A DNA stretch of 64,000 bases from Rudaea sp. 3F27F6 (GTDB taxonomy: Bacteria > Pseudomonadota > Gammaproteobacteria > Xanthomonadales > Rhodanobacteraceae). The notes under the pieces were generated by a model that was given only the letters and a program-made list of their open reading frames with translations, did no database searches and was not told the DNA's origin. The DNA lies in the NCBI RefSeq assembly GCF_005503555.1, contig NZ_SCNG01000001.1, positions 1,488,001-1,552,000 on the forward strand, read 5' to 3'. Positions 1 through 64,000 of this stretch are shown piece by piece. A program made the translations under genes and the position numbers. Position 1 is the stretch's first letter, and each line of letters begins with the position of its first letter.

Positions 1-330
1 GCGATCGAGTTCGTCGGCCTGCATCTCGTCGCCCTCGCCGACGTCGGCAAGCTGCAGCCGGCCAAACTGCCGACAAGCGGACGCACGCTCGAAGCAACGC
101 TCAAGGGACGCCGCGAGGTCGACTACGCGACGCAGGGCGTCCACGCCGCCGACATCTATGACGGCGCTTTGCTCGAAGCCGGCATGCGCTTCGCCGGCCC
201 CGCGGTGATCGAGACCTCGGGCACCACGATCCTGATCCATCCGGGCAACCGGGTACGCATCGACGACTACGGCAACGTCATCATCGACCTCGGCACCGAC
301 GGCGCCGCCACGCAAGGAGTCCAGCCATGA
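1..330 (+). CDS. hyuA: Hydantoinase/5-oxoprolinase subunit A, C-terminal fragment
   Basis: The frame is open from the first base and stops at 328-330, giving the last 109 residues of a protein whose start lies outside the window. The segment has the character of the C-terminal region of HyuA-type ATP-dependent hydantoinase/oxoprolinase subunits, for example a stretch reading GPAVIETSGTTILIHPG followed by a short hydrophobic end. The stop overlaps the hyuB start in an ATGA junction (327-330), so the two subunits are translationally coupled. The family hydrolyses cyclic amides such as hydantoins or 5-oxoproline with ATP; the substrate here cannot be told. The subunit call rests mainly on the adjacent HyuB. 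Confidence 0.85.
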   Translation, partial: AIEFVGLHLVALADVGKLQPAKLPTSGRTLEATLKGRREVDYATQGVHAADIYDGALLEAGMRFAGPAVIETSGTTILIHPGNRVRIDDYGNVIIDLGTDGAATQGVQP

Positions 331-1997
331 ACGACGCGACCACGACGCTGAGCGCCGCCGATTCGATCACGCTCGAAATCATCCAGAGTTCGCTGCAGGC
401 GATCTCCGACGAAATGTTCGCCGCGCTGCGCAAGACCGCGATGAGCGCGATCATCTACGAAGTGCTCGACATGGGCACCGGCATCACCGACGGCGCCGGC
501 AATCTCGCTTCGAGCGGCGCCGGCATCCCCGGTTTCGTCGGCGTGCTCGACAAGGCGGTCAAGCGCATTCTGCAGTTGCACGCGAAGCCCGGCGACATCG
601 AACCGGGCGACGTGTTCATCACCAACGATCCTTACTACGGCGGCGTCACTCATCTCAACGACAACATCCTGTTGATGCCGGTGTTCGCCGACGGCGACAT
701 CGTCGCCTGGACCGCGAACATCGCGCATTGGAACGACGTCGGCGGCGCCTTCCCGGGCTCGTTCTCGCCGGACGCGAAGGAGATCTTTCAGGAAGGCCTG
801 CGCCTGCCCGCGGTCAAGCTGATCGCGCGCGGCCAGCCGCTCCGCCCGGTGCTCGACATCATCCGCATCAACAGCCGCCTGCCCGACTTCCTCGAAGGCG
901 ACCTCTGGGCCGGCGTCGCCGCCGCGCGCATCGGCGCCAAGCGCATCGAGGAACTCGTCGCCAAATACGGCAAGCCGATCTTCGTCGCCGCGATGAAGCA
1001 TTTCATGGACTACGGCGAACAGGTCGCGCGCGCCGGTCTGCGTGCGCTGCCGAAGGGCCGCTTCACCATCGAAGAAGAGCAGGATTCCGGCGTCGTCTAC
1101 AAAGCAACGATCGAGATCAGCGACGACGCCTTCGTCGTCGACCTGCGCGACAACCCCGACCAGGACGCGGGGCCGAACAACTGTAGCGGCGACGACAGCC
1201 TGGTTTCCGTGCAGATGATCTTCAAGAACATCACCGACCCGCGCGGCGTCAGCAACGGCGGTTCATTCCGCCCGATCCGCATGCTCACGCGGCCCGGCAG
1301 CGTGTTCGATGCGCAGGCACCGGCCGCCGTCGGCATCTACTACGAAGTCGGCATGCGTCTGTACGACCTGCTCTGGCGCTGCCTCGCCGCGCATCTCGGC
1401 GAGCGCCTGCCGAGCGGACACTTCTCCAGCATCTGCGGCACGGTGATCGGCGGCGTGCACCCGGACACGGGCCGCCATTTCACCATCGTCGAGCCCGAAG
1501 TCGGCGGCTGGGGCGCATCGGCGCACGGCGACGGCAACAGCGCCGTATTCAGCGCGATGCACGGCGAAACCTTCAACTGCCCCGCCGAGATCGCCGAGAC
1601 GCGCTACGGCCTCTACGTCGATCGCATCGCCCTCAACGACGAGCCCGGCGGCGAGGGCGAGCATCGCGGTGGCAAAGGCATCGTGCTCGAATACCGCGTG
1701 CGCAGCGACAACTGTTTCCTCACCGCCGCGTATTCGCGCAACAAGCACCGCCCGTGGGCGATGCACGGCGGCAGCGAGGGTTCGGCGAACTACATCCGCG
1801 TGATCCGCGCCAACGGCGAAACACGCGATCTCGCCGTGGTCACCGCGCTGACGGTCAACCGCGACGACGTGATCCGCGTCGTCACCGCGAACGGCGGCGG
1901 CTACGGCGATCCGAAGAAACGTCCGCGCGCCGCGGTCGAGGACGACATCAAGAACGGCTACGTCAGCCGCGAACGCGCAGCGGAAATCTATGGCTAG
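327..1997 (+). CDS. hyuB: Hydantoinase B/oxoprolinase family protein
   Basis: A 556-residue protein of the usual HyuB length. It has the family's N-terminal pattern (ITLEIIQSSLQAISDEMF near residue 15), a FITNDPYYGGVTHLND block near residue 95, and the Gly-rich end (ANGGGYGDP) near residue 525. With HyuA it forms an ATP-dependent cytoplasmic ring-opening amidohydrolase. The start overlaps the hyuA stop by four bases, and the end overlaps the next start (1990) by eight bases, so three genes form one coupled operon. Substrate class (hydantoin, 5-oxoproline, N-methylhydantoin) is not resolved from sequence. Confidence 0.93.
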   Translation: MNDATTTLSAADSITLEIIQSSLQAISDEMFAALRKTAMSAIIYEVLDMGTGITDGAGNLASSGAGIPGFVGVLDKAVKRILQLHAKPGDIEPGDVFITNDPYYGGVTHLNDNILLMPVFADGDIVAWTANIAHWNDVGGAFPGSFSPDAKEIFQEGLRLPAVKLIARGQPLRPVLDIIRINSRLPDFLEGDLWAGVAAARIGAKRIEELVAKYGKPIFVAAMKHFMDYGEQVARAGLRALPKGRFTIEEEQDSGVVYKATIEISDDAFVVDLRDNPDQDAGPNNCSGDDSLVSVQMIFKNITDPRGVSNGGSFRPIRMLTRPGSVFDAQAPAAVGIYYEVGMRLYDLLWRCLAAHLGERLPSGHFSSICGTVIGGVHPDTGRHFTIVEPEVGGWGASAHGDGNSAVFSAMHGETFNCPAEIAETRYGLYVDRIALNDEPGGEGEHRGGKGIVLEYRVRSDNCFLTAAYSRNKHRPWAMHGGSEGSANYIRVIRANGETRDLAVVTALTVNRDDVIRVVTANGGGYGDPKKRPRAAVEDDIKNGYVSRERAAEIYG

Positions 1998-2850
1998 CAT
2001 CGATGCGGCACCGATCACCGAAGCGCTCTGGCGCAACGAATACGATTCGTTGATGCGCCTGTGCGCAGAGACCGACGGTAACTTGCAAGGCATTTACCGT
2101 TCGGTCCATCGCGAGCGCGCCGGCCTGCTGGCCGGCGACCCGAGCGCAAGCCACCTGCGCGGCGTTTACCGTTCGCATACCGGCGCCAGCGGCGAATATC
2201 GCGTGCGCGGGTGTATCGCCGCCGCGGCCGACGAAGCGAAGGGGCGCGGCATCGCCCTGTCCATCAGTTGGCGCGCGCTCGGCAGCCATGACGACGACGG
2301 CCGACACTGGGTGTCCGGCATGGGCGGGCAGATTCTGCAAACGCCGCAGGGCCTGCGCCTGCTCGTGCTGCACAATCTGGTCGTGAGCACCGAGGGCGAT
2401 CGCGGTCCGGCCGCGGGGTTTCACGTCGACAAGCTGCACTTCGAAGTTGCCACCGAAGGCGCGCTCGACATCGCCGCTGCCGCCGTCGATCGCGCCGCAG
2501 CGGATGCCTCCAACCCCTTGAACGGCGCCTGGGCCTGCACCGCGCCAGGGGGCCTGCGCCTGCAATTGAGCATCGACGCGCAAGGCGACATCGACGGTAC
2601 TTTCAGCGCGCATGACGGCGCGACCGACCATCTGGTCGGCCTGACCGACAACGAAGCACCCGCCGCCGGCTTGCCACGGCAGGCGGTCACGCTCGGCATC
2701 GCCACCGGAACGCGCGCGATCAGTCTCTCCGGCTGGCTCGACCGCGAGCGCGATGAACTGGTCCTGCTCGAATTGAACAGCGCCGGCACCACGTACGCCG
2801 AACGCTGGCTGCAGACACGCGCCGAAGGCCTGCGCTTCAACCGGGTTTGA
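1990..2850 (+). CDS. Tandem avidin-fold-like protein coupled to hydantoinase genes
   Basis: A 286-residue protein with no signal peptide; its start lies inside the end of hyuB. It appears to hold two avidin-like beta-barrel repeats, at about residues 55-155 and 170-286. Repeat 2 follows the avidin strand pattern: GAW, then GDIDGTF, HLVGL, QAVTLGI, ISLSGWLDRE, LLELNSAGTT, ERWLQTRAEGLRF. Repeat 1 has LRGVYRSHTG, GRGIALSISW, HWVSGMGGQI and LHNLVVST. Known avidins are secreted proteins with one repeat per chain. Several biotin-pocket Trp positions look replaced (the WLL and W-K positions of avidin are not kept in repeat 1), so biotin may not be the ligand. The fold call comes from reading the strand pattern by eye; the coupling to hyuB suggests a role in the same pathway. 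Confidence 0.5.
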   Translation: MASIDAAPITEALWRNEYDSLMRLCAETDGNLQGIYRSVHRERAGLLAGDPSASHLRGVYRSHTGASGEYRVRGCIAAAADEAKGRGIALSISWRALGSHDDDGRHWVSGMGGQILQTPQGLRLLVLHNLVVSTEGDRGPAAGFHVDKLHFEVATEGALDIAAAAVDRAAADASNPLNGAWACTAPGGLRLQLSIDAQGDIDGTFSAHDGATDHLVGLTDNEAPAAGLPRQAVTLGIATGTRAISLSGWLDRERDELVLLELNSAGTTYAERWLQTRAEGLRFNRV

Positions 2851-3030
2851 CCGGGCCGCCGTGCGCTGCGGGAATCCGGATCCGACACCGGTTCTTGCAG
2901 CGCGCGGCGCTCTTTTTCACGCGCGAAGCTGCGCCATCCGGTTGCCGCAAAGTGGCACCGAGCGCGGCCTTCCCGCATTGCCGCGCGCTGCTAGAATGCG
3001 CAACCCTGTCTCTGTCTTCGTGATCCGCCT

Positions 3031-6000
3031 GTGAGCGAAATCCTGAGTCCCGAACTGCCGCCCGCGCCCGATGCGGCGCACGCGCTGATGACCGCGGCTT
3101 ACTGCCGCGACGAAACCGAAGCGATGAACGAACTGCTCGGCCAGGCCGCGCTGCCGGCCGCCGAGCGCGATCTCGTGCTCGCGCGCGCGACCGAACTCGT
3201 CGCACGCGTGCGCGCCAAGGCGCAGGACGCCACGGCGGTCGAAGCGTTCATGCGCCAGTACGATCTTTCCTCCGAGGAAGGCGTGCTGCTGATGTGCGTC
3301 GCCGAAGCGCTGCTGCGCATTCCGGACAAGGACACCGCCGACAAGCTCATCTCCGACAAGCTCGGCGAAGCGAACTGGGAAGCGCATCTCGGCAAGAGCG
3401 ACTCGCTGTTCGTCAACGCCGGCACCTGGGGCCTGATGCTGACCGGCAAGTTCATCTCGCTGGCCGAAGAAACCCAGCACAATTTCACCGGCGCGCTCAA
3501 ACGCCTCGTCGGCCGCGCCGGCGAGCCGGTGATCCGCCTCGCCGTGCGCCAGGCGATGCGCATCATGGGCCACCAGTTCGTCATGGGCCGCACGATTAAG
3601 GAAGGCCTCGACCGCGCCCAGGAAAAGGAAAACCGCGCCTACCGCTATTCCTACGACATGCTCGGCGAAGGCGCGCTGACCACGCCCGACGGCGAGCGCT
3701 ACTACCGCGCCTATGTCGACGCGATCAAGGCGCTCGGCGCGCGCGGTCCGTTCAAGGACATCCTCGACGCGCCGTCGATCTCGATCAAGCTCTCGGCGCT
3801 GCATCCGCGCTACGAAGTCGCCAAGCGCGCGCGCGTGCATGCCGAACTCGCGCCGAAGCTGCTCGCGCTCGCCCAGCTCGCCAAGGCACAGGGCATCTGC
3901 CTGACCGTCGACGCCGAGGAAGCCGACCGCCTCGAACTTTCGCTCGACCTGATCGCCGCGGTGCACGCCGATCCCTCGCTCGACGGCTATCAGGGCTTCG
4001 GCCTCGCCGTGCAGGCCTACCAGAAACGCGCGCCGTTCGTGATCGACTGGCTCGCCGAGCAGGCGAAAAAATCCGGCAAGCGTTTTTGCGTGCGTCTGGT
4101 CAAGGGCGCCTACTGGGATTCGGAAATCAAGCGCGCACAGGAAGGCGGCCACGCCGGCTATCCGGTGTACACGCGCAAGCCCAACACCGACGTCTCCTAC
4201 CTCGCCTGCGCCAAGCGCCTGTTCGAGCACGGCCAGGCCGCGTTCTATCCGGCCTTCGCCACGCACAACGCGCACACGATCGCGGCGATCCACCATATCG
4301 CGCAGGGCCGCCCGTTCGAGTTCCAGCGCCTGCACGGCATGGGCGCCGACCTCTACAACGAGGTGATCGGCGAGAACAACCTCAATGTGCCGTGCCGCGT
4401 CTACGCGCCGGTCGGCTCGCACGAAGACCTGCTGCCTTATCTCGTGCGCCGCCTGCTCGAAAACGGCGCGAACACCTCGTTCGTGAACCGCATCGTCGAC
4501 GAGTCGACGCCGATCAAAGACCTGGTCGCCGACCCGGTCGACGTCGTGCGTGGCTTCGCCAGCAAACCGCATCCTCGCATCCCTCAGCCGATCGGTCTTT
4601 TCGGCGAACAACGGAAAAATTCCATGGGCGTGAACTTCGGCAACGACAACGAATTGAAGGCATTGGCCGACGCGGTCGGCACGGCGAGAGCAGACTGGAA
4701 CGCGACCCCGCTCGTGCCCGGCGCGAAATCCGCCGAGCCGCTGCAGGACGTGACCAACCCGGCCGACCGGCGCCAGAAGATCGGCACGATGCAGCACGCC
4801 GACGCGGCCACGATCGACCGCTCGCTGGTCAACGCCGTCGCCGCGCAGCCCGCGTGGGACGCGCTGCCGGCCGCCTCGCGTGCGAAGATCCTCGAACACG
4901 CCGCCGACCTGCTCGAGCAGCGCCGCGCCAGCTTCGTCGCCCTGCTCGTGCGCGAAGCCGGCAAGACCCTGCCCGCAGCGATCTCCGAAGTGCGCGAAGC
5001 CGCCGACATGTGCCGCTACTACGCGGCGATCGCGCGCAAGCTGTTCCAGCCCGAGAATCTGCCGGGACCGACCGGCGAATCGAACCAGCTTTCGCTGCAC
5101 GGCCGCGGCGTGTTCGTCTGCATCAGCCCGTGGAACTTCCCGCTGGCGATCTTCACCGGCCAGGTCGCCGCGGCGCTCGCCACGGGCAACGCCGTGATCG
5201 CGAAACCCGCCGACCAGACCGTGCTGATCGGCCATGCCGCCGTGAAGCTGCTGCACGAAGCCGGCGTGCCCGAAGGCGTGCTGCAGTTCCTGCCCGGCCG
5301 CGGCTCGATGATCGGCAACGCGCTGCTGACAAAACCCGATATCGCCGGCGTATGCATGACCGGCTCGACCGAAACCGCGTGGACGATCAACCGTACGCTC
5401 GCCGCGCGCAACGCACAGATCGCCGCGCTGATCGCCGAGACCGGCGGCCAGAACGCGCTGATCGCCGACTCCTCGGCGCTGCCGGAACAATTGGTCAAGG
5501 ACGTCGTCGCCTCCGCGTTCGACTCCGCCGGCCAGCGCTGCTCGGCCGCACGCGTGCTGTTCGTGCAGGAAGACATCGCCGACAAGGTGATCCACATGCT
5601 CGCCGGCGCGATGGACGAACTCAAGGTCGGCGATCCCGGCCTGCTTTCGACCGACGTCGGCCCGGTGATCGACGAGCCCTCGCGCAAGAACCTCGCCGAC
5701 CATGCCGCGCGCATGGACCAAGAGGCGAAACTCATCAAGCAGGTCGCGCTGCCCGCCGAGGCGCAGAACGGCACCTTCCTCGCGCCGCGCGCCTACGAAC
5801 TCAAGTCGCTGTCGCAGCTGACCAAGGAAGTGTTCGGCCCGATCCTGCACGTCATCCGCTGGAAGTCCGACCAGCTCGACCAGGTCATCGACGCGATCAA
5901 CGCGACCGGCTTCGGCCTCACCCTCGGCATCCACAGCCGCATCGATTCGACGATCGCCCACATCGCCCAGCGCGCCAAGGTCGGCAACTGCTACGTCAAC

Positions 6001-6177
6001 CGCAACCAGATCGGCGCGGTCGTCGGCGTGCAGCCGTTCGGCGGCGAAGGCCTCTCGGGCACCGGCCCGAAAGCCGGCGGCCCGCACTATCTGACGCGCT
6101 TCGTCACCGAGCGCACGCTGACGATCAACACGACCGCGGCGGGCGGAAACGCGTCGCTGCTCACGCTCGGCGAGTAA
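3031..6177 (+). CDS. putA: Bifunctional proline dehydrogenase / P5C dehydrogenase
   Basis: A 1048-residue protein starting at GTG 3031. It oxidises proline to P5C with FAD in the N-terminal half and P5C to glutamate with NAD in the C-terminal half. Visible landmarks: PRODH barrel motifs KGAYWDSEIK (about 350), RKPNTDVSYLA, ATHNAHTI and FEFQRLHGMG (about 430); ALDH motifs SPWNFPLAIF (about 700), ETGGQNALI and the catalytic Cys in SAGQRCSAAR (about 835). It is the short form: it lacks the N-terminal ribbon-helix-helix repressor domain of E. coli PutA (about 1320 residues), so it should not regulate itself by DNA binding. It is a single-gene unit; 180 bp upstream hold no gene. Confidence 0.97.
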   Translation: MSEILSPELPPAPDAAHALMTAAYCRDETEAMNELLGQAALPAAERDLVLARATELVARVRAKAQDATAVEAFMRQYDLSSEEGVLLMCVAEALLRIPDKDTADKLISDKLGEANWEAHLGKSDSLFVNAGTWGLMLTGKFISLAEETQHNFTGALKRLVGRAGEPVIRLAVRQAMRIMGHQFVMGRTIKEGLDRAQEKENRAYRYSYDMLGEGALTTPDGERYYRAYVDAIKALGARGPFKDILDAPSISIKLSALHPRYEVAKRARVHAELAPKLLALAQLAKAQGICLTVDAEEADRLELSLDLIAAVHADPSLDGYQGFGLAVQAYQKRAPFVIDWLAEQAKKSGKRFCVRLVKGAYWDSEIKRAQEGGHAGYPVYTRKPNTDVSYLACAKRLFEHGQAAFYPAFATHNAHTIAAIHHIAQGRPFEFQRLHGMGADLYNEVIGENNLNVPCRVYAPVGSHEDLLPYLVRRLLENGANTSFVNRIVDESTPIKDLVADPVDVVRGFASKPHPRIPQPIGLFGEQRKNSMGVNFGNDNELKALADAVGTARADWNATPLVPGAKSAEPLQDVTNPADRRQKIGTMQHADAATIDRSLVNAVAAQPAWDALPAASRAKILEHAADLLEQRRASFVALLVREAGKTLPAAISEVREAADMCRYYAAIARKLFQPENLPGPTGESNQLSLHGRGVFVCISPWNFPLAIFTGQVAAALATGNAVIAKPADQTVLIGHAAVKLLHEAGVPEGVLQFLPGRGSMIGNALLTKPDIAGVCMTGSTETAWTINRTLAARNAQIAALIAETGGQNALIADSSALPEQLVKDVVASAFDSAGQRCSAARVLFVQEDIADKVIHMLAGAMDELKVGDPGLLSTDVGPVIDEPSRKNLADHAARMDQEAKLIKQVALPAEAQNGTFLAPRAYELKSLSQLTKEVFGPILHVIRWKSDQLDQVIDAINATGFGLTLGIHSRIDSTIAHIAQRAKVGNCYVNRNQIGAVVGVQPFGGEGLSGTGPKAGGPHYLTRFVTERTLTINTTAAGGNASLLTLGE
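6159..6177 (+). repeat. 19-bp direct repeat, copy 1 (end of putA)
   Basis: These 19 bases encode the last residues and stop of putA. An exact copy lies at 7041-7059 in the same orientation. The two copies bound about 880 bp that contain one small, lower-GC gene. An exact 19-mer at this distance is not expected by chance. Confidence 0.75.
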
Positions 6178-6322
6178 CTGGCGACGTCACTTCATTGCGA
6201 TAAATAGTGATTGATAATAGAAAGGTCTTCTCGTAGATTCGCAGCAAATAGTTCTGACTGGGCCATTCCAGACCGCCCCGAGAGAATCGCGTCATAATTC
6301 AAGCCACAGGAGCAGGATTGTT

Positions 6323-6682
6323 ATGAAAATGAAATTCTTAGCAAAGCTCAGCGGAATTCTTATGTTTGCATCCAGCTTGCCTATGCTTGCGCATGCATCC
6401 TCATTTACCGGCACCGGCAATCAGATCTCTGTTCTTTATGTGAGTCCAGACTCCGATGGGACACTCCGCGTAACCATCACCATTCCTACGGCGACAACTG
6501 CATCCTGCGCGACGACTTATCAACATCTTTATGTAACGTCGATCACGCAGAGCGAAGCCACTCGAGCAGCTCTCTATTCGACGTTGAAGAGCATAAGGAA
6601 CGGAAACAAGAGTTTCACCATCGCCGGGACAGGATTCTGCGACAGCGCCGGAATGGAGCAAATTTCAACAATTAACTATTGA
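6323..6682 (+). CDS. Small exported protein of unknown function
   Basis: A 119-residue protein. It begins with a clear Sec signal peptide: a Lys-rich start, a hydrophobic run (LSGILMFASSLPML) and a likely cut after AHA near residue 24. The mature part (about 95 residues) is rich in Thr and Ser and looks beta-stranded, with two Cys (in TASCATTY and GTGFCDSAG) that could form a disulfide in the periplasm. A good ribosome site (AGGAG at 6308-6312) precedes the ATG. Its codon use is lower in GC than the flanking genes and it sits between the two 19-bp repeats, which suggests later arrival. I do not recognise the family. Confidence 0.7.
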   Translation: MKMKFLAKLSGILMFASSLPMLAHASSFTGTGNQISVLYVSPDSDGTLRVTITIPTATTASCATTYQHLYVTSITQSEATRAALYSTLKSIRNGNKSFTIAGTGFCDSAGMEQISTINY

Positions 6683-7040
6683 TTTCATTCGACGGAATGA
6701 ATCTTTGAGAAGCAGCCTAGCCTCTCATTCCGCCAATATTTCAAAGAGATACTGCTGCACGGTATACGGTCCGTAGACCGTGCAACTTTTCCGCGGGGCG
6801 TGTATTACGCGTGTACGACTTGTACAGGCATTTTGTGCAGGCCCTGGCGATCCCCCTTCAGAAATCGTGATGATGTACTGCCAGCAACGCAGTCGACGAG
6901 TTCGGCGGTTGCACTGGGTGCTATCGAAGTCGATTGGGTGCTCGGCGATCCAACCAAACCGTGAGTTAGATCTACGCCCCCTCGTCGCTCCACGATACTT
7001 GATCCGTCCAATCCGATTTCAGACACACATGAGCGGCGTG
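6683..7040. other. Intergenic stretch without a gene
   Basis: About 360 bp between the small exported-protein gene and the convergent methyltransferase gene. It holds the hairpin listed at 6756-6790 and ends at the second 19-bp repeat. Open frames here lack a recognisable start context or family. Confidence 0.6.
6756..6790 (+). terminator. Hairpin terminator after the small exported-protein gene
   Basis: An outer stem TGCACGGT/ACCGTGCA (6756-6763 with 6777-6784) encloses an inner stem TACGG/CCGTA, followed by ACTTTTCC. It lies 73 bp after the stop at 6682, as expected for a rho-independent terminator with a short T run. Confidence 0.6.
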
Positions 7041-7059
7041 GCTCACGCTCGGCGAGTAA
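7041..7059 (+). repeat. 19-bp direct repeat, copy 2
   Basis: Exact copy of 6159-6177. It overlaps the 3' end of the minus-strand methyltransferase gene and encodes its last residues (ITRRA and stop on that strand). Confidence 0.75.
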
Positions 7060-8152
7060 TTCGCCGCAGCAGCTCGTTCCGGCAGGCGATGCGCCGTTCG
7101 CGCAGGCGCTCCTGCCGGGACTCGGCGAGTTCCTCTGCGCCCTGGCGCTCAACCAGCAGATAGATCATGTTACGGGCGCCGTCGAACGCCAGGTCGGCGT
7201 CGGCGACCTGTTCACGCGGTATGCCGTCGATGAGCGTGCGCATTTCGCGCTCGTCGCGATAGATTCGCTGCCAGGCCATGTAACTTTCGAGATAGCCAGC
7301 ATCGGCAATGTCCGGCACGAAGTTGGCGACGAGCATGCGGCCGCCTGGATTGAGCATCGCAAACATCTGCTCGCAGAGCGTCGCGGCTGACGGCTGCGCA
7401 AGATGATTGAACATCGTCGCGGCGTAGACCAGATCGAACCCGCTCAAGCCGTGATTGCCTGCCAGCAGCCGCCCGGTCGGAACATAGAGCTTGCGCACGC
7501 CGCGTGCAGCATAGGCGTACTCGATGACGGCAAGGGCATCCTCGTCCTGCTCTACCGCGACGATCTCCCCGACGAACGCGGTGCCGAGCGTCCGCATCAG
7601 TTCGATCTCGCGCAGATGGCCTGCGCCGAGTGCAAGCACGCGCGCATCGCTGCGCTCGCGTACCGTCTCGTCGATCAACGCGGCGAGGCGTCGCCGACAA
7701 TTTCGAATCGATCGCGCCGAAGGACTGTCGACGTTGTAGCGGAACGCGGCATCGCCGATCGTGTCGACAACACCGGCCGCGTATTTCATCGTATAGATCA
7801 TGTCGATCGACGTGGCATCGCCGGCGTAGCCCTGCGGCTTGGCAAACGCGCGAGACGTGAGCGGGTCCCGATGTAGCAATTCCCGGATCGGATGCCGTAG
7901 CAAGACGTCGGCAACGTAGCCGCGCCATGCGTCGGCTTCCATCGCCGCGCGCCGTGCGTAGAGGAATGCAACCAGCGAGTCCATCGACTCATGGACGAGG
8001 CCATTGCGCATCTGGTCGCGCAGGAAATCGATTCGCCCCGCCCCATCCTTGAGGCGGGGCGAATCGCCTACCCTCCACGCTCCAACGTCAAATGCAGTCA
8101 GTCGCACTCGCTTCCGGCCTTTCCATGTCCATCGTGCAACCCACCCATCCAA
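7043..8152 (-). CDS. Class I SAM-dependent methyltransferase, PhcB-like
   Basis: A protein of up to 369 residues. The Rossmann methyltransferase core starts near residue 170 (RVLALGAGHLREI as motif I, IVAVEQDEDAL as motif II, FDLVYAATMFNHL as motif IV, LNPGGRMLVANF as motif V). Upstream of it a helical region contains HPIRELLHRDPLTSRAFAKPQGYAGDA, which I associate with the family annotated as 3-hydroxypalmitate methyl ester synthesis proteins (Ralstonia PhcB type). That would make a fatty-acid-derived signal, but the substrate is inference. The start is uncertain: 8152 is TTG and the first in-frame ATG is at 8011, just before the conserved helical region. It ends inside the second 19-bp repeat. 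Confidence 0.75.
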   Translation of the reverse strand: MDGWVARWTWKGRKRVRLTAFDVGAWRVGDSPRLKDGAGRIDFLRDQMRNGLVHESMDSLVAFLYARRAAMEADAWRGYVADVLLRHPIRELLHRDPLTSRAFAKPQGYAGDATSIDMIYTMKYAAGVVDTIGDAAFRYNVDSPSARSIRNCRRRLAALIDETVRERSDARVLALGAGHLREIELMRTLGTAFVGEIVAVEQDEDALAVIEYAYAARGVRKLYVPTGRLLAGNHGLSGFDLVYAATMFNHLAQPSAATLCEQMFAMLNPGGRMLVANFVPDIADAGYLESYMAWQRIYRDEREMRTLIDGIPREQVADADLAFDGARNMIYLLVERQGAEELAESRQERLRERRIACRNELLRRITRRA

Positions 8153-8265
8153 TGCTCGAAAAGGAAGTCACGCAACAAATAGACGCATCGAATCGGTCAT
8201 CTGCCCACACCGGGGCGGATAAGAAAAATCGTCCCACGGCACCGCGAGCTTGCTCTTACCTTTCG

Positions 8266-8850
8266 TCACGCTGGCGCCTCTTCACCGGTGGATTTTCTTT
8301 CGGTATGCAGTCTCGGCGCGTGTAGTCCGGCGCCCGAGCAAGACCAAGTAGTCGGCCTCAGACAAGATGGAGTCTGCTCAGCGAGCCGCACCTCATCCAG
8401 AAAGGATCTGCGCTCGGTAGGCGAAATCACCGCGGTGACGTTCGCGCCGCGGACGACGACGAGCTTCGAGGTGTCGGTCACCCAGACGCGCGTCTTTCCA
8501 TAATCGGGCTGGTGGAACCAGCCGCTGATCGAAAACAGTCCGGCATTGCCCCAGGTGCGCGTCGCGCCGGCCATCGCTTTGTCGTCACTGACGGCACTTT
8601 CGATACGGTCAGTGACGAGCAGCCTGCCGATCGGGCGTACGACATAGAGCGCGCCATTCCTGATTTCATAGCCCTGGACCGCGAAAAGCGCGCAGAGCCC
8701 GAGTGTGCAAAGCGGAAACACCACCATGCCGATGAAGAAAGGCAGGCCGTTTCGATACTTCGCCACGCCGTAGATCATCATTCCGAGCAGGAGCACGCCG
8801 ACGATGAGCGTGGTCAATCGGACTGTCGTTCCGTAGTTCACCGAAAACAT
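8266..8850 (-). CDS. PH-domain-like membrane protein
   Basis: A 194-residue protein with two N-terminal membrane helices (about 10-30 and 36-58), then a soluble segment with the beta pattern of bacterial PH-like domains (YEIRNGALYVVRPIGRLLV and RVWVTDTSKLVVVRG). This arrangement is common in small inner-membrane proteins of unknown role. The last 35 residues or so (from about 160) are Cys/Pro/Arg-rich and unlike the rest, as if a frameshift or lost stop had extended the natural end near the EVRLAEQ segment. No operon partner is evident. Confidence 0.65.
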   Translation of the reverse strand: MFSVNYGTTVRLTTLIVGVLLLGMMIYGVAKYRNGLPFFIGMVVFPLCTLGLCALFAVQGYEIRNGALYVVRPIGRLLVTDRIESAVSDDKAMAGATRTWGNAGLFSISGWFHQPDYGKTRVWVTDTSKLVVVRGANVTAVISPTERRSFLDEVRLAEQTPSCLRPTTWSCSGAGLHAPRLHTERKSTGEEAPA

Positions 8851-9068
8851 AAATGCTCCTCCGCATTCATCATCCAGTTCCTCCGACGTCGAGCGGTTAT
8901 CCCGCTCCGCGTTTGTTTGCTGTCGCTAGCCGACGCCACCCCCAAACAAGCAATGCCTTGCTTGCCCGCATCTGACGATTTTTCCCAGGCGCTCGGCCGC
9001 GTACACGTCCCTTCAGCGACCGAGCCGCTCCTCGCCGCGTGATGCAATCGCCGCTTTTGCTCCTTGTC

Positions 9069-9095
9069 GCAATATCGCGAGGTAGGCGATATTGC
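9069..9095. repeat. 10-bp inverted repeat with 7-base spacer
   Basis: GCAATATCGC (9069-9078) pairs exactly with GCGATATTGC (9086-9095). It could be a hairpin or a dimer operator. No gene start lies immediately beside it. Confidence 0.6.
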
Positions 9096-9556
9096 ATGGG
9101 CCGTCGAGCGCCCATTCGGCGGTCGCGAGCGCCCCTCGTTTGCCTCGATCCGGTCGATACGAATCCATGCAGTTTTTCAACTTGCCGGCATCGGACAGGT
9201 ATGGCTGTGCGCTTTCGCCGGCAAAGCTCCGATCGAGACTGCCGATGTTGTTGCGGATACCGGAGACGCATGTCGTCTCAACGCGAAGCGCACGCTGTGC
9301 TGAAGCAGCACGATCCAAACGGATCGCGATTGACGGATTCGCCTCAACGGCCTCGGCGTCGCACTGCAGCAGCCCTTTCGTGTCGGCGCCGGATAGATGC
9401 GCACGGCGAGCAGAAAACGCCACGCTCCGTCTCGTTTTCGCGGCGGCGGACTCCGGCCAGGAAATTTCCCCTACTCGGTCCGCGCCGTATGTCGAACTCT
9501 GCGACATTCCCGGCCCCCTTCGTTGCGAGTGCATAGATAGTATCACTAACAATTGT

Positions 9557-9572
9557 TGTGATGCAAGTCACA
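9557..9572. promoter_or_regulatory. Consensus CRP/Clp-family binding site
   Basis: TGTGA-N6-TCACA is an exact match to the CRP consensus, which the Xanthomonas homologue Clp also recognises. Its centre is about 66 bp before the ATG of the XRE regulator at 9631, in a locally AT-rich stretch. Binding itself is inferred. Confidence 0.65.
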
Positions 9573-9630
9573 CGAACAACGACTGCGGAACAAAGCGTCT
9601 ATATAGCCTTCGCATGAAGGTGCGAAGGGA

Positions 9631-10017
9631 ATGAGCAAGCTCTATCAGCGCGTGCGGGAAGCCAGGAAGCTGGTCGACCTTTCGCAGGAAGAGCTTGCCG
9701 GCGAACTCGAAGTCAGCCGCAGCGCGGTCGCGCAATGGGAGATGACGCGCGGCACTGCGCCGAGCGTGGAAAACCTTATCGCCCTGGCCCGCCGCAGCGG
9801 GATGGCGTTCGAATATCTGACGACGGGACGCGGGCCGAAGGTGCAGGGCGCGCCCATCCTCGCCGTCGCCGAGGAACCGGCGGACTATCCTGGCCTGTCG
9901 CGGCAGCAGCAGCGCCTGCTCAGCCTGTTCGATTCGCTCTCGACGAAACAGCGCAGCGGCCTGCTCGATTTTCTCGAGGCCCTGGCGTCAGGCGCCGTAC
10001 GTCAGCCGAAGATCTGA
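9631..10017 (+). CDS. XRE-family HTH transcriptional regulator
   Basis: A 128-residue protein with an N-terminal helix-turn-helix of the lambda Cro/C1 type: residues 5-60 carry the signature SQEELAGELEVSRSAVAQWE and SVENLIALARRSGMAFEYL. The C-terminal part (about 90-120) is helical and may dimerise. The ribosome site GAAGGGA lies just before the ATG. Nothing nearby identifies a target. A consensus CRP/Clp site upstream suggests control by carbon status or a Clp homologue. It is a single gene, closed by the hairpin at 10025. Confidence 0.88.
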   Translation: MSKLYQRVREARKLVDLSQEELAGELEVSRSAVAQWEMTRGTAPSVENLIALARRSGMAFEYLTTGRGPKVQGAPILAVAEEPADYPGLSRQQQRLLSLFDSLSTKQRSGLLDFLEALASGAVRQPKI

Positions 10018-10024
10018 GCGGCAA

Positions 10025-10052
10025 AAAAAGACCGGGAGATCCCGGTCTTTTT
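10025..10052. terminator. Bidirectional rho-independent terminator
   Basis: A perfect 13-bp inverted repeat (AAAAAGACCGGGA with TCCCGGTCTTTTT) around a 2-base centre. It has T runs on both strands and lies between the convergent XRE and prc genes. Confidence 0.9.
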
Positions 10053-10134
10053 CAGTTCTCAAGCGTACTTCACATTGCCTCGCCATGCGGACCGGTTGCC
10101 TCGACGGCGAGCCGGGCGCGTGGCGTAGCGCGAA

Positions 10135-12459
10135 TCAGTTGACCGCATCTTTGCTCGGCGCCGTCGCACCGCGCGGCAATACTTGCGCGGCGAGCTTGGT
10201 GTCGGCGCGCAGCAAGTCGACTTCGTCGGCGACGATATGCGCGGCCTCGTTGAGGACGACGTCCTTCAGTGCCTTGCGCCGCTTTTCCTCGGCGAGGTCG
10301 GACTTGAGGCTGCGTTCGTCGGCCTGCAGGCCGTCGTCCTGATTCGAGTTGTCGCCACCGCGCCTGACCGTTTTCGCGGCATTCGTCGAGCCGATCTTCG
10401 CCGACTGATTGACGCCGTCCGGATCGTCCGCCGCCTTGCGGTCATCGGCATTGGCGACCGGCTTTGCGCCCGCGGCAGCGGGCTTGCCGGCCGGTGTCGC
10501 CGCATCGGCGAATTGATCGGGATGGCGCTCACGGCGCTTGGCTTCCTGCTCGTCGCGCTCCTTGCGCCGCGCTGCTTCGTTGAGCGAGATGGTCTTGTCC
10601 TCGCGCAGCTTGCGCACGTCGCTCACGTCGGCCTGATAGGCGAGCCACTCTTTGTCGCTCTCGGCGCGCTTGTCATGGCGCGCGGCGAGCAGCGGCGCGA
10701 GCGACTTGAGGTCACCGGCCGGCGCGTAGTCGGCCGCCGGGATCGACGTCCACGGCAGCGCATTGTCGAAGGACTGTTCGCCGTTCTGGGCGAAGTCGCC
10801 CGTGACCGGGAACTTGATGTCGGGGGTAACGCCGCGCAGCTGGGTCGATCCGCCGTTGATGCGGAAGAACTGCTGGATAGTCATCTTGAGCTCGCCGTAG
10901 ATCGGCTTCTCGTTGCCGTAGAGCTGGTCGAGATCGTAGAGACTCTGCACCGTGCCCTTGCCGAACGTCGGCTCGCCGAGAATCATGCCGCGGCCGTAGT
11001 CCTGGATCGCGGCGGCGAAGATTTCCGACGCCGACGCCGAGTTGCGATTGACCAGCACTGCGAGCGGGCCCGACCAGACCATGCCGCCGCGACGGTCTTC
11101 GTGCTCGTCGATGCGGCCGTTTGCGCTGCGCACCTGCACGACCGGGCCCTTGTCGATGAACAGGCCGGTCAGGCCGGTCGCTTCGTCGAGCGAACCGCCG
11201 CCGTTGTTGCGCAGGTCGATCAGCACGCCTTCGACGTTCTGCTTCTTCAGATCGGCGATCAGGTTGGCAACGTCGCGCGTGGCGCTCTTGTAGTTCGAGT
11301 CGCCGCGGCGGCGCGCTTCGAAGTCCTGGTAGAAGGTCGGCAGGGTGATCACGCCGATCTTGTGCGAGACCTCGCCGTCCTTGGTCTCGATGACCGAACT
11401 CTTCGCCGCCTGTTCCTCGACCGCTACCTTCTTGCGCACGAGCGCGATCGTGACGTGCTTGCCGTCGGGGCCCGTGTCGGCGGGCAGAATTTCCAGGCGC
11501 ACCGTGGTGTCCTTGGCGCCGCGGATCTTCTCGACGACGTCGTCCAGACGCCAGCCAATCACGTCGGTGACCGGACCGTGATCGCCCTGGCCGACGCCGA
11601 CGATGCGGTCGCCGACCTTGACCTTGCCCGACAACGCGGCCGGGCCGCCCGGCACGACTTCGCGGATCGCGGTGTAGTCGTCGTCGCGCTGCAGCACCGC
11701 GCCGATGCCTTCGAGCGAGAGCTTCATCTGGATTTCGAAGTTCTCGGCCTGGCGCGGGCTCAGATAATTGGTGTGCGGCTCGATCGTCATCGCATACGCG
11801 TTGAGGAACAGCGAGAACGCATCCTCGCCCGTCAGCTGGCGCATGCGCTCGGTATAGTTCGCGTAGCGCTTATCGAGCATCTCGCGGATCTTCATCTCGT
11901 CTTTGCCAGCGAGTTTCAGGCGCAACCAGTCGTTCTTCGCGCGCTTGCGCCAGAGGTCGTTGACCTCAGCTTCGGTCGCGACCCACGGCGCCTTCTCGCG
12001 CTGGTACTGGTAGCTTTCTTCCTTGGTGAAGTCGAAGCCCTTCTTCAGCTCGGCGCGCACGAACGCGGTGCGCTCGGCGAGGCGCTGGACGTAGAGGTTG
12101 AAGATCGCGAACGGGGCCGAGAGATCCTTGTCGCGGATCGCATCACCGAGCTTGTCGCGCATCGGCATGAAGCGGTCGATGTCGGCCTGCGTGAACAGCA
12201 TGCGATCGGGATCGAGCTGGTCGAGATAGCGGTCGAACACCTGCTGCGACATCTTCGTGTCGAAGGCTTCAGGCTTGTAGTGCATGCGCGAAAGAATGCG
12301 CATCGCCATCTGCGCGGCATCGGCCTGGTCGGCCGTCGGTTTGAGCGCGATCGACGTCGCGACGTCGCCGGCGGGCTTGGCGAAAACCGTCGCCGCAGCG
12401 AGCGCCGCGGCCAGAATGGTCGGCGCGATCCAAAGGGCCTTGCGATTACGCACTAACAT
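10135..12459 (-). CDS. prc: Carboxy-terminal (tail-specific) protease Prc/Tsp
   Basis: A 774-residue protein of the Prc/Tsp type (S41). An N-terminal hydrophobic segment (about 8-27) exports it to the periplasm, where the family trims or degrades proteins from their C-termini, including PBP3 and murein hydrolases in E. coli. Order: N-terminal helical domain, PDZ near 245-330 (GIGAVLQRDD...VKVGDRIVGV), protease core 365-530, C-terminal domain of about 200 residues. By comparison with E. coli Tsp the catalytic residues are Ser476 (in SASASEI), Asp487 and Lys501 (in TFGKGTVQ). The C-terminal tail is charged and of low complexity. It stands next to the cell-wall cluster, which fits its known substrates. 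Confidence 0.95.
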   Translation of the reverse strand: MLVRNRKALWIAPTILAAALAAATVFAKPAGDVATSIALKPTADQADAAQMAMRILSRMHYKPEAFDTKMSQQVFDRYLDQLDPDRMLFTQADIDRFMPMRDKLGDAIRDKDLSAPFAIFNLYVQRLAERTAFVRAELKKGFDFTKEESYQYQREKAPWVATEAEVNDLWRKRAKNDWLRLKLAGKDEMKIREMLDKRYANYTERMRQLTGEDAFSLFLNAYAMTIEPHTNYLSPRQAENFEIQMKLSLEGIGAVLQRDDDYTAIREVVPGGPAALSGKVKVGDRIVGVGQGDHGPVTDVIGWRLDDVVEKIRGAKDTTVRLEILPADTGPDGKHVTIALVRKKVAVEEQAAKSSVIETKDGEVSHKIGVITLPTFYQDFEARRRGDSNYKSATRDVANLIADLKKQNVEGVLIDLRNNGGGSLDEATGLTGLFIDKGPVVQVRSANGRIDEHEDRRGGMVWSGPLAVLVNRNSASASEIFAAAIQDYGRGMILGEPTFGKGTVQSLYDLDQLYGNEKPIYGELKMTIQQFFRINGGSTQLRGVTPDIKFPVTGDFAQNGEQSFDNALPWTSIPAADYAPAGDLKSLAPLLAARHDKRAESDKEWLAYQADVSDVRKLREDKTISLNEAARRKERDEQEAKRRERHPDQFADAATPAGKPAAAGAKPVANADDRKAADDPDGVNQSAKIGSTNAAKTVRRGGDNSNQDDGLQADERSLKSDLAEEKRRKALKDVVLNEAAHIVADEVDLLRADTKLAAQVLPRGATAPSKDAVN

Positions 12460-12618
12460 TTCTACCGATCTCCGAAAGCGTTGCGTTTGCGTCCATCCGT
12501 GCGCGCGGGATCACGAAGCGGTCATCCATGGCCGCACTTTGGTTTGTTGCTGCGTTCGTCCTCGAACGCGAAGATCACGAAGCGGCCGTCCCTCGCCGCC
12601 ATTTTCAATTCTTTCGCT

Positions 12619-13644
12619 TCAAGCCACTTCTTCGACGAATCCTGCCGCATGTGCCATCTGGTCGGCGTGGTACGACGAGCGTACTAGCGGACCCGAAGCG
12701 ACATGCTCGAAGCCGAGCTTGTGGCCGTATTCGGCCAGGGCGTCGAACTCCGCCGGCGTCCAGTAGCGCAGCACGGGATGATGATGCGGGGTCGGCTGCA
12801 GGTACTGGCCGATCGTCACCATATCGACATCGTGCGCGCGCAGATCGTTCAACGCGCCGTGCACCTGCGCTTCCGTTTCGCCGAGGCCGAGCATGATGCC
12901 CGACTTCGTCGGCACATCCGGATGCTGCGCCTTAAAGCGTTTAAGCAGGCTTAACGACCAGTCGTAGTCGGCGCCGGGGCGCACGTTCGGATACAGCTCG
13001 CGCACCGTTTCGAGGTTGTGGTTGAACACGTCGGGCGGCATGTCCTTGAACACTTCGAGCGCGCGCTCCATGCGGCCCTTGCCGCGGAAATCGGGGGTGA
13101 GGATTTCGAGCTTGATGGTCGGATTGAGCGCGCGCACCTCGCGGATGCAGTCGGCGAAATGCTGGGCGCCGCCGTCGCGCAGATCGTCGCGATCGACCGA
13201 GGTGACGACGACATAGCGCAGGCCCATATCGCGGATCGTCTCGGCGAGATGGCGCGGCTCTTCGGCATCGGGCGGCTTCGGCCGGCCGTGGGCGACGTCG
13301 CAGAACGAGCAGCGGCGCGTGCAGACTTCGCCGAGGATCATGAAGGTCGCGGTGCCCTTGCCGAAACATTCATGGATGTTCGGGCACGAGGCTTCTTCGC
13401 AGACCGTGACGAGGCGGTTCGCGCGCAATTTCGACTTGAGCTTGGCCACGGCGTTGCCGGGCGGGATGCGTACGCGGATCCAGTCGGGCTTGCGCAGCAC
13501 CGGCGCACCCGAGTCGAAACCGGCGCGATTGCGCGCAATCTTGTTTTCGCCGAGCAGTTTCTCGCCGGTGCGGATCGGTGCGGCGTTCGCGACGACCGCG
13601 TCGTTCACCAGGGCAATCGGAATGGTCTTATCGAGGGAATTCAT
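12619..13644 (-). CDS. lipA: Lipoyl synthase
   Basis: A 341-residue radical-SAM enzyme that inserts two sulfurs into protein-bound octanoyl groups. Both cluster motifs are present: the auxiliary cluster [12 protein letters not shown] (about 82-93) and the radical-SAM CTRRCSFC (about 108-115). The C-terminal RSSYHA motif is also there. The start overlaps the lipB stop in an ATGA junction (13641-13644), so octanoyltransferase and synthase are coupled. It is the last gene of the wall/lipoylation cluster; the 159 bp beyond its stop hold only a short direct repeat (GATCACGAAGCGG at 12509 and 12573). Confidence 0.98.
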
Positions 13645-14315
13645 GCGTGCACGCTAACATCCACGGAGGGGGCCGCGCCAGCACCGGAGGTCACGGGCGG
13701 CGGCGCAATCTGAACGGTCAGGCCGAGCTGCAGGGCCAATTGGGCGACGAGTTCGGCTTCCACGTCGGCCAGCGCGGACGGGCCGCCGAGGTCCATGAGC
13801 TGGGTCACGGCGAGTCCTTCGTAACCGCAGGGATTGATGCGATGGAACGGTTCCAGGTCCATGTTCACGTTGAACGCGAGGCCGTGGAAGGTACAGCCGC
13901 GGCGCACGCGCAAGCCGAGCGCGGCGACCTTGGCGCCGGCGACGTAGACGCCCGGGGCGCCGAGTTTTCGTGCGGCCTCGATATTCCAGGTCGCCAGCGT
14001 GTCGATGATCGCCTGCTCGATGCGGTTGACCAGCTCGCGGATGCCGAGCTTGAGCCGGCGCAGGTCGATCAGCGGGTAGGCGACGATCTGGCCGGGGCCG
14101 TGGTAGGTCACCTGGCCGCCGCGGTCGACCGGCACGACCGGAATCTCCCCCGGCATGAGCACGTGTTCCCATTTGCCGGCCTGGCCGAGCGTGAACACGG
14201 GCGGATGCTCGACCAGCCAGAGTTCGTCGGTCGTTTCCGCGCTGCGCGTGTCGGTGAACGCCTGCATCGCGCGCCAGACCGGTTCGTACGGCGAAAGGCC
14301 GGGGAAGCGACGCAC
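13641..14315 (-). CDS. lipB: Octanoyltransferase LipB
   Basis: Transfers octanoyl from acyl carrier protein to lipoate-dependent enzymes. Landmarks: [19 protein letters not shown], the catalytic Lys in [15 protein letters not shown], the FNV-MDL block and the catalytic Cys in [10 protein letters not shown] chose GTG 14315 (224 residues, reading [13 protein letters not shown]), because the family begins there. A longer frame up to 14423 would translate an intergenic repeat (14320-14485) into an unrelated N-terminus. It lies downstream of ybeD and is coupled to lipA. Confidence 0.95.
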
Positions 14316-14319
14316 CAGA

Positions 14320-14485
14320 AGCCGGGATTCGGGATTGGAGATTCGGGATTCGGGAAGAGCGGACACAGCCGGGCCTGCAATCGGTTCGGAATTTCTAGAT
14401 GCCGGTGATAGCGCGAATATCAAGCGCGCGGGCAGGCGCGCCTTGCTTTCGACGTATCCCGAATCTCCAATCCCGAATCCCGGCT
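14320..14485. mobile_element. 166-bp repeat element with perfect 29-bp terminal inverted repeats
   Basis: The left end 14320-14348 and right end 14457-14485 are exact reverse complements over 29 bases and are built from GGGATTCGGGATT-type units. The interior has no gene. The element lies between ybeD and lipB and stops 4 bp before the proposed lipB start. It resembles small non-autonomous (MITE- or REP-like) elements; related, more degenerate copies occur at 23787-23897 and as a tandem array at 29858. Confidence 0.7.
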
Positions 14486-14486
14486 C

Positions 14487-14792
14487 TCAAAGCGTCCACT
14501 TCACCGCCGCATCCTCGCGCAGGGCCGCATGCGCCGCCTCGTACATCTCACGCGAAGGACAGGTGAAGGTGACGCTGACCGAGACGAAGTTGCCGTTGCT
14601 CGACGGCCGCACGCGCTCGGAGCCGTCGAGCACGGCCAGGCCGAGGCCGGCGATCAGCGCGGGCACGCGCTGCTCGAGACCCGCATTGGCGTGGCCGACC
14701 GCGGTGATCTCGAACGCGCCGGGGAACTGGAAGCCCTGGCCGGGATTCTCCGCGTGGATTTTCTCGAGTTCGTGCGGGTCGAATTTCTTCAT
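14487..14792 (-). CDS. ybeD: DUF493/YbeD family protein
   Basis: A 101-residue protein with the ferredoxin-like fold pattern of the YbeD family (FQFPGAFEITAVGH near residue 22, SNGNFVSVSVTFTCPSREMYE near residue 67). YbeD lies between dacA and lipB in many gammaproteobacteria, as here, and is suspected to act in lipoylation; no activity is established. The ATG at 14792 overlaps the dacC stop; a GTG three bases earlier is an equal alternative. Confidence 0.92.
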   Translation of the reverse strand: MKKFDPHELEKIHAENPGQGFQFPGAFEITAVGHANAGLEQRVPALIAGLGLAVLDGSERVRPSSNGNFVSVSVTFTCPSREMYEAAHAALREDAAVKWTL

Positions 14793-16174
14793 CACTTGAT
14801 CGGGGCAGGTTGGGGATTACCGACCGTCGCCGTGCCGACCGGCGCGGTTTCCGTGGTCGGCGCGCTCTTGAAGAACAGCACGATGCCGTCGATGAAACGG
14901 CGCCAGAAGCCACCTTCGGGCTGCTCTTCTAGCACGACGAGCGGGCGTTCGACGAGGACCTTGTCGTCGAGCTTCACGCGCACCGTGCCGACCTGCTGGC
15001 CCTTGGTGTACGGCGCGATCAGGCGGCTCGGCATGTCCATCGTCGGCTTAAGATCCTTGTAGCGTCCGCGCGGCAGGGTGATCAGCATGTCCTCGGCGAG
15101 ACCGAGCGCCGCGCTGTCGTTGGCCCCGCGCCATAGCGCCGGCGACGCCAAAGCCTTGTTTCCGTCGAACAGCTTGTGCGTCTCGAAGAAGCGGAAGCCG
15201 TAGTTGAGCACGGTCTGGTTGGCGTCGGCGCGCTCTTTCTCGCTGCCCGTGCCCATGACCACCGCGATCAGGCGCTGGTCGCCGCGCTTGGCCGAGGTGG
15301 CGAGGCAGAAGCCCGCGTCCTTAGTGTGGCCGGTCTTGATTCCGTCGACCGTCGAATCGCGCCACAGCAGCGAATTGCGGTTGTGCTGGGTGATCCCGTT
15401 CCACTCGAATTCCTTGATCGAGTAGATCTTGTATTCCTCGGGATAGTTGTGGATCAGCGCGCGCGAAAGTAGCGCAATGTCGCGCGCCGTCGTGTACTCG
15501 TCGGGCGACGGCAGGCCGGTCGGATTGACGTAGTGCGTACCGGTCATGCCGAGCTGCTGCGCGTACTGGTTCATCAGCGCGGCGAAGGTCTGCTCGGAGC
15601 CGGCGACGTGCTCGGCCAGCGCGATCGCCGCATCGTTGCCCGACTGGATGATCATGCCGTAGAGCAGGTCCTTGAGCGGCACCTTGGAATTGAGCTTGAG
15701 GAAGCTGGTCGAGCCGTCCGTGCTCGCACCGCCGCCGCGCCAAGCGTTCTCGCTGATGTAGACCTCGTCGTCCATCTTCACCTTGCCCGCGGCGAGCTGG
15801 GCGGAAACGACATAGGACGTCATCACCTTGGTGATCGAGGCCGGCTCGACGCGCGTGTCGATATTGTCGCCGGCAAGAACCTGGCCGCTGGTGAAGTCCA
15901 TCAGCACCCAGCTCTTCGCATTGAGCTGCGGCTGCGGCGGCACCGGCACGTTGAGCGCATTCGCGCCCGGCATCGGCGTGGCGGGCTGCACGGGCAGCGC
16001 TTCGGCGGCAGCTGCGTCTTCGGACTTCTGCTGCTCGGCGCTTTTCTGCTCCTGCTTCTGCTGCGCCTGCTGGCGCCGGTGCTTGACCGCACCCGCCTCC
16101 GGCGCCGCAACGATCAGGGCGGCGGCGGTAAAAATACACAATGCAGCTTTTTGTACGAATTGCAGATTCTTCAT
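14792..16174 (-). CDS. dacC: D-alanyl-D-alanine carboxypeptidase (PBP5/6 family)
   Basis: A 460-residue class C low-mass penicillin-binding protein that trims the terminal D-Ala from peptidoglycan pentapeptides. A signal peptide covers about 1-29. The catalytic motifs are SITK (Ser113, Lys116), SGN (about 176) and KTGHT (about 285). A PBP5-type C-terminal beta domain follows, with a terminal hydrophobic segment. Unusual is a Gln/Ala/Glu- and Pro-rich linker of about 50 residues (33-85) between the signal peptide and the enzyme domain, which PBP5 lacks. It precedes ybeD and lies 120 bp after rlpA. Whether it matches DacA or DacC of E. coli cannot be decided. Confidence 0.93.
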   Translation of the reverse strand: MKNLQFVQKAALCIFTAAALIVAAPEAGAVKHRRQQAQQKQEQKSAEQQKSEDAAAAEALPVQPATPMPGANALNVPVPPQPQLNAKSWVLMDFTSGQVLAGDNIDTRVEPASITKVMTSYVVSAQLAAGKVKMDDEVYISENAWRGGGASTDGSTSFLKLNSKVPLKDLLYGMIIQSGNDAAIALAEHVAGSEQTFAALMNQYAQQLGMTGTHYVNPTGLPSPDEYTTARDIALLSRALIHNYPEEYKIYSIKEFEWNGITQHNRNSLLWRDSTVDGIKTGHTKDAGFCLATSAKRGDQRLIAVVMGTGSEKERADANQTVLNYGFRFFETHKLFDGNKALASPALWRGANDSAALGLAEDMLITLPRGRYKDLKPTMDMPSRLIAPYTKGQQVGTVRVKLDDKVLVERPLVVLEEQPEGGFWRRFIDGIVLFFKSAPTTETAPVGTATVGNPQPAPIK

Positions 16175-16294
16175 TTCTCGAAATATTCCATTCTGGCTGG
16201 CCCCGCGCGCGGTTGCGGGGGCGAGGCACGAGCAAAACCCGCTCCGGACCAGCGAATTTTACACGTCAAGGCTGAACACGACGACTTTCGCGCT

Positions 16295-17269
16295 TCAGTC
16301 GTCGATCGCCACGCGCGGCTCGCCGAGGCCGAGCGCACGCACTTTCGGGGTCAGCGCGTCGGCCTCGTCGACATCGCGCAGCGGCCCGATACGCACGCGC
16401 CGCACCGCGCGACCGTTCGAGGTGCCCTCGACCACGCGCACCGCGCCGAGTTGCGCATTGCGCACGGTCGTCGCGGCGCGCTCAGCGTTGGTCTGGTCCG
16501 AATACGCGCCGACCTGGAGATATAGCGCGGGTTTGTGGATTTTTTCGGGCGGCGCGGCGGAGGCGACGCGCGGCTCGGGCCGCCCCGGCGGCGCGCTGGC
16601 CGCAGGCGGGACCGGCGCAGGCGCCGCGGCGCGTGCAGGCGCACGCGCGATCGGATCGCGATCGGGATGATCCGGATCGATCGCACGCACTTCGACGAGA
16701 CCCGTGCCCTTCTGCCAGATGCCGAGCTTGAGCGCGGCGACGTAGGACAGGTCGATGACGCGGTTCTCGGCGAACGGTCCGCGGTCGTTGACGCGCACGA
16801 TCACGCTCGCGCCGTTGTCGAGATTGGTCACGCGCGCGTAGCTCGGCAGCGGCAGAGTCTTGTGCGCGGCACTGAACGCGTACATGTCGTACTTCTCGAA
16901 GTTCGACGTGGTGTAGCCGTGGAACTTGTTGCCGTACCACGAGGCGATGCCGCGCTCGACGTAGCCCGACGCACTCGGCAGCACGGAATAGGTCTTGCCG
17001 AGCACTTCGTAGGGCGATTTGTTGCCGTAGACCGAGCGCGCCTCGGCCTTCGGTACGGGCTCGGGAATCTTGCTGAGATCGGGCGGCGGACCGCCGGGAC
17101 CGGAATCGCTGTCCTGAGCGTAGCGCTTCGATTGTGGACGCGACACGTCGTCCGAGCTAGATGATGCCGATCCGCGCTTCACCGGCTTGTGCCCGCCGCA
17201 ACCCGCCAACAGCAGCAACGCGGCCGCGGCTCCCGCGCGCAGCAGCATGGCGGCCTCGCCTCGCTTCAT
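16295..17269 (-). CDS. rlpA: Septal ring lytic transglycosylase RlpA, lipoprotein
   Basis: A 324-residue lipoprotein: lipobox LLAGC puts the acylated Cys at residue 24. The double-psi beta-barrel domain (about 105-195) carries RGIASWYGNKFHG and RVNDRGPF, the conserved RlpA blocks; in Pseudomonas this domain cleaves denuded glycan strands at the septum. A Pro/Ala-rich linker leads to a SPOR domain (about 245-324) that binds such glycans. Its ATG overlaps the mltB stop (ATGA, 17266-17269), so the two lytic enzymes are coupled. Confidence 0.95.
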   Translation of the reverse strand: MKRGEAAMLLRAGAAAALLLLAGCGGHKPVKRGSASSSSDDVSRPQSKRYAQDSDSGPGGPPPDLSKIPEPVPKAEARSVYGNKSPYEVLGKTYSVLPSASGYVERGIASWYGNKFHGYTTSNFEKYDMYAFSAAHKTLPLPSYARVTNLDNGASVIVRVNDRGPFAENRVIDLSYVAALKLGIWQKGTGLVEVRAIDPDHPDRDPIARAPARAAAPAPVPPAASAPPGRPEPRVASAAPPEKIHKPALYLQVGAYSDQTNAERAATTVRNAQLGAVRVVEGTSNGRAVRRVRIGPLRDVDEADALTPKVRALGLGEPRVAIDD

Positions 17270-18285
17270 TTGGCCGCGGGCTTGCCGCCGACCTGGGCGG
17301 CGATTTCCTGGCTGAGCTGATAGACCGCAAGGCTGTACAGCGGGCTGCGGTTGTAGCGCGAGATCGCGTAGAAGTTCTGGAACGTGATCCAGACTTCAGG
17401 GCCGTCTTCGCCTTCGAGCTTGATCAGCGTCGCCGGCGTGTCCTTGCCCGCGTCGGTCTTCCCGGCAGGCGTATAGCCCCACTCGGCGAGTTGCTGCACG
17501 GTGTAGACCGGCTTGAGATTCTCCGGCGTCACCGCGCGCGCGTTGGCGCTGACCTTGGCACGCACCGCAACCGGGCCGCCGGTCTGCCAGCCGTTGCCGA
17601 CGAAATAGTTGGCGATGCTCGCGACAATGTCGGGCAGCGAATTCCACAGATCGATCTTGCCGTCGCCGTCCTCGTCGCGCGCGAACTTGGCGATCGACGA
17701 GGGCATGAACTGGCCCCAGCCCATCGCGCCAGCGTACGAACCCATCAGGCTTTCGATCGGATACGGAAAAGTCGTCCCGTGCAGCAGGAACAGTTGGCGC
17801 AGCTCACCGCGGAAAAAATCGGCGCGCGGCGGATAGTAGAAACCGAGCGTGGTCAGCGCATCGAGCACGCGATAGCGCGTCGGCGTGCGTCCGTAGTTCG
17901 TCTCCACGCCGATAATCGCGACGAGAATCGGCGCGGGAACGCCGAATTCCTTCTCGACGCGATCGAACAGGCTGCGGTTGGCGCGGTAGAACGCCACGCC
18001 GCCGTCGATGCGCGCATCGGTCAAAAAGATCGGCCGGTACTCGCGCCATGATTTCGACTCGGCCGGACGCGAGATCGCATCGATGATCGACTGCTGATAG
18101 CGCGCCTTCGCGAGCGTGGCGAGGATGTCGGCTTCGGACAGATCGGTATCGCGCGCGAGATCGGCTGCGAACTGCTTCTGCGCTGCGGTGACCTGTGCAG
18201 GCGTAGGCGGATCGTAGGCACGCGCATGCGCGGCCAACGAAGCGAACGCGAGGCAGGCGCACCAGAAAACTACGCGAAAAGTCAT
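17266..18285 (-). CDS. mltB: Membrane-bound lytic murein transglycosylase B
   Basis: A 339-residue protein from the ATG at 18285, which begins a clear signal peptide (FRVVFWCACLAFASLAAHA). A longer open frame to 18486 was rejected because its extra N-terminus is Arg-rich and lacks family character. The GH103 domain shows the catalytic Glu in IIGVETNYGR, MGWGQFMPSSIAKFA and NSLPDIVASIANYF. The enzyme cleaves the glycan strand to 1,6-anhydromuramic ends. No convincing lipobox is present, so it may be soluble in the periplasm. Confidence 0.93.
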   Translation of the reverse strand: MTFRVVFWCACLAFASLAAHARAYDPPTPAQVTAAQKQFAADLARDTDLSEADILATLAKARYQQSIIDAISRPAESKSWREYRPIFLTDARIDGGVAFYRANRSLFDRVEKEFGVPAPILVAIIGVETNYGRTPTRYRVLDALTTLGFYYPPRADFFRGELRQLFLLHGTTFPYPIESLMGSYAGAMGWGQFMPSSIAKFARDEDGDGKIDLWNSLPDIVASIANYFVGNGWQTGGPVAVRAKVSANARAVTPENLKPVYTVQQLAEWGYTPAGKTDAGKDTPATLIKLEGEDGPEVWITFQNFYAISRYNRSPLYSLAVYQLSQEIAAQVGGKPAAK

Positions 18286-18361
18286 CGATCGAACCGGCGG
18301 GAAGAAGTGCGGCGAGGTTAACATGCCGTGCCGCCGGCGTGGCGCGAAAGCCGAACGGCCG

Positions 18362-19216
18362 TTAAGCAAACACGCGCTGGCGCAGCCACTTGGTCGCAAT
18401 CCATTTTTCGCCCATGGAGACTGGCGCACCGCCGTGCAGAGTCTGCGTCGACGGATGCGGCTGCGCGTAGCTGAAGAACACCGCATTGCCCTGCTGCGGC
18501 AGCACCGACAGGCCGACGTCCGGGAATGTCGTCGCGCCGCCGTTCTGCGGTGTGTTGAGGTAGATGATCAGGCTCGCCACGCGCTGGCCACCGCGGCGCG
18601 TCAGTGCCGGCGTACCGGGATCGGCCGGATCGAAGTAGTCGTAGTGTGGTTCGTACTCGGCGCCGGGCTGATAATGCAGCACCTGCAGGCCCTCGCCGTT
18701 TTCCGCGGGCCAGTTGAGCAGTTTCGCGATGCGGTTTTCGATGCGCATATGCAGCTCGCTCTCACCGCGCTGGAAGAACATGCCGCGGCTCGTGCGCGCG
18801 GCATCGACCTGATACTCGCCGGTCTGCCGGTTCACCGTCTCCGAGCGCGCCATGCGCGGCTGCGCGGCGGCGATCAAGGCGGCGCATTCCTCTGCGCTCA
18901 ACAGATCGCCGAATACGACCACGCGCGGTGCCTTCAACTCGACCAGCACCTTCACCTGGCGGTCGCCGGCATCGAGCGACAGCGGCATTTTTTCGGTATC
19001 GGGCTCGGGCACACCTTCGGTCAGCTTGCCGTTCGACGCCGCCGCGACGCGCGCTTTCGCATTCTCGGCGACGACGACCGCGAGCGCGTCGCTCGCCGCC
19101 TTGCGCTGCCAGCCCGCGGCGGCGAGTTCGGCGATCACCTGGTCGCCGCTCGCGCCCGCGAGCATGCGGTTGACGATCCATTGCTTGGCTTCGGCGCTGA
19201 CGTTGATCTTGCTCAT
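18362..19216 (-). CDS. 2-oxoglutarate/Fe(II) dioxygenase, prolyl 4-hydroxylase-like
   Basis: A 284-residue protein. The C-terminal half (about 95-280) is a prolyl-4-hydroxylase-type double-stranded beta-helix. The metal ligands are visible as H-x-D in YEPHYDYF and a distal His in QTLHGGAPV; the 2-oxoglutarate Lys is in MGEKWIATKW. The first 80 residues are helical and not part of the enzyme domain. The bacterial substrates of this family are mostly unknown. It lies between rodA and mltB on the same strand, an insertion in an otherwise standard order, with 76-81 bp gaps on both sides. Confidence 0.88.
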   Translation of the reverse strand: MSKINVSAEAKQWIVNRMLAGASGDQVIAELAAAGWQRKAASDALAVVVAENAKARVAAASNGKLTEGVPEPDTEKMPLSLDAGDRQVKVLVELKAPRVVVFGDLLSAEECAALIAAAQPRMARSETVNRQTGEYQVDAARTSRGMFFQRGESELHMRIENRIAKLLNWPAENGEGLQVLHYQPGAEYEPHYDYFDPADPGTPALTRRGGQRVASLIIYLNTPQNGGATTFPDVGLSVLPQQGNAVFFSYAQPHPSTQTLHGGAPVSMGEKWIATKWLRQRVFA

Positions 19217-19297
19217 GCGGCGAACTTAAAACACCTCGAACCTGTTTTCAATTTGCGCTGCACTCTCAAGCAAAAGTATTGAAGGCGCGTTCAGGGA

Positions 19298-20422
19298 TCA
19301 ATGCGGCGAACGCCGGTTGTTGTGAATCGACATAAGCATGCCGAAGCCCGCAAGCAGCGCGACGACCGACGTACCGCCATAGCTGATCAACGGCATCGGC
19401 ACACCGACCACGGGCAGAATCCCGGCGACCATGCCACCGTTGACCATGACGTAGACGAAGAACGACATGCTGATCGAGCCGGCGAGCAGGCGCGAGTAGG
19501 TGTCACGCGCGTTCGCCGCGATCATCAGCCCGCGGCCGACGATGAAGATGTAAAGCAGGATCACCGCGGCGACGCCGACCAGTCCCCATTCCTCGGAAAA
19601 CACCGCGAAAGCGAAGTCGGTGGTGTGTTCGGGCAGGAATTCGAGCGCAGACTGCGTGCCCTGGTGCCAGCCCTTGCCCCAGATGCCGCCCGAGCCGACC
19701 GCGATTTCGCTCTGCATGATGTGCCAGCCGTCGCCGAGCCGGTCGGCAGCCGGATCGAGGAAAGTGAACAGGCGCTTCTTCTGGTAGTCGTGCATGAAAT
19801 GCCAGGCCACCGGCGCGGCTGCAGCGGCAGCCGCGGCGACCAAGCCGATGCGCCACCAGGCCATGCCGGCGAGGAAGATCACGAACATGCCGCTGGCGAC
19901 GACGAGCAGCGCCGTGCCGAGATCGGGCTGCTTGGCGATCAGCCCGGCCGGAATCGCGATCAGCAGGCCGACCAGCGCGAGCGAGGCGAAACGCGGCGGC
20001 AGTTCGCCGCGGCTCAACACCCAGGCCGCCATCATCGGCATGGTCAGCTTGGACAGCTCCGACGGCTGGAAACGAAATATCTTGAGATCGAGCCAACGAT
20101 GCGCGCCGCGGCCTTCGCCCATGACCGCGACGACGAGCAGGAGCAGCACGCTGCCGGCATAGAGCCACGGCGTCCACTTGCGCAGGCTCTGCGGCGAGAT
20201 GCGCGAGATCAGCACCATCAGCGTTGCGCCAATTAGAAAGCGCGCGCCCTGGTTGAACGCCACTTTCGTGTCCGGCGCGCCCGCGCTGTAGAGATTGACG
20301 AGACCGACGCCGGCGAGCAGCAGCAGCGCGCAGGCGAGCGGCCAGTCGAGCGCAGGCGGGCGCAGCCAGCGCCGCGCGAACATACGCAGATGCAGGCCGA
20401 AGCCTTCGAGCGCGAGGATCAC
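19298..20422 (-). CDS. rodA: Rod-shape SEDS glycosyltransferase RodA
   Basis: A 374-residue polytopic membrane protein of the SEDS family, the peptidoglycan polymerase of lateral wall growth paired with PBP2. Conserved blocks: GEGRGAHRWLDL, FQPSELSKL, KQPDLGTALLV, QSEIAVGSGG-GKGW, LPEHTTDFAFAV and PMPLISYGGTSV. The start is taken as GTG 20422, whose GTGA overlaps the mrdA stop. It is the partner of mrdA in the same transcript. Confidence 0.96.
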   Translation of the reverse strand: MILALEGFGLHLRMFARRWLRPPALDWPLACALLLLAGVGLVNLYSAGAPDTKVAFNQGARFLIGATLMVLISRISPQSLRKWTPWLYAGSVLLLLVVAVMGEGRGAHRWLDLKIFRFQPSELSKLTMPMMAAWVLSRGELPPRFASLALVGLLIAIPAGLIAKQPDLGTALLVVASGMFVIFLAGMAWWRIGLVAAAAAAAAPVAWHFMHDYQKKRLFTFLDPAADRLGDGWHIMQSEIAVGSGGIWGKGWHQGTQSALEFLPEHTTDFAFAVFSEEWGLVGVAAVILLYIFIVGRGLMIAANARDTYSRLLAGSISMSFFVYVMVNGGMVAGILPVVGVPMPLISYGGTSVVALLAGFGMLMSIHNNRRSPH

Positions 20423-22317
20423 GGCGCCGCCTCCGCGACGCGGCGCACCGGTACGTCGTCGGCGTACTTGAGCCAGGCGTCGAGGATCTTGCGCGCGATC
20501 GGCGCGGCATCGGAAGCGCCGCTCTTGCCCGCTTCGAGCGCGACGACGACGGCAATGCGCGGATCCTCGGCCGGCGTGAAGCACTCGAACAGAACTTGAT
20601 GGCGGTCCGCGGACGAGGTCGCGATATAGGTCCAGCTTTCGTCGAAACGCGAGAAGCGCTCGGCCGTGCCGGTCTTGCCCGCGATCGCGTAGGGAAATTC
20701 CTTGCCGAGCCCGCTCACCGTACTCGGCGGCGGCCCGTTCACCGCGAGCCACATGCCCTCTTCGATCGCTTTCCAGGTGCTCGCGCGCGTGCCCACGTTC
20801 GGGCCCGGCAGAGGCAGCGGCGCCAATTGCACCGGCGCACCGATGCCAGTCTGGGTCGCGTGCAGCACGTGCGGCGGACGGTTCGCGCCCTTCGCCGCGA
20901 CCACGGTCAGCGCATGCGCGAGCTGGATCGGCGTGACCACCCAGAAACCCTGGCCGAAGCCGGCGTTGACCGTGTAGCCGGCGAACCACGGCTGGTTGCG
21001 CGTCTGCCGCAGCCATTCGGCCGAGGGCAACACGCCGACGCCTTCGCCGGCGACGTCGATGCCGGTCTTCGCGCCGAAGCCGAACTTGGCGAGAAAGCCG
21101 CTCAAACGATCGATGCCGAGTTCGTAGGCGAGCGAATAAAAATACGTGTTGACCGACCAGGCCAGCGCGAGCTTGAGGTCGACGCGGCCCGCTGCGAAGT
21201 CGTCGCGATAGCCGCGCTTCTGTCCGGGAATGTGGTACTCGCCGGTGGAGACCACGGTATCGGACGGCGTGCGCACACCGAGTTCGAGACCGGCGGCGGC
21301 GACGTAGGGCTTTACCGTCGAGCCGGGAATGAAGCCGCCCGCGATCGCGCGGTTGAGCAGGGGCTTGCGCGGGTCTTCGGTCAGCAGAGCGTAGTCGGCG
21401 CGGCTGATGCCGTTGACGAACAAATTCGGATCGAACTCGGGTTCGCTGACCAGGGCGAGCACCTCGCCGTTGCGCGGATCGATCGCGACGACTGCACCGA
21501 GGCGCGGGCCAAGCGCTTCCTCGGCCGCGCGCTGCAGGCGCGCATCGATCGACAGGTACAGGTTCTTGCCCGGCGTGGGCGCGATGGTGTCGAGCTTTCT
21601 GCGCACCTGGCCGTTGACGTCGACCTCGACCGTTTCACTGCCCGGTGCGCCGTGCAGGTCATCCTCGTACCAGCGTTCGACGCCGGTCTTGCCAATGTGC
21701 GTGGTGCCGGCGTAGTCGTTCGGGTCGAGCCGCGTGAGTTCATTGATGTCGATGCGGCCGACGTAACCGACGGCGTGGGCGAAATTCGGCCCGAGAGGAT
21801 AGGCGCGCGTCAGGTAGGGCGCGATTTCCACGCCCGGAAAGCGCCAGCGGTTGACCGAGAAGCGCGCGATCTCGTCCTCGCTGAGCTTGAGCCGCAGCGG
21901 CACGTTCTCGAACGCTTTTTTCTTCGCACGCGCGGCGCGGAAGCGCTCGATGTCGTCGGCGCTGATCGCGATGACGTCGCCGAGCTCGGCAAGCAGCTTG
22001 TCGAGACCCTTGCGCCCGCCTTCGACCGTCTCGGGCACGATTTCCAGCCTGAACGCGGCGATGTTGTCGGCGAGCAGCACGCCGTTGCGGTCGTAGATCA
22101 AACCGCGAACCGGCGGCACGCTGCGCACCGAGATGCGCTGCTTGTCCGAGGTCTGGCCGAATTCCGCGCCGCGATAGACCTGCAGGAACACATAGCGCGA
22201 GACCAGCGCGCCGAGACAGAGCACGATGACGAGAAAGCCGACGATGGCGCGCGCACGGAACGTTTCCGCGTCGGCGCGGGCATTCCTGAGGCGCATGCGC
22301 ATGCTCGGCAGATTCAT
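20419..22317 (-). CDS. mrdA: Penicillin-binding protein 2 (transpeptidase)
   Basis: A 632-residue class B PBP that cross-links wall peptidoglycan during elongation. It has a short cytoplasmic N-terminus, one membrane anchor (about 25-45), a pedestal domain (about 65-235) and a transpeptidase domain with Ser333 in STVK (333-336), SVNTYFY near 405 and KTGTAE near 555. It starts one base after the mreD stop and overlaps rodA by four bases. The C-terminal tail after the transpeptidase domain is short. Confidence 0.97.
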   Translation of the reverse strand: MNLPSMRMRLRNARADAETFRARAIVGFLVIVLCLGALVSRYVFLQVYRGAEFGQTSDKQRISVRSVPPVRGLIYDRNGVLLADNIAAFRLEIVPETVEGGRKGLDKLLAELGDVIAISADDIERFRAARAKKKAFENVPLRLKLSEDEIARFSVNRWRFPGVEIAPYLTRAYPLGPNFAHAVGYVGRIDINELTRLDPNDYAGTTHIGKTGVERWYEDDLHGAPGSETVEVDVNGQVRRKLDTIAPTPGKNLYLSIDARLQRAAEEALGPRLGAVVAIDPRNGEVLALVSEPEFDPNLFVNGISRADYALLTEDPRKPLLNRAIAGGFIPGSTVKPYVAAAGLELGVRTPSDTVVSTGEYHIPGQKRGYRDDFAAGRVDLKLALAWSVNTYFYSLAYELGIDRLSGFLAKFGFGAKTGIDVAGEGVGVLPSAEWLRQTRNQPWFAGYTVNAGFGQGFWVVTPIQLAHALTVVAAKGANRPPHVLHATQTGIGAPVQLAPLPLPGPNVGTRASTWKAIEEGMWLAVNGPPPSTVSGLGKEFPYAIAGKTGTAERFSRFDESWTYIATSSADRHQVLFECFTPAEDPRIAVVVALEAGKSGASDAAPIARKILDAWLKYADDVPVRRVAEAAP

Positions 22318-22318
22318 C

Positions 22319-22807
22319 TCAGGTATCGCCCGCGCGCAGGCGCGCGCGCAAGTCGTCCAGCAACAGGAACAGCCAGGGCCACGCGAGCATGCCGGCCACC
22401 GGCGCGAACCAGAAATCGAGATCGGGCGGCGGATCGCCGGCGATCGCGTGCACCATCAGGTAGACGATGCGGTCGTTGAGCAAGAGCGCGAACACCGCCA
22501 GCGTCTGCTGCCACATCGGGAAAAACCGCAGGCGCGAGCGAAAGCGCAGCACGATGAAGCAGAGAATGCACAAGCGCATCGCCTGCTCGCCAAGCACTTC
22601 GCCGCCGACCAGGTCGGCGACGATGCCGAGTGCGAAGCAGAGGCCGAGCGGCACTTTCTCGGGCAGTTCGATCATCCAGTAGATCAATACGAGCGCGAGC
22701 CAGTAAGGCTTGAACGGCAGCAGCACTGCCGGCAGCGGCATGAGCTGAAGCACGAAGCTCGCGACAATGCCGCCCAAGAACAGCCAGTTGAGACCGCGTA
22801 CGCGCAT
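22319..22807 (-). CDS. mreD: Rod-shape-determining membrane protein MreD
   Basis: A 162-residue membrane protein with about five hydrophobic helices, of normal MreD length. It links MreC and the elongation synthases in the inner membrane. The helix pattern and the DLVGGEVLGEQA-RLCIL segment fit the family. Its ATG overlaps the mreC stop by one base (TGATG). Confidence 0.92.
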   Translation of the reverse strand: MRVRGLNWLFLGGIVASFVLQLMPLPAVLLPFKPYWLALVLIYWMIELPEKVPLGLCFALGIVADLVGGEVLGEQAMRLCILCFIVLRFRSRLRFFPMWQQTLAVFALLLNDRIVYLMVHAIAGDPPPDLDFWFAPVAGMLAWPWLFLLLDDLRARLRAGDT

Positions 22808-23784
22808 CAGGGCTCTCCCTGCTTGGCCGGGTCTTCGACCGGTGCCGGCGGCGTGGTGGCCGGCGGCGCGGGCTCATCGCTGCCCGCGAGCGCGGCCGGC
22901 GGTCCGAACTCCTCGGCCTGCGCGGGCGGTCCTACCGGGTTGGCGAGCTCATGCAGGACGAGCACCTCGGCGCTGCGGTCCAGCGTGGCATCGGGCGTGG
23001 CCTTGGCCGCGGCGAACATGCCGGTCGAGTCGTTGCCGACCGAGCGGACGACACCGACCGGAAAGTCCGCGGGGAAGCGCCCGCCGAGGCCCGAGGTGAC
23101 GAGCTTGTCGCCGGGCTTTATGTCGGCGCTGATCGGAATGTTCGGCAGATCCAGCGTATCCAGCGTGCCGTTGCCGCGCACGATCGTGCGCAGGCCGGTG
23201 CGTTCGATGCGCACCGGCACCGCATGCGATTTGTCCGAGATCAGCAGCACCGTGCAACTGCGCGGACGCACTTCGACGATCTGGCCGAGCAGCCCGCGCG
23301 CATCGATCACCGGCTGGCCGATCTTGATGCCGTTGTCGCTGCCGAGATCGAGCATGATCGTATTGCGCCGATAAGGGCCGAAATCGACGTCGATCACCTT
23401 GGCGAGCTGCACAGACAAGCCGAGAGTCTTCTGCACCGAGAGCAGTTCCTGCAGGCGCTGATTCTGCTCCTGCACGGCCTCGACGCGGCGCAGCCGCGTC
23501 TGCGCGAGCAGCAGTTGGCGGCTCAATTCGGCGTTCTGCTCGGTCAGCACGCGCCGGTCGGCGAGGGCGACGCGCGCGTCGCGCGCCAACTCGGACGGCG
23601 CCGCGGCAAGCCGGTAGATCGGTTCGATGAAGGTGCCGGCCGCGGCGCGGAAGCGTTCGAGCCAGTCCCCGCGCCGGTCCGCGATCATCAGTGCGACCGC
23701 GATGACCAGGTAGACCACGAGACGCAATGTGCTCGATGCGCCTTCGCCGAACAGCGGTGCCGTGTTGTTGGCGGGGATGGCCAT
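22807..23784 (-). CDS. mreC: Rod-shape-determining protein MreC
   Basis: A 325-residue bitopic protein with an N-terminal membrane helix (about 23-42), a coiled coil (about 75-110, LTEQNAELSRQLLLAQTRL) and the periplasmic beta domains (TIMLDLGSDNGIKIGQPV, GLLGQIVEVRPRSC, LVTSGLGGRFPADFPVG). It scaffolds the elongasome around PBP2. The last 40 or so residues are Pro/Ala-rich and disordered. It is separated from mreB by 116 bp containing a degenerate repeat element. Confidence 0.94.
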   Translation of the reverse strand: MAIPANNTAPLFGEGASSTLRLVVYLVIAVALMIADRRGDWLERFRAAAGTFIEPIYRLAAAPSELARDARVALADRRVLTEQNAELSRQLLLAQTRLRRVEAVQEQNQRLQELLSVQKTLGLSVQLAKVIDVDFGPYRRNTIMLDLGSDNGIKIGQPVIDARGLLGQIVEVRPRSCTVLLISDKSHAVPVRIERTGLRTIVRGNGTLDTLDLPNIPISADIKPGDKLVTSGLGGRFPADFPVGVVRSVGNDSTGMFAAAKATPDATLDRSAEVLVLHELANPVGPPAQAEEFGPPAALAGSDEPAPPATTPPAPVEDPAKQGEP

Positions 23785-23786
23785 TC

Positions 23787-23897
23787 AAGAGCCGGAGTCA
23801 GGGATGCGGAATGGGAGAGTCGGAAAAGCCCGCCGAGTCGTCGTTCCGATAGTCTCTCACGCGCTTTCCGAATCCCGAGTCTCCATCCCGAATCGCG
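23787..23897. repeat. Degenerate GGGATTC-family inverted repeat
   Basis: The mreB-mreC gap holds two imperfect, oppositely oriented arms (about 23789-23828 and 23857-23892) with the same GGAATGGGAGAGTC/GGGATTCGG character as the element at 14320-14485. It may be an old copy of that element. Confidence 0.45.
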
Positions 23898-23900
23898 GCG

Positions 23901-25200
<1,300 letters not shown>

Positions 25201-25207
25201 CTCCGCC

Positions 25208-25495
25208 ATGTCCATCGACGCCGCCACCGTGCGCCACATCGCCCGCCTTGCGCGGCTCGCCGTCTCCGACGACGAGCTGGCGCCGATCGCCGGCGAACTC
25301 AACGGCGTGCTCGGCCTCGCCGACCAGCTCGCTGCGGCGCAGATCGACGGCGTCGCGCCGATGGCACATCCGCACGAGGAGATGCTCGCGTTCCGCACCG
25401 ACGCGGTGACCGAGCCCGATCGCGCCGATGCGTTCCTCGCGCTCGCGCCCGATGCGCGCGGCGGTCTCTATCTCGTTCCCAAAGTTCTCGAATAA
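25208..25495 (+). CDS. gatC: Asp/Glu-tRNA amidotransferase subunit C
   Basis: A 95-residue protein starting at ATG 25208, the normal GatC length; an upstream extension is rejected. It has the N-terminal HIARLARLAVSDDEL helix and the C-terminal VAPMAHPHEEMLAFRTDAVTEPD segment. GatC clamps GatA and GatB together in the complex that converts misacylated Glu-tRNA(Gln) or Asp-tRNA(Asn). It is first in gatCAB, 6 bp before gatA. Confidence 0.95.
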   Translation: MSIDAATVRHIARLARLAVSDDELAPIAGELNGVLGLADQLAAAQIDGVAPMAHPHEEMLAFRTDAVTEPDRADAFLALAPDARGGLYLVPKVLE

Positions 25496-25501
25496 ACGGC
25501 A

Positions 25502-26953
25502 ATGAGCTCTTCGATAGCGCAACTCGCGCAGACCTTGCGCGAGCGCAACACTTCGGCGGTTCAATTGACCCGCGACGCCTTCGCCGCGGCGAAGGCGAGT
25601 CATGCCGACCTGAATGCCCTCGTCACGATCGACGAAGCCGGCGCGCTCGCCGCGGCCGAACGCGCCGATGCAGCCCTCGCCAACGGCTCGCCGTCTGCGC
25701 TGGCCGGCATTCCATTTGTACACAAAGACATTTTTTGCACGAACGGCCTGCGCACGACCTGCGCCTCGCGCATGCTCGAACATTTCGTGCCGCCATACGA
25801 TGCAACCGTGGTCGAGAAGCTCGCGGCTGTCGCGGCCGTGTCGATCGGCAAGGCCAATATGGACGAGTTCGCGATGGGCTCGTCGACCGAGAATTCGTTC
25901 TTCGGCGCAACCAAGAATCCCTGGGACGCGGCGCGTGTGCCGGGGGGCTCTTCGGGCGGCTCGGCCGCCGCGGTCGCTGCCGGCATCGTGCCGTATGCGA
26001 CCGGTACCGATACGGGCGGTTCGATCCGTCAGCCCGCGGCGTTCTGCGGCATCACCGGCCTGAAGCCGACCTACGGCCGCGTTTCGCGCTTCGGCATGAT
26101 CGCCTACGCGTCGAGTCTCGACTGCGGCGGCGTACTCGCGCGCTCGGCCGCCGACTGCGCCCACGTGCTCGCCGCAATCGCCGGCCATGACGGCCGCGAC
26201 GCAACCAGCGCAGACCGCGTGGTCGACGACTATGCCGGCACGCTGGCGAAGCCGCTGCAAGGCCTGCGCATCGGCGTTGCGCGCGAATATTTCGGCGCCG
26301 GCGTGGCCGCAGGCGTCGGTGCGGCCGTGCACGCCGCGCTCAAGGAATACGAAAAACTCGGCGCCGCGCTCGTCGAGATTTCGCTGCCGAGCGCGGCGCT
26401 CGCGATTCCGGCTTACTACGTGATCGCGCCGGCCGAGGCGTCGAGCAATCTTGCGCGCTACGACGGCGTGCGCTACGGCTATGCGGCGAAAGAGCCGAAG
26501 TCGCTCGAAGACTTGTACACGCGCACGCGCGCCGAGGGCTTCGGTGCGGAAGTGAAGCGCCGCATTCTCGTGGGTACCTATGCGTTGTCGGCCGGCTATT
26601 ACGATGCCTATTACTTGCGCGCCCAGCGCGTGCGCCGTCTGATCGCGAACGATTTCAGCGCGGCGTTCAAGTCGGTCGATCTGATCGCGGGACCGACCAC
26701 GCCGACGGTCGCCTTCAAGATCGGCGAGAAGACCTCCGATCCGCTCGCGATGTACGCCGAGGACGTCAACACGGTCGCAGTCAACCTGGCCGGCCTGCCC
26801 GCGATCTCGCTGCCAGCCGGATTCAGCGAAGGCCTGCCGGTCGGCCTGCAACTGATCGCGCCGGCGTTCGCGGAAAGCGCGTTGCTCAATGCCGCGCATC
26901 AATTTCAGCTCGCGACGGATTGGCATTTGCGCACACCGGGAGGCGTGCAATGA
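25502..26953 (+). CDS. gatA: Asp/Glu-tRNA amidotransferase subunit A
   Basis: A 483-residue amidase-signature enzyme that releases ammonia from glutamine for GatB. The catalytic triad is visible as Lys75 (FVHKDIF), cis-Ser150 ([10 protein letters not shown]) and Ser174 ([10 protein letters not shown]). The C-terminal block [20 protein letters not shown] is standard. Its stop overlaps the gatB ATG (26950-26953). Confidence 0.97.
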
Positions 26954-28431
26954 GCACAGCATCGCGCATCCCGCCTCCCGAATCCCAGCTCTCAGGCTGG
27001 CAGCCGGTGATCGGCCTGGAAATCCACGCCCAGCTCTCGACGCAGTCGAAATTGTTTTCGGGCGCTTCGACCGCTTACGGCGCGGAACCCAACACGCATA
27101 CGGGCCTCGTCGATATCGCCCTGCCGGGCACCCTGCCCGTGCCGAACCGCGCCGCGCTCGACAAGGCGATCCGCTTCGGCCTCGCGATCGGCGCGCGCAT
27201 CGCGCCGCACAGCGTGTTCGCACGCAAGAACTATTTCTATCCCGATCTGCCGAAGGGCTACCAGATCAGCCAATACGAGCTGCCCGTGGTTGCCGATGGC
27301 ACGCTCGCCGTGCGTCTCGACGACGGCCGCGTCATCGAGGTAGCGATCGAGCGCGCGCACCTCGAAGAAGACGCCGGCAAGTCGCTGCACGAGGAATTTC
27401 ACGGCGCGACCGGCATCGACCTGAATCGCGCCGGCACCCCGCTGCTCGAAATCGTCTCCAAGCCCGTGCTGTACTCGGCCGCGGAAGCGGTCGCGTATAT
27501 GCGCGCGGTGCACACTCTGGTGCGCTGGCTCGGCGTCTGCGACGGCAATATGCAGGAAGGTTCGTTCCGCTGCGACGCCAACGTGTCTGTGCGCCCGGCC
27601 GCCAGCGACAAGCTCGGCACGCGCACCGAGATCAAGAACGTCAACAGTTTCCGCTTCGTCGAGAAGGCGATCGAGTACGAGATCGAGCGGCAGATCCGCG
27701 CGCTCGAAAACGGCGAGAAGATCGTGCAGGAAACGCGGCTCTACGACCCCACGCGCCATCAGACGCGGCCGATGCGCGGCAAGGAAAACGCCAACGACTA
27801 CCGCTACTTCCCCGACCCCGACCTGCCGCCGCTCGCAGTGACGGCCGACGACATCGCCGCAGTCAAAGCGGCCATGCCCGAGCTGCCCGAAGCGCGGCGC
27901 GTCCGCTACATCGACGCACTCGGCCTGCCCGAAATCGACGCGACCCAGCTCTGCGCCGACCGCGCGACGGCGGACTACTTCGAAGCGGTGCTCGCCGCGC
28001 TGCCCGGTGAAGCGAAGCTCGCGGCGAACTGGACCCTCGGCGAAGTCTCCGCCGCGCTCAACGACGCGGCGCTGACCATCGACGCCTCGCGCGTGCCCGC
28101 CTCCGCGCTCGCGCAGTTGCTGACGCGCGTACGCGAAGGTGTCATCTCCGGCAAGATCGCCAAGGACGTGTTCGCCGCGATGTGGACCGGCGAAGGCAGC
28201 GCGGACGAGGTGATCGAGAAACGCGGCCTCAAGCAGATCTCCGACTCGGGCGCACTCGCCGCGGCGATCGACGCCGTGCTCGCCGAGTATCCCACGCAGC
28301 TCGCGGACTTCCGCGGCGGCAACGAAAAGCTGCTGCAATTCTTCGTCGGTCAGGTGATGAAGCGCACGCGCGGCCAAGCCAATCCGCAGCAGCTCAATGC
28401 GTTACTGCGTGAAAAACTGAAAGGCGAATGA
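26950..28431 (+). CDS. gatB: Asp/Glu-tRNA amidotransferase subunit B
   Basis: A 493-residue protein that phosphorylates the misacylated tRNA and amidates it with ammonia from GatA. Blocks seen: [48 protein letters not shown]-equivalent [30 protein letters not shown], and a C-terminal YqeY-like domain ([21 protein letters not shown]). The ATG overlapping gatA is chosen. Residues 5-16 ([11 protein letters not shown]) are encoded by sequence resembling one arm of the local CCCGAATCCC repeat, a small N-terminal addition. Confidence 0.97.
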
Positions 28432-28445
28432 AGCCGGTATTCGAG

Positions 28446-28882
28446 AGCCGCTCTCCCGCTGGCGGGAGAGGGGTTGGGGTGAGGGTGGCGCATGGAGCTG
28501 CGACGCGATATCGACAAGGCAAGAGGCTTGCGCGAACGATCGACCGATTGCGAGCGCGAGCTCTGGCGACATCTGCGCCATCGCCGACTGGACGGATATA
28601 AATTCCGCCGCCAATTCCCGATCGTCGGCTATGTGGTCGATTTTGTATGCCTGGAAAAGAAACTGATCGTCGAACTCGACGGCAGCCAGCATGCCGAGCA
28701 AAAGGTCTACGACGGTCGGCGCACCGAGATTTTGAAGAAAAACGGTTACCGCGTGACCCGATTCTGGAACAATGCGCTACTTGAACGACGCGACGACGTG
28801 CCGGGCCGGATACTCGAATGCCTGGAAGAAGTTGTCGCGCCACCCTCACCCCAACCCCTTTCCCGCCGGCGGGAGAGGGGCT
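28446..28882. mobile_element. DUF559-gene cassette bounded by 45-bp inverted repeats
   Basis: Left arm 28446-28490 and right arm 28838-28882 are inverted copies with 42 of 45 matching bases, each containing a GC-rich hairpin (CTCTCCCG/CGGGAGAG in the left arm). Between them is a single DUF559 gene. The left arm supplies the sequence just before its ATG and the right arm supplies its last 15 codons. No clear target duplication is visible outside. Similar CCCTCACCCCAACCCC repeats are widespread in proteobacterial genomes. Confidence 0.6.
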
Positions 28883-28884
28883 GA
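28492..28884 (+). CDS. DUF559 endonuclease-like protein
   Basis: A 130-residue protein of the DUF559 family, related to very-short-patch-repair-type nucleases. Residues 10-115 show the fold's active-site pattern: YKFRRQFPIVGYVVDFVCLEKKLIVELDG (split here as VDF...ELDG), then a Tyr/Asp/Arg helix and YRVTRFWNN. The acidic residues in VDF and IVELDG are the expected metal ligands. The last residues (PPSPQPLSRRRERG) come from the right-hand repeat and are not part of the fold. The biological role is unknown; it is bounded by inverted repeats that suggest cassette-like spread. Confidence 0.8.
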   Translation: MELRRDIDKARGLRERSTDCERELWRHLRHRRLDGYKFRRQFPIVGYVVDFVCLEKKLIVELDGSQHAEQKVYDGRRTEILKKNGYRVTRFWNNALLERRDDVPGRILECLEEVVAPPSPQPLSRRRERG

Positions 28885-28913
28885 AAGCGATTGCTTAGGA
28901 GCACGAAAGTCAA

Positions 28914-29849
28914 ATGTCAGCACTGATCTGCGGTTCGCTCGCCTACGACACCATCATGGTGTTCCAGGACCAGTTCCGGAATCACATCCTGCCCGACAAG
29001 GTGCATATCCTGAACGTGTCCTTCCTCGTGCCGCGCATGCGCCGCGAGTTCGGCGGCTGCGCCGGCAATATCGCCTACAACCTCAAGTTGCTCGGCGACG
29101 ATCCGATCCCGTTCGCCACGGTCGGCCAGGATTTCGAGCCCTACCGCGAGCACCTGCAGCGCTGCGGCATCCGCCTCGACCATGTGCGCGTGTATGACGA
29201 GCTGTTCACGCCGCAGTGCTTCATCACCACCGACATGGACAACAATCAGATCACCGCCTTCCACCCGGGCGCGATGCTGAATTCGCACGAGCACCATGTG
29301 AAAGACGTCGAAGGCGTGACCTTCGGCATCGTCGCACCGGACAGCCGCGACGGCATGCTGCAGCATTCGCGCGAGTTCGCCGAGAAGGGCGTGCCTTTCA
29401 TCTTCGATCCGGGCCAGGCCCTGCCGCTGTTCTCGGGCGAAGAGTTCCGCACGATGATCGAGCAGGCCGACTACGCCATCGTCAACGACTACGAGTCACA
29501 GCTGCTGCAGACGCGCACCGGCTGGAGCACCGAGGACATCGCCTCGCGCGTGAAGGCCTACATCGTCACCCAGGGCCCGAAGGGCTCGACCGTGCACGAG
29601 GGCAAGAAGACCCACGTGATCCCGCCCGGCCAGGAGCGCCGCATCGTCGATCCGACCGGCTGCGGCGACGCCTACCGTGCCGGCTTGATCTACGGCCTCA
29701 TGCGCAACATGGACTGGCCGACCACGGGCCGCATCGCCTCGCTGATGGGCACGCTCAAGATCGAGCACCCCGGCACGCAGAACCAGCGCTTCACCTACCG
29801 CGAGTTTGCCGACCAGTTCAGGCAACAGTTCGGCTATGCGCTGGATTGA
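28914..29849 (+). CDS. PfkB-family carbohydrate kinase, adenosine/ribokinase type
   Basis: A 311-residue cytosolic kinase. It opens with ALICGSLAYDTIM, has the N-terminal GG motif in REFGGCAGNIAYNLKLLGDDP, and the C-terminal PfkB motif with the catalytic Asp in DPTGCGDAYRAGL (about 250). The IVNDYESQLL and VTQGPKGSTV segments are usual for the family. Many close family members are named adenosine kinase; the true substrate cannot be set from motifs. It stands alone between the DUF559 cassette and a tandem repeat. Confidence 0.88.
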   Translation: MSALICGSLAYDTIMVFQDQFRNHILPDKVHILNVSFLVPRMRREFGGCAGNIAYNLKLLGDDPIPFATVGQDFEPYREHLQRCGIRLDHVRVYDELFTPQCFITTDMDNNQITAFHPGAMLNSHEHHVKDVEGVTFGIVAPDSRDGMLQHSREFAEKGVPFIFDPGQALPLFSGEEFRTMIEQADYAIVNDYESQLLQTRTGWSTEDIASRVKAYIVTQGPKGSTVHEGKKTHVIPPGQERRIVDPTGCGDAYRAGLIYGLMRNMDWPTTGRIASLMGTLKIEHPGTQNQRFTYREFADQFRQQFGYALD

Positions 29850-29857
29850 TTGGGGCC

Positions 29858-29910
29858 GGGATTCGGGATTCGGGATTCGGGATTCGGGATTCGGGATTCG
29901 GGATTCGGGA
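29858..29910 (+). repeat. Tandem 7-bp repeat, GGGATTC x 7.6
   Basis: Seven exact, contiguous copies of GGGATTC (29858-29906) plus GGGA, starting 8 bp after the kinase stop. It uses the same unit as the arms of the 14320-14485 element. A pure array is prone to slippage and copy number probably varies. Confidence 0.95.
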
Positions 29911-29924
29911 AAAGCTTACATTAC

Positions 29925-29990
29925 CGTCATTCCCGCGAAAGCGGGGCTCTCAACAGCCGCAGGGCTGGTCATCCAGCGACTTTAGCTTTT
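29925..29990. repeat. Dispersed repeat with CCCGC-GAAA-GCGGG hairpin
   Basis: CGTCATTCCCGCGAAAGCGG at 29925-29944 begins a sequence type found widely between genes in proteobacteria, ending here in ATCCAGCGACTTTAGC. The hairpin 29932-29945 has a GNRA loop. The remaining bases to 30114 hold no gene. Confidence 0.6.
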
Positions 29991-30114
29991 CATTGCGGCC
30001 AGTGCCCGCCTGAGTCCGAAGGCACCCACTGAGCAGCCCTTCGGTCCTGCTCAAGCGGCAACCACTCCTCATCCGCCCGACGCAAACCGCGATACCAAAA
30101 CGGCGCGCGCTAGC

Positions 30115-31980
30115 TCAGCGCCGCCGTCCTGGATCCTGCAGCGCCTTTTCGACCGCCGCACGCGTCATCGGGTGATAGCCCGGTTTCGCCTCGGCATAGA
30201 TCTTCTCGGCCAGCGCCTTGCCCTGCGCGGTCTTGGCGAGGCTCGCATATAGCGGCACGACGAGGATGCGGCGGCCGATGCGCAGCATGTGCTCGCGCAT
30301 CGCCGGATACGCCGCCTGGTAATCGCTGCCGATCGCGAGGCGATACCAGCGGAACGCGATCTCGGCATTGCGTGTACCGGTCAGGTGATACGCATCGTCC
30401 AAGCCCTTCATCTGCGCCGCGCTGAGCTGCGGCGGCAGTTGATCGAGGAAATACTGCCATTCCTGCGTGCGCCACGACTTCGCGCCGAGGCCGTTCGCGT
30501 CGATCTTGCCGGCGACGAACTGTTCGCGCAGCTTGTCTTGCGCAGCAAACGCACTCGACGCGGGCAGCGGCGCATTGGCCGGAATGCCCGGCTGGTGCAG
30601 CCACGCGTCGACTTCAGCCATGCTCACCTTGCCCGGATACTTGTCGAGCAGATTCGCTTTCAAGTAGCCGACGAACTGGTCGGTGGTGATGCTCTGGAAG
30701 GCGAAGTGGTCGAAGTAGCCGCGCAGGAAGGCATCGAAGTTCTCGCGGCCGAATTTTTCTTCGAGATACTGCAGAAACCACGATCCCTTGATGTACGGCA
30801 CGTCGCTCAGCGAATCGTCTGCGTCCTTGCCGGTCAGGTCGGGCACGAGCAGTTGCTCGCCGGGCTTGGCTGTCTTGAATTCTTTTCTCAGCTCGTTCGC
30901 GGCGACGAGGAATTCCTCGTCCTTCTGCTGCTTGCCGTAGACCGCCCCGACGATACGCCCCTGCACGTACGTGGTGAAACCTTCATTGAGCCAGACGTGC
31001 TTCCACGCCGCATTCGTCACCAGATTGCCCGACCACGAATGCGCCAGTTCGTGCGCGATCACGCTGACCAGCGACTTGTCACCGGCGATGATCGTCGGCG
31101 TGGCAAAGGTCAGGCGCGGATTCTCCATGCCGCCGAACGGGAACGACGGCGGCAGCACGAGGATGTCGTAGCGATCCCAGCGGTACGGACCGTAAAGCTT
31201 TTCCGTCGTGACGATCATCTTCTCGATGTCGTCGAATTCCTTCGCCGCGGCGGCGACCGTTTCTGGCTCCGCGTAGACCGCACTGCGCGGGCCGATCTCC
31301 TTGACCGCGATGTCGCCGATCGCGAGCGCGAGCAGGTACGACGGAATCTTCTGCGGCATCGCGAAACGGAAATCACCGTCGAGCGTATGCTTAGCGTCGT
31401 TGTTTGCACTCATCACCGCGCGCAGGTCCTTCGGCGTCGTGATATGCGCCGTGTAGGAGAAGCGCACCTGCGGCGTGTCCTGCAGCGGAATCCAGCTGCG
31501 CCCGGCGATCGACTCGGACTGCGAATAGACGAACGGATATTTCTTGCCCGCGGTCTGGCTCGGATCGAGCCATTGCAGGCCGGCCGCGTCGGGGCTCGTC
31601 GAATAGGCGATGCGCACCTTCGCGCTTTGCGCGGGCAGGGCGATGCGCAGCGCCGAACCGAGCAACGGATCGACCTTGTCGAGCGAGAATTTCGCCGCGT
31701 CCCATTTGCCCGCGCCGCCTTCGGCCTCGATCTTGTCGATCTTCAGGCCGCTGGTGTCGAGCACGAGTTCGTGCGCGCCTTTGTCGACCCATTCGAGACT
31801 CAGGATCGCGTTGCCGGACAGCACGTGCTTCTCAAACGATACGGCCAAATCCAGATCGAGCGCCGTGACCCGCACCTTGTCCGGCTGCGCATAGGAATGC
31901 GGATCGGTTTCTGCGTGGACGGAACTCATAGCGGAGACGGACATTGCGGCGGCAAGGAGAAGACGAGGAAGAAAATTCAT
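30115..31980 (-). CDS. Secreted M1-family aminopeptidase
   Basis: A 621-residue zinc metallopeptidase from ATG 31980, which begins a signal peptide (NFLPRLLLAAAMSVSAMSSVHA). The substrate motif GGMENP is at 283-288. The zinc site is H310-E-L-A-H314 with Glu333 (LNEG). The C-terminal helical domain ends near 615. Length and domain order match the leukotriene A4 hydrolase/aminopeptidase-like branch. It should remove N-terminal residues from peptides in the periplasm or outside. It is in line with the S10 carboxypeptidase upstream (79 bp), so both may be used together in peptide scavenging. Confidence 0.95.
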   Translation of the reverse strand: MNFLPRLLLAAAMSVSAMSSVHAETDPHSYAQPDKVRVTALDLDLAVSFEKHVLSGNAILSLEWVDKGAHELVLDTSGLKIDKIEAEGGAGKWDAAKFSLDKVDPLLGSALRIALPAQSAKVRIAYSTSPDAAGLQWLDPSQTAGKKYPFVYSQSESIAGRSWIPLQDTPQVRFSYTAHITTPKDLRAVMSANNDAKHTLDGDFRFAMPQKIPSYLLALAIGDIAVKEIGPRSAVYAEPETVAAAAKEFDDIEKMIVTTEKLYGPYRWDRYDILVLPPSFPFGGMENPRLTFATPTIIAGDKSLVSVIAHELAHSWSGNLVTNAAWKHVWLNEGFTTYVQGRIVGAVYGKQQKDEEFLVAANELRKEFKTAKPGEQLLVPDLTGKDADDSLSDVPYIKGSWFLQYLEEKFGRENFDAFLRGYFDHFAFQSITTDQFVGYLKANLLDKYPGKVSMAEVDAWLHQPGIPANAPLPASSAFAAQDKLREQFVAGKIDANGLGAKSWRTQEWQYFLDQLPPQLSAAQMKGLDDAYHLTGTRNAEIAFRWYRLAIGSDYQAAYPAMREHMLRIGRRILVVPLYASLAKTAQGKALAEKIYAEAKPGYHPMTRAAVEKALQDPGRRR

Positions 31981-32059
31981 GGCGATTCCGATTCTGCGCA
32001 CAACGCTCTGAAACACTATCGCCGATCCGCCTGCGCGAAACGGCGTCATTGGCGATACG

Positions 32060-33637
32060 TCAGCGCGTCGCCGCGCTGTCGTAGAACTTCACGAGGTCGG
32101 CCTTCATCTGCTTCAACGCATCGAGATTGAGGTAGACCATGTGTCCCGACGGATAATAGGCGAAGCTCAGGTTCTTGCGCAGGCCCGGATCGATGTCGAG
32201 GTGGGCGAGATCGTATTCGGTGGCGAAGAACGGCGTGGCGAGGTCGTACCAGCCGTTCGCCGAAAGCACCTTGAGATGCGGATTGGTGCGCATCGCTTCG
32301 GACAGGTCGCCGACCATCGCCGGCAACTGCACCTTGCGCGACGAACCCGGAATCGCGTGCCGCCAGTCCCACTCGCCGATCGCCGCGCCGGCGTTCATGC
32401 GATACGGCACGTCGCTCGTGTATTTCAGATCCCGCGCCAGATAGTCGTTGATCGCCGAGAAGAACGCGCCGCTGATCGCCGTGCTCGACGGATCGAACTC
32501 GGGCGACTCGCCGGCCGCGTCGGCGTCGATACCCTCGAAACGGCCGTCGTAGCGGCCGAGCGTGCGGCGCTGGTCGCGCAGCAGTTCCTTGCGGAATCGC
32601 GGCTGACTGACGCGCAGGTTGGCGTCCTTCAGATAGGCGACCGACAGACCCGTGTAGCGGCTCAGTTTCTGCGCGATGGCGTCGCGCTCGGCCGCGCCGA
32701 GATCTTGGCCCTTGGCCAGAGCCACCGAATATTCACCGCGTGCAAAGTTGCGCGCTTCGTCGAGGAACGGCTCCATCGCCGCGGGCCGGTTGACGATCTT
32801 ATTGTGATACCAGGCGATCGCCGCGTAGGTTGGCAGCAGATTGACGTAATCGTTGTCGAGCCCCGGAATACGCGAGCCGTAGTTGAGGATCGACGACAAC
32901 AGCACGACACCGTTGAGCGACACGCCGCGGTTTTCGAGATAGCGCGCGAGGCCCGCCGAACGCGGCGTGCCGTAGGATTCGCCGAACAGAAATTTCGGCG
33001 AGTTCCAGCGCTGGTTGACCGTCAGGTAGCGAATGATGAAACGGCCGAACGCTTCGATATCCTGGTCCGTGCCCCAGAAGCGCTTGCTCGGATTTTCGTC
33101 CTTGTCCGCGCCGGGTTTGCCGTCTTTCTCTTTGAGCAGACCCTTTGAATAGCCGGTGCCGATCGCATCGATAAAAACCAGGTCACTCTTGTCGAGCAGA
33201 CTGTCTGCGTTCGCCACGAGTTGATACGGCGCCGGCGGCGTCGCATCGGGGCTCGTCGTCGCCACGCGCACCGGACCGAACGATCCCATGTGCAGCCACA
33301 GGCTCGCCGAACCGGGACCGCCGTTGTAGAAGAACGTGACCGGCCGCTTGGCCGCGTCTTTGCCGTCGCCGCTCGTGTAGGCGACGTAGAACACGCTCGC
33401 GTCCGGAGCATCCTTGTCGTCGCGAATCGTCAGCGTGCCTGCGGTCGCCTTGTACGCGTAACTGCGTCCGCCGATGCTGACGCTGTGGCTCGTGACGATC
33501 GCTTTCTCGGCAGCCGCATCGGCCTTCTCCTTGGCCGGCTTCGCCTCCGACTTGGCCGATTCTTCGTGCTCGGCTGCAAAGGTGTTTGCGCCGACGACGA
33601 CAAAAGCGAGCAGAGAAACGAGAGCGAATTTGCGCAT
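32060..33637 (-). CDS. Exported S10 serine carboxypeptidase-like peptidase
   Basis: A 525-residue protein with a signal peptide (about 1-21) and then a Lys/Glu/Ala-rich linker (25-48). The alpha/beta-hydrolase core has the oxyanion motif YNGGPGSAS (about 104-112), Ser221 in FGESYGT, Asp465 in NGWYDL and His499 in SGHMVY, the complete S10 triad. Family members release C-terminal residues at acid pH. Xanthomonads and relatives carry several such exported enzymes. It lies directly upstream of the M1 aminopeptidase. Confidence 0.93.
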   Translation of the reverse strand: MRKFALVSLLAFVVVGANTFAAEHEESAKSEAKPAKEKADAAAEKAIVTSHSVSIGGRSYAYKATAGTLTIRDDKDAPDASVFYVAYTSGDGKDAAKRPVTFFYNGGPGSASLWLHMGSFGPVRVATTSPDATPPAPYQLVANADSLLDKSDLVFIDAIGTGYSKGLLKEKDGKPGADKDENPSKRFWGTDQDIEAFGRFIIRYLTVNQRWNSPKFLFGESYGTPRSAGLARYLENRGVSLNGVVLLSSILNYGSRIPGLDNDYVNLLPTYAAIAWYHNKIVNRPAAMEPFLDEARNFARGEYSVALAKGQDLGAAERDAIAQKLSRYTGLSVAYLKDANLRVSQPRFRKELLRDQRRTLGRYDGRFEGIDADAAGESPEFDPSSTAISGAFFSAINDYLARDLKYTSDVPYRMNAGAAIGEWDWRHAIPGSSRKVQLPAMVGDLSEAMRTNPHLKVLSANGWYDLATPFFATEYDLAHLDIDPGLRKNLSFAYYPSGHMVYLNLDALKQMKADLVKFYDSAATR

Positions 33638-33747
33638 AGTGCCTCCCCGGACGAGTCGGCGATTATGCCGCGACGCGGCGCGCCGGGCCTATGCCGAAAG
33701 CCCTGCCGGCAGCGCTCGCGAGGTTAAATCTTGTAACCGCGATGAAG

Positions 33748-33772
33748 GCGCGGGCGGAATTTCCGCCCGCGC
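33748..33772. terminator. Strong GC hairpin after the CHAT cluster
   Basis: GCGCGGGCGGAA (33748-33759) pairs exactly with TTCCGCCCGCGC (33761-33772). It lies 22 bp past the end of the last gene of the cluster (33794, minus strand). There is no T run, so termination is likely but not certain. Confidence 0.5.
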
Positions 33773-33793
33773 AGAATGGTATGGACGGCGAAG

Positions 33794-34378
33794 CTACAAC
33801 CCCTGCGCTATCTGCTGACGTCGTGCGAAGGTTTCTCGCTCCAACTCGATGCGCAAACGCTGTTCCTCGAAATAATCAGCGATCTTTCCGAGCATCCATC
33901 CGACCAATGCGAAGGCCGCCACGGCCGGCGCCGCATATGGCAGCAACGGCGTGATGGCAGGTTGTTGGGAATTGGCCGGCCCCAAAGAAACGAAGAGTAC
34001 GAAACCGAGTGCGCCGAGCACGATGATCCAAGCTGCCGCACCGATCAGATTGGCAGCCAACTCGAGGACTTTCAGCGGCAACAGGAACCAATTCGCATGG
34101 CGCACGCTGAAAGGCGGATTCGGCGCGTGCAGCGTGATCATTGCATCGATGATCGGCGCAGTTGGAAGCCCGTGCTGTCTCTGCATGACCATTACTTCGG
34201 CTTTTATCTTCACCACCTCCCATTCGTCCCTGCGCCAACGCGAGGGACGGAAATCAATGAACGTTCGCAGCAAAGCCCCAACGAGAACAACCAGCGATAC
34301 GCTGATCGCCAGCCACCTCGGACCGGACTGCGAGAACAGCGTCTCCAATGTGCGTGCAATGGTAGCGGCGTCTTGCAT
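33794..34378 (-). CDS. Membrane protein at the end of the CHAT cluster
   Basis: A 194-residue protein with three predicted membrane helices (about 22-40, 107-135 and 146-170) and a charged helical C-terminus (ADYFEEQRLRIELERETFARRQQ). Between helices 1 and 2 is a soluble segment of about 65 residues. I recognise no family. It follows the 255-residue exported protein by 12 bp on the same strand, so it is probably the last gene of that transcript. A pore or anchor role is possible, but nothing in the sequence proves one. Confidence 0.65.
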   Translation of the reverse strand: MQDAATIARTLETLFSQSGPRWLAISVSLVVLVGALLRTFIDFRPSRWRRDEWEVVKIKAEVMVMQRQHGLPTAPIIDAMITLHAPNPPFSVRHANWFLLPLKVLELAANLIGAAAWIIVLGALGFVLFVSLGPANSQQPAITPLLPYAAPAVAAFALVGWMLGKIADYFEEQRLRIELERETFARRQQIAQGL

Positions 34379-34390
34379 GGGATGGCTCCG

Positions 34391-35158
34391 TCAAAACAGC
34401 GAACGCGAAACGATGAGGAACACACTTTTTCCGGACGCCGTCTTGTAGCGAATCTGCGATTCGCCCGACGGAAGAGGCTGGTTCGCCTGCAGTCCGTCGC
34501 CCAGGCGCTTGCTCTGACTTTCGAGCATGATCCCGATTCCGAGATTCCAGCCCATGAGGCTGTGTTGCTGTTCGCCGTCCGCGGTGAAGCTCTTCGTGCC
34601 AGCTCCTACCGGGTCGCTCCAACCGAACATCCAGCCTATGCCGAAGGAAGCCAGCGACGACGAATCCGATCCCGTCTGCACCGACACGAACGGCCCGTTC
34701 GCGAAAGTGCGCGTGTCGTTCGCTGTAGAACCCGAATACAGATAGCGATGCGCTTCGAAGGCGATCAACGGTCGCGTCGTACGCGAGTCGTCCACGCGCA
34801 CGATTCCGTTCACGACCGAGGCGGAATCGATTGGATGTGTGCCCAAGGCCTTGGAGACACCGATAGCAACGCCGAAATTGCTGCCCAAGAAGCTCTGCAC
34901 GTCCTTCATGCGGCTTCCGGTGCTGTCCATGTTATTTCCATCGGGGGCAGCTGTCTCCAACTCAACGAGATCGAATCGTTTGTCTTGTATTTTCTTTTTC
35001 GCTTCACGCGACGCTTTTTCACACGCATTGATGTATTGCTGAATATTGCTCGGGCTCAATGCGGCATTCGGATCGCAACTCTGCGCTCGGACGGGGACCG
35101 ATACCGCAACAAACGACCAAACCAGGACATGGAAAAAGATTGTGTTGAATACGCGCAT
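34391..35158 (-). CDS. Exported beta-rich protein, possible outer-membrane barrel
   Basis: A 255-residue protein with a signal peptide (about 1-25, cut after VRA). A helical Lys-rich segment (about 37-60) is followed by alternating strands such as FGVAIGVSKAL, GPFVSVQTG, ASFGIGWMFGW, GWNLGIGIML and a final SVFLIVSRSLF. A C-terminal Phe after an amphipathic strand is typical of outer-membrane barrels, so an outer-membrane site is inferred. Family unknown. It lies 136 bp downstream of the CHAT gene and 12 bp before the small membrane protein. Confidence 0.6.
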   Translation of the reverse strand: MRVFNTIFFHVLVWSFVAVSVPVRAQSCDPNAALSPSNIQQYINACEKASREAKKKIQDKRFDLVELETAAPDGNNMDSTGSRMKDVQSFLGSNFGVAIGVSKALGTHPIDSASVVNGIVRVDDSRTTRPLIAFEAHRYLYSGSTANDTRTFANGPFVSVQTGSDSSSLASFGIGWMFGWSDPVGAGTKSFTADGEQQHSLMGWNLGIGIMLESQSKRLGDGLQANQPLPSGESQIRYKTASGKSVFLIVSRSLF

Positions 35159-35294
35159 AGAGACCTCCAGGCGGACCGCGGAATGTCGTGTTCAAGGACC
35201 GGATGCGGAAAGCCGGTCCCGAACTGCCGGAGTCTCTGGAGCGAAATTTGTCTCAGCGGGGAATCGGCGTCGGCCTGTTTTGCACACGACGTCG

Positions 35295-38200
35295 TCAGGG
35301 CACGCGGCGCACTGCAGGCGGTTTCGCTGGCAATTCCTCGGTGACGACATCGAGGCGTTCGATCGCCTGCATGCCAGCCCAGAAGAACGGATGCGCAAAG
35401 GCGCGGCTGTGGGCCAGGTGCAGTTGCGCGCGGCGGAGTGCCGCGGCCGCGTCGCCCGGATTGTCGCGCAGCGCCGAGTAGAACGCAGGCACCCAAAGCA
35501 CCGTGGCCGAGTCGCTGACCGGCCACAACGAAGCGACCACGCGGCGTGCACCTGCGCGCGCGACCGCTGAAGCGAAACTCAAGTTGCCGTTGACCGCCGT
35601 ACCGGAGTCGCCGAGCTGGCAGGCATTGAGCACAACCAGATCGGCACGCACGCCGGCATCGAGGATATCGAGCCAACTCAGGAACGACGGCATCGTCTCG
35701 CCCGCACTCGGCTCGAGCCAGACGCCTGCGTAGCCGATGCGCGGCGGTTGTGCCATGCCGTGCGCGGCGATATGCACGAATGCGTCGCGGTCGTGCAGGG
35801 AATCGAACACCGCGTCGCGGGTGGCGCTCATATTCGCGTCGATATGCATGCCGGCAGGAACGAGTGCATCCCGTATCTGCTGCGCTTCGACGGCGGCATT
35901 CGTGAGATTCGGCAGTGAGATCTCGCCGGCCTTCAGTTGCGCGGCAGCGAGCACATGCACGCTCACGGACGAGCGCTTCGCGGCGACACTTTCGCGGGCG
36001 CCGAGGACACGCGCGAGAACCGTTGTCGTCGATTCGATCAGCGGCGCATCGCGGCCGGGCCAGCGCAACATCGCCCATGGAATGCCGTCGGAAAGCTCGT
36101 CGGCCACTATCCAGAGCCGCCGTGGCGGCGCGCCGGGAACTTCGTGCAACAACGCATCGGACAATCCGCCCGCTGCTGCCTCGGCAGCAGTCAGCGAGCT
36201 GGTGGGCACGCGAAGCAATTCGCGCAATGTGGCCGTCTTTGCGCGTACCTCGTCGGCGTCGGCCGCTGGAATCAGCGCAGCCGAGCTGCGCGTCACCCAA
36301 AGCAACGCGCCGCGCGTGCCGCCGTCGAGATACGCCGCAAGCACATCGCCGTCGGACAGCGCGGCCTGCAGATGCGTCAACGTCAAAGCGGGCGATTGCC
36401 GAACGGCGACTGCCATGCCGTTCGTGGAATTGTTTTCGCTCGTCAGCAGCGCGAGCATACTTCGATGCGTTGCCGATTCCGCGGCCGCCCTCGCTCCCGG
36501 CTCCGTTGCGAGCAGTTCGGCGGCGACCGCACGGTCGAAAACCGAGCCGTCGCCTCGCGGCGTGCCGGCATCGCGATCGACCGCGATATCGCCCTGACCC
36601 AGCACCAGCCACGGCGCGATCGCTTCGACCGATGCTGTGGGCAATGGCGTAATCGGGCTCCCGATCAAATAACCCAGCGCCTTTCTCCGCAGCGGCACGG
36701 CGAGACGCTCGATGGTTTGGCCGAGCACGCCGTTGCCGGCGCGGCCGGCGAGAAGGCGTATTTGCTCTTTTGCGCCGGTCAGCGCCATCAAGCCTGCTTC
36801 GACGTCGCCGCTGCGCAGCCTGATCTCTGCGTCGACGTCGGCCAGCGCAACCTGATCGGCGAGCGGAAGCGGTCTGCTCCACGCTCGCTCCGCGGCGGAT
36901 CGAGCCTCGACGAGATCGCCTCTTTTCAGCGCAAGCATCGCCGTCAAGATTTGCCGCTGCCCTTCGTACAACGGCGGCAACTCACGAATTTCCTGCACCG
37001 TAGCAGCCGCCGCGCTATGGCTTTGCCGCTGCGCCGCAAGGCGCAAACGCGCGAGGCGCGTCCAATCCCGAGCGGGCGATGCGCCTTCGCTCGCGTAGCG
37101 GTCTTCCGCGAGACCGTACCAGAACAGCGCCGAATCGAAGTGCTGCGTTTGTGCTTCCAGATCGGCAAACACGCGTGCGCGCAACGCAAGCGAGTGTTGC
37201 GACGGCAAAAATGCATTGACTTCGGAAAGCGCGCCGTAGGCTTCGTACCAGGCGCCTATCTGCCCGAACAATATTGCTTCGTTTAAGCGCGAAGACGCAC
37301 GCCAGAACAACGCCCCCGATCCCGCCTGCTCGAATTCGCGGTTGGCCAGATCGATGTGCCGTATCGACGCGACGACGTCGCCCGCCTGCTGGTCGAGCAC
37401 TGCCAACAGAAGATGCAGCCGTCCGCGCGTCATCACGGCATTCGGACCCGCGGTAAGTGCGAGTGCGGACGATGCCAGCGCGCGCGCCGACGCGAGCTTG
37501 CCCTGTACGCGCTGCAGCGTCGCCAGGTTCCGCATCACGCTGGCCGATTCGTTGCGTTCGTCGAGCGTCGCAAGTGCGGCGAGCGCGCGGTTGTAGCATC
37601 GTTCGGCATCGGCATATTTTCCCGAACGATGCAAAACGAGACATCGAGCGTTGAGCAGGCGCGCGTCGAAATAAGTCGATGGAGCCGCGGCGCCGGCAAA
37701 GCGTTCGGTGTCGCGCAACACCGCGGCGTCGTCACCTCCCTCGTAGAATGCCTCGACCCGGCCGACGCGCGCCGCCGCAGCATAGTTCGGCTCTGCGGCA
37801 AGAATCCAGCCACGTTCGCTTTCGGCGAATGCTTCGGCGGCGCGTCTGCCTTGATTCGCGGCCAAGAAGGTCATGGCCCGATAGTGGTCGATCAGCGCGT
37901 TCGCGTGCGGATCCGTAGCAGAGCGCTGCAGTTCATCGAGCGCGGGCAGCAAGCGCAGAACGCCAGCGGCATCTTCGGGAGAATCGATCTGCGCATCGAT
38001 TCCCGCCAGTTTCGTCAACCAGTCCAATTGAGCTCGATTACGGGCGGCGAGATCGCAGTGCGCGGTCAACGCAACCGCGCCGGCCGCCTCGTTCGGCTCT
38101 CCGCGGCGCAACGCGATCTTCTGCCCGGGATGCGTATCGAGCCAATAGCGTCCGTAGCGGCGAGGCTGCGAAATGCGGATTGCCGACGACTCCGCACCGG

Positions 38201-38411
38201 GCAGAACGAGCAATTGACCGATTTCTTCGATTTCCAGCCATCCGCCGGCACTCTCGAAAACGCGCTCACCATCCTTGGACGGCAGTGCAAACACCTCCCG
38301 CTGCGCGACGCAATCGATTCGCACCATATCGGCAATCGCGGGAAAGCACGGTAAGCTTGCCAAGAGCAGAGCCCATGATGACAGCGCCGCGAACCGCCGC
38401 ACGACGCGCAC
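35295..38411 (-). CDS. Exported TPR-CHAT caspase-like protease
   Basis: A 1038-residue protein starting at GTG 38411. A Sec signal peptide covers about 1-27 (WALLLASLPCFPAIA). Residues 28-110 are beta-rich, and about 150-520 are helical TPR-like repeats (for example YADAERCYNRALAALATLDE). The C-terminal CHAT domain (about 690-1020) has the caspase-type dyad His884 in VHIAAHG and Cys931 in VLNACQLG, plus the ASLWPVSD block. CHAT proteases are clan CD cysteine peptidases related to separase. The intact dyad and TPR sensor suggest a regulated protease in the periplasm. It starts 7 bp after the serine protease gene and belongs to the sigma-factor operon. Confidence 0.92.
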   Translation of the reverse strand: MRVVRRFAALSSWALLLASLPCFPAIADMVRIDCVAQREVFALPSKDGERVFESAGGWLEIEEIGQLLVLPGAESSAIRISQPRRYGRYWLDTHPGQKIALRRGEPNEAAGAVALTAHCDLAARNRAQLDWLTKLAGIDAQIDSPEDAAGVLRLLPALDELQRSATDPHANALIDHYRAMTFLAANQGRRAAEAFAESERGWILAAEPNYAAAARVGRVEAFYEGGDDAAVLRDTERFAGAAAPSTYFDARLLNARCLVLHRSGKYADAERCYNRALAALATLDERNESASVMRNLATLQRVQGKLASARALASSALALTAGPNAVMTRGRLHLLLAVLDQQAGDVVASIRHIDLANREFEQAGSGALFWRASSRLNEAILFGQIGAWYEAYGALSEVNAFLPSQHSLALRARVFADLEAQTQHFDSALFWYGLAEDRYASEGASPARDWTRLARLRLAAQRQSHSAAAATVQEIRELPPLYEGQRQILTAMLALKRGDLVEARSAAERAWSRPLPLADQVALADVDAEIRLRSGDVEAGLMALTGAKEQIRLLAGRAGNGVLGQTIERLAVPLRRKALGYLIGSPITPLPTASVEAIAPWLVLGQGDIAVDRDAGTPRGDGSVFDRAVAAELLATEPGARAAAESATHRSMLALLTSENNSTNGMAVAVRQSPALTLTHLQAALSDGDVLAAYLDGGTRGALLWVTRSSAALIPAADADEVRAKTATLRELLRVPTSSLTAAEAAAGGLSDALLHEVPGAPPRRLWIVADELSDGIPWAMLRWPGRDAPLIESTTTVLARVLGARESVAAKRSSVSVHVLAAAQLKAGEISLPNLTNAAVEAQQIRDALVPAGMHIDANMSATRDAVFDSLHDRDAFVHIAAHGMAQPPRIGYAGVWLEPSAGETMPSFLSWLDILDAGVRADLVVLNACQLGDSGTAVNGNLSFASAVARAGARRVVASLWPVSDSATVLWVPAFYSALRDNPGDAAAALRRAQLHLAHSRAFAHPFFWAGMQAIERLDVVTEELPAKPPAVRRVP

Positions 38412-38418
38412 ACTGAAC

Positions 38419-39366
38419 TCAGGTATGAAATGTAGGTAACCCGTCTACGCTGCCCAGATATTCCCATGGCAGCGTATAAATCGGGTTTGCCACAGTGAAA
38501 CCTCCTTCCCGGGCCAACACCAGTCCCACAGCGCAATGTGACTGCTGGCCCACGATGACCGCGCCCGAGTCTCCCTGGTGAGCCTGACACTCCTTGAAAA
38601 ACAGTTGCTCGTAGAACATCGTCCACCCCCCGTCATTCCACCTTACTTTTCTCGAACCAACGCCGCCGAACGTCATTGCCGGCGTCACACATCCTGACCC
38701 GGCTCCGATAAAGCGAAACGGCTGGTTCACCTGAAAATCATCGGCACTCCCCAATTTGCTCGGTGGAGACCATTCCAATACTTGATCCAAACCCGTCCCG
38801 CCCACTGGATCTGTCATTTCGATCAAAGCACAATCGAAACGACGCGGGGCATTCACAGAGTCCGGCTCAAATTTAAGCAGCTCACCAATTTTTACATCTT
38901 GGGCTCCGCCATACCGCAAGTACACCTCGGTTCCAGCATAATTTTGGGCTTGGTCACTCGGATAGAGTCCATGGCGGCTACCAATGCCGACGACGCGGTC
39001 ATCCAACTTAAAAATCCACCCCAGAGTGCTGTAAGCCTCCCTGTCTTCGTTTACAGGGTAGATCCCATCGCCCGCCGAACCGGCGAGGAGTTGCAGGTGG
39101 AGAGAGTAATCGCTTCCCGGCATCCTTATAACACCATGAACTTCCATGGCATGTCGAAACCTCTCGCTGCCATCGAACAGCCTCTTATCGATTGGCATGG
39201 CTATCGCTGAATTCGCAGGCAGCAGTTCAGGTATTGCAATGGCACACTGATAACCCTCCGGATCCAAGCGCAGACCTGCAAAACCAGGGTCGTTTCGAAT
39301 TTCGCTCGGTACGGCATTCTCGAGCGCACGGAGCTTGAGCAACAGTTGATCCATAGGCATAGGCAT
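38419..39366 (-). CDS. Trypsin-like serine protease without signal peptide
   Basis: A protein of 315 residues from ATG 39366, preceded by GGAGA at good spacing. A TTG at 39390 overlapping the previous stop would add eight residues. The chymotrypsin-like triad is readable: His132 (GIGSRHGLY), Asp178 (FDCALIEM) and Ser267 (QGDSGAVIV). About 100 N-terminal residues precede the protease fold. No signal peptide or membrane helix is seen, so it looks cytoplasmic, although it is co-transcribed with exported proteins. GC is visibly lower than in flanking housekeeping genes. It may process a partner in the operon; no partner is proven. Confidence 0.8.
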   Translation of the reverse strand: MPMPMDQLLLKLRALENAVPSEIRNDPGFAGLRLDPEGYQCAIAIPELLPANSAIAMPIDKRLFDGSERFRHAMEVHGVIRMPGSDYSLHLQLLAGSAGDGIYPVNEDREAYSTLGWIFKLDDRVVGIGSRHGLYPSDQAQNYAGTEVYLRYGGAQDVKIGELLKFEPDSVNAPRRFDCALIEMTDPVGGTGLDQVLEWSPPSKLGSADDFQVNQPFRFIGAGSGCVTPAMTFGGVGSRKVRWNDGGWTMFYEQLFFKECQAHQGDSGAVIVGQQSHCAVGLVLAREGGFTVANPIYTLPWEYLGSVDGLPTFHT

Positions 39367-39386
39367 GTCTGCTTGTCTCCATTGAT

Positions 39387-40223
39387 TCAAGGATAGTCGT
39401 GGCCACCGCTGCCGGTGCCGTTTTCAGTTTTGCCGCCTATCACATCGCATGTATCGTCGTTGGGCTTGGTCGGCCACTGCCGAAATTGCACGCCATGGTC
39501 CGGGCGATCCCCCGCACATGTAGAGTCTTTAGTAAAAGCTTCGACGTAATAGTAGCGTTCGATACGAGGCACGTTCGGCGTATCTGCCAAGTTCATTTGC
39601 CCTTTTCGATCATCCGCCAGCATGACAAAGTAAGTGACGCCATCACGCTCACCATACCAATAGAATTCACCCTCGTTTCCTCCGGCCTTCAGATCCAGAT
39701 CGAACAGTGAGGGCGTTGTCTCCCATGCGTCGGTATCCACTATGTCGCGCGGGTACAAGGATGAGTTGAATAGACGTAAAGTCAGTTCTTTGTCTTTGGA
39801 GTTTTTCTTTTTCACGATCACGAACCAGTCGTTTTCCTTGATGCCCACGTTCGCGAAAGTGAACGACTGGCTCTTGCAAGAGCCTTCGGACGGGGCGTTC
39901 AAATGGATGATCTTCGCCGATCCCAACTTGCCTTCGGGCGTCATTGTCAACAAAGCTTCCGGCTTCATCATTTTTCGTACATGCATCGGGTCGTGCTGGG
40001 ATTCGCGTAGGCAATACGATTGAGGTCCCACCAAGTCTTGTCCAATGCAATAGAAACCGGATTTGCCGTCTCCGGATTTCCTCGGGTTCGATGGGTCGTT
40101 GCAGGTCACGTTTTTTTGCGGTGCCGCCAGGGCCGAAGAAGATTTGGCGCCATACGCGGAGCAAAAGACCCCCATCAAGGCTATGCAGAAAATGCACAGC
40201 CTCGTGATTTTGAATGCGTTCAT
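39387..40223 (-). CDS. Exported protein of unknown function in the sigma/CHAT operon
   Basis: A 278-residue protein from ATG 40223, with a signal peptide (about 1-26, ITRLCIFCIALMGVFCSAYG). A frame extending to 40607 is rejected. The mature protein has several Cys (NVTCNDP, GFYCIGQD, QSYCLRES, GSCKSQS, STCAGD, DTCDVIGG) that may pair in disulfides, and a beta-rich centre (SFTFANVGIKENDWFVIVKK, EFYWYGERDGVTYFVML). The C-terminus is Gly/Asn-rich. No family is recognised. It lies 2 bp after the anti-sigma-like gene. Base composition is lower in GC, suggesting transfer. Confidence 0.65.
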   Translation of the reverse strand: MNAFKITRLCIFCIALMGVFCSAYGAKSSSALAAPQKNVTCNDPSNPRKSGDGKSGFYCIGQDLVGPQSYCLRESQHDPMHVRKMMKPEALLTMTPEGKLGSAKIIHLNAPSEGSCKSQSFTFANVGIKENDWFVIVKKKNSKDKELTLRLFNSSLYPRDIVDTDAWETTPSLFDLDLKAGGNEGEFYWYGERDGVTYFVMLADDRKGQMNLADTPNVPRIERYYYVEAFTKDSTCAGDRPDHGVQFRQWPTKPNDDTCDVIGGKTENGTGSGGHDYP

Positions 40224-40225
40224 TG

Positions 40226-40957
40226 TCAGCTCCCGTTTTGCGGCGCGGTGCGTACCGGTTGCACGATGCGTTGCGCGCCGAGCGAATAGGTCAATTCGAT
40301 TGGTTGATCCAAACGGTCGGACGAAAGTAAGAAAGTGACGAAACCTTCGTCCGAACGCTGCACCGCTACACTCTTCAAACCTACGATTCTCAGTTGCAGA
40401 TCCTGTGCGCCTTGCGGAACGGCGACCTCCACGAGAACGTAACCGGATCTGTTTTTGCCGCTGTTTGTCACGATTGCGGAGCCGCCCCCTCGCATCGTGC
40501 CGTAGTCTCTGATCAGCACCGGGTCGACGATGAGTGCCGGCCCTCCGCCGTCCGGGGTCGCGATGCGCTGCGCGAGCCATCCTCCGCCCACGCCGAGCAG
40601 GAGGCACGCCGCCATCACTAACCCCTGCCAGCCATGCCGACGCCGCTGCGTTCGGCCGGCATCGACGGGACGAAACATCTCGACGTTGTCACCCGTTGCA
40701 CTCCAAGCCGCCATGCCCGCTCCCGCGTCCGCCAGACCGTCGCGCAAATCCGAATCCGCATCGATCTTCTGCAGCAGTTCGGGTTTGTCTATCACGTACG
40801 CTTCGAACCAAGCCTCCTCCTCGGCGTCCAGTTGCCGATCGAGGTAACGCTCGAGCCAAGCGGCTTCCAGCCACGTGGCCAAACGGCTTGGGCGATTCGC
40901 TTCCGTCACGGGGTGATTCCTGTTGCATGCCCCTGACATTTCATCAGGAGTTGCCAT
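40226..40957 (-). CDS. Membrane anti-sigma-factor-like protein
   Basis: A protein of 243 residues from ATG 40957 (a TTG at 40987 would overlap the sigma gene). The cytoplasmic part (1-108) contains an anti-sigma-like helical segment (LERYLDRQLDAEEEAWFEAYV) but no HxxxCxxC zinc motif. One membrane helix lies at about 110-128 (GLVMAACLLLGVGGGWLA), and a beta-rich segment of about 110 residues follows in the periplasm. This layout, directly after an ECF sigma gene, is that of a membrane anti-sigma factor. Release by proteolysis would be the usual mode; the two protease genes downstream are candidates. Confidence 0.72.
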   Translation of the reverse strand: MATPDEMSGACNRNHPVTEANRPSRLATWLEAAWLERYLDRQLDAEEEAWFEAYVIDKPELLQKIDADSDLRDGLADAGAGMAAWSATGDNVEMFRPVDAGRTQRRRHGWQGLVMAACLLLGVGGGWLAQRIATPDGGGPALIVDPVLIRDYGTMRGGGSAIVTNSGKNRSGYVLVEVAVPQGAQDLQLRIVGLKSVAVQRSDEGFVTFLLSSDRLDQPIELTYSLGAQRIVQPVRTAPQNGS

Positions 40958-40970
40958 GGCGAGATTTGTC

Positions 40971-41561
40971 TCATCGAATATCTCCAACGCTGCTTTCGAT
41001 CAGTTCGCGCAGGCGTTCGCGGGCCCGGAAAATCAGGCGGCGAAAATGGCTCGGATCGATACCGAGATCGGCACAGATTTCGTCTTTATCATGTTCTTCC
41101 AGGTAGAAACGCGCCAATAGCGCGCGATCGCGCGCGACCGGCATTTCGGCGAGCACCGTGCGTACATGCGCAGCAAGCTGCTGGGTACGCAGTCGTTCGG
41201 CTGGATCGCCGTGTTCCGCGGGTAGCTGTTCCAGCACTTCCGCAGCCACGGGCTCGCCGCGACCTGCGCGGCGGCGGTATTCCGCCGTGGTGGAGTGGAC
41301 GATGGCCTGACGCAGATAACCCGGCAGCGCCGCGGGGTCGCGAAGTTCGCGCGCGCGCAGCTTCTCCAGCACATGATGCAAAACGTCTTGGACGAAGTCG
41401 TCGAGCATCGGCTCGTTCGGCCGCGTATGCCGTCGCACCAATACGCGCACTACGTTCTGATATTCGCGCACAAACAGGGTTTCTGCGCTTTTGTCGCCCG
41501 CGCCGATGCGCGCGACGAGATCGCGCGCCGTATCGCCCGTTTGCGGTAGTACGGCCGACAC
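40971..41561 (-). CDS. ECF-type RNA polymerase sigma factor
   Basis: A 196-residue protein starting at GTG 41561 behind a G-rich ribosome site. Region 2 covers about 15-90 (AETLFVREYQNVVRVLVRRH, DDFVQDVLHHVLEKLR) and region 4 about 130-190 (LAEMPVARDRALLARFYLEEHDKDEICADLGIDPSHFRRLIFRARERLRE), with no sigma 1.1 or region 3. It heads the operon containing the anti-sigma-like protein, two proteases and exported proteins, and probably transcribes it. The group within the ECF family is not determined. Confidence 0.9.
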   Translation of the reverse strand: MSAVLPQTGDTARDLVARIGAGDKSAETLFVREYQNVVRVLVRRHTRPNEPMLDDFVQDVLHHVLEKLRARELRDPAALPGYLRQAIVHSTTAEYRRRAGRGEPVAAEVLEQLPAEHGDPAERLRTQQLAAHVRTVLAEMPVARDRALLARFYLEEHDKDEICADLGIDPSHFRRLIFRARERLRELIESSVGDIR

Positions 41562-41600
41562 CCAATCCCCCTGCCGGGGCTTCTATGCACCGGCCGCTCT

Positions 41601-41671
41601 TTTATAGCAGTTTTGCACGCAAGCCGGGTAGTGACTGCCCCCGAGGGCACAGAATTGTGGCTCCGGTCACA
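41601..41671 (-). promoter_or_regulatory. Candidate promoter region of the sigma/CHAT operon with CRP/Clp-like site
   Basis: On the minus strand a TATAAA lies at 41606-41601, 40 bp before the sigma GTG. At 41656-41671 TGTGG-N6-TCACA matches the CRP/Clp consensus with one change. Its centre is about 70 bp before the start point implied by the TATAAA, a usual activator distance. No good -35 is seen, which also fits activator- or sigma-dependent start. Confidence 0.4.
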
Positions 41672-41686
41672 CGGGAGCGACGAGCA

Positions 41687-42451
41687 TCAGACTTTGTAAC
41701 CGCGATGAATCGCCACGATGCCGCCGGTGAGATTGCGCACGTCGACGCGGGCGAAGCCGGCCGCTTCCATCATCGCCTTGAGCGTGGCTTGGTCGGGGTG
41801 CTTGCGGATCGACTCGGCGAGGTACTGGTAGCTCTCGGCGTCGCCCGCGATCAGCGCGCCCATGCGCGGCAGCACCTGGAAGGAATGGAAGTCGTAAAGT
41901 TTCTTGAGCAGCGGGTCGCGCACTGCGGAGAATTCGAGAATCAGCGCACGGCCGCCGACGCGCAGCACGCGGAGCATTTCGCGCAGCGCCTGGTCTTTGT
42001 CGGTGACGTTGCGCAGGCCGAACGCGATCGTCACCGCGTCGAAACTCGCATCGGGAAACGGCAGCGCCTGCGCGTTCATCTGCGCATAGTGCAGACCGCG
42101 CACGCGTCCTTCGTTGAGCAGGCGGTCGCGGCCTTCGCGCAGCATCGCCGCATTGATGTCGCCGAGCACCACGCTGCCAGTCTCGCCGACATAGGGCAGC
42201 AGTAGCGCAGCGATGTCGCCCGTGCCGCCGGCGAGATCGAGCACGTGGTCACCCGTGCGCACGCCGCTTGTCGCCGCGAACCAGCGCTTCCACAGGCGAT
42301 GGACGCCGAACGACATGGCGTCGTTCATCACGTCGTACTTCGACGCAACCGACGTGAACACCTTGCCGACGAGTTTTTCTTTCTCGCCGACCGGCACGTC
42401 GCGGTAGCCGAAATGGGTGGTCGGAGTGGGGTTGGAGTTGGCGTCGCTCAT
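41687..42451 (-). CDS. ubiE: Ubiquinone/menaquinone C-methyltransferase
   Basis: A 254-residue SAM methyltransferase that adds the ring C-methyl group in ubiquinone synthesis. UbiE signatures are present: [23 protein letters not shown] (split; near residue 14), [17 protein letters not shown], motif [28 protein letters not shown] and the C-terminal [12 protein letters not shown]. It has its own start 33 bp downstream (in transcription terms) of the winged-helix regulator gene, on the same strand. Confidence 0.97.
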
Positions 42452-42484
42452 ACCGCTATCTTATTCGAGATCGCATCGCCGCGT

Positions 42485-43423
42485 TCAGCGCAGCGCCTTG
42501 GCCAGCGCCTTCTGCACTTCGCCGGCGATGTCGTCCTGGATCATCAGCAGGTCGGCGGCGGGCCGGTCGTAGGTTTCGGACCAGAGCACGTAGCCGTCGT
42601 CGGCGCGCATCAGCCGCGCGGCGACGCGCAGGGTCGAGCCGGATTTGCGCACGCTGCCGTCGAGCACGTAGACCACGCCGAGCTGCCTGCCGACTTCGGC
42701 GACCGCGAGCTGCTTGCCTTTGAGATGGAACGACGCGGTCGGCGCGGGTACGCGCGCGCCCGGAATCTTGCTGAGCTTGCCGATCAGTTCCTCGGTCATG
42801 CCGTCGGCGAACTCTTCCTGGACCATGCCTTCGGTGAGGTCGAGAAACGGCAGCACGCCGATCGACGGCGACGCGGGATGCGCGGCACTCGCGGCGCCGA
42901 TGCCGCCTGCCGGCGGACGGCTCAACAACAAACCGACCGCGGCGAGGACGAGGATCAGCGCGAACGCGGCGGCGACCAGCGGAACGACGCGCCGCGCACG
43001 CACGGGCGGCTGCGCCGCATGCGGCGCGTCCGTCGAGGGCGCAGCCTCCGGCAGTGGTGGCGCGGCGGCCGGCACCGGCTCGTCATCGTCGGACCAGGGG
43101 CCGACTGCGGCGATCATGCGATAACCGAGCCGCGGCACGGTGGCGATATAGGCCGGTCGCTTCGGGTCGTCGCCGAGCTGGCGGCGCAGCGAGGTGATCG
43201 CCTGGTAGACCGAATCCGGCGTCACGATCACGCCGGCCCATACGCGGTCGAGCAGTTCGTCGATGCTGACGACCTCACCCGCACGCCCGGCGAGGTGAAG
43301 CAGCAGACGCATGGTGCGCGCCTCGACGCGCACGATTTCTCCGCTGGCGCGCGACATCTCGCCCGCGAGGGGGTCCACGCGCCACGCGCCGATGCGCAAT
43401 GGAAATTTCGCCGATTCGTTCAC
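42485..43423 (-). CDS. CadC-like membrane winged-helix regulator
   Basis: A 312-residue protein starting at GTG 43423. The N-terminal OmpR/PhoB winged helix (about 10-105) has VEARTMRLLLHLAGRAGEVVSIDELLDRVWAG and the wing PAYIATVPRLGYRMIA. A Pro-rich linker and one membrane helix (about 147-168) follow. The C-terminal periplasmic domain (about 185-312) is of the TolB/adenylate-cyclase-associated type (IGVLPFLDLTEG... SGSTLRVAARLMRADDGYVLWSETYDR). Such proteins sense outside conditions and bind DNA from the membrane. The divergent yceI operon, with phased repeats between, is the likely target. Confidence 0.88.
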   Translation of the reverse strand: MNESAKFPLRIGAWRVDPLAGEMSRASGEIVRVEARTMRLLLHLAGRAGEVVSIDELLDRVWAGVIVTPDSVYQAITSLRRQLGDDPKRPAYIATVPRLGYRMIAAVGPWSDDDEPVPAAAPPLPEAAPSTDAPHAAQPPVRARRVVPLVAAAFALILVLAAVGLLLSRPPAGGIGAASAAHPASPSIGVLPFLDLTEGMVQEEFADGMTEELIGKLSKIPGARVPAPTASFHLKGKQLAVAEVGRQLGVVYVLDGSVRKSGSTLRVAARLMRADDGYVLWSETYDRPAADLLMIQDDIAGEVQKALAKALR

Positions 43424-43520
43424 GTTGCCAGGTGCGGACTCAGAAACATTCGCGCGAAGTATAGCGAGACCGCCGCCGCCGCTACGCGATAACGGTGCGG
43501 TATCGCCCGCGTCCTACCGC

Positions 43521-43550
43521 GGTTTTCAGACGGCTTCAGAGTTTTTCAGA
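43521..43550 (+). promoter_or_regulatory. Three 10-bp-phased TTCAGA direct repeats
   Basis: TTCAGA occurs at 43525-43530, 43535-43540 and 43545-43550, exactly ten bases apart. OmpR/PhoB winged-helix proteins bind tandem direct repeats of this period. The site lies between the divergent CadC-like regulator gene (start 43423) and yceI (start 43649). Regulator identity is inferred from position. Confidence 0.6.
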
Positions 43551-43648
43551 CCGCGCTCAGGACTTCCGTGTGGCGGCGCAGGCAGAGTCGGCGCGCATTT
43601 TCCCATCCACCGCCGCCGGCTCCGTGCCGGCCGCACGAAGGAGCCGCC

Positions 43649-44443
43649 ATGCTGCATCACCATGTCCTCGCCGTCATGCTCGCCCTTGCCTCGCTTCCGT
43701 TGCAAGCGGCCAGCTACACGATCGATCCGCGCCATACCCAGGGCGTGCTCAGTTGGAACCACCTCGGTTTCTCCAATCCGACCGCGCAATTCAGCCTGGT
43801 CCAGGGTGCGCTGCAGTTCGACCCGGCCAATCCGGCGGCGTCGACCGTACGTGCCACGATCGCTTTGACTCATCTGCACACCGGCGTGCCTGAGTTGGAC
43901 GACTATCTGCGCGACCCGGTGTTTTTTGACGTCGCCCAATTCCCGACCGTCACGTTCAAGAGTTCCAAGGTCGAAACCGCCGGCGCGCCGAACCGGCTCA
44001 AAGTCGGCGGCGACTTGACCGTGCGCGGCGTGACCAAACCCGTCATGCTCGAGGTTACCGTCAACAAGATCGGCTCCGATCCCCGCTACAGCGAACTGAC
44101 GATGGCCGGATTCGAAGCGACCGCGGTTCTCAAGCGTTCCGACTTCGGCATGGGCAAATACGTCGACCTCGTGAGCGACGAGATCCGCATCCGCATCACC
44201 TGCCAGGCCATTGAAAGCAACGCCTACGCGAAACATCTGCAAGCCGACGCCGCGCGCGCGGTCAAAGACGCCGCAGAGAAGGCCCTCCTCGCCAAAAATG
44301 CCGCGGCGGACGCCGAAGACGCGGAGAAGGATGCGGCACAGCAAGCGGCTTTCGCCAAATACGCAGCCGAGAACACGGGCATGGCCGGACAGGCCGCAGA
44401 AAACACTTCGGCGACCATGGACGGTATGGAGAAGAAACAGTGA
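43649..44443 (+). CDS. YceI-family periplasmic protein with Ala-rich tail
   Basis: A 264-residue protein from ATG 43649, preceded by AAGGAG, with a signal peptide (HHHVLAVMLALASLPLQA). The YceI lipocalin-like domain (about 18-195) shows YTIDPRHTQGVLSWNHLGFSN (near 20), DYLRDPVFFDVAQFP and LTVRGVTKPVMLEV; the family binds isoprenoid or fatty ligands. The last 65 or so residues are an Ala/Glu/Lys-rich helix (AAEKALLAKNAAADAEDAEKD) that ordinary YceI proteins lack, possibly a coiled coil. The stop overlaps the next start (GTGA). Confidence 0.92.
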   Translation: MLHHHVLAVMLALASLPLQAASYTIDPRHTQGVLSWNHLGFSNPTAQFSLVQGALQFDPANPAASTVRATIALTHLHTGVPELDDYLRDPVFFDVAQFPTVTFKSSKVETAGAPNRLKVGGDLTVRGVTKPVMLEVTVNKIGSDPRYSELTMAGFEATAVLKRSDFGMGKYVDLVSDEIRIRITCQAIESNAYAKHLQADAARAVKDAAEKALLAKNAAADAEDAEKDAAQQAAFAKYAAENTGMAGQAAENTSATMDGMEKKQ

Positions 44444-45729
44444 GATCGTCCCGCGCACGCGCAGGCCGCTTGTTTGCGCTTCTACTCGCAGCGATGCCGC
44501 TCGCCGGCACAACTGCACACGATGCGGCGGCAGCCGACATGTCCGATCCGAACTGGGTCGGCACCTGGAGCGCCGCGGCGCAGCCGTATATGCCCGGCCA
44601 GCTCGCTGCGTGGCGCAACCAAAGCCTGCGCCTGATCGTGCATACGAGCGTCGCCGGCAACAAGGTCCGCGTGCTCGTATCGAATCGTTACGGCGAGCGT
44701 CCGCTGAATATCGGCGCGGCGCATGTTGCGCGCCGCACACACGACGCCGAGATCGATCCGGCTTCGGACCGGACACTGCACTTCGACGGCCAAGCCGCGA
44801 CGACGATTCCTGCACACGCGGAAGCGCTTAGCGACGTGGTCGATCTCGACGTGCCCGCGCTGTCCGACCTGGCGATCAGCCTGTTCCTCCCCGATGCAAC
44901 CGAGGCGACCACCTCGCACCTGCTTGCGCAGCAGACGAGTTACGTCTCCACCGCAGGCGACGCCACCACGACCGCGAAATTTCCAGTCGCCGCGACGATC
45001 GATTCATGGCCGTTTCTGACCCGCATCGACGTCGCCGCAACGGCGCGTGCCGCCAGCGTCGTCGCCTTCGGCGATTCGATCGTCGATGGCGACGGATCGA
45101 GCGAGGATGCCAACCAGCGCTGGCCGGACCTGCTCGCCGCGCGCCTGCATCGCGCCGGCCGTGATATCGGCGTGCTCAACCAGGGGATCATCGGCAATCG
45201 CCTGCTGCGCGACAGCCCCGGCGATGCGCGCTTCGGCGCCGCGCTCGGCGAAGCGGGGCTGGTGCGCTTCGCACGCGATGCGCTCGACGCGCCTGGCGCC
45301 GCATGGGTGATCGTGCGCAACGGCGGCAATGATCTGCGCTTTCCGGGCGCACTCACACCGGCGAGCGAGACCGCCACGGCACAGGACCTGATCAAGGGTT
45401 ATCGCACACTGATCGCGCAGGCGAAGCGCAAAGGCATCCGCATCATCGGCACGACAACCACACCTGCCGAAAACGCGACTTTGTTTCCAGGCGCCTCGAC
45501 GCCGCAAAAGGAAGCAGCGCGTCAGGCGGTCAATGCGTGGATGCGCAGCAGCGGCGAGTTCGACGCCGTCGTCGATTTCGACGCGGTCGTGCGCGATCCG
45601 CAGCGGCCCGCGCGGCTGCTGGCGAGATACGACAGCGGCGATCATCTGCATCCGAACGATTCAGGCTATGCGGCGCTGGCCGAAGCGATTCCGCTGTCGC
45701 TCTTCGACACTGCCAGCGGAGCGAAGTGA
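44440..45729 (+). CDS. Exported SGNH/GDSL-family esterase
   Basis: A 429-residue protein starting at GTG 44440, with a signal peptide of about 31 residues. The N-terminal 170 residues form a beta-rich module (WVGTWSAAAQPYMPG, QSLRLIVHTSVAGNKVRVLVSNRYG). The SGNH hydrolase domain follows: Ser in VAFGDSIVDG (about 210), the Asn block VRNGGNDLR and the Asp/His pair in SGDHLHPNDSGYA (about 408). This two-part layout is typical of bacterial SGNH esterases near carbohydrate metabolism. It is translationally coupled to yceI. Confidence 0.9.
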   Translation: MRSSRARAGRLFALLLAAMPLAGTTAHDAAAADMSDPNWVGTWSAAAQPYMPGQLAAWRNQSLRLIVHTSVAGNKVRVLVSNRYGERPLNIGAAHVARRTHDAEIDPASDRTLHFDGQAATTIPAHAEALSDVVDLDVPALSDLAISLFLPDATEATTSHLLAQQTSYVSTAGDATTTAKFPVAATIDSWPFLTRIDVAATARAASVVAFGDSIVDGDGSSEDANQRWPDLLAARLHRAGRDIGVLNQGIIGNRLLRDSPGDARFGAALGEAGLVRFARDALDAPGAAWVIVRNGGNDLRFPGALTPASETATAQDLIKGYRTLIAQAKRKGIRIIGTTTTPAENATLFPGASTPQKEAARQAVNAWMRSSGEFDAVVDFDAVVRDPQRPARLLARYDSGDHLHPNDSGYAALAEAIPLSLFDTASGAK

Positions 45730-45735
45730 GCCGCC

Positions 45736-46491
45736 ATGACCTCGTCTGAATTGTTGGAATCCCGGCTGCTCGATGCGCCAGTGTCGAAGCGTACGAAAGC
45801 GCGCGGCGATGTCTTTTATCTGGTCATGGCAATCGTCGTTGCCGCCGTCGTCACGATCGGCTTCGCCCCCAACCTCGATGCGCGCTTGCTGCATCCGTCG
45901 TCGCCGCGCCCGACCATCCTCTATCTGCACGTCGCCGTTTCGATAAGCTGGGTGTTGCTGTTCATCGCACAGGCCGCGCTGGTGCGGACGCGCAAAGTAG
46001 CCTGGCATCGCCGGCTCGGACTCGGCGGTCTCGCAGTCGGCACCTTGCTGCCGCCGCTCGGCCTCGCCACGGCGATCGTCACCACGCGCATGGGCATCGC
46101 CGAAGACCCGGCCGGCAGTATCGGCGGCATGGCGTTCTTCGCCGTGTCCTGCCTCGACATGCTCGCCTTTAGTCTCGCGTTCGGACTCGCGATCGCCTGG
46201 CGCCGCCGGCCGGACGACCACAAACGCTTGATGCTGATCGCGACCTGTTGTCTGCTCAGCGCGGCCTTCGCGCGCTTTCCGCATTGGCTGGTGCCGAGCC
46301 GCATGTGGTACGTCGCCGTCGATCTGCTGATCCTCGCCGGCGTCGCGCACGACATCGTCGTCGCGCGCAGCGTCCATCGCGTCTATCGGTACGCGCTGCC
46401 GATCCTGATCCTCGGCCAGGCAGCGGCAATGTGGATTTCTCTCACGCGCGCGCCGGCATGGATCGCCGCGGTGCGGCCTCTGTTCGCTTAG
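45736..46491 (+). CDS. Multi-pass inner-membrane protein
   Basis: A 251-residue protein with about seven membrane helices (first at about 26-45, last at about 220-238). His residues sit at helix ends (LYLHVAVS, VAWHRRLG, DDHKRLM, FPHWLV), as in small heme-binding membrane families such as DUF2306, but I do not recognise it firmly. It follows the SGNH gene by 6 bp and is probably the third gene of the yceI operon. Confidence 0.7.
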   Translation: MTSSELLESRLLDAPVSKRTKARGDVFYLVMAIVVAAVVTIGFAPNLDARLLHPSSPRPTILYLHVAVSISWVLLFIAQAALVRTRKVAWHRRLGLGGLAVGTLLPPLGLATAIVTTRMGIAEDPAGSIGGMAFFAVSCLDMLAFSLAFGLAIAWRRRPDDHKRLMLIATCCLLSAAFARFPHWLVPSRMWYVAVDLLILAGVAHDIVVARSVHRVYRYALPILILGQAAAMWISLTRAPAWIAAVRPLFA

Positions 46492-46502
46492 CGAGCGAGG
46501 CA

Positions 46503-46530
46503 CGTTTCGGCGGCCGAAACCGCCGAAGCG
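46503..46530. terminator. Hairpin between convergent genes
   Basis: TTCGGCGG (46506-46513) pairs with CCGCCGAA (46520-46527) around a 6-base loop; three more pairs extend it. It lies between the convergent membrane-protein and DUF4337 genes. No T run. Confidence 0.45.
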
Positions 46531-47115
46531 TCAATGCAAAAGCAACGCCCAGACAAAGATGCCGGCGCCGATCAAGCCGAGCGCGGTCGAACCGAGCCAC
46601 GCGAGGCGCTTGCGCGTCAGCGCCGCGACGGCACCGAGCGCGATCGCCACCTGCAGCATCGCGACCGAATAGGCGAAGTAGTGATGCTGATGGATCAGCT
46701 CGTCGGCCTCTTTGCCTTTTTCGTCACGTGCGTGCTCGAGTTCTTCGGCCTTCTTCTTCGCTTCCTGCTGCTCGTCCTTGTAGCGCGCAACGTTCTTTTC
46801 GGTCTCGGGCGGCACCGGCTTGTCCGCACTCGCGAGCACGCCTTTCTGCGCCTCGAACACGACGGCCTTGATGCCTTTGGCCTGATAGTAGGCCCACTGG
46901 TCGGATGCCTGCGCCTGCAACTGCGTGGCCTCGGTTTTCAGCGCGAGCGCTTCGTTGACCGTGCCGCCGGCGAGCAGCGACGCCACCGCGGCGAATGCGG
47001 CGAACAGCGCCGTCGTCAGCGCGATCGTGCGCAGCAGTTCCCCGCCTTCCTTTTCGACTTCTTCGTGGATCGCTTCGTGCAGTTTATCGGTGTCGATTTC
47101 GATTTCTTCAGGCAT
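46531..47115 (-). CDS. DUF4337 family membrane protein
   Basis: A 194-residue protein. It has a short acidic N-terminus (MPEEIEIDTDKLHEAIHEE), a membrane helix at about 30-48, a long charged central helix with coiled-coil character (about 105-140, EQQEAKKKAEELEHARDEKGKE) and two C-terminal helices (about 148-165 and 172-192). This is the DUF4337 layout; the function is unknown. It stands alone. Confidence 0.85.
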   Translation of the reverse strand: MPEEIEIDTDKLHEAIHEEVEKEGGELLRTIALTTALFAAFAAVASLLAGGTVNEALALKTEATQLQAQASDQWAYYQAKGIKAVVFEAQKGVLASADKPVPPETEKNVARYKDEQQEAKKKAEELEHARDEKGKEADELIHQHHYFAYSVAMLQVAIALGAVAALTRKRLAWLGSTALGLIGAGIFVWALLLH

Positions 47116-47242
47116 GGCAATTTCCCCTATCGAACGATGGCAATCAGTCTGCCGAGAGCGATGTTAAGGAATGTAGAAGTCGCCCGATCGGCCGCGCACC
47201 GCGAGTCTTCGTGCCGATCGTCGCTAGCGCGAAGACGGCGCG

Positions 47243-48061
47243 TCAATCGAGAAACAAATCCGGCAGCAGCGGTTTCGTCGGATCGACGGCATAAGCGGAG
47301 AAATCGCCGACGCCGGCCGCGCGTAGCACCTCATCGTCGATGTAGAACCGGCCGGTCGCCGCACGCGCAGGCTGGGTGAGGACCGCGTGCGCGGCATCGG
47401 CCATGATTTCGGGCTTGCGTCCGTTGCCCGAGTCGACGCCCGGAATCATGTTGAGCGCATCGGTCGCGATCAGCGTACGCGGCCACAGCGCATTGATCGC
47501 AACGCCCTGATCGGCGAACTCGGCTGCGAGGCCGAGGGTGACGAAGCTCATGCCCATTTTCGCCAGCGTGTAGCCCGTGTGCGGCGCCCACCACTTCGGG
47601 TCGAGCGAAGGCGGCGGCGCGAGGGTCAGGATATGCGGATTCTGCGCCTTGAGCAGATGCGGCAGGCACGCCTGCGCGCACAGGAACGAGCCGCGCGAAT
47701 TGACCTGCGCCATCAGATCGAAACGCTTCATCGGCGTGTCGAGCGCGCCGCGCAACCAGATCGCGCTGGCGTTGTTGACGAGGATGTCGATGCCGCCGAA
47801 GCGCGCGGCGGTCATGTCGACGGCGGCGCGCACTTCGGCCTCTTCGCGGATGTCGCACTTGATCGCGAGCCCCTTGCCGCCGGCCGCGTCGACCGCCGCC
47901 GCGGCCGTATGGATCGTGCCGGGCAGCTTGGGATTCGGCACGTCGGATTTCGCCGCGATGACCACGTTGGCGCCGTCGCGCGCGGCGCGCAGCGCGATCG
48001 CCAGGCCGATGCCGCGCGATGCGCCGGTGATGAAGAGGGTCTTGCCTTGCAGCGTGGCCAT
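47243..48061 (-). CDS. Short-chain dehydrogenase/reductase, HSDL2-like
   Basis: A 272-residue oxidoreductase from ATG 48061. The nucleotide motif is TGASRGIGLAIA, then the NNAS block (VNNASAIWLRG) and the catalytic region with Tyr and Lys in HTGYTLAKMG; the Ser usually found about 13 residues before the Tyr is within LAPPPSLDPKW. The LAPPPSL and ALWPRTLIATDA segments match the subgroup called SDR/HSDL2-like, whose substrates are poorly known. It is a single gene. Confidence 0.9.
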   Translation of the reverse strand: MATLQGKTLFITGASRGIGLAIALRAARDGANVVIAAKSDVPNPKLPGTIHTAAAAVDAAGGKGLAIKCDIREEAEVRAAVDMTAARFGGIDILVNNASAIWLRGALDTPMKRFDLMAQVNSRGSFLCAQACLPHLLKAQNPHILTLAPPPSLDPKWWAPHTGYTLAKMGMSFVTLGLAAEFADQGVAINALWPRTLIATDALNMIPGVDSGNGRKPEIMADAAHAVLTQPARAATGRFYIDDEVLRAAGVGDFSAYAVDPTKPLLPDLFLD

Positions 48062-48184
48062 CGTTGTCGTCCTCTGATTGTGCAACTGAAAAATCCGTCT
48101 CGCGCGAAGCGGCGATGAAACGGCGCGAACTCGACTGTCCCGCGCCTTGGAGCGAATCCGCTCGCGCGTCACGGCGGGATTGAA

Positions 48185-48787
48185 TCAACCTTGCTGGAAT
48201 CTCGGCAGAGTGTGCATCAACTGTGTGAGCCTTTCGAGCGGGTCGGTGGTCTGCAGCAGCATCTGCCGCTCGCGGTTCTCCAGCGGCAGCAGTTCCGCGA
48301 GGCGGAAGCCGACCCAGCCGGCGTCGTCGAACTGGGCGCGCGGCGCCTTCGCGTGCGCGCCGCCGGTTTTTTCGAGCAGGCGTTCGAGGATCGTCGCGAG
48401 CAGGTGGAATTCGACCGGCACTTCGGCCCGGTCCTCGTCCGGCCAAACCTCGACTTCGCCGTGGGCGAGGCCGTTGTCGCGCACGCGCGAACGCGCAAGG
48501 CGGAAACGCCGCTCGCCGCGGGCGCGAATGCCGAGCAGGCCGTCGGGCGTGGTCGAAAAATCGACGATGTGCGCGAGCGTGCCGACCGCGGCGGGCGTCG
48601 CCGGCTCGCCGACTTCGGCGCCGTCGAGGATCAGGCAGATGCCGAACGGCGAACTGCCGCGCGCGCAGTCGCGCACCATGTCGAGATAGCGCGGCTCGAA
48701 AATGCGCAGCGCGACCTCGCCGCCCGGAAACAGCACGGCGTTGAGCGGGAACAGCGGGATATCGATGCGCGTCGCGGAAGCAGTCAC
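48185..48787 (-). CDS. Lon N-terminal-domain (LON substrate-binding) protein
   Basis: A 200-residue protein starting at GTG 48787. It contains only the Lon substrate-binding domain (IPLFPLNAVLFPGGEVALRIFEPRYLDMV at the start, then PFGICLI, VGTLAHIVDF and RARGERRFRL). There is no ATPase or protease domain. This stand-alone family is common in proteobacteria; its role is unclear. It lies 123 bp before the SDR gene on the same strand. Confidence 0.92.
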   Translation of the reverse strand: MTASATRIDIPLFPLNAVLFPGGEVALRIFEPRYLDMVRDCARGSSPFGICLILDGAEVGEPATPAAVGTLAHIVDFSTTPDGLLGIRARGERRFRLARSRVRDNGLAHGEVEVWPDEDRAEVPVEFHLLATILERLLEKTGGAHAKAPRAQFDDAGWVGFRLAELLPLENRERQMLLQTTDPLERLTQLMHTLPRFQQG

Positions 48788-48864
48788 GCGACCACTTTAA
48801 CATTCCCGCGCCAACCTTCTGCCGCGAGTCAATGCGCGCCGAGGGTTGCCGACGCGGACATCCA

Positions 48865-49398
48865 CTACAAATCGAAGCCGACGCCGACGAGCACGGCGGT
48901 CTCGCCCCAGTTCGGCTTGCGCGCGCCGCCGTCGGAGATGTGACGGAGCTGCAGACTCAAGTGATGCCAGGTATAGCCGAACGTGCTGACGAACTCGAAG
49001 CCGTCGCTCAGCGCGCGCGTGCGCCCGTCCTGCGCGGCGACCTGGAAACTGAAGAACAGATTGCGATACCAATCGTCCGCGCCGCCGTAGCGAAAACGCG
49101 CACCGCCGGCGAGCAGGAGCACGTCGTCGTCGGTGCGGTAGCGGCGCGATTCGCGGCGGCGTTCGTCGCCGCGCCCCTCGATCCAGCCGAGGCTGACGTC
49201 GGGCGCCCAGGTGAAGCGACTGTCACCGAAGCGATGTTCGTCGAACACGGCTTCGACGAAGACGGTGTTGGTGCCGTCGCGCGAGGACATGAAACTGCGT
49301 CCGGCCTCTAAATTCCATTCCGCCGCGGCGGCGGGCAAAGCAAGAAAAGCAAGCGATGCGGCGGCCAGCGCGCGCAGTCGGTGGAGAAGTACGTGCAT
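48865..49398 (-). CDS. pagL: Lipid A 3-O-deacylase PagL-like outer-membrane protein
   Basis: A 177-residue protein with a signal peptide (about 1-25) and an eight-strand barrel pattern, ending in GVGFDL. The PagL catalytic residues fit the block LQLRHISDGGARKPNWGET: His and Ser two residues apart and a Glu twelve residues after the Ser. PagL removes the 3-linked acyl chain from lipid A in the outer membrane. The overall size matches. Sequence similarity in this family is low outside the active site, so other acyloxyacyl hydrolases remain possible. Confidence 0.8.
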   Translation of the reverse strand: MHVLLHRLRALAAASLAFLALPAAAAEWNLEAGRSFMSSRDGTNTVFVEAVFDEHRFGDSRFTWAPDVSLGWIEGRGDERRRESRRYRTDDDVLLLAGGARFRYGGADDWYRNLFFSFQVAAQDGRTRALSDGFEFVSTFGYTWHHLSLQLRHISDGGARKPNWGETAVLVGVGFDL

Positions 49399-49527
49399 GT
49401 GTCGATCCGGTTGCTGCGAAAGAACGTAGCCGAAATCGATTCACCTTGCTGAATTTTCAACTGGCGAGTACAGAAATTCTCTGTTCCGTATGGCGAACGA
49501 TCGCCGACGGTGCGTCACGTCACATTT

Positions 49528-50901
49528 CTATTTCGCGGCGACGGCGGCGACGAAGCGCCGCGGCGCATTCTCGAAGCCGCCGTTCGACATGAAGACGACG
49601 TGGTCGCCGGGCTTCGCTTGTTCGCGCAGTGCGGCGATGAGGGCATCCACCGTGGGCGCTGTGTGGCCGCGCCCGTGCAGGGCGTCGGTCACCTTGGCCG
49701 CGTCCCACGGCAGCTCCGCGCGGCGCAGGAAGACGACGGCATCGGCGTCGGCGAGGCTCGGCGCGAGTTCGTCGGCGTGTGCGCCGAGGCGCATCGAGTT
49801 CGAGCGCGGCTCCATGCCGACAAGGATGCGCGCCTTGCCGACTTTCGCGCGCAAGCCGGCGAGTGTCGTCGCGATCGCGGTCGGATGATGGGCGAAGTCG
49901 TCGTAGACCTTGATGCCCTGCGCTTCGCCGACGAGTTCCATGCGCCGCTTCGCGCTGCGGAAATCGGCGAGGCTCGCGATCGCCGTGCCGATGTCGGCGC
50001 CGCCCGCGTGCGCCGCGGCCAGGGCCGCGAGCGCGTTGGCGACGTTATGCCGGCCGATCAGCGGCCAACGCACGATGCCGACTTCTTCGCCTGCGCGGAT
50101 CACGGCGAATTCGCTGCCGTCGGCAACGATCAGGCGCGCGCGCCAGTCGCCCCGGTCGAGCCCGAACGTCGTCACCGGCGACCACGCGCCGAGCGCGAGC
50201 ACTTCGGCGAGATGCCGGTCCTCGGCGTTGACGATCAGGTGGCCGTTGCCCGGTACGGTGCGCACGAGATGATGGAACTGGCGCTGGATCGCGGCCACGT
50301 CGGGGAAGATGTCGGCGTGGTCGAACTCAAGATTGTTGAGGATCGCGATCTGCGCGTGGTAGTGGACGAACTTCGAGCGCTTGTCGAAGAACGCGGTGTC
50401 GTATTCGTCGGCTTCGATGACGAAGTCGGGACTCGCACCGAGCCGCGCCGACACGCCGAAATTTTCCGGCACGCCGCCGACGAGAAATCCGGGTTCGCGA
50501 CCGCAGGCTTCGAGAATCCAGGCGAGCATCGCCGTGGTCGTGGTCTTGCCGTGGGTGCCGGCGACGGCGAACACGCGGCGCTCGCGCAGCAGCGCATCGC
50601 CGATCCACTGCGGGCCGGAGACATAGGACAAGCGCGCGTTCAACAAGTATTCGACCGCCGGATTGCCCCGCGACAGCGCGTTGCCGACGACGACGAGATC
50701 GGGCGCCGGTGAATCCGCGTCCGCCTGCAGATGCTCGGCGCGATAACCCTGCTTGAGCGCGATGCCGAGCGCGGCGAGCTGGTCGCTCATCGGCGGATAG
50801 ATGTTCTGGTCCGAACCTTCGACTTCGTGGCCGAGCTCGCGCGCAAGTGCGGCGACGCCGCCCATAAAGGTGCCGGCGATTCCGAGAATATGCAGTTTCA
50901 T
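49528..50901 (-). CDS. mpl: UDP-MurNAc:tripeptide ligase Mpl
   Basis: A 457-residue Mur-ligase that attaches recovered L-Ala-gamma-D-Glu-mDAP to UDP-MurNAc in peptidoglycan recycling. It has the N-terminal LHILGIAGTFMGGVA, the ATP site AVAGTHGKTTTTAMLAW, IEADEYDTAFFDKRSKFVHY and YDDFAHHPTAI. Length and motifs separate it from MurC. It is monocistronic here, within a wall-rich neighbourhood. Confidence 0.96.
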   Translation of the reverse strand: MKLHILGIAGTFMGGVAALARELGHEVEGSDQNIYPPMSDQLAALGIALKQGYRAEHLQADADSPAPDLVVVGNALSRGNPAVEYLLNARLSYVSGPQWIGDALLRERRVFAVAGTHGKTTTTAMLAWILEACGREPGFLVGGVPENFGVSARLGASPDFVIEADEYDTAFFDKRSKFVHYHAQIAILNNLEFDHADIFPDVAAIQRQFHHLVRTVPGNGHLIVNAEDRHLAEVLALGAWSPVTTFGLDRGDWRARLIVADGSEFAVIRAGEEVGIVRWPLIGRHNVANALAALAAAHAGGADIGTAIASLADFRSAKRRMELVGEAQGIKVYDDFAHHPTAIATTLAGLRAKVGKARILVGMEPRSNSMRLGAHADELAPSLADADAVVFLRRAELPWDAAKVTDALHGRGHTAPTVDALIAALREQAKPGDHVVFMSNGGFENAPRRFVAAVAAK

Positions 50902-50957
50902 GCTTGGGCCGATCGCTCTCGATCTAGGCGTTCAACGGCGAACGCAGGCGTGCCGGC

Positions 50958-51485
50958 TCACGCGGGTGCTCCGGAAAGCGAGGCCAGAGCGACTGCCGCG
51001 AGTATCCACATCAAGGCCACGCTGATGCCGCCGCCAAAGGAAATATCCAAGCTGTGGCGGAACACGTGCGCATCGACCATCACCTTCCAGATCAGCAAAG
51101 GCAGCGCAATCAGGCCGGCCAGCATCTGCGCGCCGGTCATCTGCTCGGCAGTCTGCGGCGGGGTACCGAAGAGCAGCGCGACCGGAATGCCCATCACTTT
51201 GAACGCCACGTCGCAGCCGACAAACGCCGTCGCGGTCTGCACGAAGCGGCTGCCCTTGTCACGCAGCGTCAGCAACAGGCGCAGCAGGCCAAGCGAGAAT
51301 GCCAAGGCCAACGCCGACCCAACCAGCACCATTCCCACACTGATCTCGCGTATCCACGCGACCGGCAACTGCGCGGCAATGGACAACGCCGCGACGGTGA
51401 CGAGCAATTGCGTCGAATACGGCAAATCCTGCGGGCCGCGGCGCAGCAGCAGGATATCGCGGAAGGTTTCTACAACGGAGGACAT
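50958..51485 (-). CDS. Polytopic membrane protein of unknown function
   Basis: A 175-residue protein from ATG 51485 (a TTG at 51503 would add six residues). It has four or five membrane helices (for example QLLVTVAALSIAAQLPVAW, ISVGMVLVGSALALAFSLGLL, LIALPLLIWKVMV, ISVALMWILAAVALASL). The layout recalls small Yip1-like membrane proteins, but no signature is secure. No operon partner; mpl begins 57 bp beyond its stop. Confidence 0.6.
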   Translation of the reverse strand: MSSVVETFRDILLLRRGPQDLPYSTQLLVTVAALSIAAQLPVAWIREISVGMVLVGSALALAFSLGLLRLLLTLRDKGSRFVQTATAFVGCDVAFKVMGIPVALLFGTPPQTAEQMTGAQMLAGLIALPLLIWKVMVDAHVFRHSLDISFGGGISVALMWILAAVALASLSGAPA

Positions 51486-51690
51486 GGAAGCAGGCGCGGA
51501 CAAAGTTCACACATGGTCCACGAGTGTACCAGTTTGCTCTCAATCCTCTGCAGCCGAAGGCCAAACGCCGCTTTGGTGTTCGAGAACACAGGCATCACCG
51601 TTGACGAAAGATTTGCCTGGTCAACGCTCGGTGCGCGAAGTGAGGGTTGCAATGCCTGGGCATCGTCACGCACCGCTCATATCGTTCCGA

Positions 51691-52032
51691 TCAGCCGGCC
51701 AACTTCTTCCGTCGTGCCGCCGCTTTGCGACGATATATCCGCCCTGCGAGACGATAAGGATCGTTGCCGTTGCTATAGGCAAGGCCCTTCTTCGCCGCCC
51801 AATAGGTACCTGAGCCGATCCCTACGCCGAAGGCGGAAAACAGCAAGGAAAACAAGAAACCGTTCACCTCACTAACGACGTTGCTCTGTCGATCGCGGAC
51901 TGGCACCACGCCCCATCCGTACTGATGGAATATATATACCGGAAAGAGCAACGCCAAGACGACTATAACGATCGAGAAAAATTTCTGGATCCGACAAAAT
52001 ATTCTGATTTCGGCGCGCGTGCGAACCAGCAT
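51691..52032 (-). CDS. Small membrane protein of unknown function
   Basis: A protein of 113 residues from ATG 52032; a TTG upstream is possible. It has two membrane helices (FFSIVIVVLALLFPVYIF and FLFSLLFSAFGVGIGSGTYW) and a very basic C-terminus (RIYRRKAAARRKKLAG). Composition is less GC-rich than its neighbours. It follows adk by about 58 bp on the same strand. Function unknown. Confidence 0.55.
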   Translation of the reverse strand: MLVRTRAEIRIFCRIQKFFSIVIVVLALLFPVYIFHQYGWGVVPVRDRQSNVVSEVNGFLFSLLFSAFGVGIGSGTYWAAKKGLAYSNGNDPYRLAGRIYRRKAAARRKKLAG

Positions 52033-52090
52033 GCGAGCCCGAGCGATGTTCGGCTTCTGCGGCCGAGTCGGCCTCAAAACCCCCCACTAT

Positions 52091-52654
52091 TTATCTCGGC
52101 AAGACCGCCAAAATCCGCTTGAACACTTCCTGCACCTCGCCGACGCCGTCGACATGGCGCAGCTTGCCGATCGCCTCGAAATGGTCGGCGACCGGCGCGG
52201 TCTGCGCACGGTAGACGTCGAGGCGCTTGCGCACGACGATCGGGTCGTCATCGGGACGGTGTTCGGCGGCGAAGCGGATTTCGCAGCGCGCGAGGATGGC
52301 CGCATCGGGCACGTCGAGCTTGATCGCCACGTCGAGCGGCTGGCCGATGCGCGCGAGCAGGTCTTCGAGCGCGGCGCACTGGGCCAGGTTGCGCGGATAG
52401 CCGTCGAGGATGAAGCCGCCCTTGGCATCCGGCTCGGTGATGCGCTCTTCGAGCATGCCGAGAACGATGTCGTCGGAAACGAGCTGGCCGGCGTCCATCA
52501 CCGCCTTGGCCTTGACGCCGAGCGGCGTGCCGGCCTTGACCGCGGCGCGCAGCAGGTCGCCGGTGGAGATATGCGGGATGCCGAGTTCGCTCTTGAGCAA
52601 TGTCGCCTGGGTACCCTTGCCCGATCCGTTCGGGCCGAAGAAAACGATGCGCAT
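52091..52654 (-). CDS. adk: Adenylate kinase
   Basis: A 187-residue enzyme from ATG 52654 that interconverts AMP, ADP and ATP. The P-loop is FGPNGSGKGTQ, followed by ISTGDLLRAAV and FILDGYPRN. It is the short form with a compact LID (RFAAEHRPDDDP) without zinc Cys. The P-loop reads PNGSGKG where most have PGAGKG or PPGSGKG, a mild variation. It is divergent from pfp. Confidence 0.96.
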   Translation of the reverse strand: MRIVFFGPNGSGKGTQATLLKSELGIPHISTGDLLRAAVKAGTPLGVKAKAVMDAGQLVSDDIVLGMLEERITEPDAKGGFILDGYPRNLAQCAALEDLLARIGQPLDVAIKLDVPDAAILARCEIRFAAEHRPDDDPIVVRKRLDVYRAQTAPVADHFEAIGKLRHVDGVGEVQEVFKRILAVLPR

Positions 52655-52796
52655 ATCTGATCCGGTGAAAGCGAGGTGATGGGTGCAATGCGAGCTGCGT
52701 CCGGCTAACCTAGCGGCAGTGCGGCAGCGAGTCAATGAAACCCTGGAAACTCCGCGCCTCGCGCAGTTTTCCTATCCCAATTCCATTGAGGATTCC

Positions 52797-54086
52797 ATGA
52801 GCAAAAAGCAGGGCAAGTCGGGCAAGGGCGCGCTGTTCTACGCGCAGTCGGGCGGCGTGACCGCGGTGATCAACGCCAGCGCCTGCGGCGTGATCGAAAC
52901 CTGCCGCAAGCGCGGCATTCCGGTCTATGCGGGACGCAACGGCATTCTCGGCGCGCTGCGCGAGGAACTGATCGACTTGTCGAAGGAAGACCGCACGGCG
53001 GTTGCGGCATTACGCCACACCCCGGGCGGCGCCTTCGGCTCCTGCCGCTTCAAGCTCAAGTCGATCGAAGCGGACCGCGCGCGCTACGAGCGCCTGATCG
53101 ACGTCTGCCGCGCGCACGACATCCGCTACTTCCTATACAACGGCGGCAACGATTCGGCCGATACCTCGCTGAAGATCTCCAAGCTCAGCGCCGAGTTGGG
53201 CTACGACTTGAAGGTGGTCGGCGTGCCGAAGACGGTCGATAACGACTTGCCGGTCACCGACTCCTGCCCCGGCTTCGGCTCGGTGGCGAAGTACACAGCC
53301 GTGTCGATCACCGAGGCCAGCCTCGACGTCGAGTCGATGAGCGAGTCGTCGACCAAGGTCTTCGTCATGGAAGTGATGGGCCGGCATGCCGGCTGGATCG
53401 CGGCCGCGGCCGGTCTCGCGAGCCACGGCAAGGACGCACCGCCGCATGTAATCCTGTTCCCCGAAGTGCCGTTCGAGCAGGACAAGTTCCTCGCTCGCGT
53501 GAAACAAGTCGTGGCCAAGGTCGGCTACTGTTCGGTGATCGTCTCCGAAGGCGTGAAGACGGCGGACGGCAAGTTCCTCACCGACTCCGGCGTGGTCGAT
53601 GCGTTCGGCCATACCCAGCTCGGCGGCGGTGCGGCGCCGATCATCGCGGGACTGGTCAAGGACAGGCTCGGCTTCAAGATTCACTGGGCCGTGCCGGACT
53701 ATCTGCAGCGCTCGGCGCGGCATTTGGCCTCGAAGTCGGACCTGGAACAGGCCTACGCGGTCGGCCAGGCCGCGGTCGAATACGCGCTCGCCGGCAAAAA
53801 TGCGGTCATGCCGGTGATCAAGCGCACGTCCTCGAATCCGTTCAAGTGGAAGGTCGAGCCTGCACCGATCACCAAGATCGCCAATATCGAAAAGAAACTG
53901 CCGGCGAACTTCATCAGCAAGGACGGCTTCCACATCACCACGGCCGCGCGCAACTATTTCGAACCGCTGATCCGCGGTGAGGCTTATCCGCCGTACGACG
54001 CGAAAACGGGCCTGCCGAAATACGTGCGCCTGAAACGCGTGCTGCTGAAGAAGAAGCTGCCGAAGTACGAGATCGCGGACAAATAA
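52797..54086 (+). CDS. pfp: Pyrophosphate-dependent 6-phosphofructokinase
   Basis: A 429-residue enzyme from ATG 52797; the in-frame extension to 52683 is rejected. It transfers phosphate reversibly between pyrophosphate and fructose 6-phosphate. Visible motifs are YNGGNDSADT (the phosphate-donor site, with Asp where ATP enzymes have Gly), VPKTVDNDL and MEVMGRHAGW. Xanthomonad Pfp proteins share the GGND form. Being reversible, it can serve glycolysis and gluconeogenesis. It is followed at 18 bp by a TPR lipoprotein gene. Confidence 0.95.
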   Translation: MSKKQGKSGKGALFYAQSGGVTAVINASACGVIETCRKRGIPVYAGRNGILGALREELIDLSKEDRTAVAALRHTPGGAFGSCRFKLKSIEADRARYERLIDVCRAHDIRYFLYNGGNDSADTSLKISKLSAELGYDLKVVGVPKTVDNDLPVTDSCPGFGSVAKYTAVSITEASLDVESMSESSTKVFVMEVMGRHAGWIAAAAGLASHGKDAPPHVILFPEVPFEQDKFLARVKQVVAKVGYCSVIVSEGVKTADGKFLTDSGVVDAFGHTQLGGGAAPIIAGLVKDRLGFKIHWAVPDYLQRSARHLASKSDLEQAYAVGQAAVEYALAGKNAVMPVIKRTSSNPFKWKVEPAPITKIANIEKKLPANFISKDGFHITTAARNYFEPLIRGEAYPPYDAKTGLPKYVRLKRVLLKKKLPKYEIADK

Positions 54087-54104
54087 TTTTCCGGAGAGCT
54101 GCCC

Positions 54105-54902
54105 ATGCGAAATGGATTTTTCTGGATAGCCGGGACAATGCTGGTCTTGGCCGGGTGTGCAACGTCGGCGGACAAGCGCAGTACAAGCCCGGAGCTGTCC
54201 GGCACCGTGCAACAGGCGCCGCCGAACGAACAAACGGCCGCGGTTTCCCGTTTCGAGAAAGCCGTGGAATTGCTGCATTCGGGCAAGGTAGCCGAAGGCA
54301 GGGCGATGTTGCGCGAGATCGTTTCGGCGATGCCTCCAGACTGGCGGGCGATCAACGAGGGTGCCGACAGCGTCGCCATCGCATATTGGGATCAACAAGA
54401 GTTCATCGAGTGCTCTCCGGGTGATGCCAAGCGATACAAGAAAAAGATCCTATGGACATTGCCTTCCTATACGCAGGCTTGGTATTTGCTGGCGTTCTTC
54501 GCGATTGAGAACAAAGATGCGGCCGAAGCAGATGCCGATATCGACCGTGCGCTCGCACTGGAACCGGATCGCCCCATGCTGCTGAACGAGAAAGCCACGA
54601 TCGTCCAACAATCTCCGCAGCGCCTTGCGGATGCCGTGGCGATAAACCGCAAGGCAGTCGATTCGCAACATTGCACCAGCACCGCAAACCGCAAGAGAGA
54701 TCTTTCACGCGCATGGCGGTCGATGGGCGTTGCATTGATCGATCTGCGCAAGTGGGACGAGGCGGACGCGGCGCTGGAAGAGTCGCTCAAGGTCGATCCC
54801 GGCAATCCCAACACGATCAGAGAGTTGATGTATCTGGAACAGGCGCGCGGCAAGAAACCGCCGTCGAACACCTCGACTGTGATCAAGCGTGTCACTCAGT
54901 AG
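54105..54902 (+). CDS. TPR-repeat lipoprotein
   Basis: A 265-residue lipoprotein: the lipobox is VLAGC with the acylated Cys near residue 18. About three TPR-like helical pairs cover residues 45-245 (YLLAFFAIENKDAAEADADIDRALALEPDR split; WRSMGVALIDLRKWDEADAALEESLKVDPGNP split). No enzyme domain. TPR lipoproteins act as scaffolds in the periplasm; the partner is unknown. Its ribosome site is CGGAGAG, and it is probably read from the pfp promoter. Confidence 0.78.
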   Translation: MRNGFFWIAGTMLVLAGCATSADKRSTSPELSGTVQQAPPNEQTAAVSRFEKAVELLHSGKVAEGRAMLREIVSAMPPDWRAINEGADSVAIAYWDQQEFIECSPGDAKRYKKKILWTLPSYTQAWYLLAFFAIENKDAAEADADIDRALALEPDRPMLLNEKATIVQQSPQRLADAVAINRKAVDSQHCTSTANRKRDLSRAWRSMGVALIDLRKWDEADAALEESLKVDPGNPNTIRELMYLEQARGKKPPSNTSTVIKRVTQ

Positions 54903-54904
54903 CG

Positions 54905-55351
54905 ATGCGATCCGATTCTTCTGCTTCAACGGCTTCCAACGCGATCTCGTCCATCCCCGAAAACGAGCTGATCGAGACCTTCGTGCGCGCCTCCGGGCCG
55001 GGCGGGCAGAACGTCAACAAGGTCGCCTCGGCGGTCGAGTTGCGCTTCGACGTGCTGCATTCGCCATCGCTGTCCGAGGCGCTGCGTGCGCGCGTGCTCG
55101 CGCGGCGCGACCGGCGCCTGACGGCCGAGGGCGTGCTCGTAATCCAGGCGAACCGCTTCCGCGATCAGGCGAAGAACCGCGAGGACGCACGCGCGCGCCT
55201 CGCCGAGATTCTGCAGGCGGCCGCTTACGTGCCGAAGAAGCGCGTCGCGACCAAGCCGACGCGTGCCTCGAAGGAACGGCGTCTCGACGCCAAGCGACTG
55301 CGCAGCACGCACAAACAGCAGCGATCGAAACGCAATTGGGGTGATGATTGA
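54905..55351 (+). CDS. arfB: Alternative ribosome-rescue factor ArfB (YaeJ)
   Basis: A 148-residue peptidyl-tRNA hydrolase that frees stalled ribosomes. The GGQ motif lies in RASGPGGQNVNKV (about 28-40). The C-terminal Lys/Arg-rich tail (from about 110, KPTRASKERRLDAKRLRS) is the ribosome-binding tail of ArfB, which separates it from the release factors. ATG 54905 begins 2 bp after the lipoprotein stop. Confidence 0.94.
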   Translation: MRSDSSASTASNAISSIPENELIETFVRASGPGGQNVNKVASAVELRFDVLHSPSLSEALRARVLARRDRRLTAEGVLVIQANRFRDQAKNREDARARLAEILQAAAYVPKKRVATKPTRASKERRLDAKRLRSTHKQQRSKRNWGDD

Positions 55352-55367
55352 AGAGCGCTTTTTGATC

Positions 55368-55488
55368 ATGGATTACAGGGATGTACTCGGATCAGAAGTA
55401 AAGCGGAGGAAGCAAAATCCTCTTGCTCTCTCCGGTTCTGCTTTATCCGTGCCGATCCGTGCAATCCGCGGCCAAAACGCTTTTTAGG
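55368..55488. repeat. Imperfect palindromic intergenic repeat
   Basis: The left part has GGATTACAGGGATG and CGGATCAGAAG; the right part has the reverse-complement character (TTATCCGTGCCGATCCG, GCAATCCGCGGCC). Together they form a long imperfect inverted repeat of a type common between genes in related bacteria. No gene is seen in this gap. Confidence 0.45.
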
Positions 55489-55501
55489 GGAATCCGGCTA
55501 A

Positions 55502-56095
55502 GTGACGACTTCGATATTTCCGCAAGTGCCGCCGCAGGCGCCGCAGTTTCCGCCGTCGTTGGTCAGCCGGTTGTGCCGCGCGCTGCTGCGCTGGTCCGGC
55601 TGGCGCGTGACCGGCACGTTGCCCGACGTGCCGAAGCTCGTCCTGATCGGCGCACCGCACTCTTCCAACTGGGACGGCGTCTGGGCACTCGCCTTCAAGG
55701 TCGCGCTGCGCGTCGACGTCCGCTTCATCATCAAGAACGACTACACCAAGGGCGTGCTCGGCCCGCTCGTGCGCGGCCTCGGCGGCATCGGCATCGACCG
55801 CGCGGCGGCGCACGACGTGGTGACTCAGATGCGCCTGCAGTTCGCCGGGCAGGACAAGCTCTGGCTCGGCATCACGCCCGAAGGCACGCGCAAAAAAGTG
55901 AAGAAGTGGAAAAGCGGTTTTTGGCACATCGCGCGCGCCGCCGGCGTGCCGGTGCAGCTGCTGTATTTTCACTACCCCGACAAGACGATCGGCCTCGGCC
56001 CACTGATCGAGCTGACCGACGATCTCGACGCCGACATGGCGCGCATCCGCGAATACTACGTGCCGTTCCAAGGCAAGAACCGCGGCACCGTATGA
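55502..56095 (+). CDS. Lysophospholipid acyltransferase-family protein
   Basis: A 197-residue protein starting at GTG 55502. The acyltransferase motif I is H-S-S-N-W-D in IGAPHSSNWDG, a variant of HxxxxD; motif III is TPEGTRKKV. It is shorter than PlsC, and no clear membrane helix is present beyond the amphipathic N-terminus. It probably acylates a glycerophosphate or related lipid at the membrane. It overlaps the next gene by four bases. Confidence 0.88.
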   Translation: MTTSIFPQVPPQAPQFPPSLVSRLCRALLRWSGWRVTGTLPDVPKLVLIGAPHSSNWDGVWALAFKVALRVDVRFIIKNDYTKGVLGPLVRGLGGIGIDRAAAHDVVTQMRLQFAGQDKLWLGITPEGTRKKVKKWKSGFWHIARAAGVPVQLLYFHYPDKTIGLGPLIELTDDLDADMARIREYYVPFQGKNRGTV

Positions 56096-56766
56096 GCACG
56101 CCGGTGCTGCTCGCCTGGAGCGGCGGCAAGGACTCGACGCTGGCACTGGAGCGTCTGCGAGCGGATCCCAGTTATCGTGTCGTCGGGCTTCTCACCACGG
56201 TCACTGCCGTATACGAGCGTATCGCGATCCATGGCGTGCGTCGGTCGATACTTCAGCGCCAGTCCGAAGCATTGGGCCTTCCGCTGATCGAAGCGACGAT
56301 TCCGCCGCAAGCATCCAACGACGTCTACGAAGCAGCATTCGCCGACGCGTTGGCGCGGGCGCAGGTGACGGAACCCAAGCTCGACGCGATCGCGTTCGGC
56401 GATCTCTATCTCGCCGACGTGCGCGCGTATCGCGAGGCGCTGCTGCAGCGGCTAGGTTGGCGCGGCGTCTATCCGATCTGGGGCGAAGACACCGCCGAAG
56501 TCGCGCGCCGTTTCATTGCGCGCGGCTATCGCGCGATTTTGAGCTGCGTGGATACGCAACAGATCGACGCGGATTTCTGCGGGTGCGATTTCGACGCCAC
56601 CCTGCTCGCCGATCTGCCCGCCTCGTGCGATCCCTGCGGTGAGAACGGCGAGTTCCACACCTGCGTTTATGCCGGGCCGATGTTCGCCCAGCCGATCGCG
56701 CTCGCGCGCGGCGAGCGCGTTCTGCGCGACGGCCGCTTCGAGTATGTCGATCTGATCGAAGTCTGA
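56092..56766 (+). CDS. PP-loop ATPase, diphthine-ammonia-ligase-like
   Basis: A 224-residue protein. The N-terminal PP-loop is AWSGGKDSTLAL (about 8-19), followed by IPPQASNDVY, IAFGDLYLADVRAYREALL and YPIWGEDT. The C-terminal half has the Cys-rich CGCDFDATLL and ASCDPCGENGEFHTCVYAGPMF. The family is annotated as adenine nucleotide alpha hydrolase or diphthamide-type amidase in archaea and eukaryotes; bacteria lack diphthamide, so the substrate is unknown. Its ATG overlaps the acyltransferase stop. Confidence 0.85.
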   Translation: MSTPVLLAWSGGKDSTLALERLRADPSYRVVGLLTTVTAVYERIAIHGVRRSILQRQSEALGLPLIEATIPPQASNDVYEAAFADALARAQVTEPKLDAIAFGDLYLADVRAYREALLQRLGWRGVYPIWGEDTAEVARRFIARGYRAILSCVDTQQIDADFCGCDFDATLLADLPASCDPCGENGEFHTCVYAGPMFAQPIALARGERVLRDGRFEYVDLIEV

Positions 56767-56775
56767 GGCAACACG

Positions 56776-59478
56776 CTACGGCGCCGCGAACAGATCGGCG
56801 AGATCGGCCTCGTCGAAGCGCAGGCTCTGCGCATCGCCGCCTTCGAGTACGGCGCGCGCGAGTTCGGCCTTGCGCTCTTGCAGAGCCTGGATCTTTTCTT
56901 CGACGGTGCCCGAACAAATCAATTTGTAGACGAAGACCGGCTTGTCCTGACCGATGCGGTGGGCGCGGTCGGTGGCCTGATTTTCCACGGCCGGGTTCCA
57001 CCAGGGATCGTAGTGGATGACCGTATCGGCCGCGGTCAGGTTGAGGCCGACGCCGCCGGCCTTGAGGCTGATCAGGAACAACGGCACGCGCCCGGATTGG
57101 AAGCGCTTGACCAAGGCGGCACGCTGCGTTCCGGGCGTCTGCCCGGTCAGGGTCAGGTAGGCAATCGAGCGTTCCGCCAACGCCGCTTCAATCAAGGCGA
57201 GCATCTCGGTGAACTGACTGAACAAAAGAACGCGGCGCCCTTCGTCGACGAGGCTGTCGATGAGTTCGAGCAGCAGATCGAGTTTGGCCGAGGTCTTGAC
57301 CCCGCGTGCGGCGTCGAGCTTGACCAGGCGCGGATCGCAACAAGCCTGGCGCAGCTTGAGCAGGGCATCGAGCACGACGATGCCGCTTTGGGCGAGACCG
57401 CGTTTCTTCACTTCGTCGAGCACGCGCTCGTGCTGCGCGAGGCGCAGGGTTTCGTAAAGCTCGCGCTGGTCGCCTTCGATCTCGACGGCGCGCGTGATCT
57501 CGGTTTTCGGCGGCAGGTCGGCGAGCACGTCCTGCTTGCGCCGGCGCAGCAGCAAGGGCGCGATGCGGCGCTGCAGGCGTTCGCGGCGCTCGACGTCGCC
57601 GCGCTTTTCGATCGGCGCGCGGAAGAAACGCGTGAAATTCTTCTCGTTGCCGAGCAGGCCGGGCTCGACGGCGTCGAACTGCGCCCACAGTTCGCCGAGA
57701 TGATTCTCGAGCGGCGTGCCGGTCATCGCCAGGCGTCGGCGCGCAGGCAGCTCGCGCACGATCTTCGCCCATTGCGTCTTCGCGTTCTTGATCGCCTGCG
57801 CTTCGTCGAGCACGAGCAGGGAATATTCGTGCGCGCGCAGCTCCTTGCGATCGCGCAAAAGCAAAGGATAAGTAGTGATGACGAGATCGTGGCGCGTGAT
57901 CGCCTCGTGCAGGCCGGCGCGTGCCGGACCGTGCAGCACGAGCACGGACAGGTCCGGCGCGAAGCGCAGGGCTTCGTCGCGCCAATTGGCGACGAGACTG
58001 GTCGGCGCGAGGACGAGCACGGGCGCACCGAGGCGACCGCGCTGTTTTTCCGCGAGCACGTGGGCGAGCACCTGCACAGTCTTGCCGAGACCCATATCGT
58101 CGGCGAGCACGCCGCCGAGACCCGCATCGGCGAGCAGGCCGAGCCAGGCGAGACCGTCGCGCTGATACGCGCGCAGAGTCGCATTGAATCCGCGCGGTTC
58201 GGTCGCCGGTTCGCGCGCGGCGGAGAGGCGATCGATGAGGCCGCGCAGCGCACCGCCGCCGCGCCACGGCACGGCAAGCTCGTCGAGTACGCCCGCCTGC
58301 GCGCGGCGCAGGCGCAGGGTTCCGTCTTCGCCGGCCGATCCTTGCAACCATTCGATGAGCGGCGCGATCAGTTTGCGCAACCGCGCCAGCGGCAAAGCCG
58401 CACGCCGGCGTTCGTCCAGCGGCACGAGCCAGCTGGCATCGTCGGCTTCGCCCTTGCGCGCCACGAGCGGAAAGGCCGGATCGGCAAGCAGGCGGCGCAG
58501 GATCGGCAGCAGATCGACGCGTTCGCCGTCGACGTCGATGCCGAGGCGCAGATCGAACCAGGGATTACCGGCGTCTTCGTCTTCGCTGCCGTCGACTTGC
58601 AGGTACCACTCGCCGGTTTCGCTGACGAGGGCGAACGGAAAACCCGCAGCCGATTCGAGCTTGAAGCCGAATTCGCGCAAGCTCGGCGCAAGCGCGAATA
58701 CCTGCTCGACGGTGGCCAGTTGATTGCGCCGCGATTCGATGACGAAGTCGCCGTCGACGAGTTCGCCTTCGGCAGCGCCGATCAGATGGCGCAGCAATTC
58801 GGCATCGACGAAGCCGAGGCTCTCCAGTTGTTCGCAGGCTGCGAGTTCCGCTCCGCGGTCGCGCACGATGTCGAGCACACGGCCGTTGAACAGGCGCCGC
58901 TCGCGTACGGACGCGGGTGCGAACAGCAATCTGGGCCCTGCATAGTCGAAGCACAGACGAACAAGACCGGCGTCATAGCGGCCGGCAGAGTCGCCGATCG
59001 CGACGCTGCGCAGGATGGCGATCGGCGTCGGTACGACGCGATGCTCTTCGGCTGCCATTGTCGAGCCGGCTTGCACGGCTGATGCTCCGGGTCGCGGCGT
59101 CCGCATGCGCGGATTCGGCGGCGCCGAATCGGCTTTCGCCGGCTCGTCGCCGCTTATATCGGCCAGGCCGTATGCAGCGGTGAATTTCAACGCGATCGCG
59201 GCGACATGTTCACATGCGGCCCCGAGTACGCAAGTGCACTGCGTGACGACATCGGGTTCGCCTTCGCCGCCGTCGATCCGAATCTGGGCTGCGCACGCAA
59301 ACAAATCGCCGCCGTCCACTTCACCGGACAGGATGCCGGATTCGGGCGCGGCCGAGGCGTAGCGCAAACCGTGCACGCGGCCATGGCGCAGAAAGTCTGC
59401 GCCTTGATCGAGCATGTGGCGGTCGAGCGTACGGCCGATCAGGCCAGATAGCAGCCGGCGGAATCGCGCTTCATCCAT
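56776..59478 (-). CDS. SNF2-family helicase with SWIM zinc finger
   Basis: A 900-residue protein. The N-terminal SWIM motif is CTCVLGAACEHV (about 80-91). The SNF2 ATPase lies in the C-terminal half: motif I DDMGLGKTVQ (about 462), motif II LVLDEAQ (about 560), motif III TGTPLEN, motif V SLKAGGVGLNL and motif VI QATDRAHRIGQ (about 850). Such bacterial proteins use ATP to move on double-stranded DNA; they are thought to act in transcription or repair. It is a single gene, convergent with the PP-loop gene (9 bp). Confidence 0.94.
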   Translation of the reverse strand: MDEARFRRLLSGLIGRTLDRHMLDQGADFLRHGRVHGLRYASAAPESGILSGEVDGGDLFACAAQIRIDGGEGEPDVVTQCTCVLGAACEHVAAIALKFTAAYGLADISGDEPAKADSAPPNPRMRTPRPGASAVQAGSTMAAEEHRVVPTPIAILRSVAIGDSAGRYDAGLVRLCFDYAGPRLLFAPASVRERRLFNGRVLDIVRDRGAELAACEQLESLGFVDAELLRHLIGAAEGELVDGDFVIESRRNQLATVEQVFALAPSLREFGFKLESAAGFPFALVSETGEWYLQVDGSEDEDAGNPWFDLRLGIDVDGERVDLLPILRRLLADPAFPLVARKGEADDASWLVPLDERRRAALPLARLRKLIAPLIEWLQGSAGEDGTLRLRRAQAGVLDELAVPWRGGGALRGLIDRLSAAREPATEPRGFNATLRAYQRDGLAWLGLLADAGLGGVLADDMGLGKTVQVLAHVLAEKQRGRLGAPVLVLAPTSLVANWRDEALRFAPDLSVLVLHGPARAGLHEAITRHDLVITTYPLLLRDRKELRAHEYSLLVLDEAQAIKNAKTQWAKIVRELPARRRLAMTGTPLENHLGELWAQFDAVEPGLLGNEKNFTRFFRAPIEKRGDVERRERLQRRIAPLLLRRRKQDVLADLPPKTEITRAVEIEGDQRELYETLRLAQHERVLDEVKKRGLAQSGIVVLDALLKLRQACCDPRLVKLDAARGVKTSAKLDLLLELIDSLVDEGRRVLLFSQFTEMLALIEAALAERSIAYLTLTGQTPGTQRAALVKRFQSGRVPLFLISLKAGGVGLNLTAADTVIHYDPWWNPAVENQATDRAHRIGQDKPVFVYKLICSGTVEEKIQALQERKAELARAVLEGGDAQSLRFDEADLADLFAAP

Positions 59479-59549
59479 TTATGCGGACTGCTGCGAGCAA
59501 TCAAATAGGTGAGTCTGACCAGATGGGTCGTCGGCGTCCAGTCGCAAGC

Positions 59550-60923
59550 TCAGGCGCGAGCGGCGGTTGCCTTCAGTTTCGCCGACGCGTCGCGCGCGAT
59601 CGAGCGGAATCCGGCTGAAATGCGCGTCTCGTCTGCAACGTCGCGCCAAAATGCCAGGGCCGCCTCGGCGGCGATTCGCCAGTCTTCGCGATGCTCCGGC
59701 AAAGGCTGAACGACGACATATTCGCGCTCGACAACTTCGCCGCTCGGCAGCGGGCGGAATGTCATCGGCAACATGTCGTAAGCGGGTGCAAGCGGCAGCG
59801 GCCGAGCATCAACGAGCTGCAACGCGGCATTGCCGAGATGCATGTCGCTGTTCGCGATCAACTCGCCGAACCAGCTGAGCCTGCGCAGCAACATCGCGTC
59901 GTCGGCATTCAGCCAACCGTCGCGCGCGAGCTCGGATGCAAAGCGCCACCAATCGATGCGGCCATGGCCGTAGTAGCCCGCGTCGAGTGCGGCGAACGAG
60001 ACGAAGCCACGGCGGCCGAGTTCCGGCGTGCGGTCGAAGCGCGTCGATTCGAGAAACACGCGCCCGTCGGCCTCGACGATATCGCTGATCGCCGCAGGCA
60101 GGCCATGCTCACGCAGGGTTTCGCCGGCCAAATGCTCGCAGATCAGAAGATCGGCCCAACGCCGCCCCGCTCTCGTCGTCACACGATCGCTGAATTTGAC
60201 GATGACGGGCTTGTATCCGTCGTCGGAACGCAAGGTCGCGGTGAATTTGGGCTGCTCGCCGCCCGCGGAAGAACCGATGCTCTCGCCTCTGAGCGCAATG
60301 TCCGCCAGTTGCGGATACGCCTTGGCGCGTTGCCGTGCGGGGAACACGGCACGCGGCTCTTGGATATCGCGCAGGGCTCGCTGCAGTGTGGCTTCGCCGA
60401 GGACGAGGTCACCGGCCTGATCCTCGCCGTGGCGCAGCAGGCCGAGCACGATATCGTCGCTATGCCAGAGTACGATGTCGTCGCGCGCGCCGATGTCCGC
60501 GGCGATGCGTCGGCCGAAGGCGCGGCCGAGAAATCCCTGCGGGCGTTGATCGTCGAGAAACCATGGCAGGCCCGGAAACAGGCCGCTGCCGAAGTCGCCC
60601 TCGAGAAAGGCGGGCAGCGGGCGCGCCGGCTCGAACAAGAAGGCGTCGTTGTGCAGCGCCTGCAGCTCGCCGAGTTTCTCCGGACGGGCGCGCGCCTCGA
60701 TGCGATAGAGCGGCCAGCGGCTGCCTGCGCGGGCGATGGGGTGAGCTAATGCGTAACGCGAAGCGCGCGCCTTGCCGATGCGTACGATGCGCTCGCCCGC
60801 CGCGGCGACGAGCCGCGAAACACCGGCCTGACTGACATCCAGTTCGCGCGCGATTTCTGCCGCCGTGACGATGCCGCGGCGGCGCAGAAGGGTCTCGAGC
60901 TGCTCGAATCTCGACTCGTCCAT
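59550..60923 (-). CDS. yjjJ: HipA-family kinase-like protein with own HTH (YjjJ-like)
   Basis: A 457-residue protein. The N-terminus (about 1-60) is a winged or simple helix-turn-helix (VTAAEIARELDVSQAGVSRL). The rest is HipA-like: SSAGGEQPKFTATL and VIVKFSDR in the N-terminal kinase lobe, and the catalytic NSDMHLGNAAL (about 375) and APAYDMLPM in the C-terminal lobe. This is the YjjJ layout, in which the DNA-binding domain is fused instead of supplied by a separate HipB. No hipB gene lies next to it. Direct repeats at 60934-60953, just upstream of its start, are candidate autoregulatory operators. Confidence 0.88.
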   Translation of the reverse strand: MDESRFEQLETLLRRRGIVTAAEIARELDVSQAGVSRLVAAAGERIVRIGKARASRYALAHPIARAGSRWPLYRIEARARPEKLGELQALHNDAFLFEPARPLPAFLEGDFGSGLFPGLPWFLDDQRPQGFLGRAFGRRIAADIGARDDIVLWHSDDIVLGLLRHGEDQAGDLVLGEATLQRALRDIQEPRAVFPARQRAKAYPQLADIALRGESIGSSAGGEQPKFTATLRSDDGYKPVIVKFSDRVTTRAGRRWADLLICEHLAGETLREHGLPAAISDIVEADGRVFLESTRFDRTPELGRRGFVSFAALDAGYYGHGRIDWWRFASELARDGWLNADDAMLLRRLSWFGELIANSDMHLGNAALQLVDARPLPLAPAYDMLPMTFRPLPSGEVVEREYVVVQPLPEHREDWRIAAEAALAFWRDVADETRISAGFRSIARDASAKLKATAARA

Positions 60924-60933
60924 GAGTCTTAGT

Positions 60934-60953
60934 GAATAGATTTATGAATAGAT
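60934..60953. promoter_or_regulatory. Direct-repeat candidate operator before the HipA-family gene
   Basis: GAATAGAT occurs twice (60934-60941 and 60946-60953), 12 bp apart, 11 bp before the ATG at 60923 (read on the minus strand). GAATAGATTTATG at 60934-60946 recurs exactly at 61032-61044, over the stop of the next gene. Confidence 0.5.
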
Positions 60954-61039
60954 AGTCAAGTGCGAATTTTCAAAAGACCCAGTCTTTATGCTGATGTTCT
61001 GGCCGAGACCACCGAAAATCACACAGATTCCGAATAGAT

Positions 61040-64000
61040 TTATGCAGCGATAGCCGACGGCTTGCTGTTCCGCCATGCCGCCAACAACTGCTCGCGCTGC
61101 TTCGCCGCCTTGGCGAAATTCGCTTCCTTGATGTGACCATAGCCACGAATCTGCTCGGGGATCGAGGCGATGTCGACCGCGAGCTTGAGACTGTCGCGAT
61201 CGAGCTTGGACAGCAGTTCGTCGATTGTGGCGAAGTACTCGACGATGAGCTGGCGCTCCATCTTGCGCTCCTCGGTCTTGCCGAAGATATCGAGCGCGCC
61301 GCCGCGCAGGCCCTTGAACTTGGCCAGCAGCTTGAACGCGCGGAGCATCCACGGGCCGAACTCGCGCTTGATCAAATGACCGTCCGCGTCCTTCTTGGAG
61401 AAGGTCGGCGGAGCGAGGTTGAAGTGAATCTTGTAGTCGCCGTCGAAGGTGCTCTTGATCTGCTTTTCGAACTCGCCGCTCGTGTACAGGCGGGCGACTT
61501 CGTATTCGTCCTTGTAGGCCATCAGCTTGAACGCATAGCGAGCGACCGCTTGGGTAAGCGCGGTCTGCCCTGGCGCCTTTGCCTGCTCGGCGCTGCGCAC
61601 CTTGTCGACCAGAGCCTTGTACTTCGCCGCGTAGGCTGCGTCCTGGTAGTCGGTCAGGAAGGCCACGCGACGAGCGATCTGATCGTCGAGATTCGCACTG
61701 AGCACCGCGTCATTCAGCGGTGTGGCGACCGGCAGCGCCGGAACGGACGCGGCCGTGCCGCTCGCGACTTCCTTCACTTTCTTCATGTCGACTGCGGCAA
61801 GACGGCCCCAATTGAACGCCGACTTGTTCATCTCGATCGCGGCACCGTTGAGTTCGATCGCGCGCATCAAGGCAGCCTCGGAGATCGGCACCCAGCCCTT
61901 CTGCCAAGCATACCCAAGTATGAACAGATTGCTCGCGATCGAATCGCCGAGCAGCTTGGTGGCGAGGTCGGTCGCATCGACCAGCTCGGGCTGATCGCCG
62001 TCGAGCGCAGTGCCGACGGCCTTGACGATCTGCAGTGCCGGGAACTGCATGTCCGGCTTGGTCGTGAACGTACCGGGCATCGCCTCATAGGTGTTGAGCA
62101 CAACGTGCGAGCGCTTGGCGCGGATCTTCGACAGCGCCCAGTAATCGTTGACCACGACCATGTCGCAGCCGAGCACGAGGTCGGCTTCGCCCGCGGCGAT
62201 GCGCACAGCGTGGATGTCGGCCGGCGTCTTCGCGATGCGCAGATGACAGGTCACCGCGCCGCCCTTCTGCGCGAGACCGGTCTGGTCGAGCACGGTCGCG
62301 CCCTTCGACTCCAGATGCGCGGCCATGCCGATCAGCGCACCGATCGTGACCACGCCAGTGCCGCCGATACCGGTGACGAGAATGTTCCACGGCTGCGCCA
62401 GGTCGCTGGCGAAGTTCGGTTGCGGCAACGTGGAGAAATCCACTTTTCCTCCGCCCGGCTTGCGCTTCTTCAAACCGCCGCCGTGAATCGTGACGAAACT
62501 CGGGCAGAAGCCTTTGACGCAGGAAAAATCCTTGTTGCAGTTCGACTGATCGATTTCGCGCTTGCGGCCGTATTCGGTTTCCTTCGGCAGCACCGAGACG
62601 CAGAACGACTTCTCGCCGCAGTCGCCGCAGCCTTCGCAAACGAGCGAGTTGATGAAAACGCGCTTCTTCGGATCTTCGAGCTTGCCGCGCTTGCGCCGGC
62701 GGCGCTTCTCGGTCGCGCAGGTCTGATCGTAGATCAGCACCGACACGCCGGGCACTTCGCGCAGGCGCTTGGAGACCGCATCTAGCTCGGCGCGGTCGAC
62801 GAATTCGACATCGCGCGGGAACAGCTCGCGCCGCGACCATTTGCCGACATCGTCGCTGACGACGATGATCGTCTGCACGCCTTCGGCACGCATCTGGTTG
62901 GCGATGTCGGGCACGGACAACTTGCCGTCCACCGGCTGGCCGCCGGTCATCGCGACCGCGTCGTTGTAGAGAATCTTGTAGGTGATGTTGACCTTGGCCG
63001 CGATCGCCTGACGCACGGCGAGCGAACCGGAATGGAAATACGTGCCGTCGCCGAGGTTCTGGAAAACGTGCTGAGTTTCGGTGAACGGCGCCTGGCCGCA
63101 CCAGGTCGCGCCTTCGCCGCCCATCTGGGTGAACGTGTCGGTGCGGCGGTCCATCCAGGTGACCATGTAGTGGCAGCCGATGCCGCCGAGCGCGCGGGAG
63201 CCTTCGGGCACGGCGGTCGACGTGTTGTGCGGGCAGCCGGAGCAGTAGTGCGCGGCGCGCGGAAAGCTCGCACGCGGAAGGGTCAGCTCTTTCTCTTTCG
63301 CCTCGATCCAGGCAACGCGTGCCTTGATCGTGTCGTTGGAGAAGAAGCGCGACAGGCGCTTGGCGATAACGAGCGCGATCATCGCCGGCGTCAGCTCCGC
63401 CGTCGACGGCAGGATCCAATTGCCTTCTTCGTCGTACTTGCCGACCACGCTCGCGCGCGTCGGCCAGTTGTACATATATTCTTTCATCTGCGATTCGATG
63501 AAGGAGCGCTTCTCTTCGGCGACGATGATGTCTTCGAGGCCGTCGGCGAAGCGGCGGATGCCGACCGGTTCGAGCGGCCAAGTCATGCCGATCTTGTACA
63601 CGCGGATGCCGATATCGGCAGCCATCTTGTCGTCGATGCCGAGATATTCGAGCGCCTGCAGCACGTCGAGATAGCTCTTGCCCGTGGTCACGATGCCGAG
63701 ACGCGCCTTCGGCGAGTCGATGACGATGCGGTCGATGTTGTTGGCGCGCGCAAAGGCCTGCGACGCTTGCACGGCGTATTGGTGCAGGCGCATTTCCTGA
63801 TTGAGCGGCGGATCGGGCCAGCGGATATTGAGACCGTCGGCCGGCATGACGAAGTCCGTCGGCAATACGATATCGAGCTGATGCGGATTGACGTTGACGC
63901 TGGCCGACGATTCGACCGTCTCAGCGATTGTCTTGAAGCCGACCCAGCGGCCGGTATAGCGCGACATCGCCCAGCCGAGCATGCCCATGTCGAGGATGTC
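61040..64000 (-). CDS. Indolepyruvate ferredoxin oxidoreductase, fused form, N-terminus missing
   Basis: The frame is open to the window edge (64000), so the N-terminal part (about 200 residues of the usual 1150-1200) lies outside. Present: end of the pyrimidine domain, the thiamine-diphosphate domain (GGIGCHYMVTWMDRRT, QMGGEGATWCGQ, YNDAVAMTGGQPVDG), ferredoxin-like cluster Cys (VCEGCGDCGEKSFC; CNKDFSCVKGFC), the gamma-like domain (VTGIGGTGVVTIGAL) and a C-terminal region of about 300 residues. It oxidatively decarboxylates aryl- or branched-chain 2-oxo acids to acyl-CoA with ferredoxin. The fused proteobacterial form is aerobic-tolerant. Confidence 0.95.
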   Translation of the reverse strand, partial: DILDMGMLGWAMSRYTGRWVGFKTIAETVESSASVNVNPHQLDIVLPTDFVMPADGLNIRWPDPPLNQEMRLHQYAVQASQAFARANNIDRIVIDSPKARLGIVTTGKSYLDVLQALEYLGIDDKMAADIGIRVYKIGMTWPLEPVGIRRFADGLEDIIVAEEKRSFIESQMKEYMYNWPTRASVVGKYDEEGNWILPSTAELTPAMIALVIAKRLSRFFSNDTIKARVAWIEAKEKELTLPRASFPRAAHYCSGCPHNTSTAVPEGSRALGGIGCHYMVTWMDRRTDTFTQMGGEGATWCGQAPFTETQHVFQNLGDGTYFHSGSLAVRQAIAAKVNITYKILYNDAVAMTGGQPVDGKLSVPDIANQMRAEGVQTIIVVSDDVGKWSRRELFPRDVEFVDRAELDAVSKRLREVPGVSVLIYDQTCATEKRRRRKRGKLEDPKKRVFINSLVCEGCGDCGEKSFCVSVLPKETEYGRKREIDQSNCNKDFSCVKGFCPSFVTIHGGGLKKRKPGGGKVDFSTLPQPNFASDLAQPWNILVTGIGGTGVVTIGALIGMAAHLESKGATVLDQTGLAQKGGAVTCHLRIAKTPADIHAVRIAAGEADLVLGCDMVVVNDYWALSKIRAKRSHVVLNTYEAMPGTFTTKPDMQFPALQIVKAVGTALDGDQPELVDATDLATKLLGDSIASNLFILGYAWQKGWVPISEAALMRAIELNGAAIEMNKSAFNWGRLAAVDMKKVKEVASGTAASVPALPVATPLNDAVLSANLDDQIARRVAFLTDYQDAAYAAKYKALVDKVRSAEQAKAPGQTALTQAVARYAFKLMAYKDEYEVARLYTSGEFEKQIKSTFDGDYKIHFNLAPPTFSKKDADGHLIKREFGPWMLRAFKLLAKFKGLRGGALDIFGKTEERKMERQLIVEYFATIDELLSKLDRDSLKLAVDIASIPEQIRGYGHIKEANFAKAAKQREQLLAAWRNSKPSAIAA

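Follow-up and report, generated by a model that had tools for sequence, protein, structure and literature searches.

A conserved CRISPR-free unit of sigma factor, anti-sigma factor and TPR-CHAT protease in Xanthomonadales, with a predicted separase-like cleavage site

Can a TPR-CHAT protease, an ECF sigma factor and the inhibitor of that sigma factor form a circuit outside CRISPR systems? In Craspase the TPR-CHAT protease Csx29, a structural relative of separase, cuts the sigma-factor inhibitor Csx30, and an ECF sigma factor is thereby released from inhibition (PMC10028731, PMC9729208). The question is raised by an operon in the 64,000-nucleotide stretch of Rudaea sp. 3F27F6 DNA analysed here (the window), which the original prediction described as a stand-alone regulatory unit of seven same-strand genes. 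All seven open reading frames (ORFs) are present where it had placed them, on the minus strand, and the first five are tightly packed or overlapping (gaps of -17, +2, -4 and +7 bp). A seven-gene unit does not hold, as ORF 6 (255 aa) is set off from CHAT by 136 bp, and neither it nor ORF 7 (194 aa) has a relative in 59 related genomes. The supported set comprises five genes (Table 1); the operon is flanked upstream by ubiE and downstream by genes for S10 and M1 peptidases. The predicted absence of CRISPR was borne out: no CRISPR-like direct repeats occur in the window between 20 and 60 kb, and Pfam, NCBIfam and PADLOC searches gave no Cas family match among the operon genes. A scan for consensus promoters and terminators returned signals no more often than in shuffles, and no clear shared ECF promoter motif emerged upstream of 18 sigma genes.

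Table 1. Features of the supported gene set, in window coordinates
Feature	Position	Strand	Basis
Supported five-gene set (SIG, ASIG, SLOT, S1-like, CHAT)	35295-41561	-	
SIG, ECF-type RNA polymerase sigma factor, 196 aa	40971..41561	-	TIGR02937, family profile A2
ASIG, membrane anti-sigma factor; start codon uncertain, at most 253 aa	40226..40987	-	NF052375, TM helix, neighbourhood
ASIG Arg166 codon in DYGTMR|GG, predicted CHAT cleavage site (putative function)	40490..40492	-	ASIG alignment, motif test
ASIG periplasmic peptide containing the motif Arg, LIRDYGTMRGGG			
SLOT, exported partner, 278 aa, beta-rich, C-terminal Gly/acidic tail ENGTGSGGHDYP	39387..40223	-	Signal peptide-like N-terminus, alignment A4
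Putative S1-like serine protease, accessory, 323 aa from TTG	38419..39390	-	GDSGA motif
S1-like protease, alternative ATG start, better spaced, 315 aa	39366	-	
TPR-CHAT protease, 1038 aa, signal peptide	35295..38411	-	PF12770, alignment A1, Csx29/separase profile match
CHAT catalytic His884 codon (HIAAHG)	35760..35762	-	Invariant in alignments
CHAT catalytic Cys931 codon (LNACQLG)	35619..35621	-	Invariant in alignments

The first gene encodes a sigma factor, as had been proposed. SIG matches TIGR02937 (NCBIfam, E=1e-16), the profile of its family hits solved structures of the ECF factors RpoE, SigH and CnrH, with 1or7 and 6in7 among the entries matched, and its identity to the sigma neighbours of homologous CHATs is 41-49% for seven of eight and 34% for the eighth. 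ECF factors are reportedly classified in a 2021 paper by Casas-Pastor et al. The reading of the second product as a membrane anti-sigma-like protein also stands: ASIG matches the anti-sigma model NF052375 weakly (E=2e-6) and has a cytoplasmic YLDRxL..FE domain, a single hydrophobic TM helix (residues 121-139) and a periplasmic domain of about 115 aa; its profile matched no PDB chain at E<0.1. The two genes overlap by 17 bp in the window, their pairing is conserved across relatives, and ASIG is kept beside SIG in every SIG-containing relative.

The identity of the fifth product, a TPR-CHAT protease with a predicted export signal and an intact dyad, was likewise confirmed. The protein matches PF12770 (E=7e-42) as well as TPR models in Pfam, its dyad residues, H884 and C931, are retained without exception in 10/10 full-length relatives, and its N-terminus is signal-peptide-like, a signal peptide being present in nearly all relatives; a periplasmic location is predicted on this basis. 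The conserved His and Cys together with PF12770 assign it to clan CD. Cys34 and Cys119 of the N-terminal domain are also invariant, from which we infer a disulfide between them. Searched against structures, the CHAT-domain profile matched Csx29 (7x8a, E of about 1e-4) and a fungal separase (5fc3, E=0.016). The position that corresponds to separase D2151 and Csx29 K670 seems to lie about four residues after the invariant D967 and is non-acidic here; equating D967 itself with the separase P1-pocket residue was abandoned on spacing.

Whether these genes belong together was addressed in 60 relatives and 399 genomes of the order (Xanthomonadales), with a family cut-off for CHAT of E<=1e-40. The CHAT family so defined occurs in 26/399 order genomes and 16/98 genera. 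It is essentially confined to this order, with no others in a 369-genome sample of the class and one partial match in a 299-genome sample of the phylum; a scan of genome contigs for CHAT returned just two distant Saprospiraceae proteins, and plasmids carried no CHAT relatives. SIG and ASIG adjoin CHAT in 20 of 28 family loci (the window, L033, L034, L036-L041, L082-L085, L090 and L092-L097), sixteen of which keep the order SIG, ASIG, partner, CHAT on one strand. With 55 ECF-type sigma genes in a genome of 5.7 Mb, chance would place one no more than 4 kb from any particular gene in about 8% of cases, as against the 20 of 28 loci observed. Divergent CHATs of the order also lie beside a SIG-ASIG pair (L140-L142, L144, L145, L150, L152, L153).

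The association extends beyond adjacency. Linkage of CHAT to the sigma/anti-sigma pair had been set beforehand as the test on which the idea could fail; a related CHAT is encoded by 14 of the 15 genomes with a confident ASIG match (E<1e-8) and by 4 of the 20 without (Fisher p=2e-5). Loci in which the parts are unlinked do not refute the association, because some such genomes still keep both: in G049 the CHAT gene lies in L035 and SIG-ASIG in L134, and in G063 the parts lie in L087 and L135. In the single exception among the 15, G059, the contig that carries ASIG (L147) breaks off within a large ORF that may be the missing CHAT. SIG, ASIG and CHAT really are one conserved CRISPR-free unit. The wider expectation, that all seven families co-occur, stood for these three and usually for the partner SLOT, but failed for ORFs 6 and 7 and for the S1-like gene of the window.

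How might the protease act on its neighbours? When 43 ASIG proteins were aligned, the sole invariant residue of the periplasmic half was an Arg (43/43; Arg166 in the window), 18-34 aa from the TM helix and set in a juxtamembrane motif, hydrophobic-[D/E]-x-x-R-[G/S/A], with an acidic P4 in 28/43 (12% background) and a small P1' in 40/43 (25% background). Alignment alone produces a near-invariant column in shuffled controls (34-42 of 43), and the argument that an invariant Arg proves function was dropped on that ground; the case for a cut site therefore rests on the whole motif, and a leave-one-out test was adopted because the simple shuffle control scored so high. In that test the best match of the held-out ASIG fell on the same Arg in 39/43 cases, with p<0.05 in 33/43. 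The motif resembles the consensus (D/E)xxR at which separases cut, SIEVGR in budding yeast (PMC4626109). We nevertheless treat the Arg as no more than a predicted CHAT cleavage site, because the Asp of the separase P1 pocket could not be placed in CHAT, the motif is found also in ASIGs without a nearby CHAT gene, and P4 of the window's own site is Gly rather than Asp or Glu. Given its presence in CHAT-less neighbourhoods, the motif may be structural rather than related to cleavage.

The explanation we tentatively rank first, judging it possible if somewhat short of evenly balanced, is stand-alone regulated proteolysis in which periplasmic CHAT would cut ASIG at this Arg and free the sigma factor. 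ASIG, placed in the inner membrane by homology and topology, would hold SIG inactive through its cytoplasmic N-terminal domain, while CHAT would be exported to the periplasm by its signal peptide. An envelope signal might then be sensed by the TPR/N-terminal part of CHAT or by the partner. Activated CHAT would cut the [D/E]xxR|[G/S] site of ASIG, roughly 24 residues beyond the membrane, after which housekeeping intramembrane proteolysis could release the sigma factor. SIG would most likely transcribe its own operon, so that more CHAT is made together with the tailed partner and a second, interchangeable enzyme, which may serve either as a variable output or as the second stage of a proteolytic cascade. 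The phage- or damage-sensing role originally proposed is not supported: the locus matches no known anti-phage system model in PADLOC beyond a weak SAVED_CHAT match over the CHAT domain (E=7e-7), and Pfam finds no SAVED domain in the CHAT protein.

The second enzymes bear on a different allocation of roles. In the window, the product originally called a trypsin-like protease has GDSGA, a triad (GSRH...FDCALI) that is plausible by eye and, around its Ser, weak similarity to a phage protease (E=0.002), but no Pfam or NCBIfam family match; a single-sequence AF2 model gave no usable fold (pLDDT 34). It lacks a signal peptide and is therefore not predicted to be periplasmic, contrary to the original prediction, and searches of plasmids, viral contigs and 299 further order genomes found no relative of it. 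That a second protease stands beside CHAT is nonetheless a recurring arrangement, although the fold types differ and the enzymes are non-homologous. Trypsin-like genes lie in the cluster at L036, L041, L084, L087, L092, L093, L145 and L150, a trypsin-like domain is fused to SLOT in L086 and L088 (in L088 by motif only), a papain-like gene follows CHAT by 1 bp in L034, and a subtilase lies near CHAT in L035; a haem peroxidase and a fusion of trypsin and nonspecific endonuclease also occur. On the CHAT tree the loci with trypsin-like genes are scattered over separate groups, the window standing alone within an otherwise trypsin-free clade, and the second enzyme was therefore probably recruited several times.

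With such recurring enzymes, an output in defence or cell death is conceivable. On a second reading, which we hold to be somewhat unlikely, CHAT and the accessory enzymes would all be outputs, and DegS/RseP-type housekeeping proteolysis would activate an ordinary envelope-stress pair to deploy exported effectors of death, defence or predation. The interchangeable and damaging nature of the accessory enzymes fits this proposal, as does the low-GC, genome-specific cargo of the window: GC is 0.536 in the S1-like gene and 0.52 in the partner gene, as against 0.643 in the whole window and 0.65 in both CHAT and ubiE. These genes look like replaceable cargo. If CHAT were simply one output among several, however, it is left unexplained why one anti-sigma subfamily pairs with CHAT and not with any one accessory enzyme, and why the Arg motif exists.

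The partner offers another candidate substrate. A small, highly divergent SLOT gene lies between ASIG and CHAT in nearly every locus, its products sharing only 14-22% identity with the window copy, for which an AF2 model (pLDDT 60) shows a beta-rich protein with a disordered tail; the model has no PDB match, and the protein no sequence match. Gly/acidic C-terminal tails such as ENGTGSGGHDYP, KQTDTGTGNEPPRRP, NQDDEGSGEEP and PPDDGHGTGSDGGQ are a shared feature, and 21/30 SLOT proteins have GxG among their last 14 residues, compared with 33/348 other predicted proteins from the same loci (p=2e-13). A third reading, distinctly unlikely in our estimation, makes this tail a recognition or inhibitory peptide whose removal by CHAT would activate the partner, in the manner of a bacterial gasdermin, or release it from CHAT or the S1 protease. 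It draws on the retention of the tail in so divergent a protein, on the partner gene abutting CHAT in most loci and on the fusions of SLOT to a trypsin-like domain. In several loci, however, CHAT has a signal peptide and the partner has none, which would put them in different compartments, and a gasdermin-type substrate role was set aside when no gasdermin-like or pore-forming similarity was found. By hydropathy, with a few starts uncertain, SLOT lacks a signal peptide in 7/8 loci with a trypsin-like gene compared with 3/18 others (p=0.001); the window is the exception, combining its putative S1-like gene with a SLOT whose N-terminus is signal peptide-like. SLOT is exported in some loci and cytoplasmic in others, a variation for which regulated proteolysis of ASIG does not account. 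A single circuit made up of all seven products, with the two proteases both in the periplasm, is highly improbable, since the shared strand and short gaps are set against the want of relatives for ORFs 6 and 7 and the S1-like gene in the genomes searched, and against the missing signal peptide of the S1-like protein.

Taken furthest, cleavage of ASIG by CHAT would imply an envelope-located, CRISPR-free, separase-like circuit in which an exported TPR-CHAT of (D/E)xxR specificity acts as a dedicated site-1 protease and the sigma factor deploys an interchangeable second protease or nuclease, so that a single operon would encode a cascade of two proteases. We consider this full version unlikely. 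Caspase-like proteases controlling sigma factors are documented mainly inside CRISPR systems; a chromosomal, membrane-spanning CRISPR-free version, recurrent in one order and with a predicted separase-type site, would be a plausible evolutionary origin for the output arm of Craspase. On the full version, Craspase would not have invented its sigma/inhibitor/CHAT circuit but taken over one that already existed. The function of exported bacterial CHAT proteases would also become directly testable with one point mutation in ASIG and one in CHAT.

A full-text search of the open-licence literature found no published description of the SIG/ASIG/partner/CHAT set, and several known systems share parts of it. 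EACC2/caspase systems combine a caspase-like protease, an ECF sigma factor, a TPR protein and variable effectors in one neighbourhood (Kaur et al. 2021, PMC8195603); they differ in their TRADD-N/EACC2 domains, in that an anti-sigma factor is unmentioned in that paper, and in having no exported TPR-CHAT. In the CalpL/CalpT/CalpS system of type III CRISPR, the anti-sigma factor CalpT, encoded with the ECF sigma factor CalpS, is the substrate of a Lon protease (PMC11417357), but this protease, CalpL, carries a SAVED domain, is cytoplasmic and cA4-activated, and has another protease fold. The DegS-RseA-RpoE pathway shares a single-pass membrane anti-sigma factor and, if our prediction is correct, a periplasmic cut close to the membrane; here the candidate site-1 protease is an operon-encoded clan CD TPR-CHAT and not a PDZ serine protease, and among PDB sequences ASIG shows no match to RseA. 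Separase, a eukaryotic and nuclear enzyme with cohesin as its substrate, is related through distant homology of the catalytic domain and through the likeness of its consensus to the ASIG motif.

Craspase (type III-E: Cas7-11, Csx29, Csx30, CASP-sigma) has an output arm of similar logic, as had been predicted, but the system described here is not Craspase. No CRISPR array or Cas gene was found near this operon, CHAT is exported, and a partner and accessory proteases are added. In place of a soluble Csx30-type inhibitor with Csx31 there is a short protein that crosses the membrane once and has no sequence match to Csx30. What the two share is the parts of the output arm: a TPR-CHAT protein with a His/Cys dyad and a profile match to Csx29, an adjacent ECF sigma factor and a sigma inhibitor, encoded together.

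At a locus of G195 in which the sigma factor, anti-sigma factor and TPR-CHAT protease genes are neighbours, a single gene immediately upstream of CHAT encodes a fusion protein that combines a trypsin-like domain (PF13365, E=6e-22) with a non-specific DNA/RNA endonuclease (PF01223, E=1e-27). In G058, two divergent copies of the fast-evolving partner gene, SLOT, stand in tandem between the anti-sigma factor gene and CHAT. A tandem-repeat array with a unit of ~110 bp, recognised from repeated overlapping ORFs, lies immediately upstream of another CHAT gene, which lacks an adjoining sigma/anti-sigma pair.

Features at related loci and in the window
Feature	Location	Genome:contig
Animal-type haem peroxidase gene (PF03098), inside or beside sigma/anti-sigma/CHAT locus	L050:12384-13664	
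Same	L041:12555-13946	
Trypsin-endonuclease fusion	L150:1-1893	G195:C14
Tandem SLOT genes	L037:1985-3417	G058:C106
Tandem-repeat array	L035:4820-5990	G049:C23
Other CHAT gene, then small-protein pair	L043:1918-5279	
Same	L045:10545-11899	
Two additional exported peptidases, adjacent, downstream	window 30115-33637	
CGGGATT short tandem repeat, perfect copies	window 29857-29910	

One of the additional peptidases in the window is an M1/leukotriene-A4-hydrolase-like aminopeptidase and the other resembles an S10 carboxypeptidase; both are probably unrelated to the operon.

The same genus has further CHAT genes that precede differing pairs of small proteins, and at L043 the CHAT gene is additionally followed by a sigma-like gene with an adjoining gene for a 916-aa protein, which suggests that sigma-CHAT partnerships are of more than one kind.
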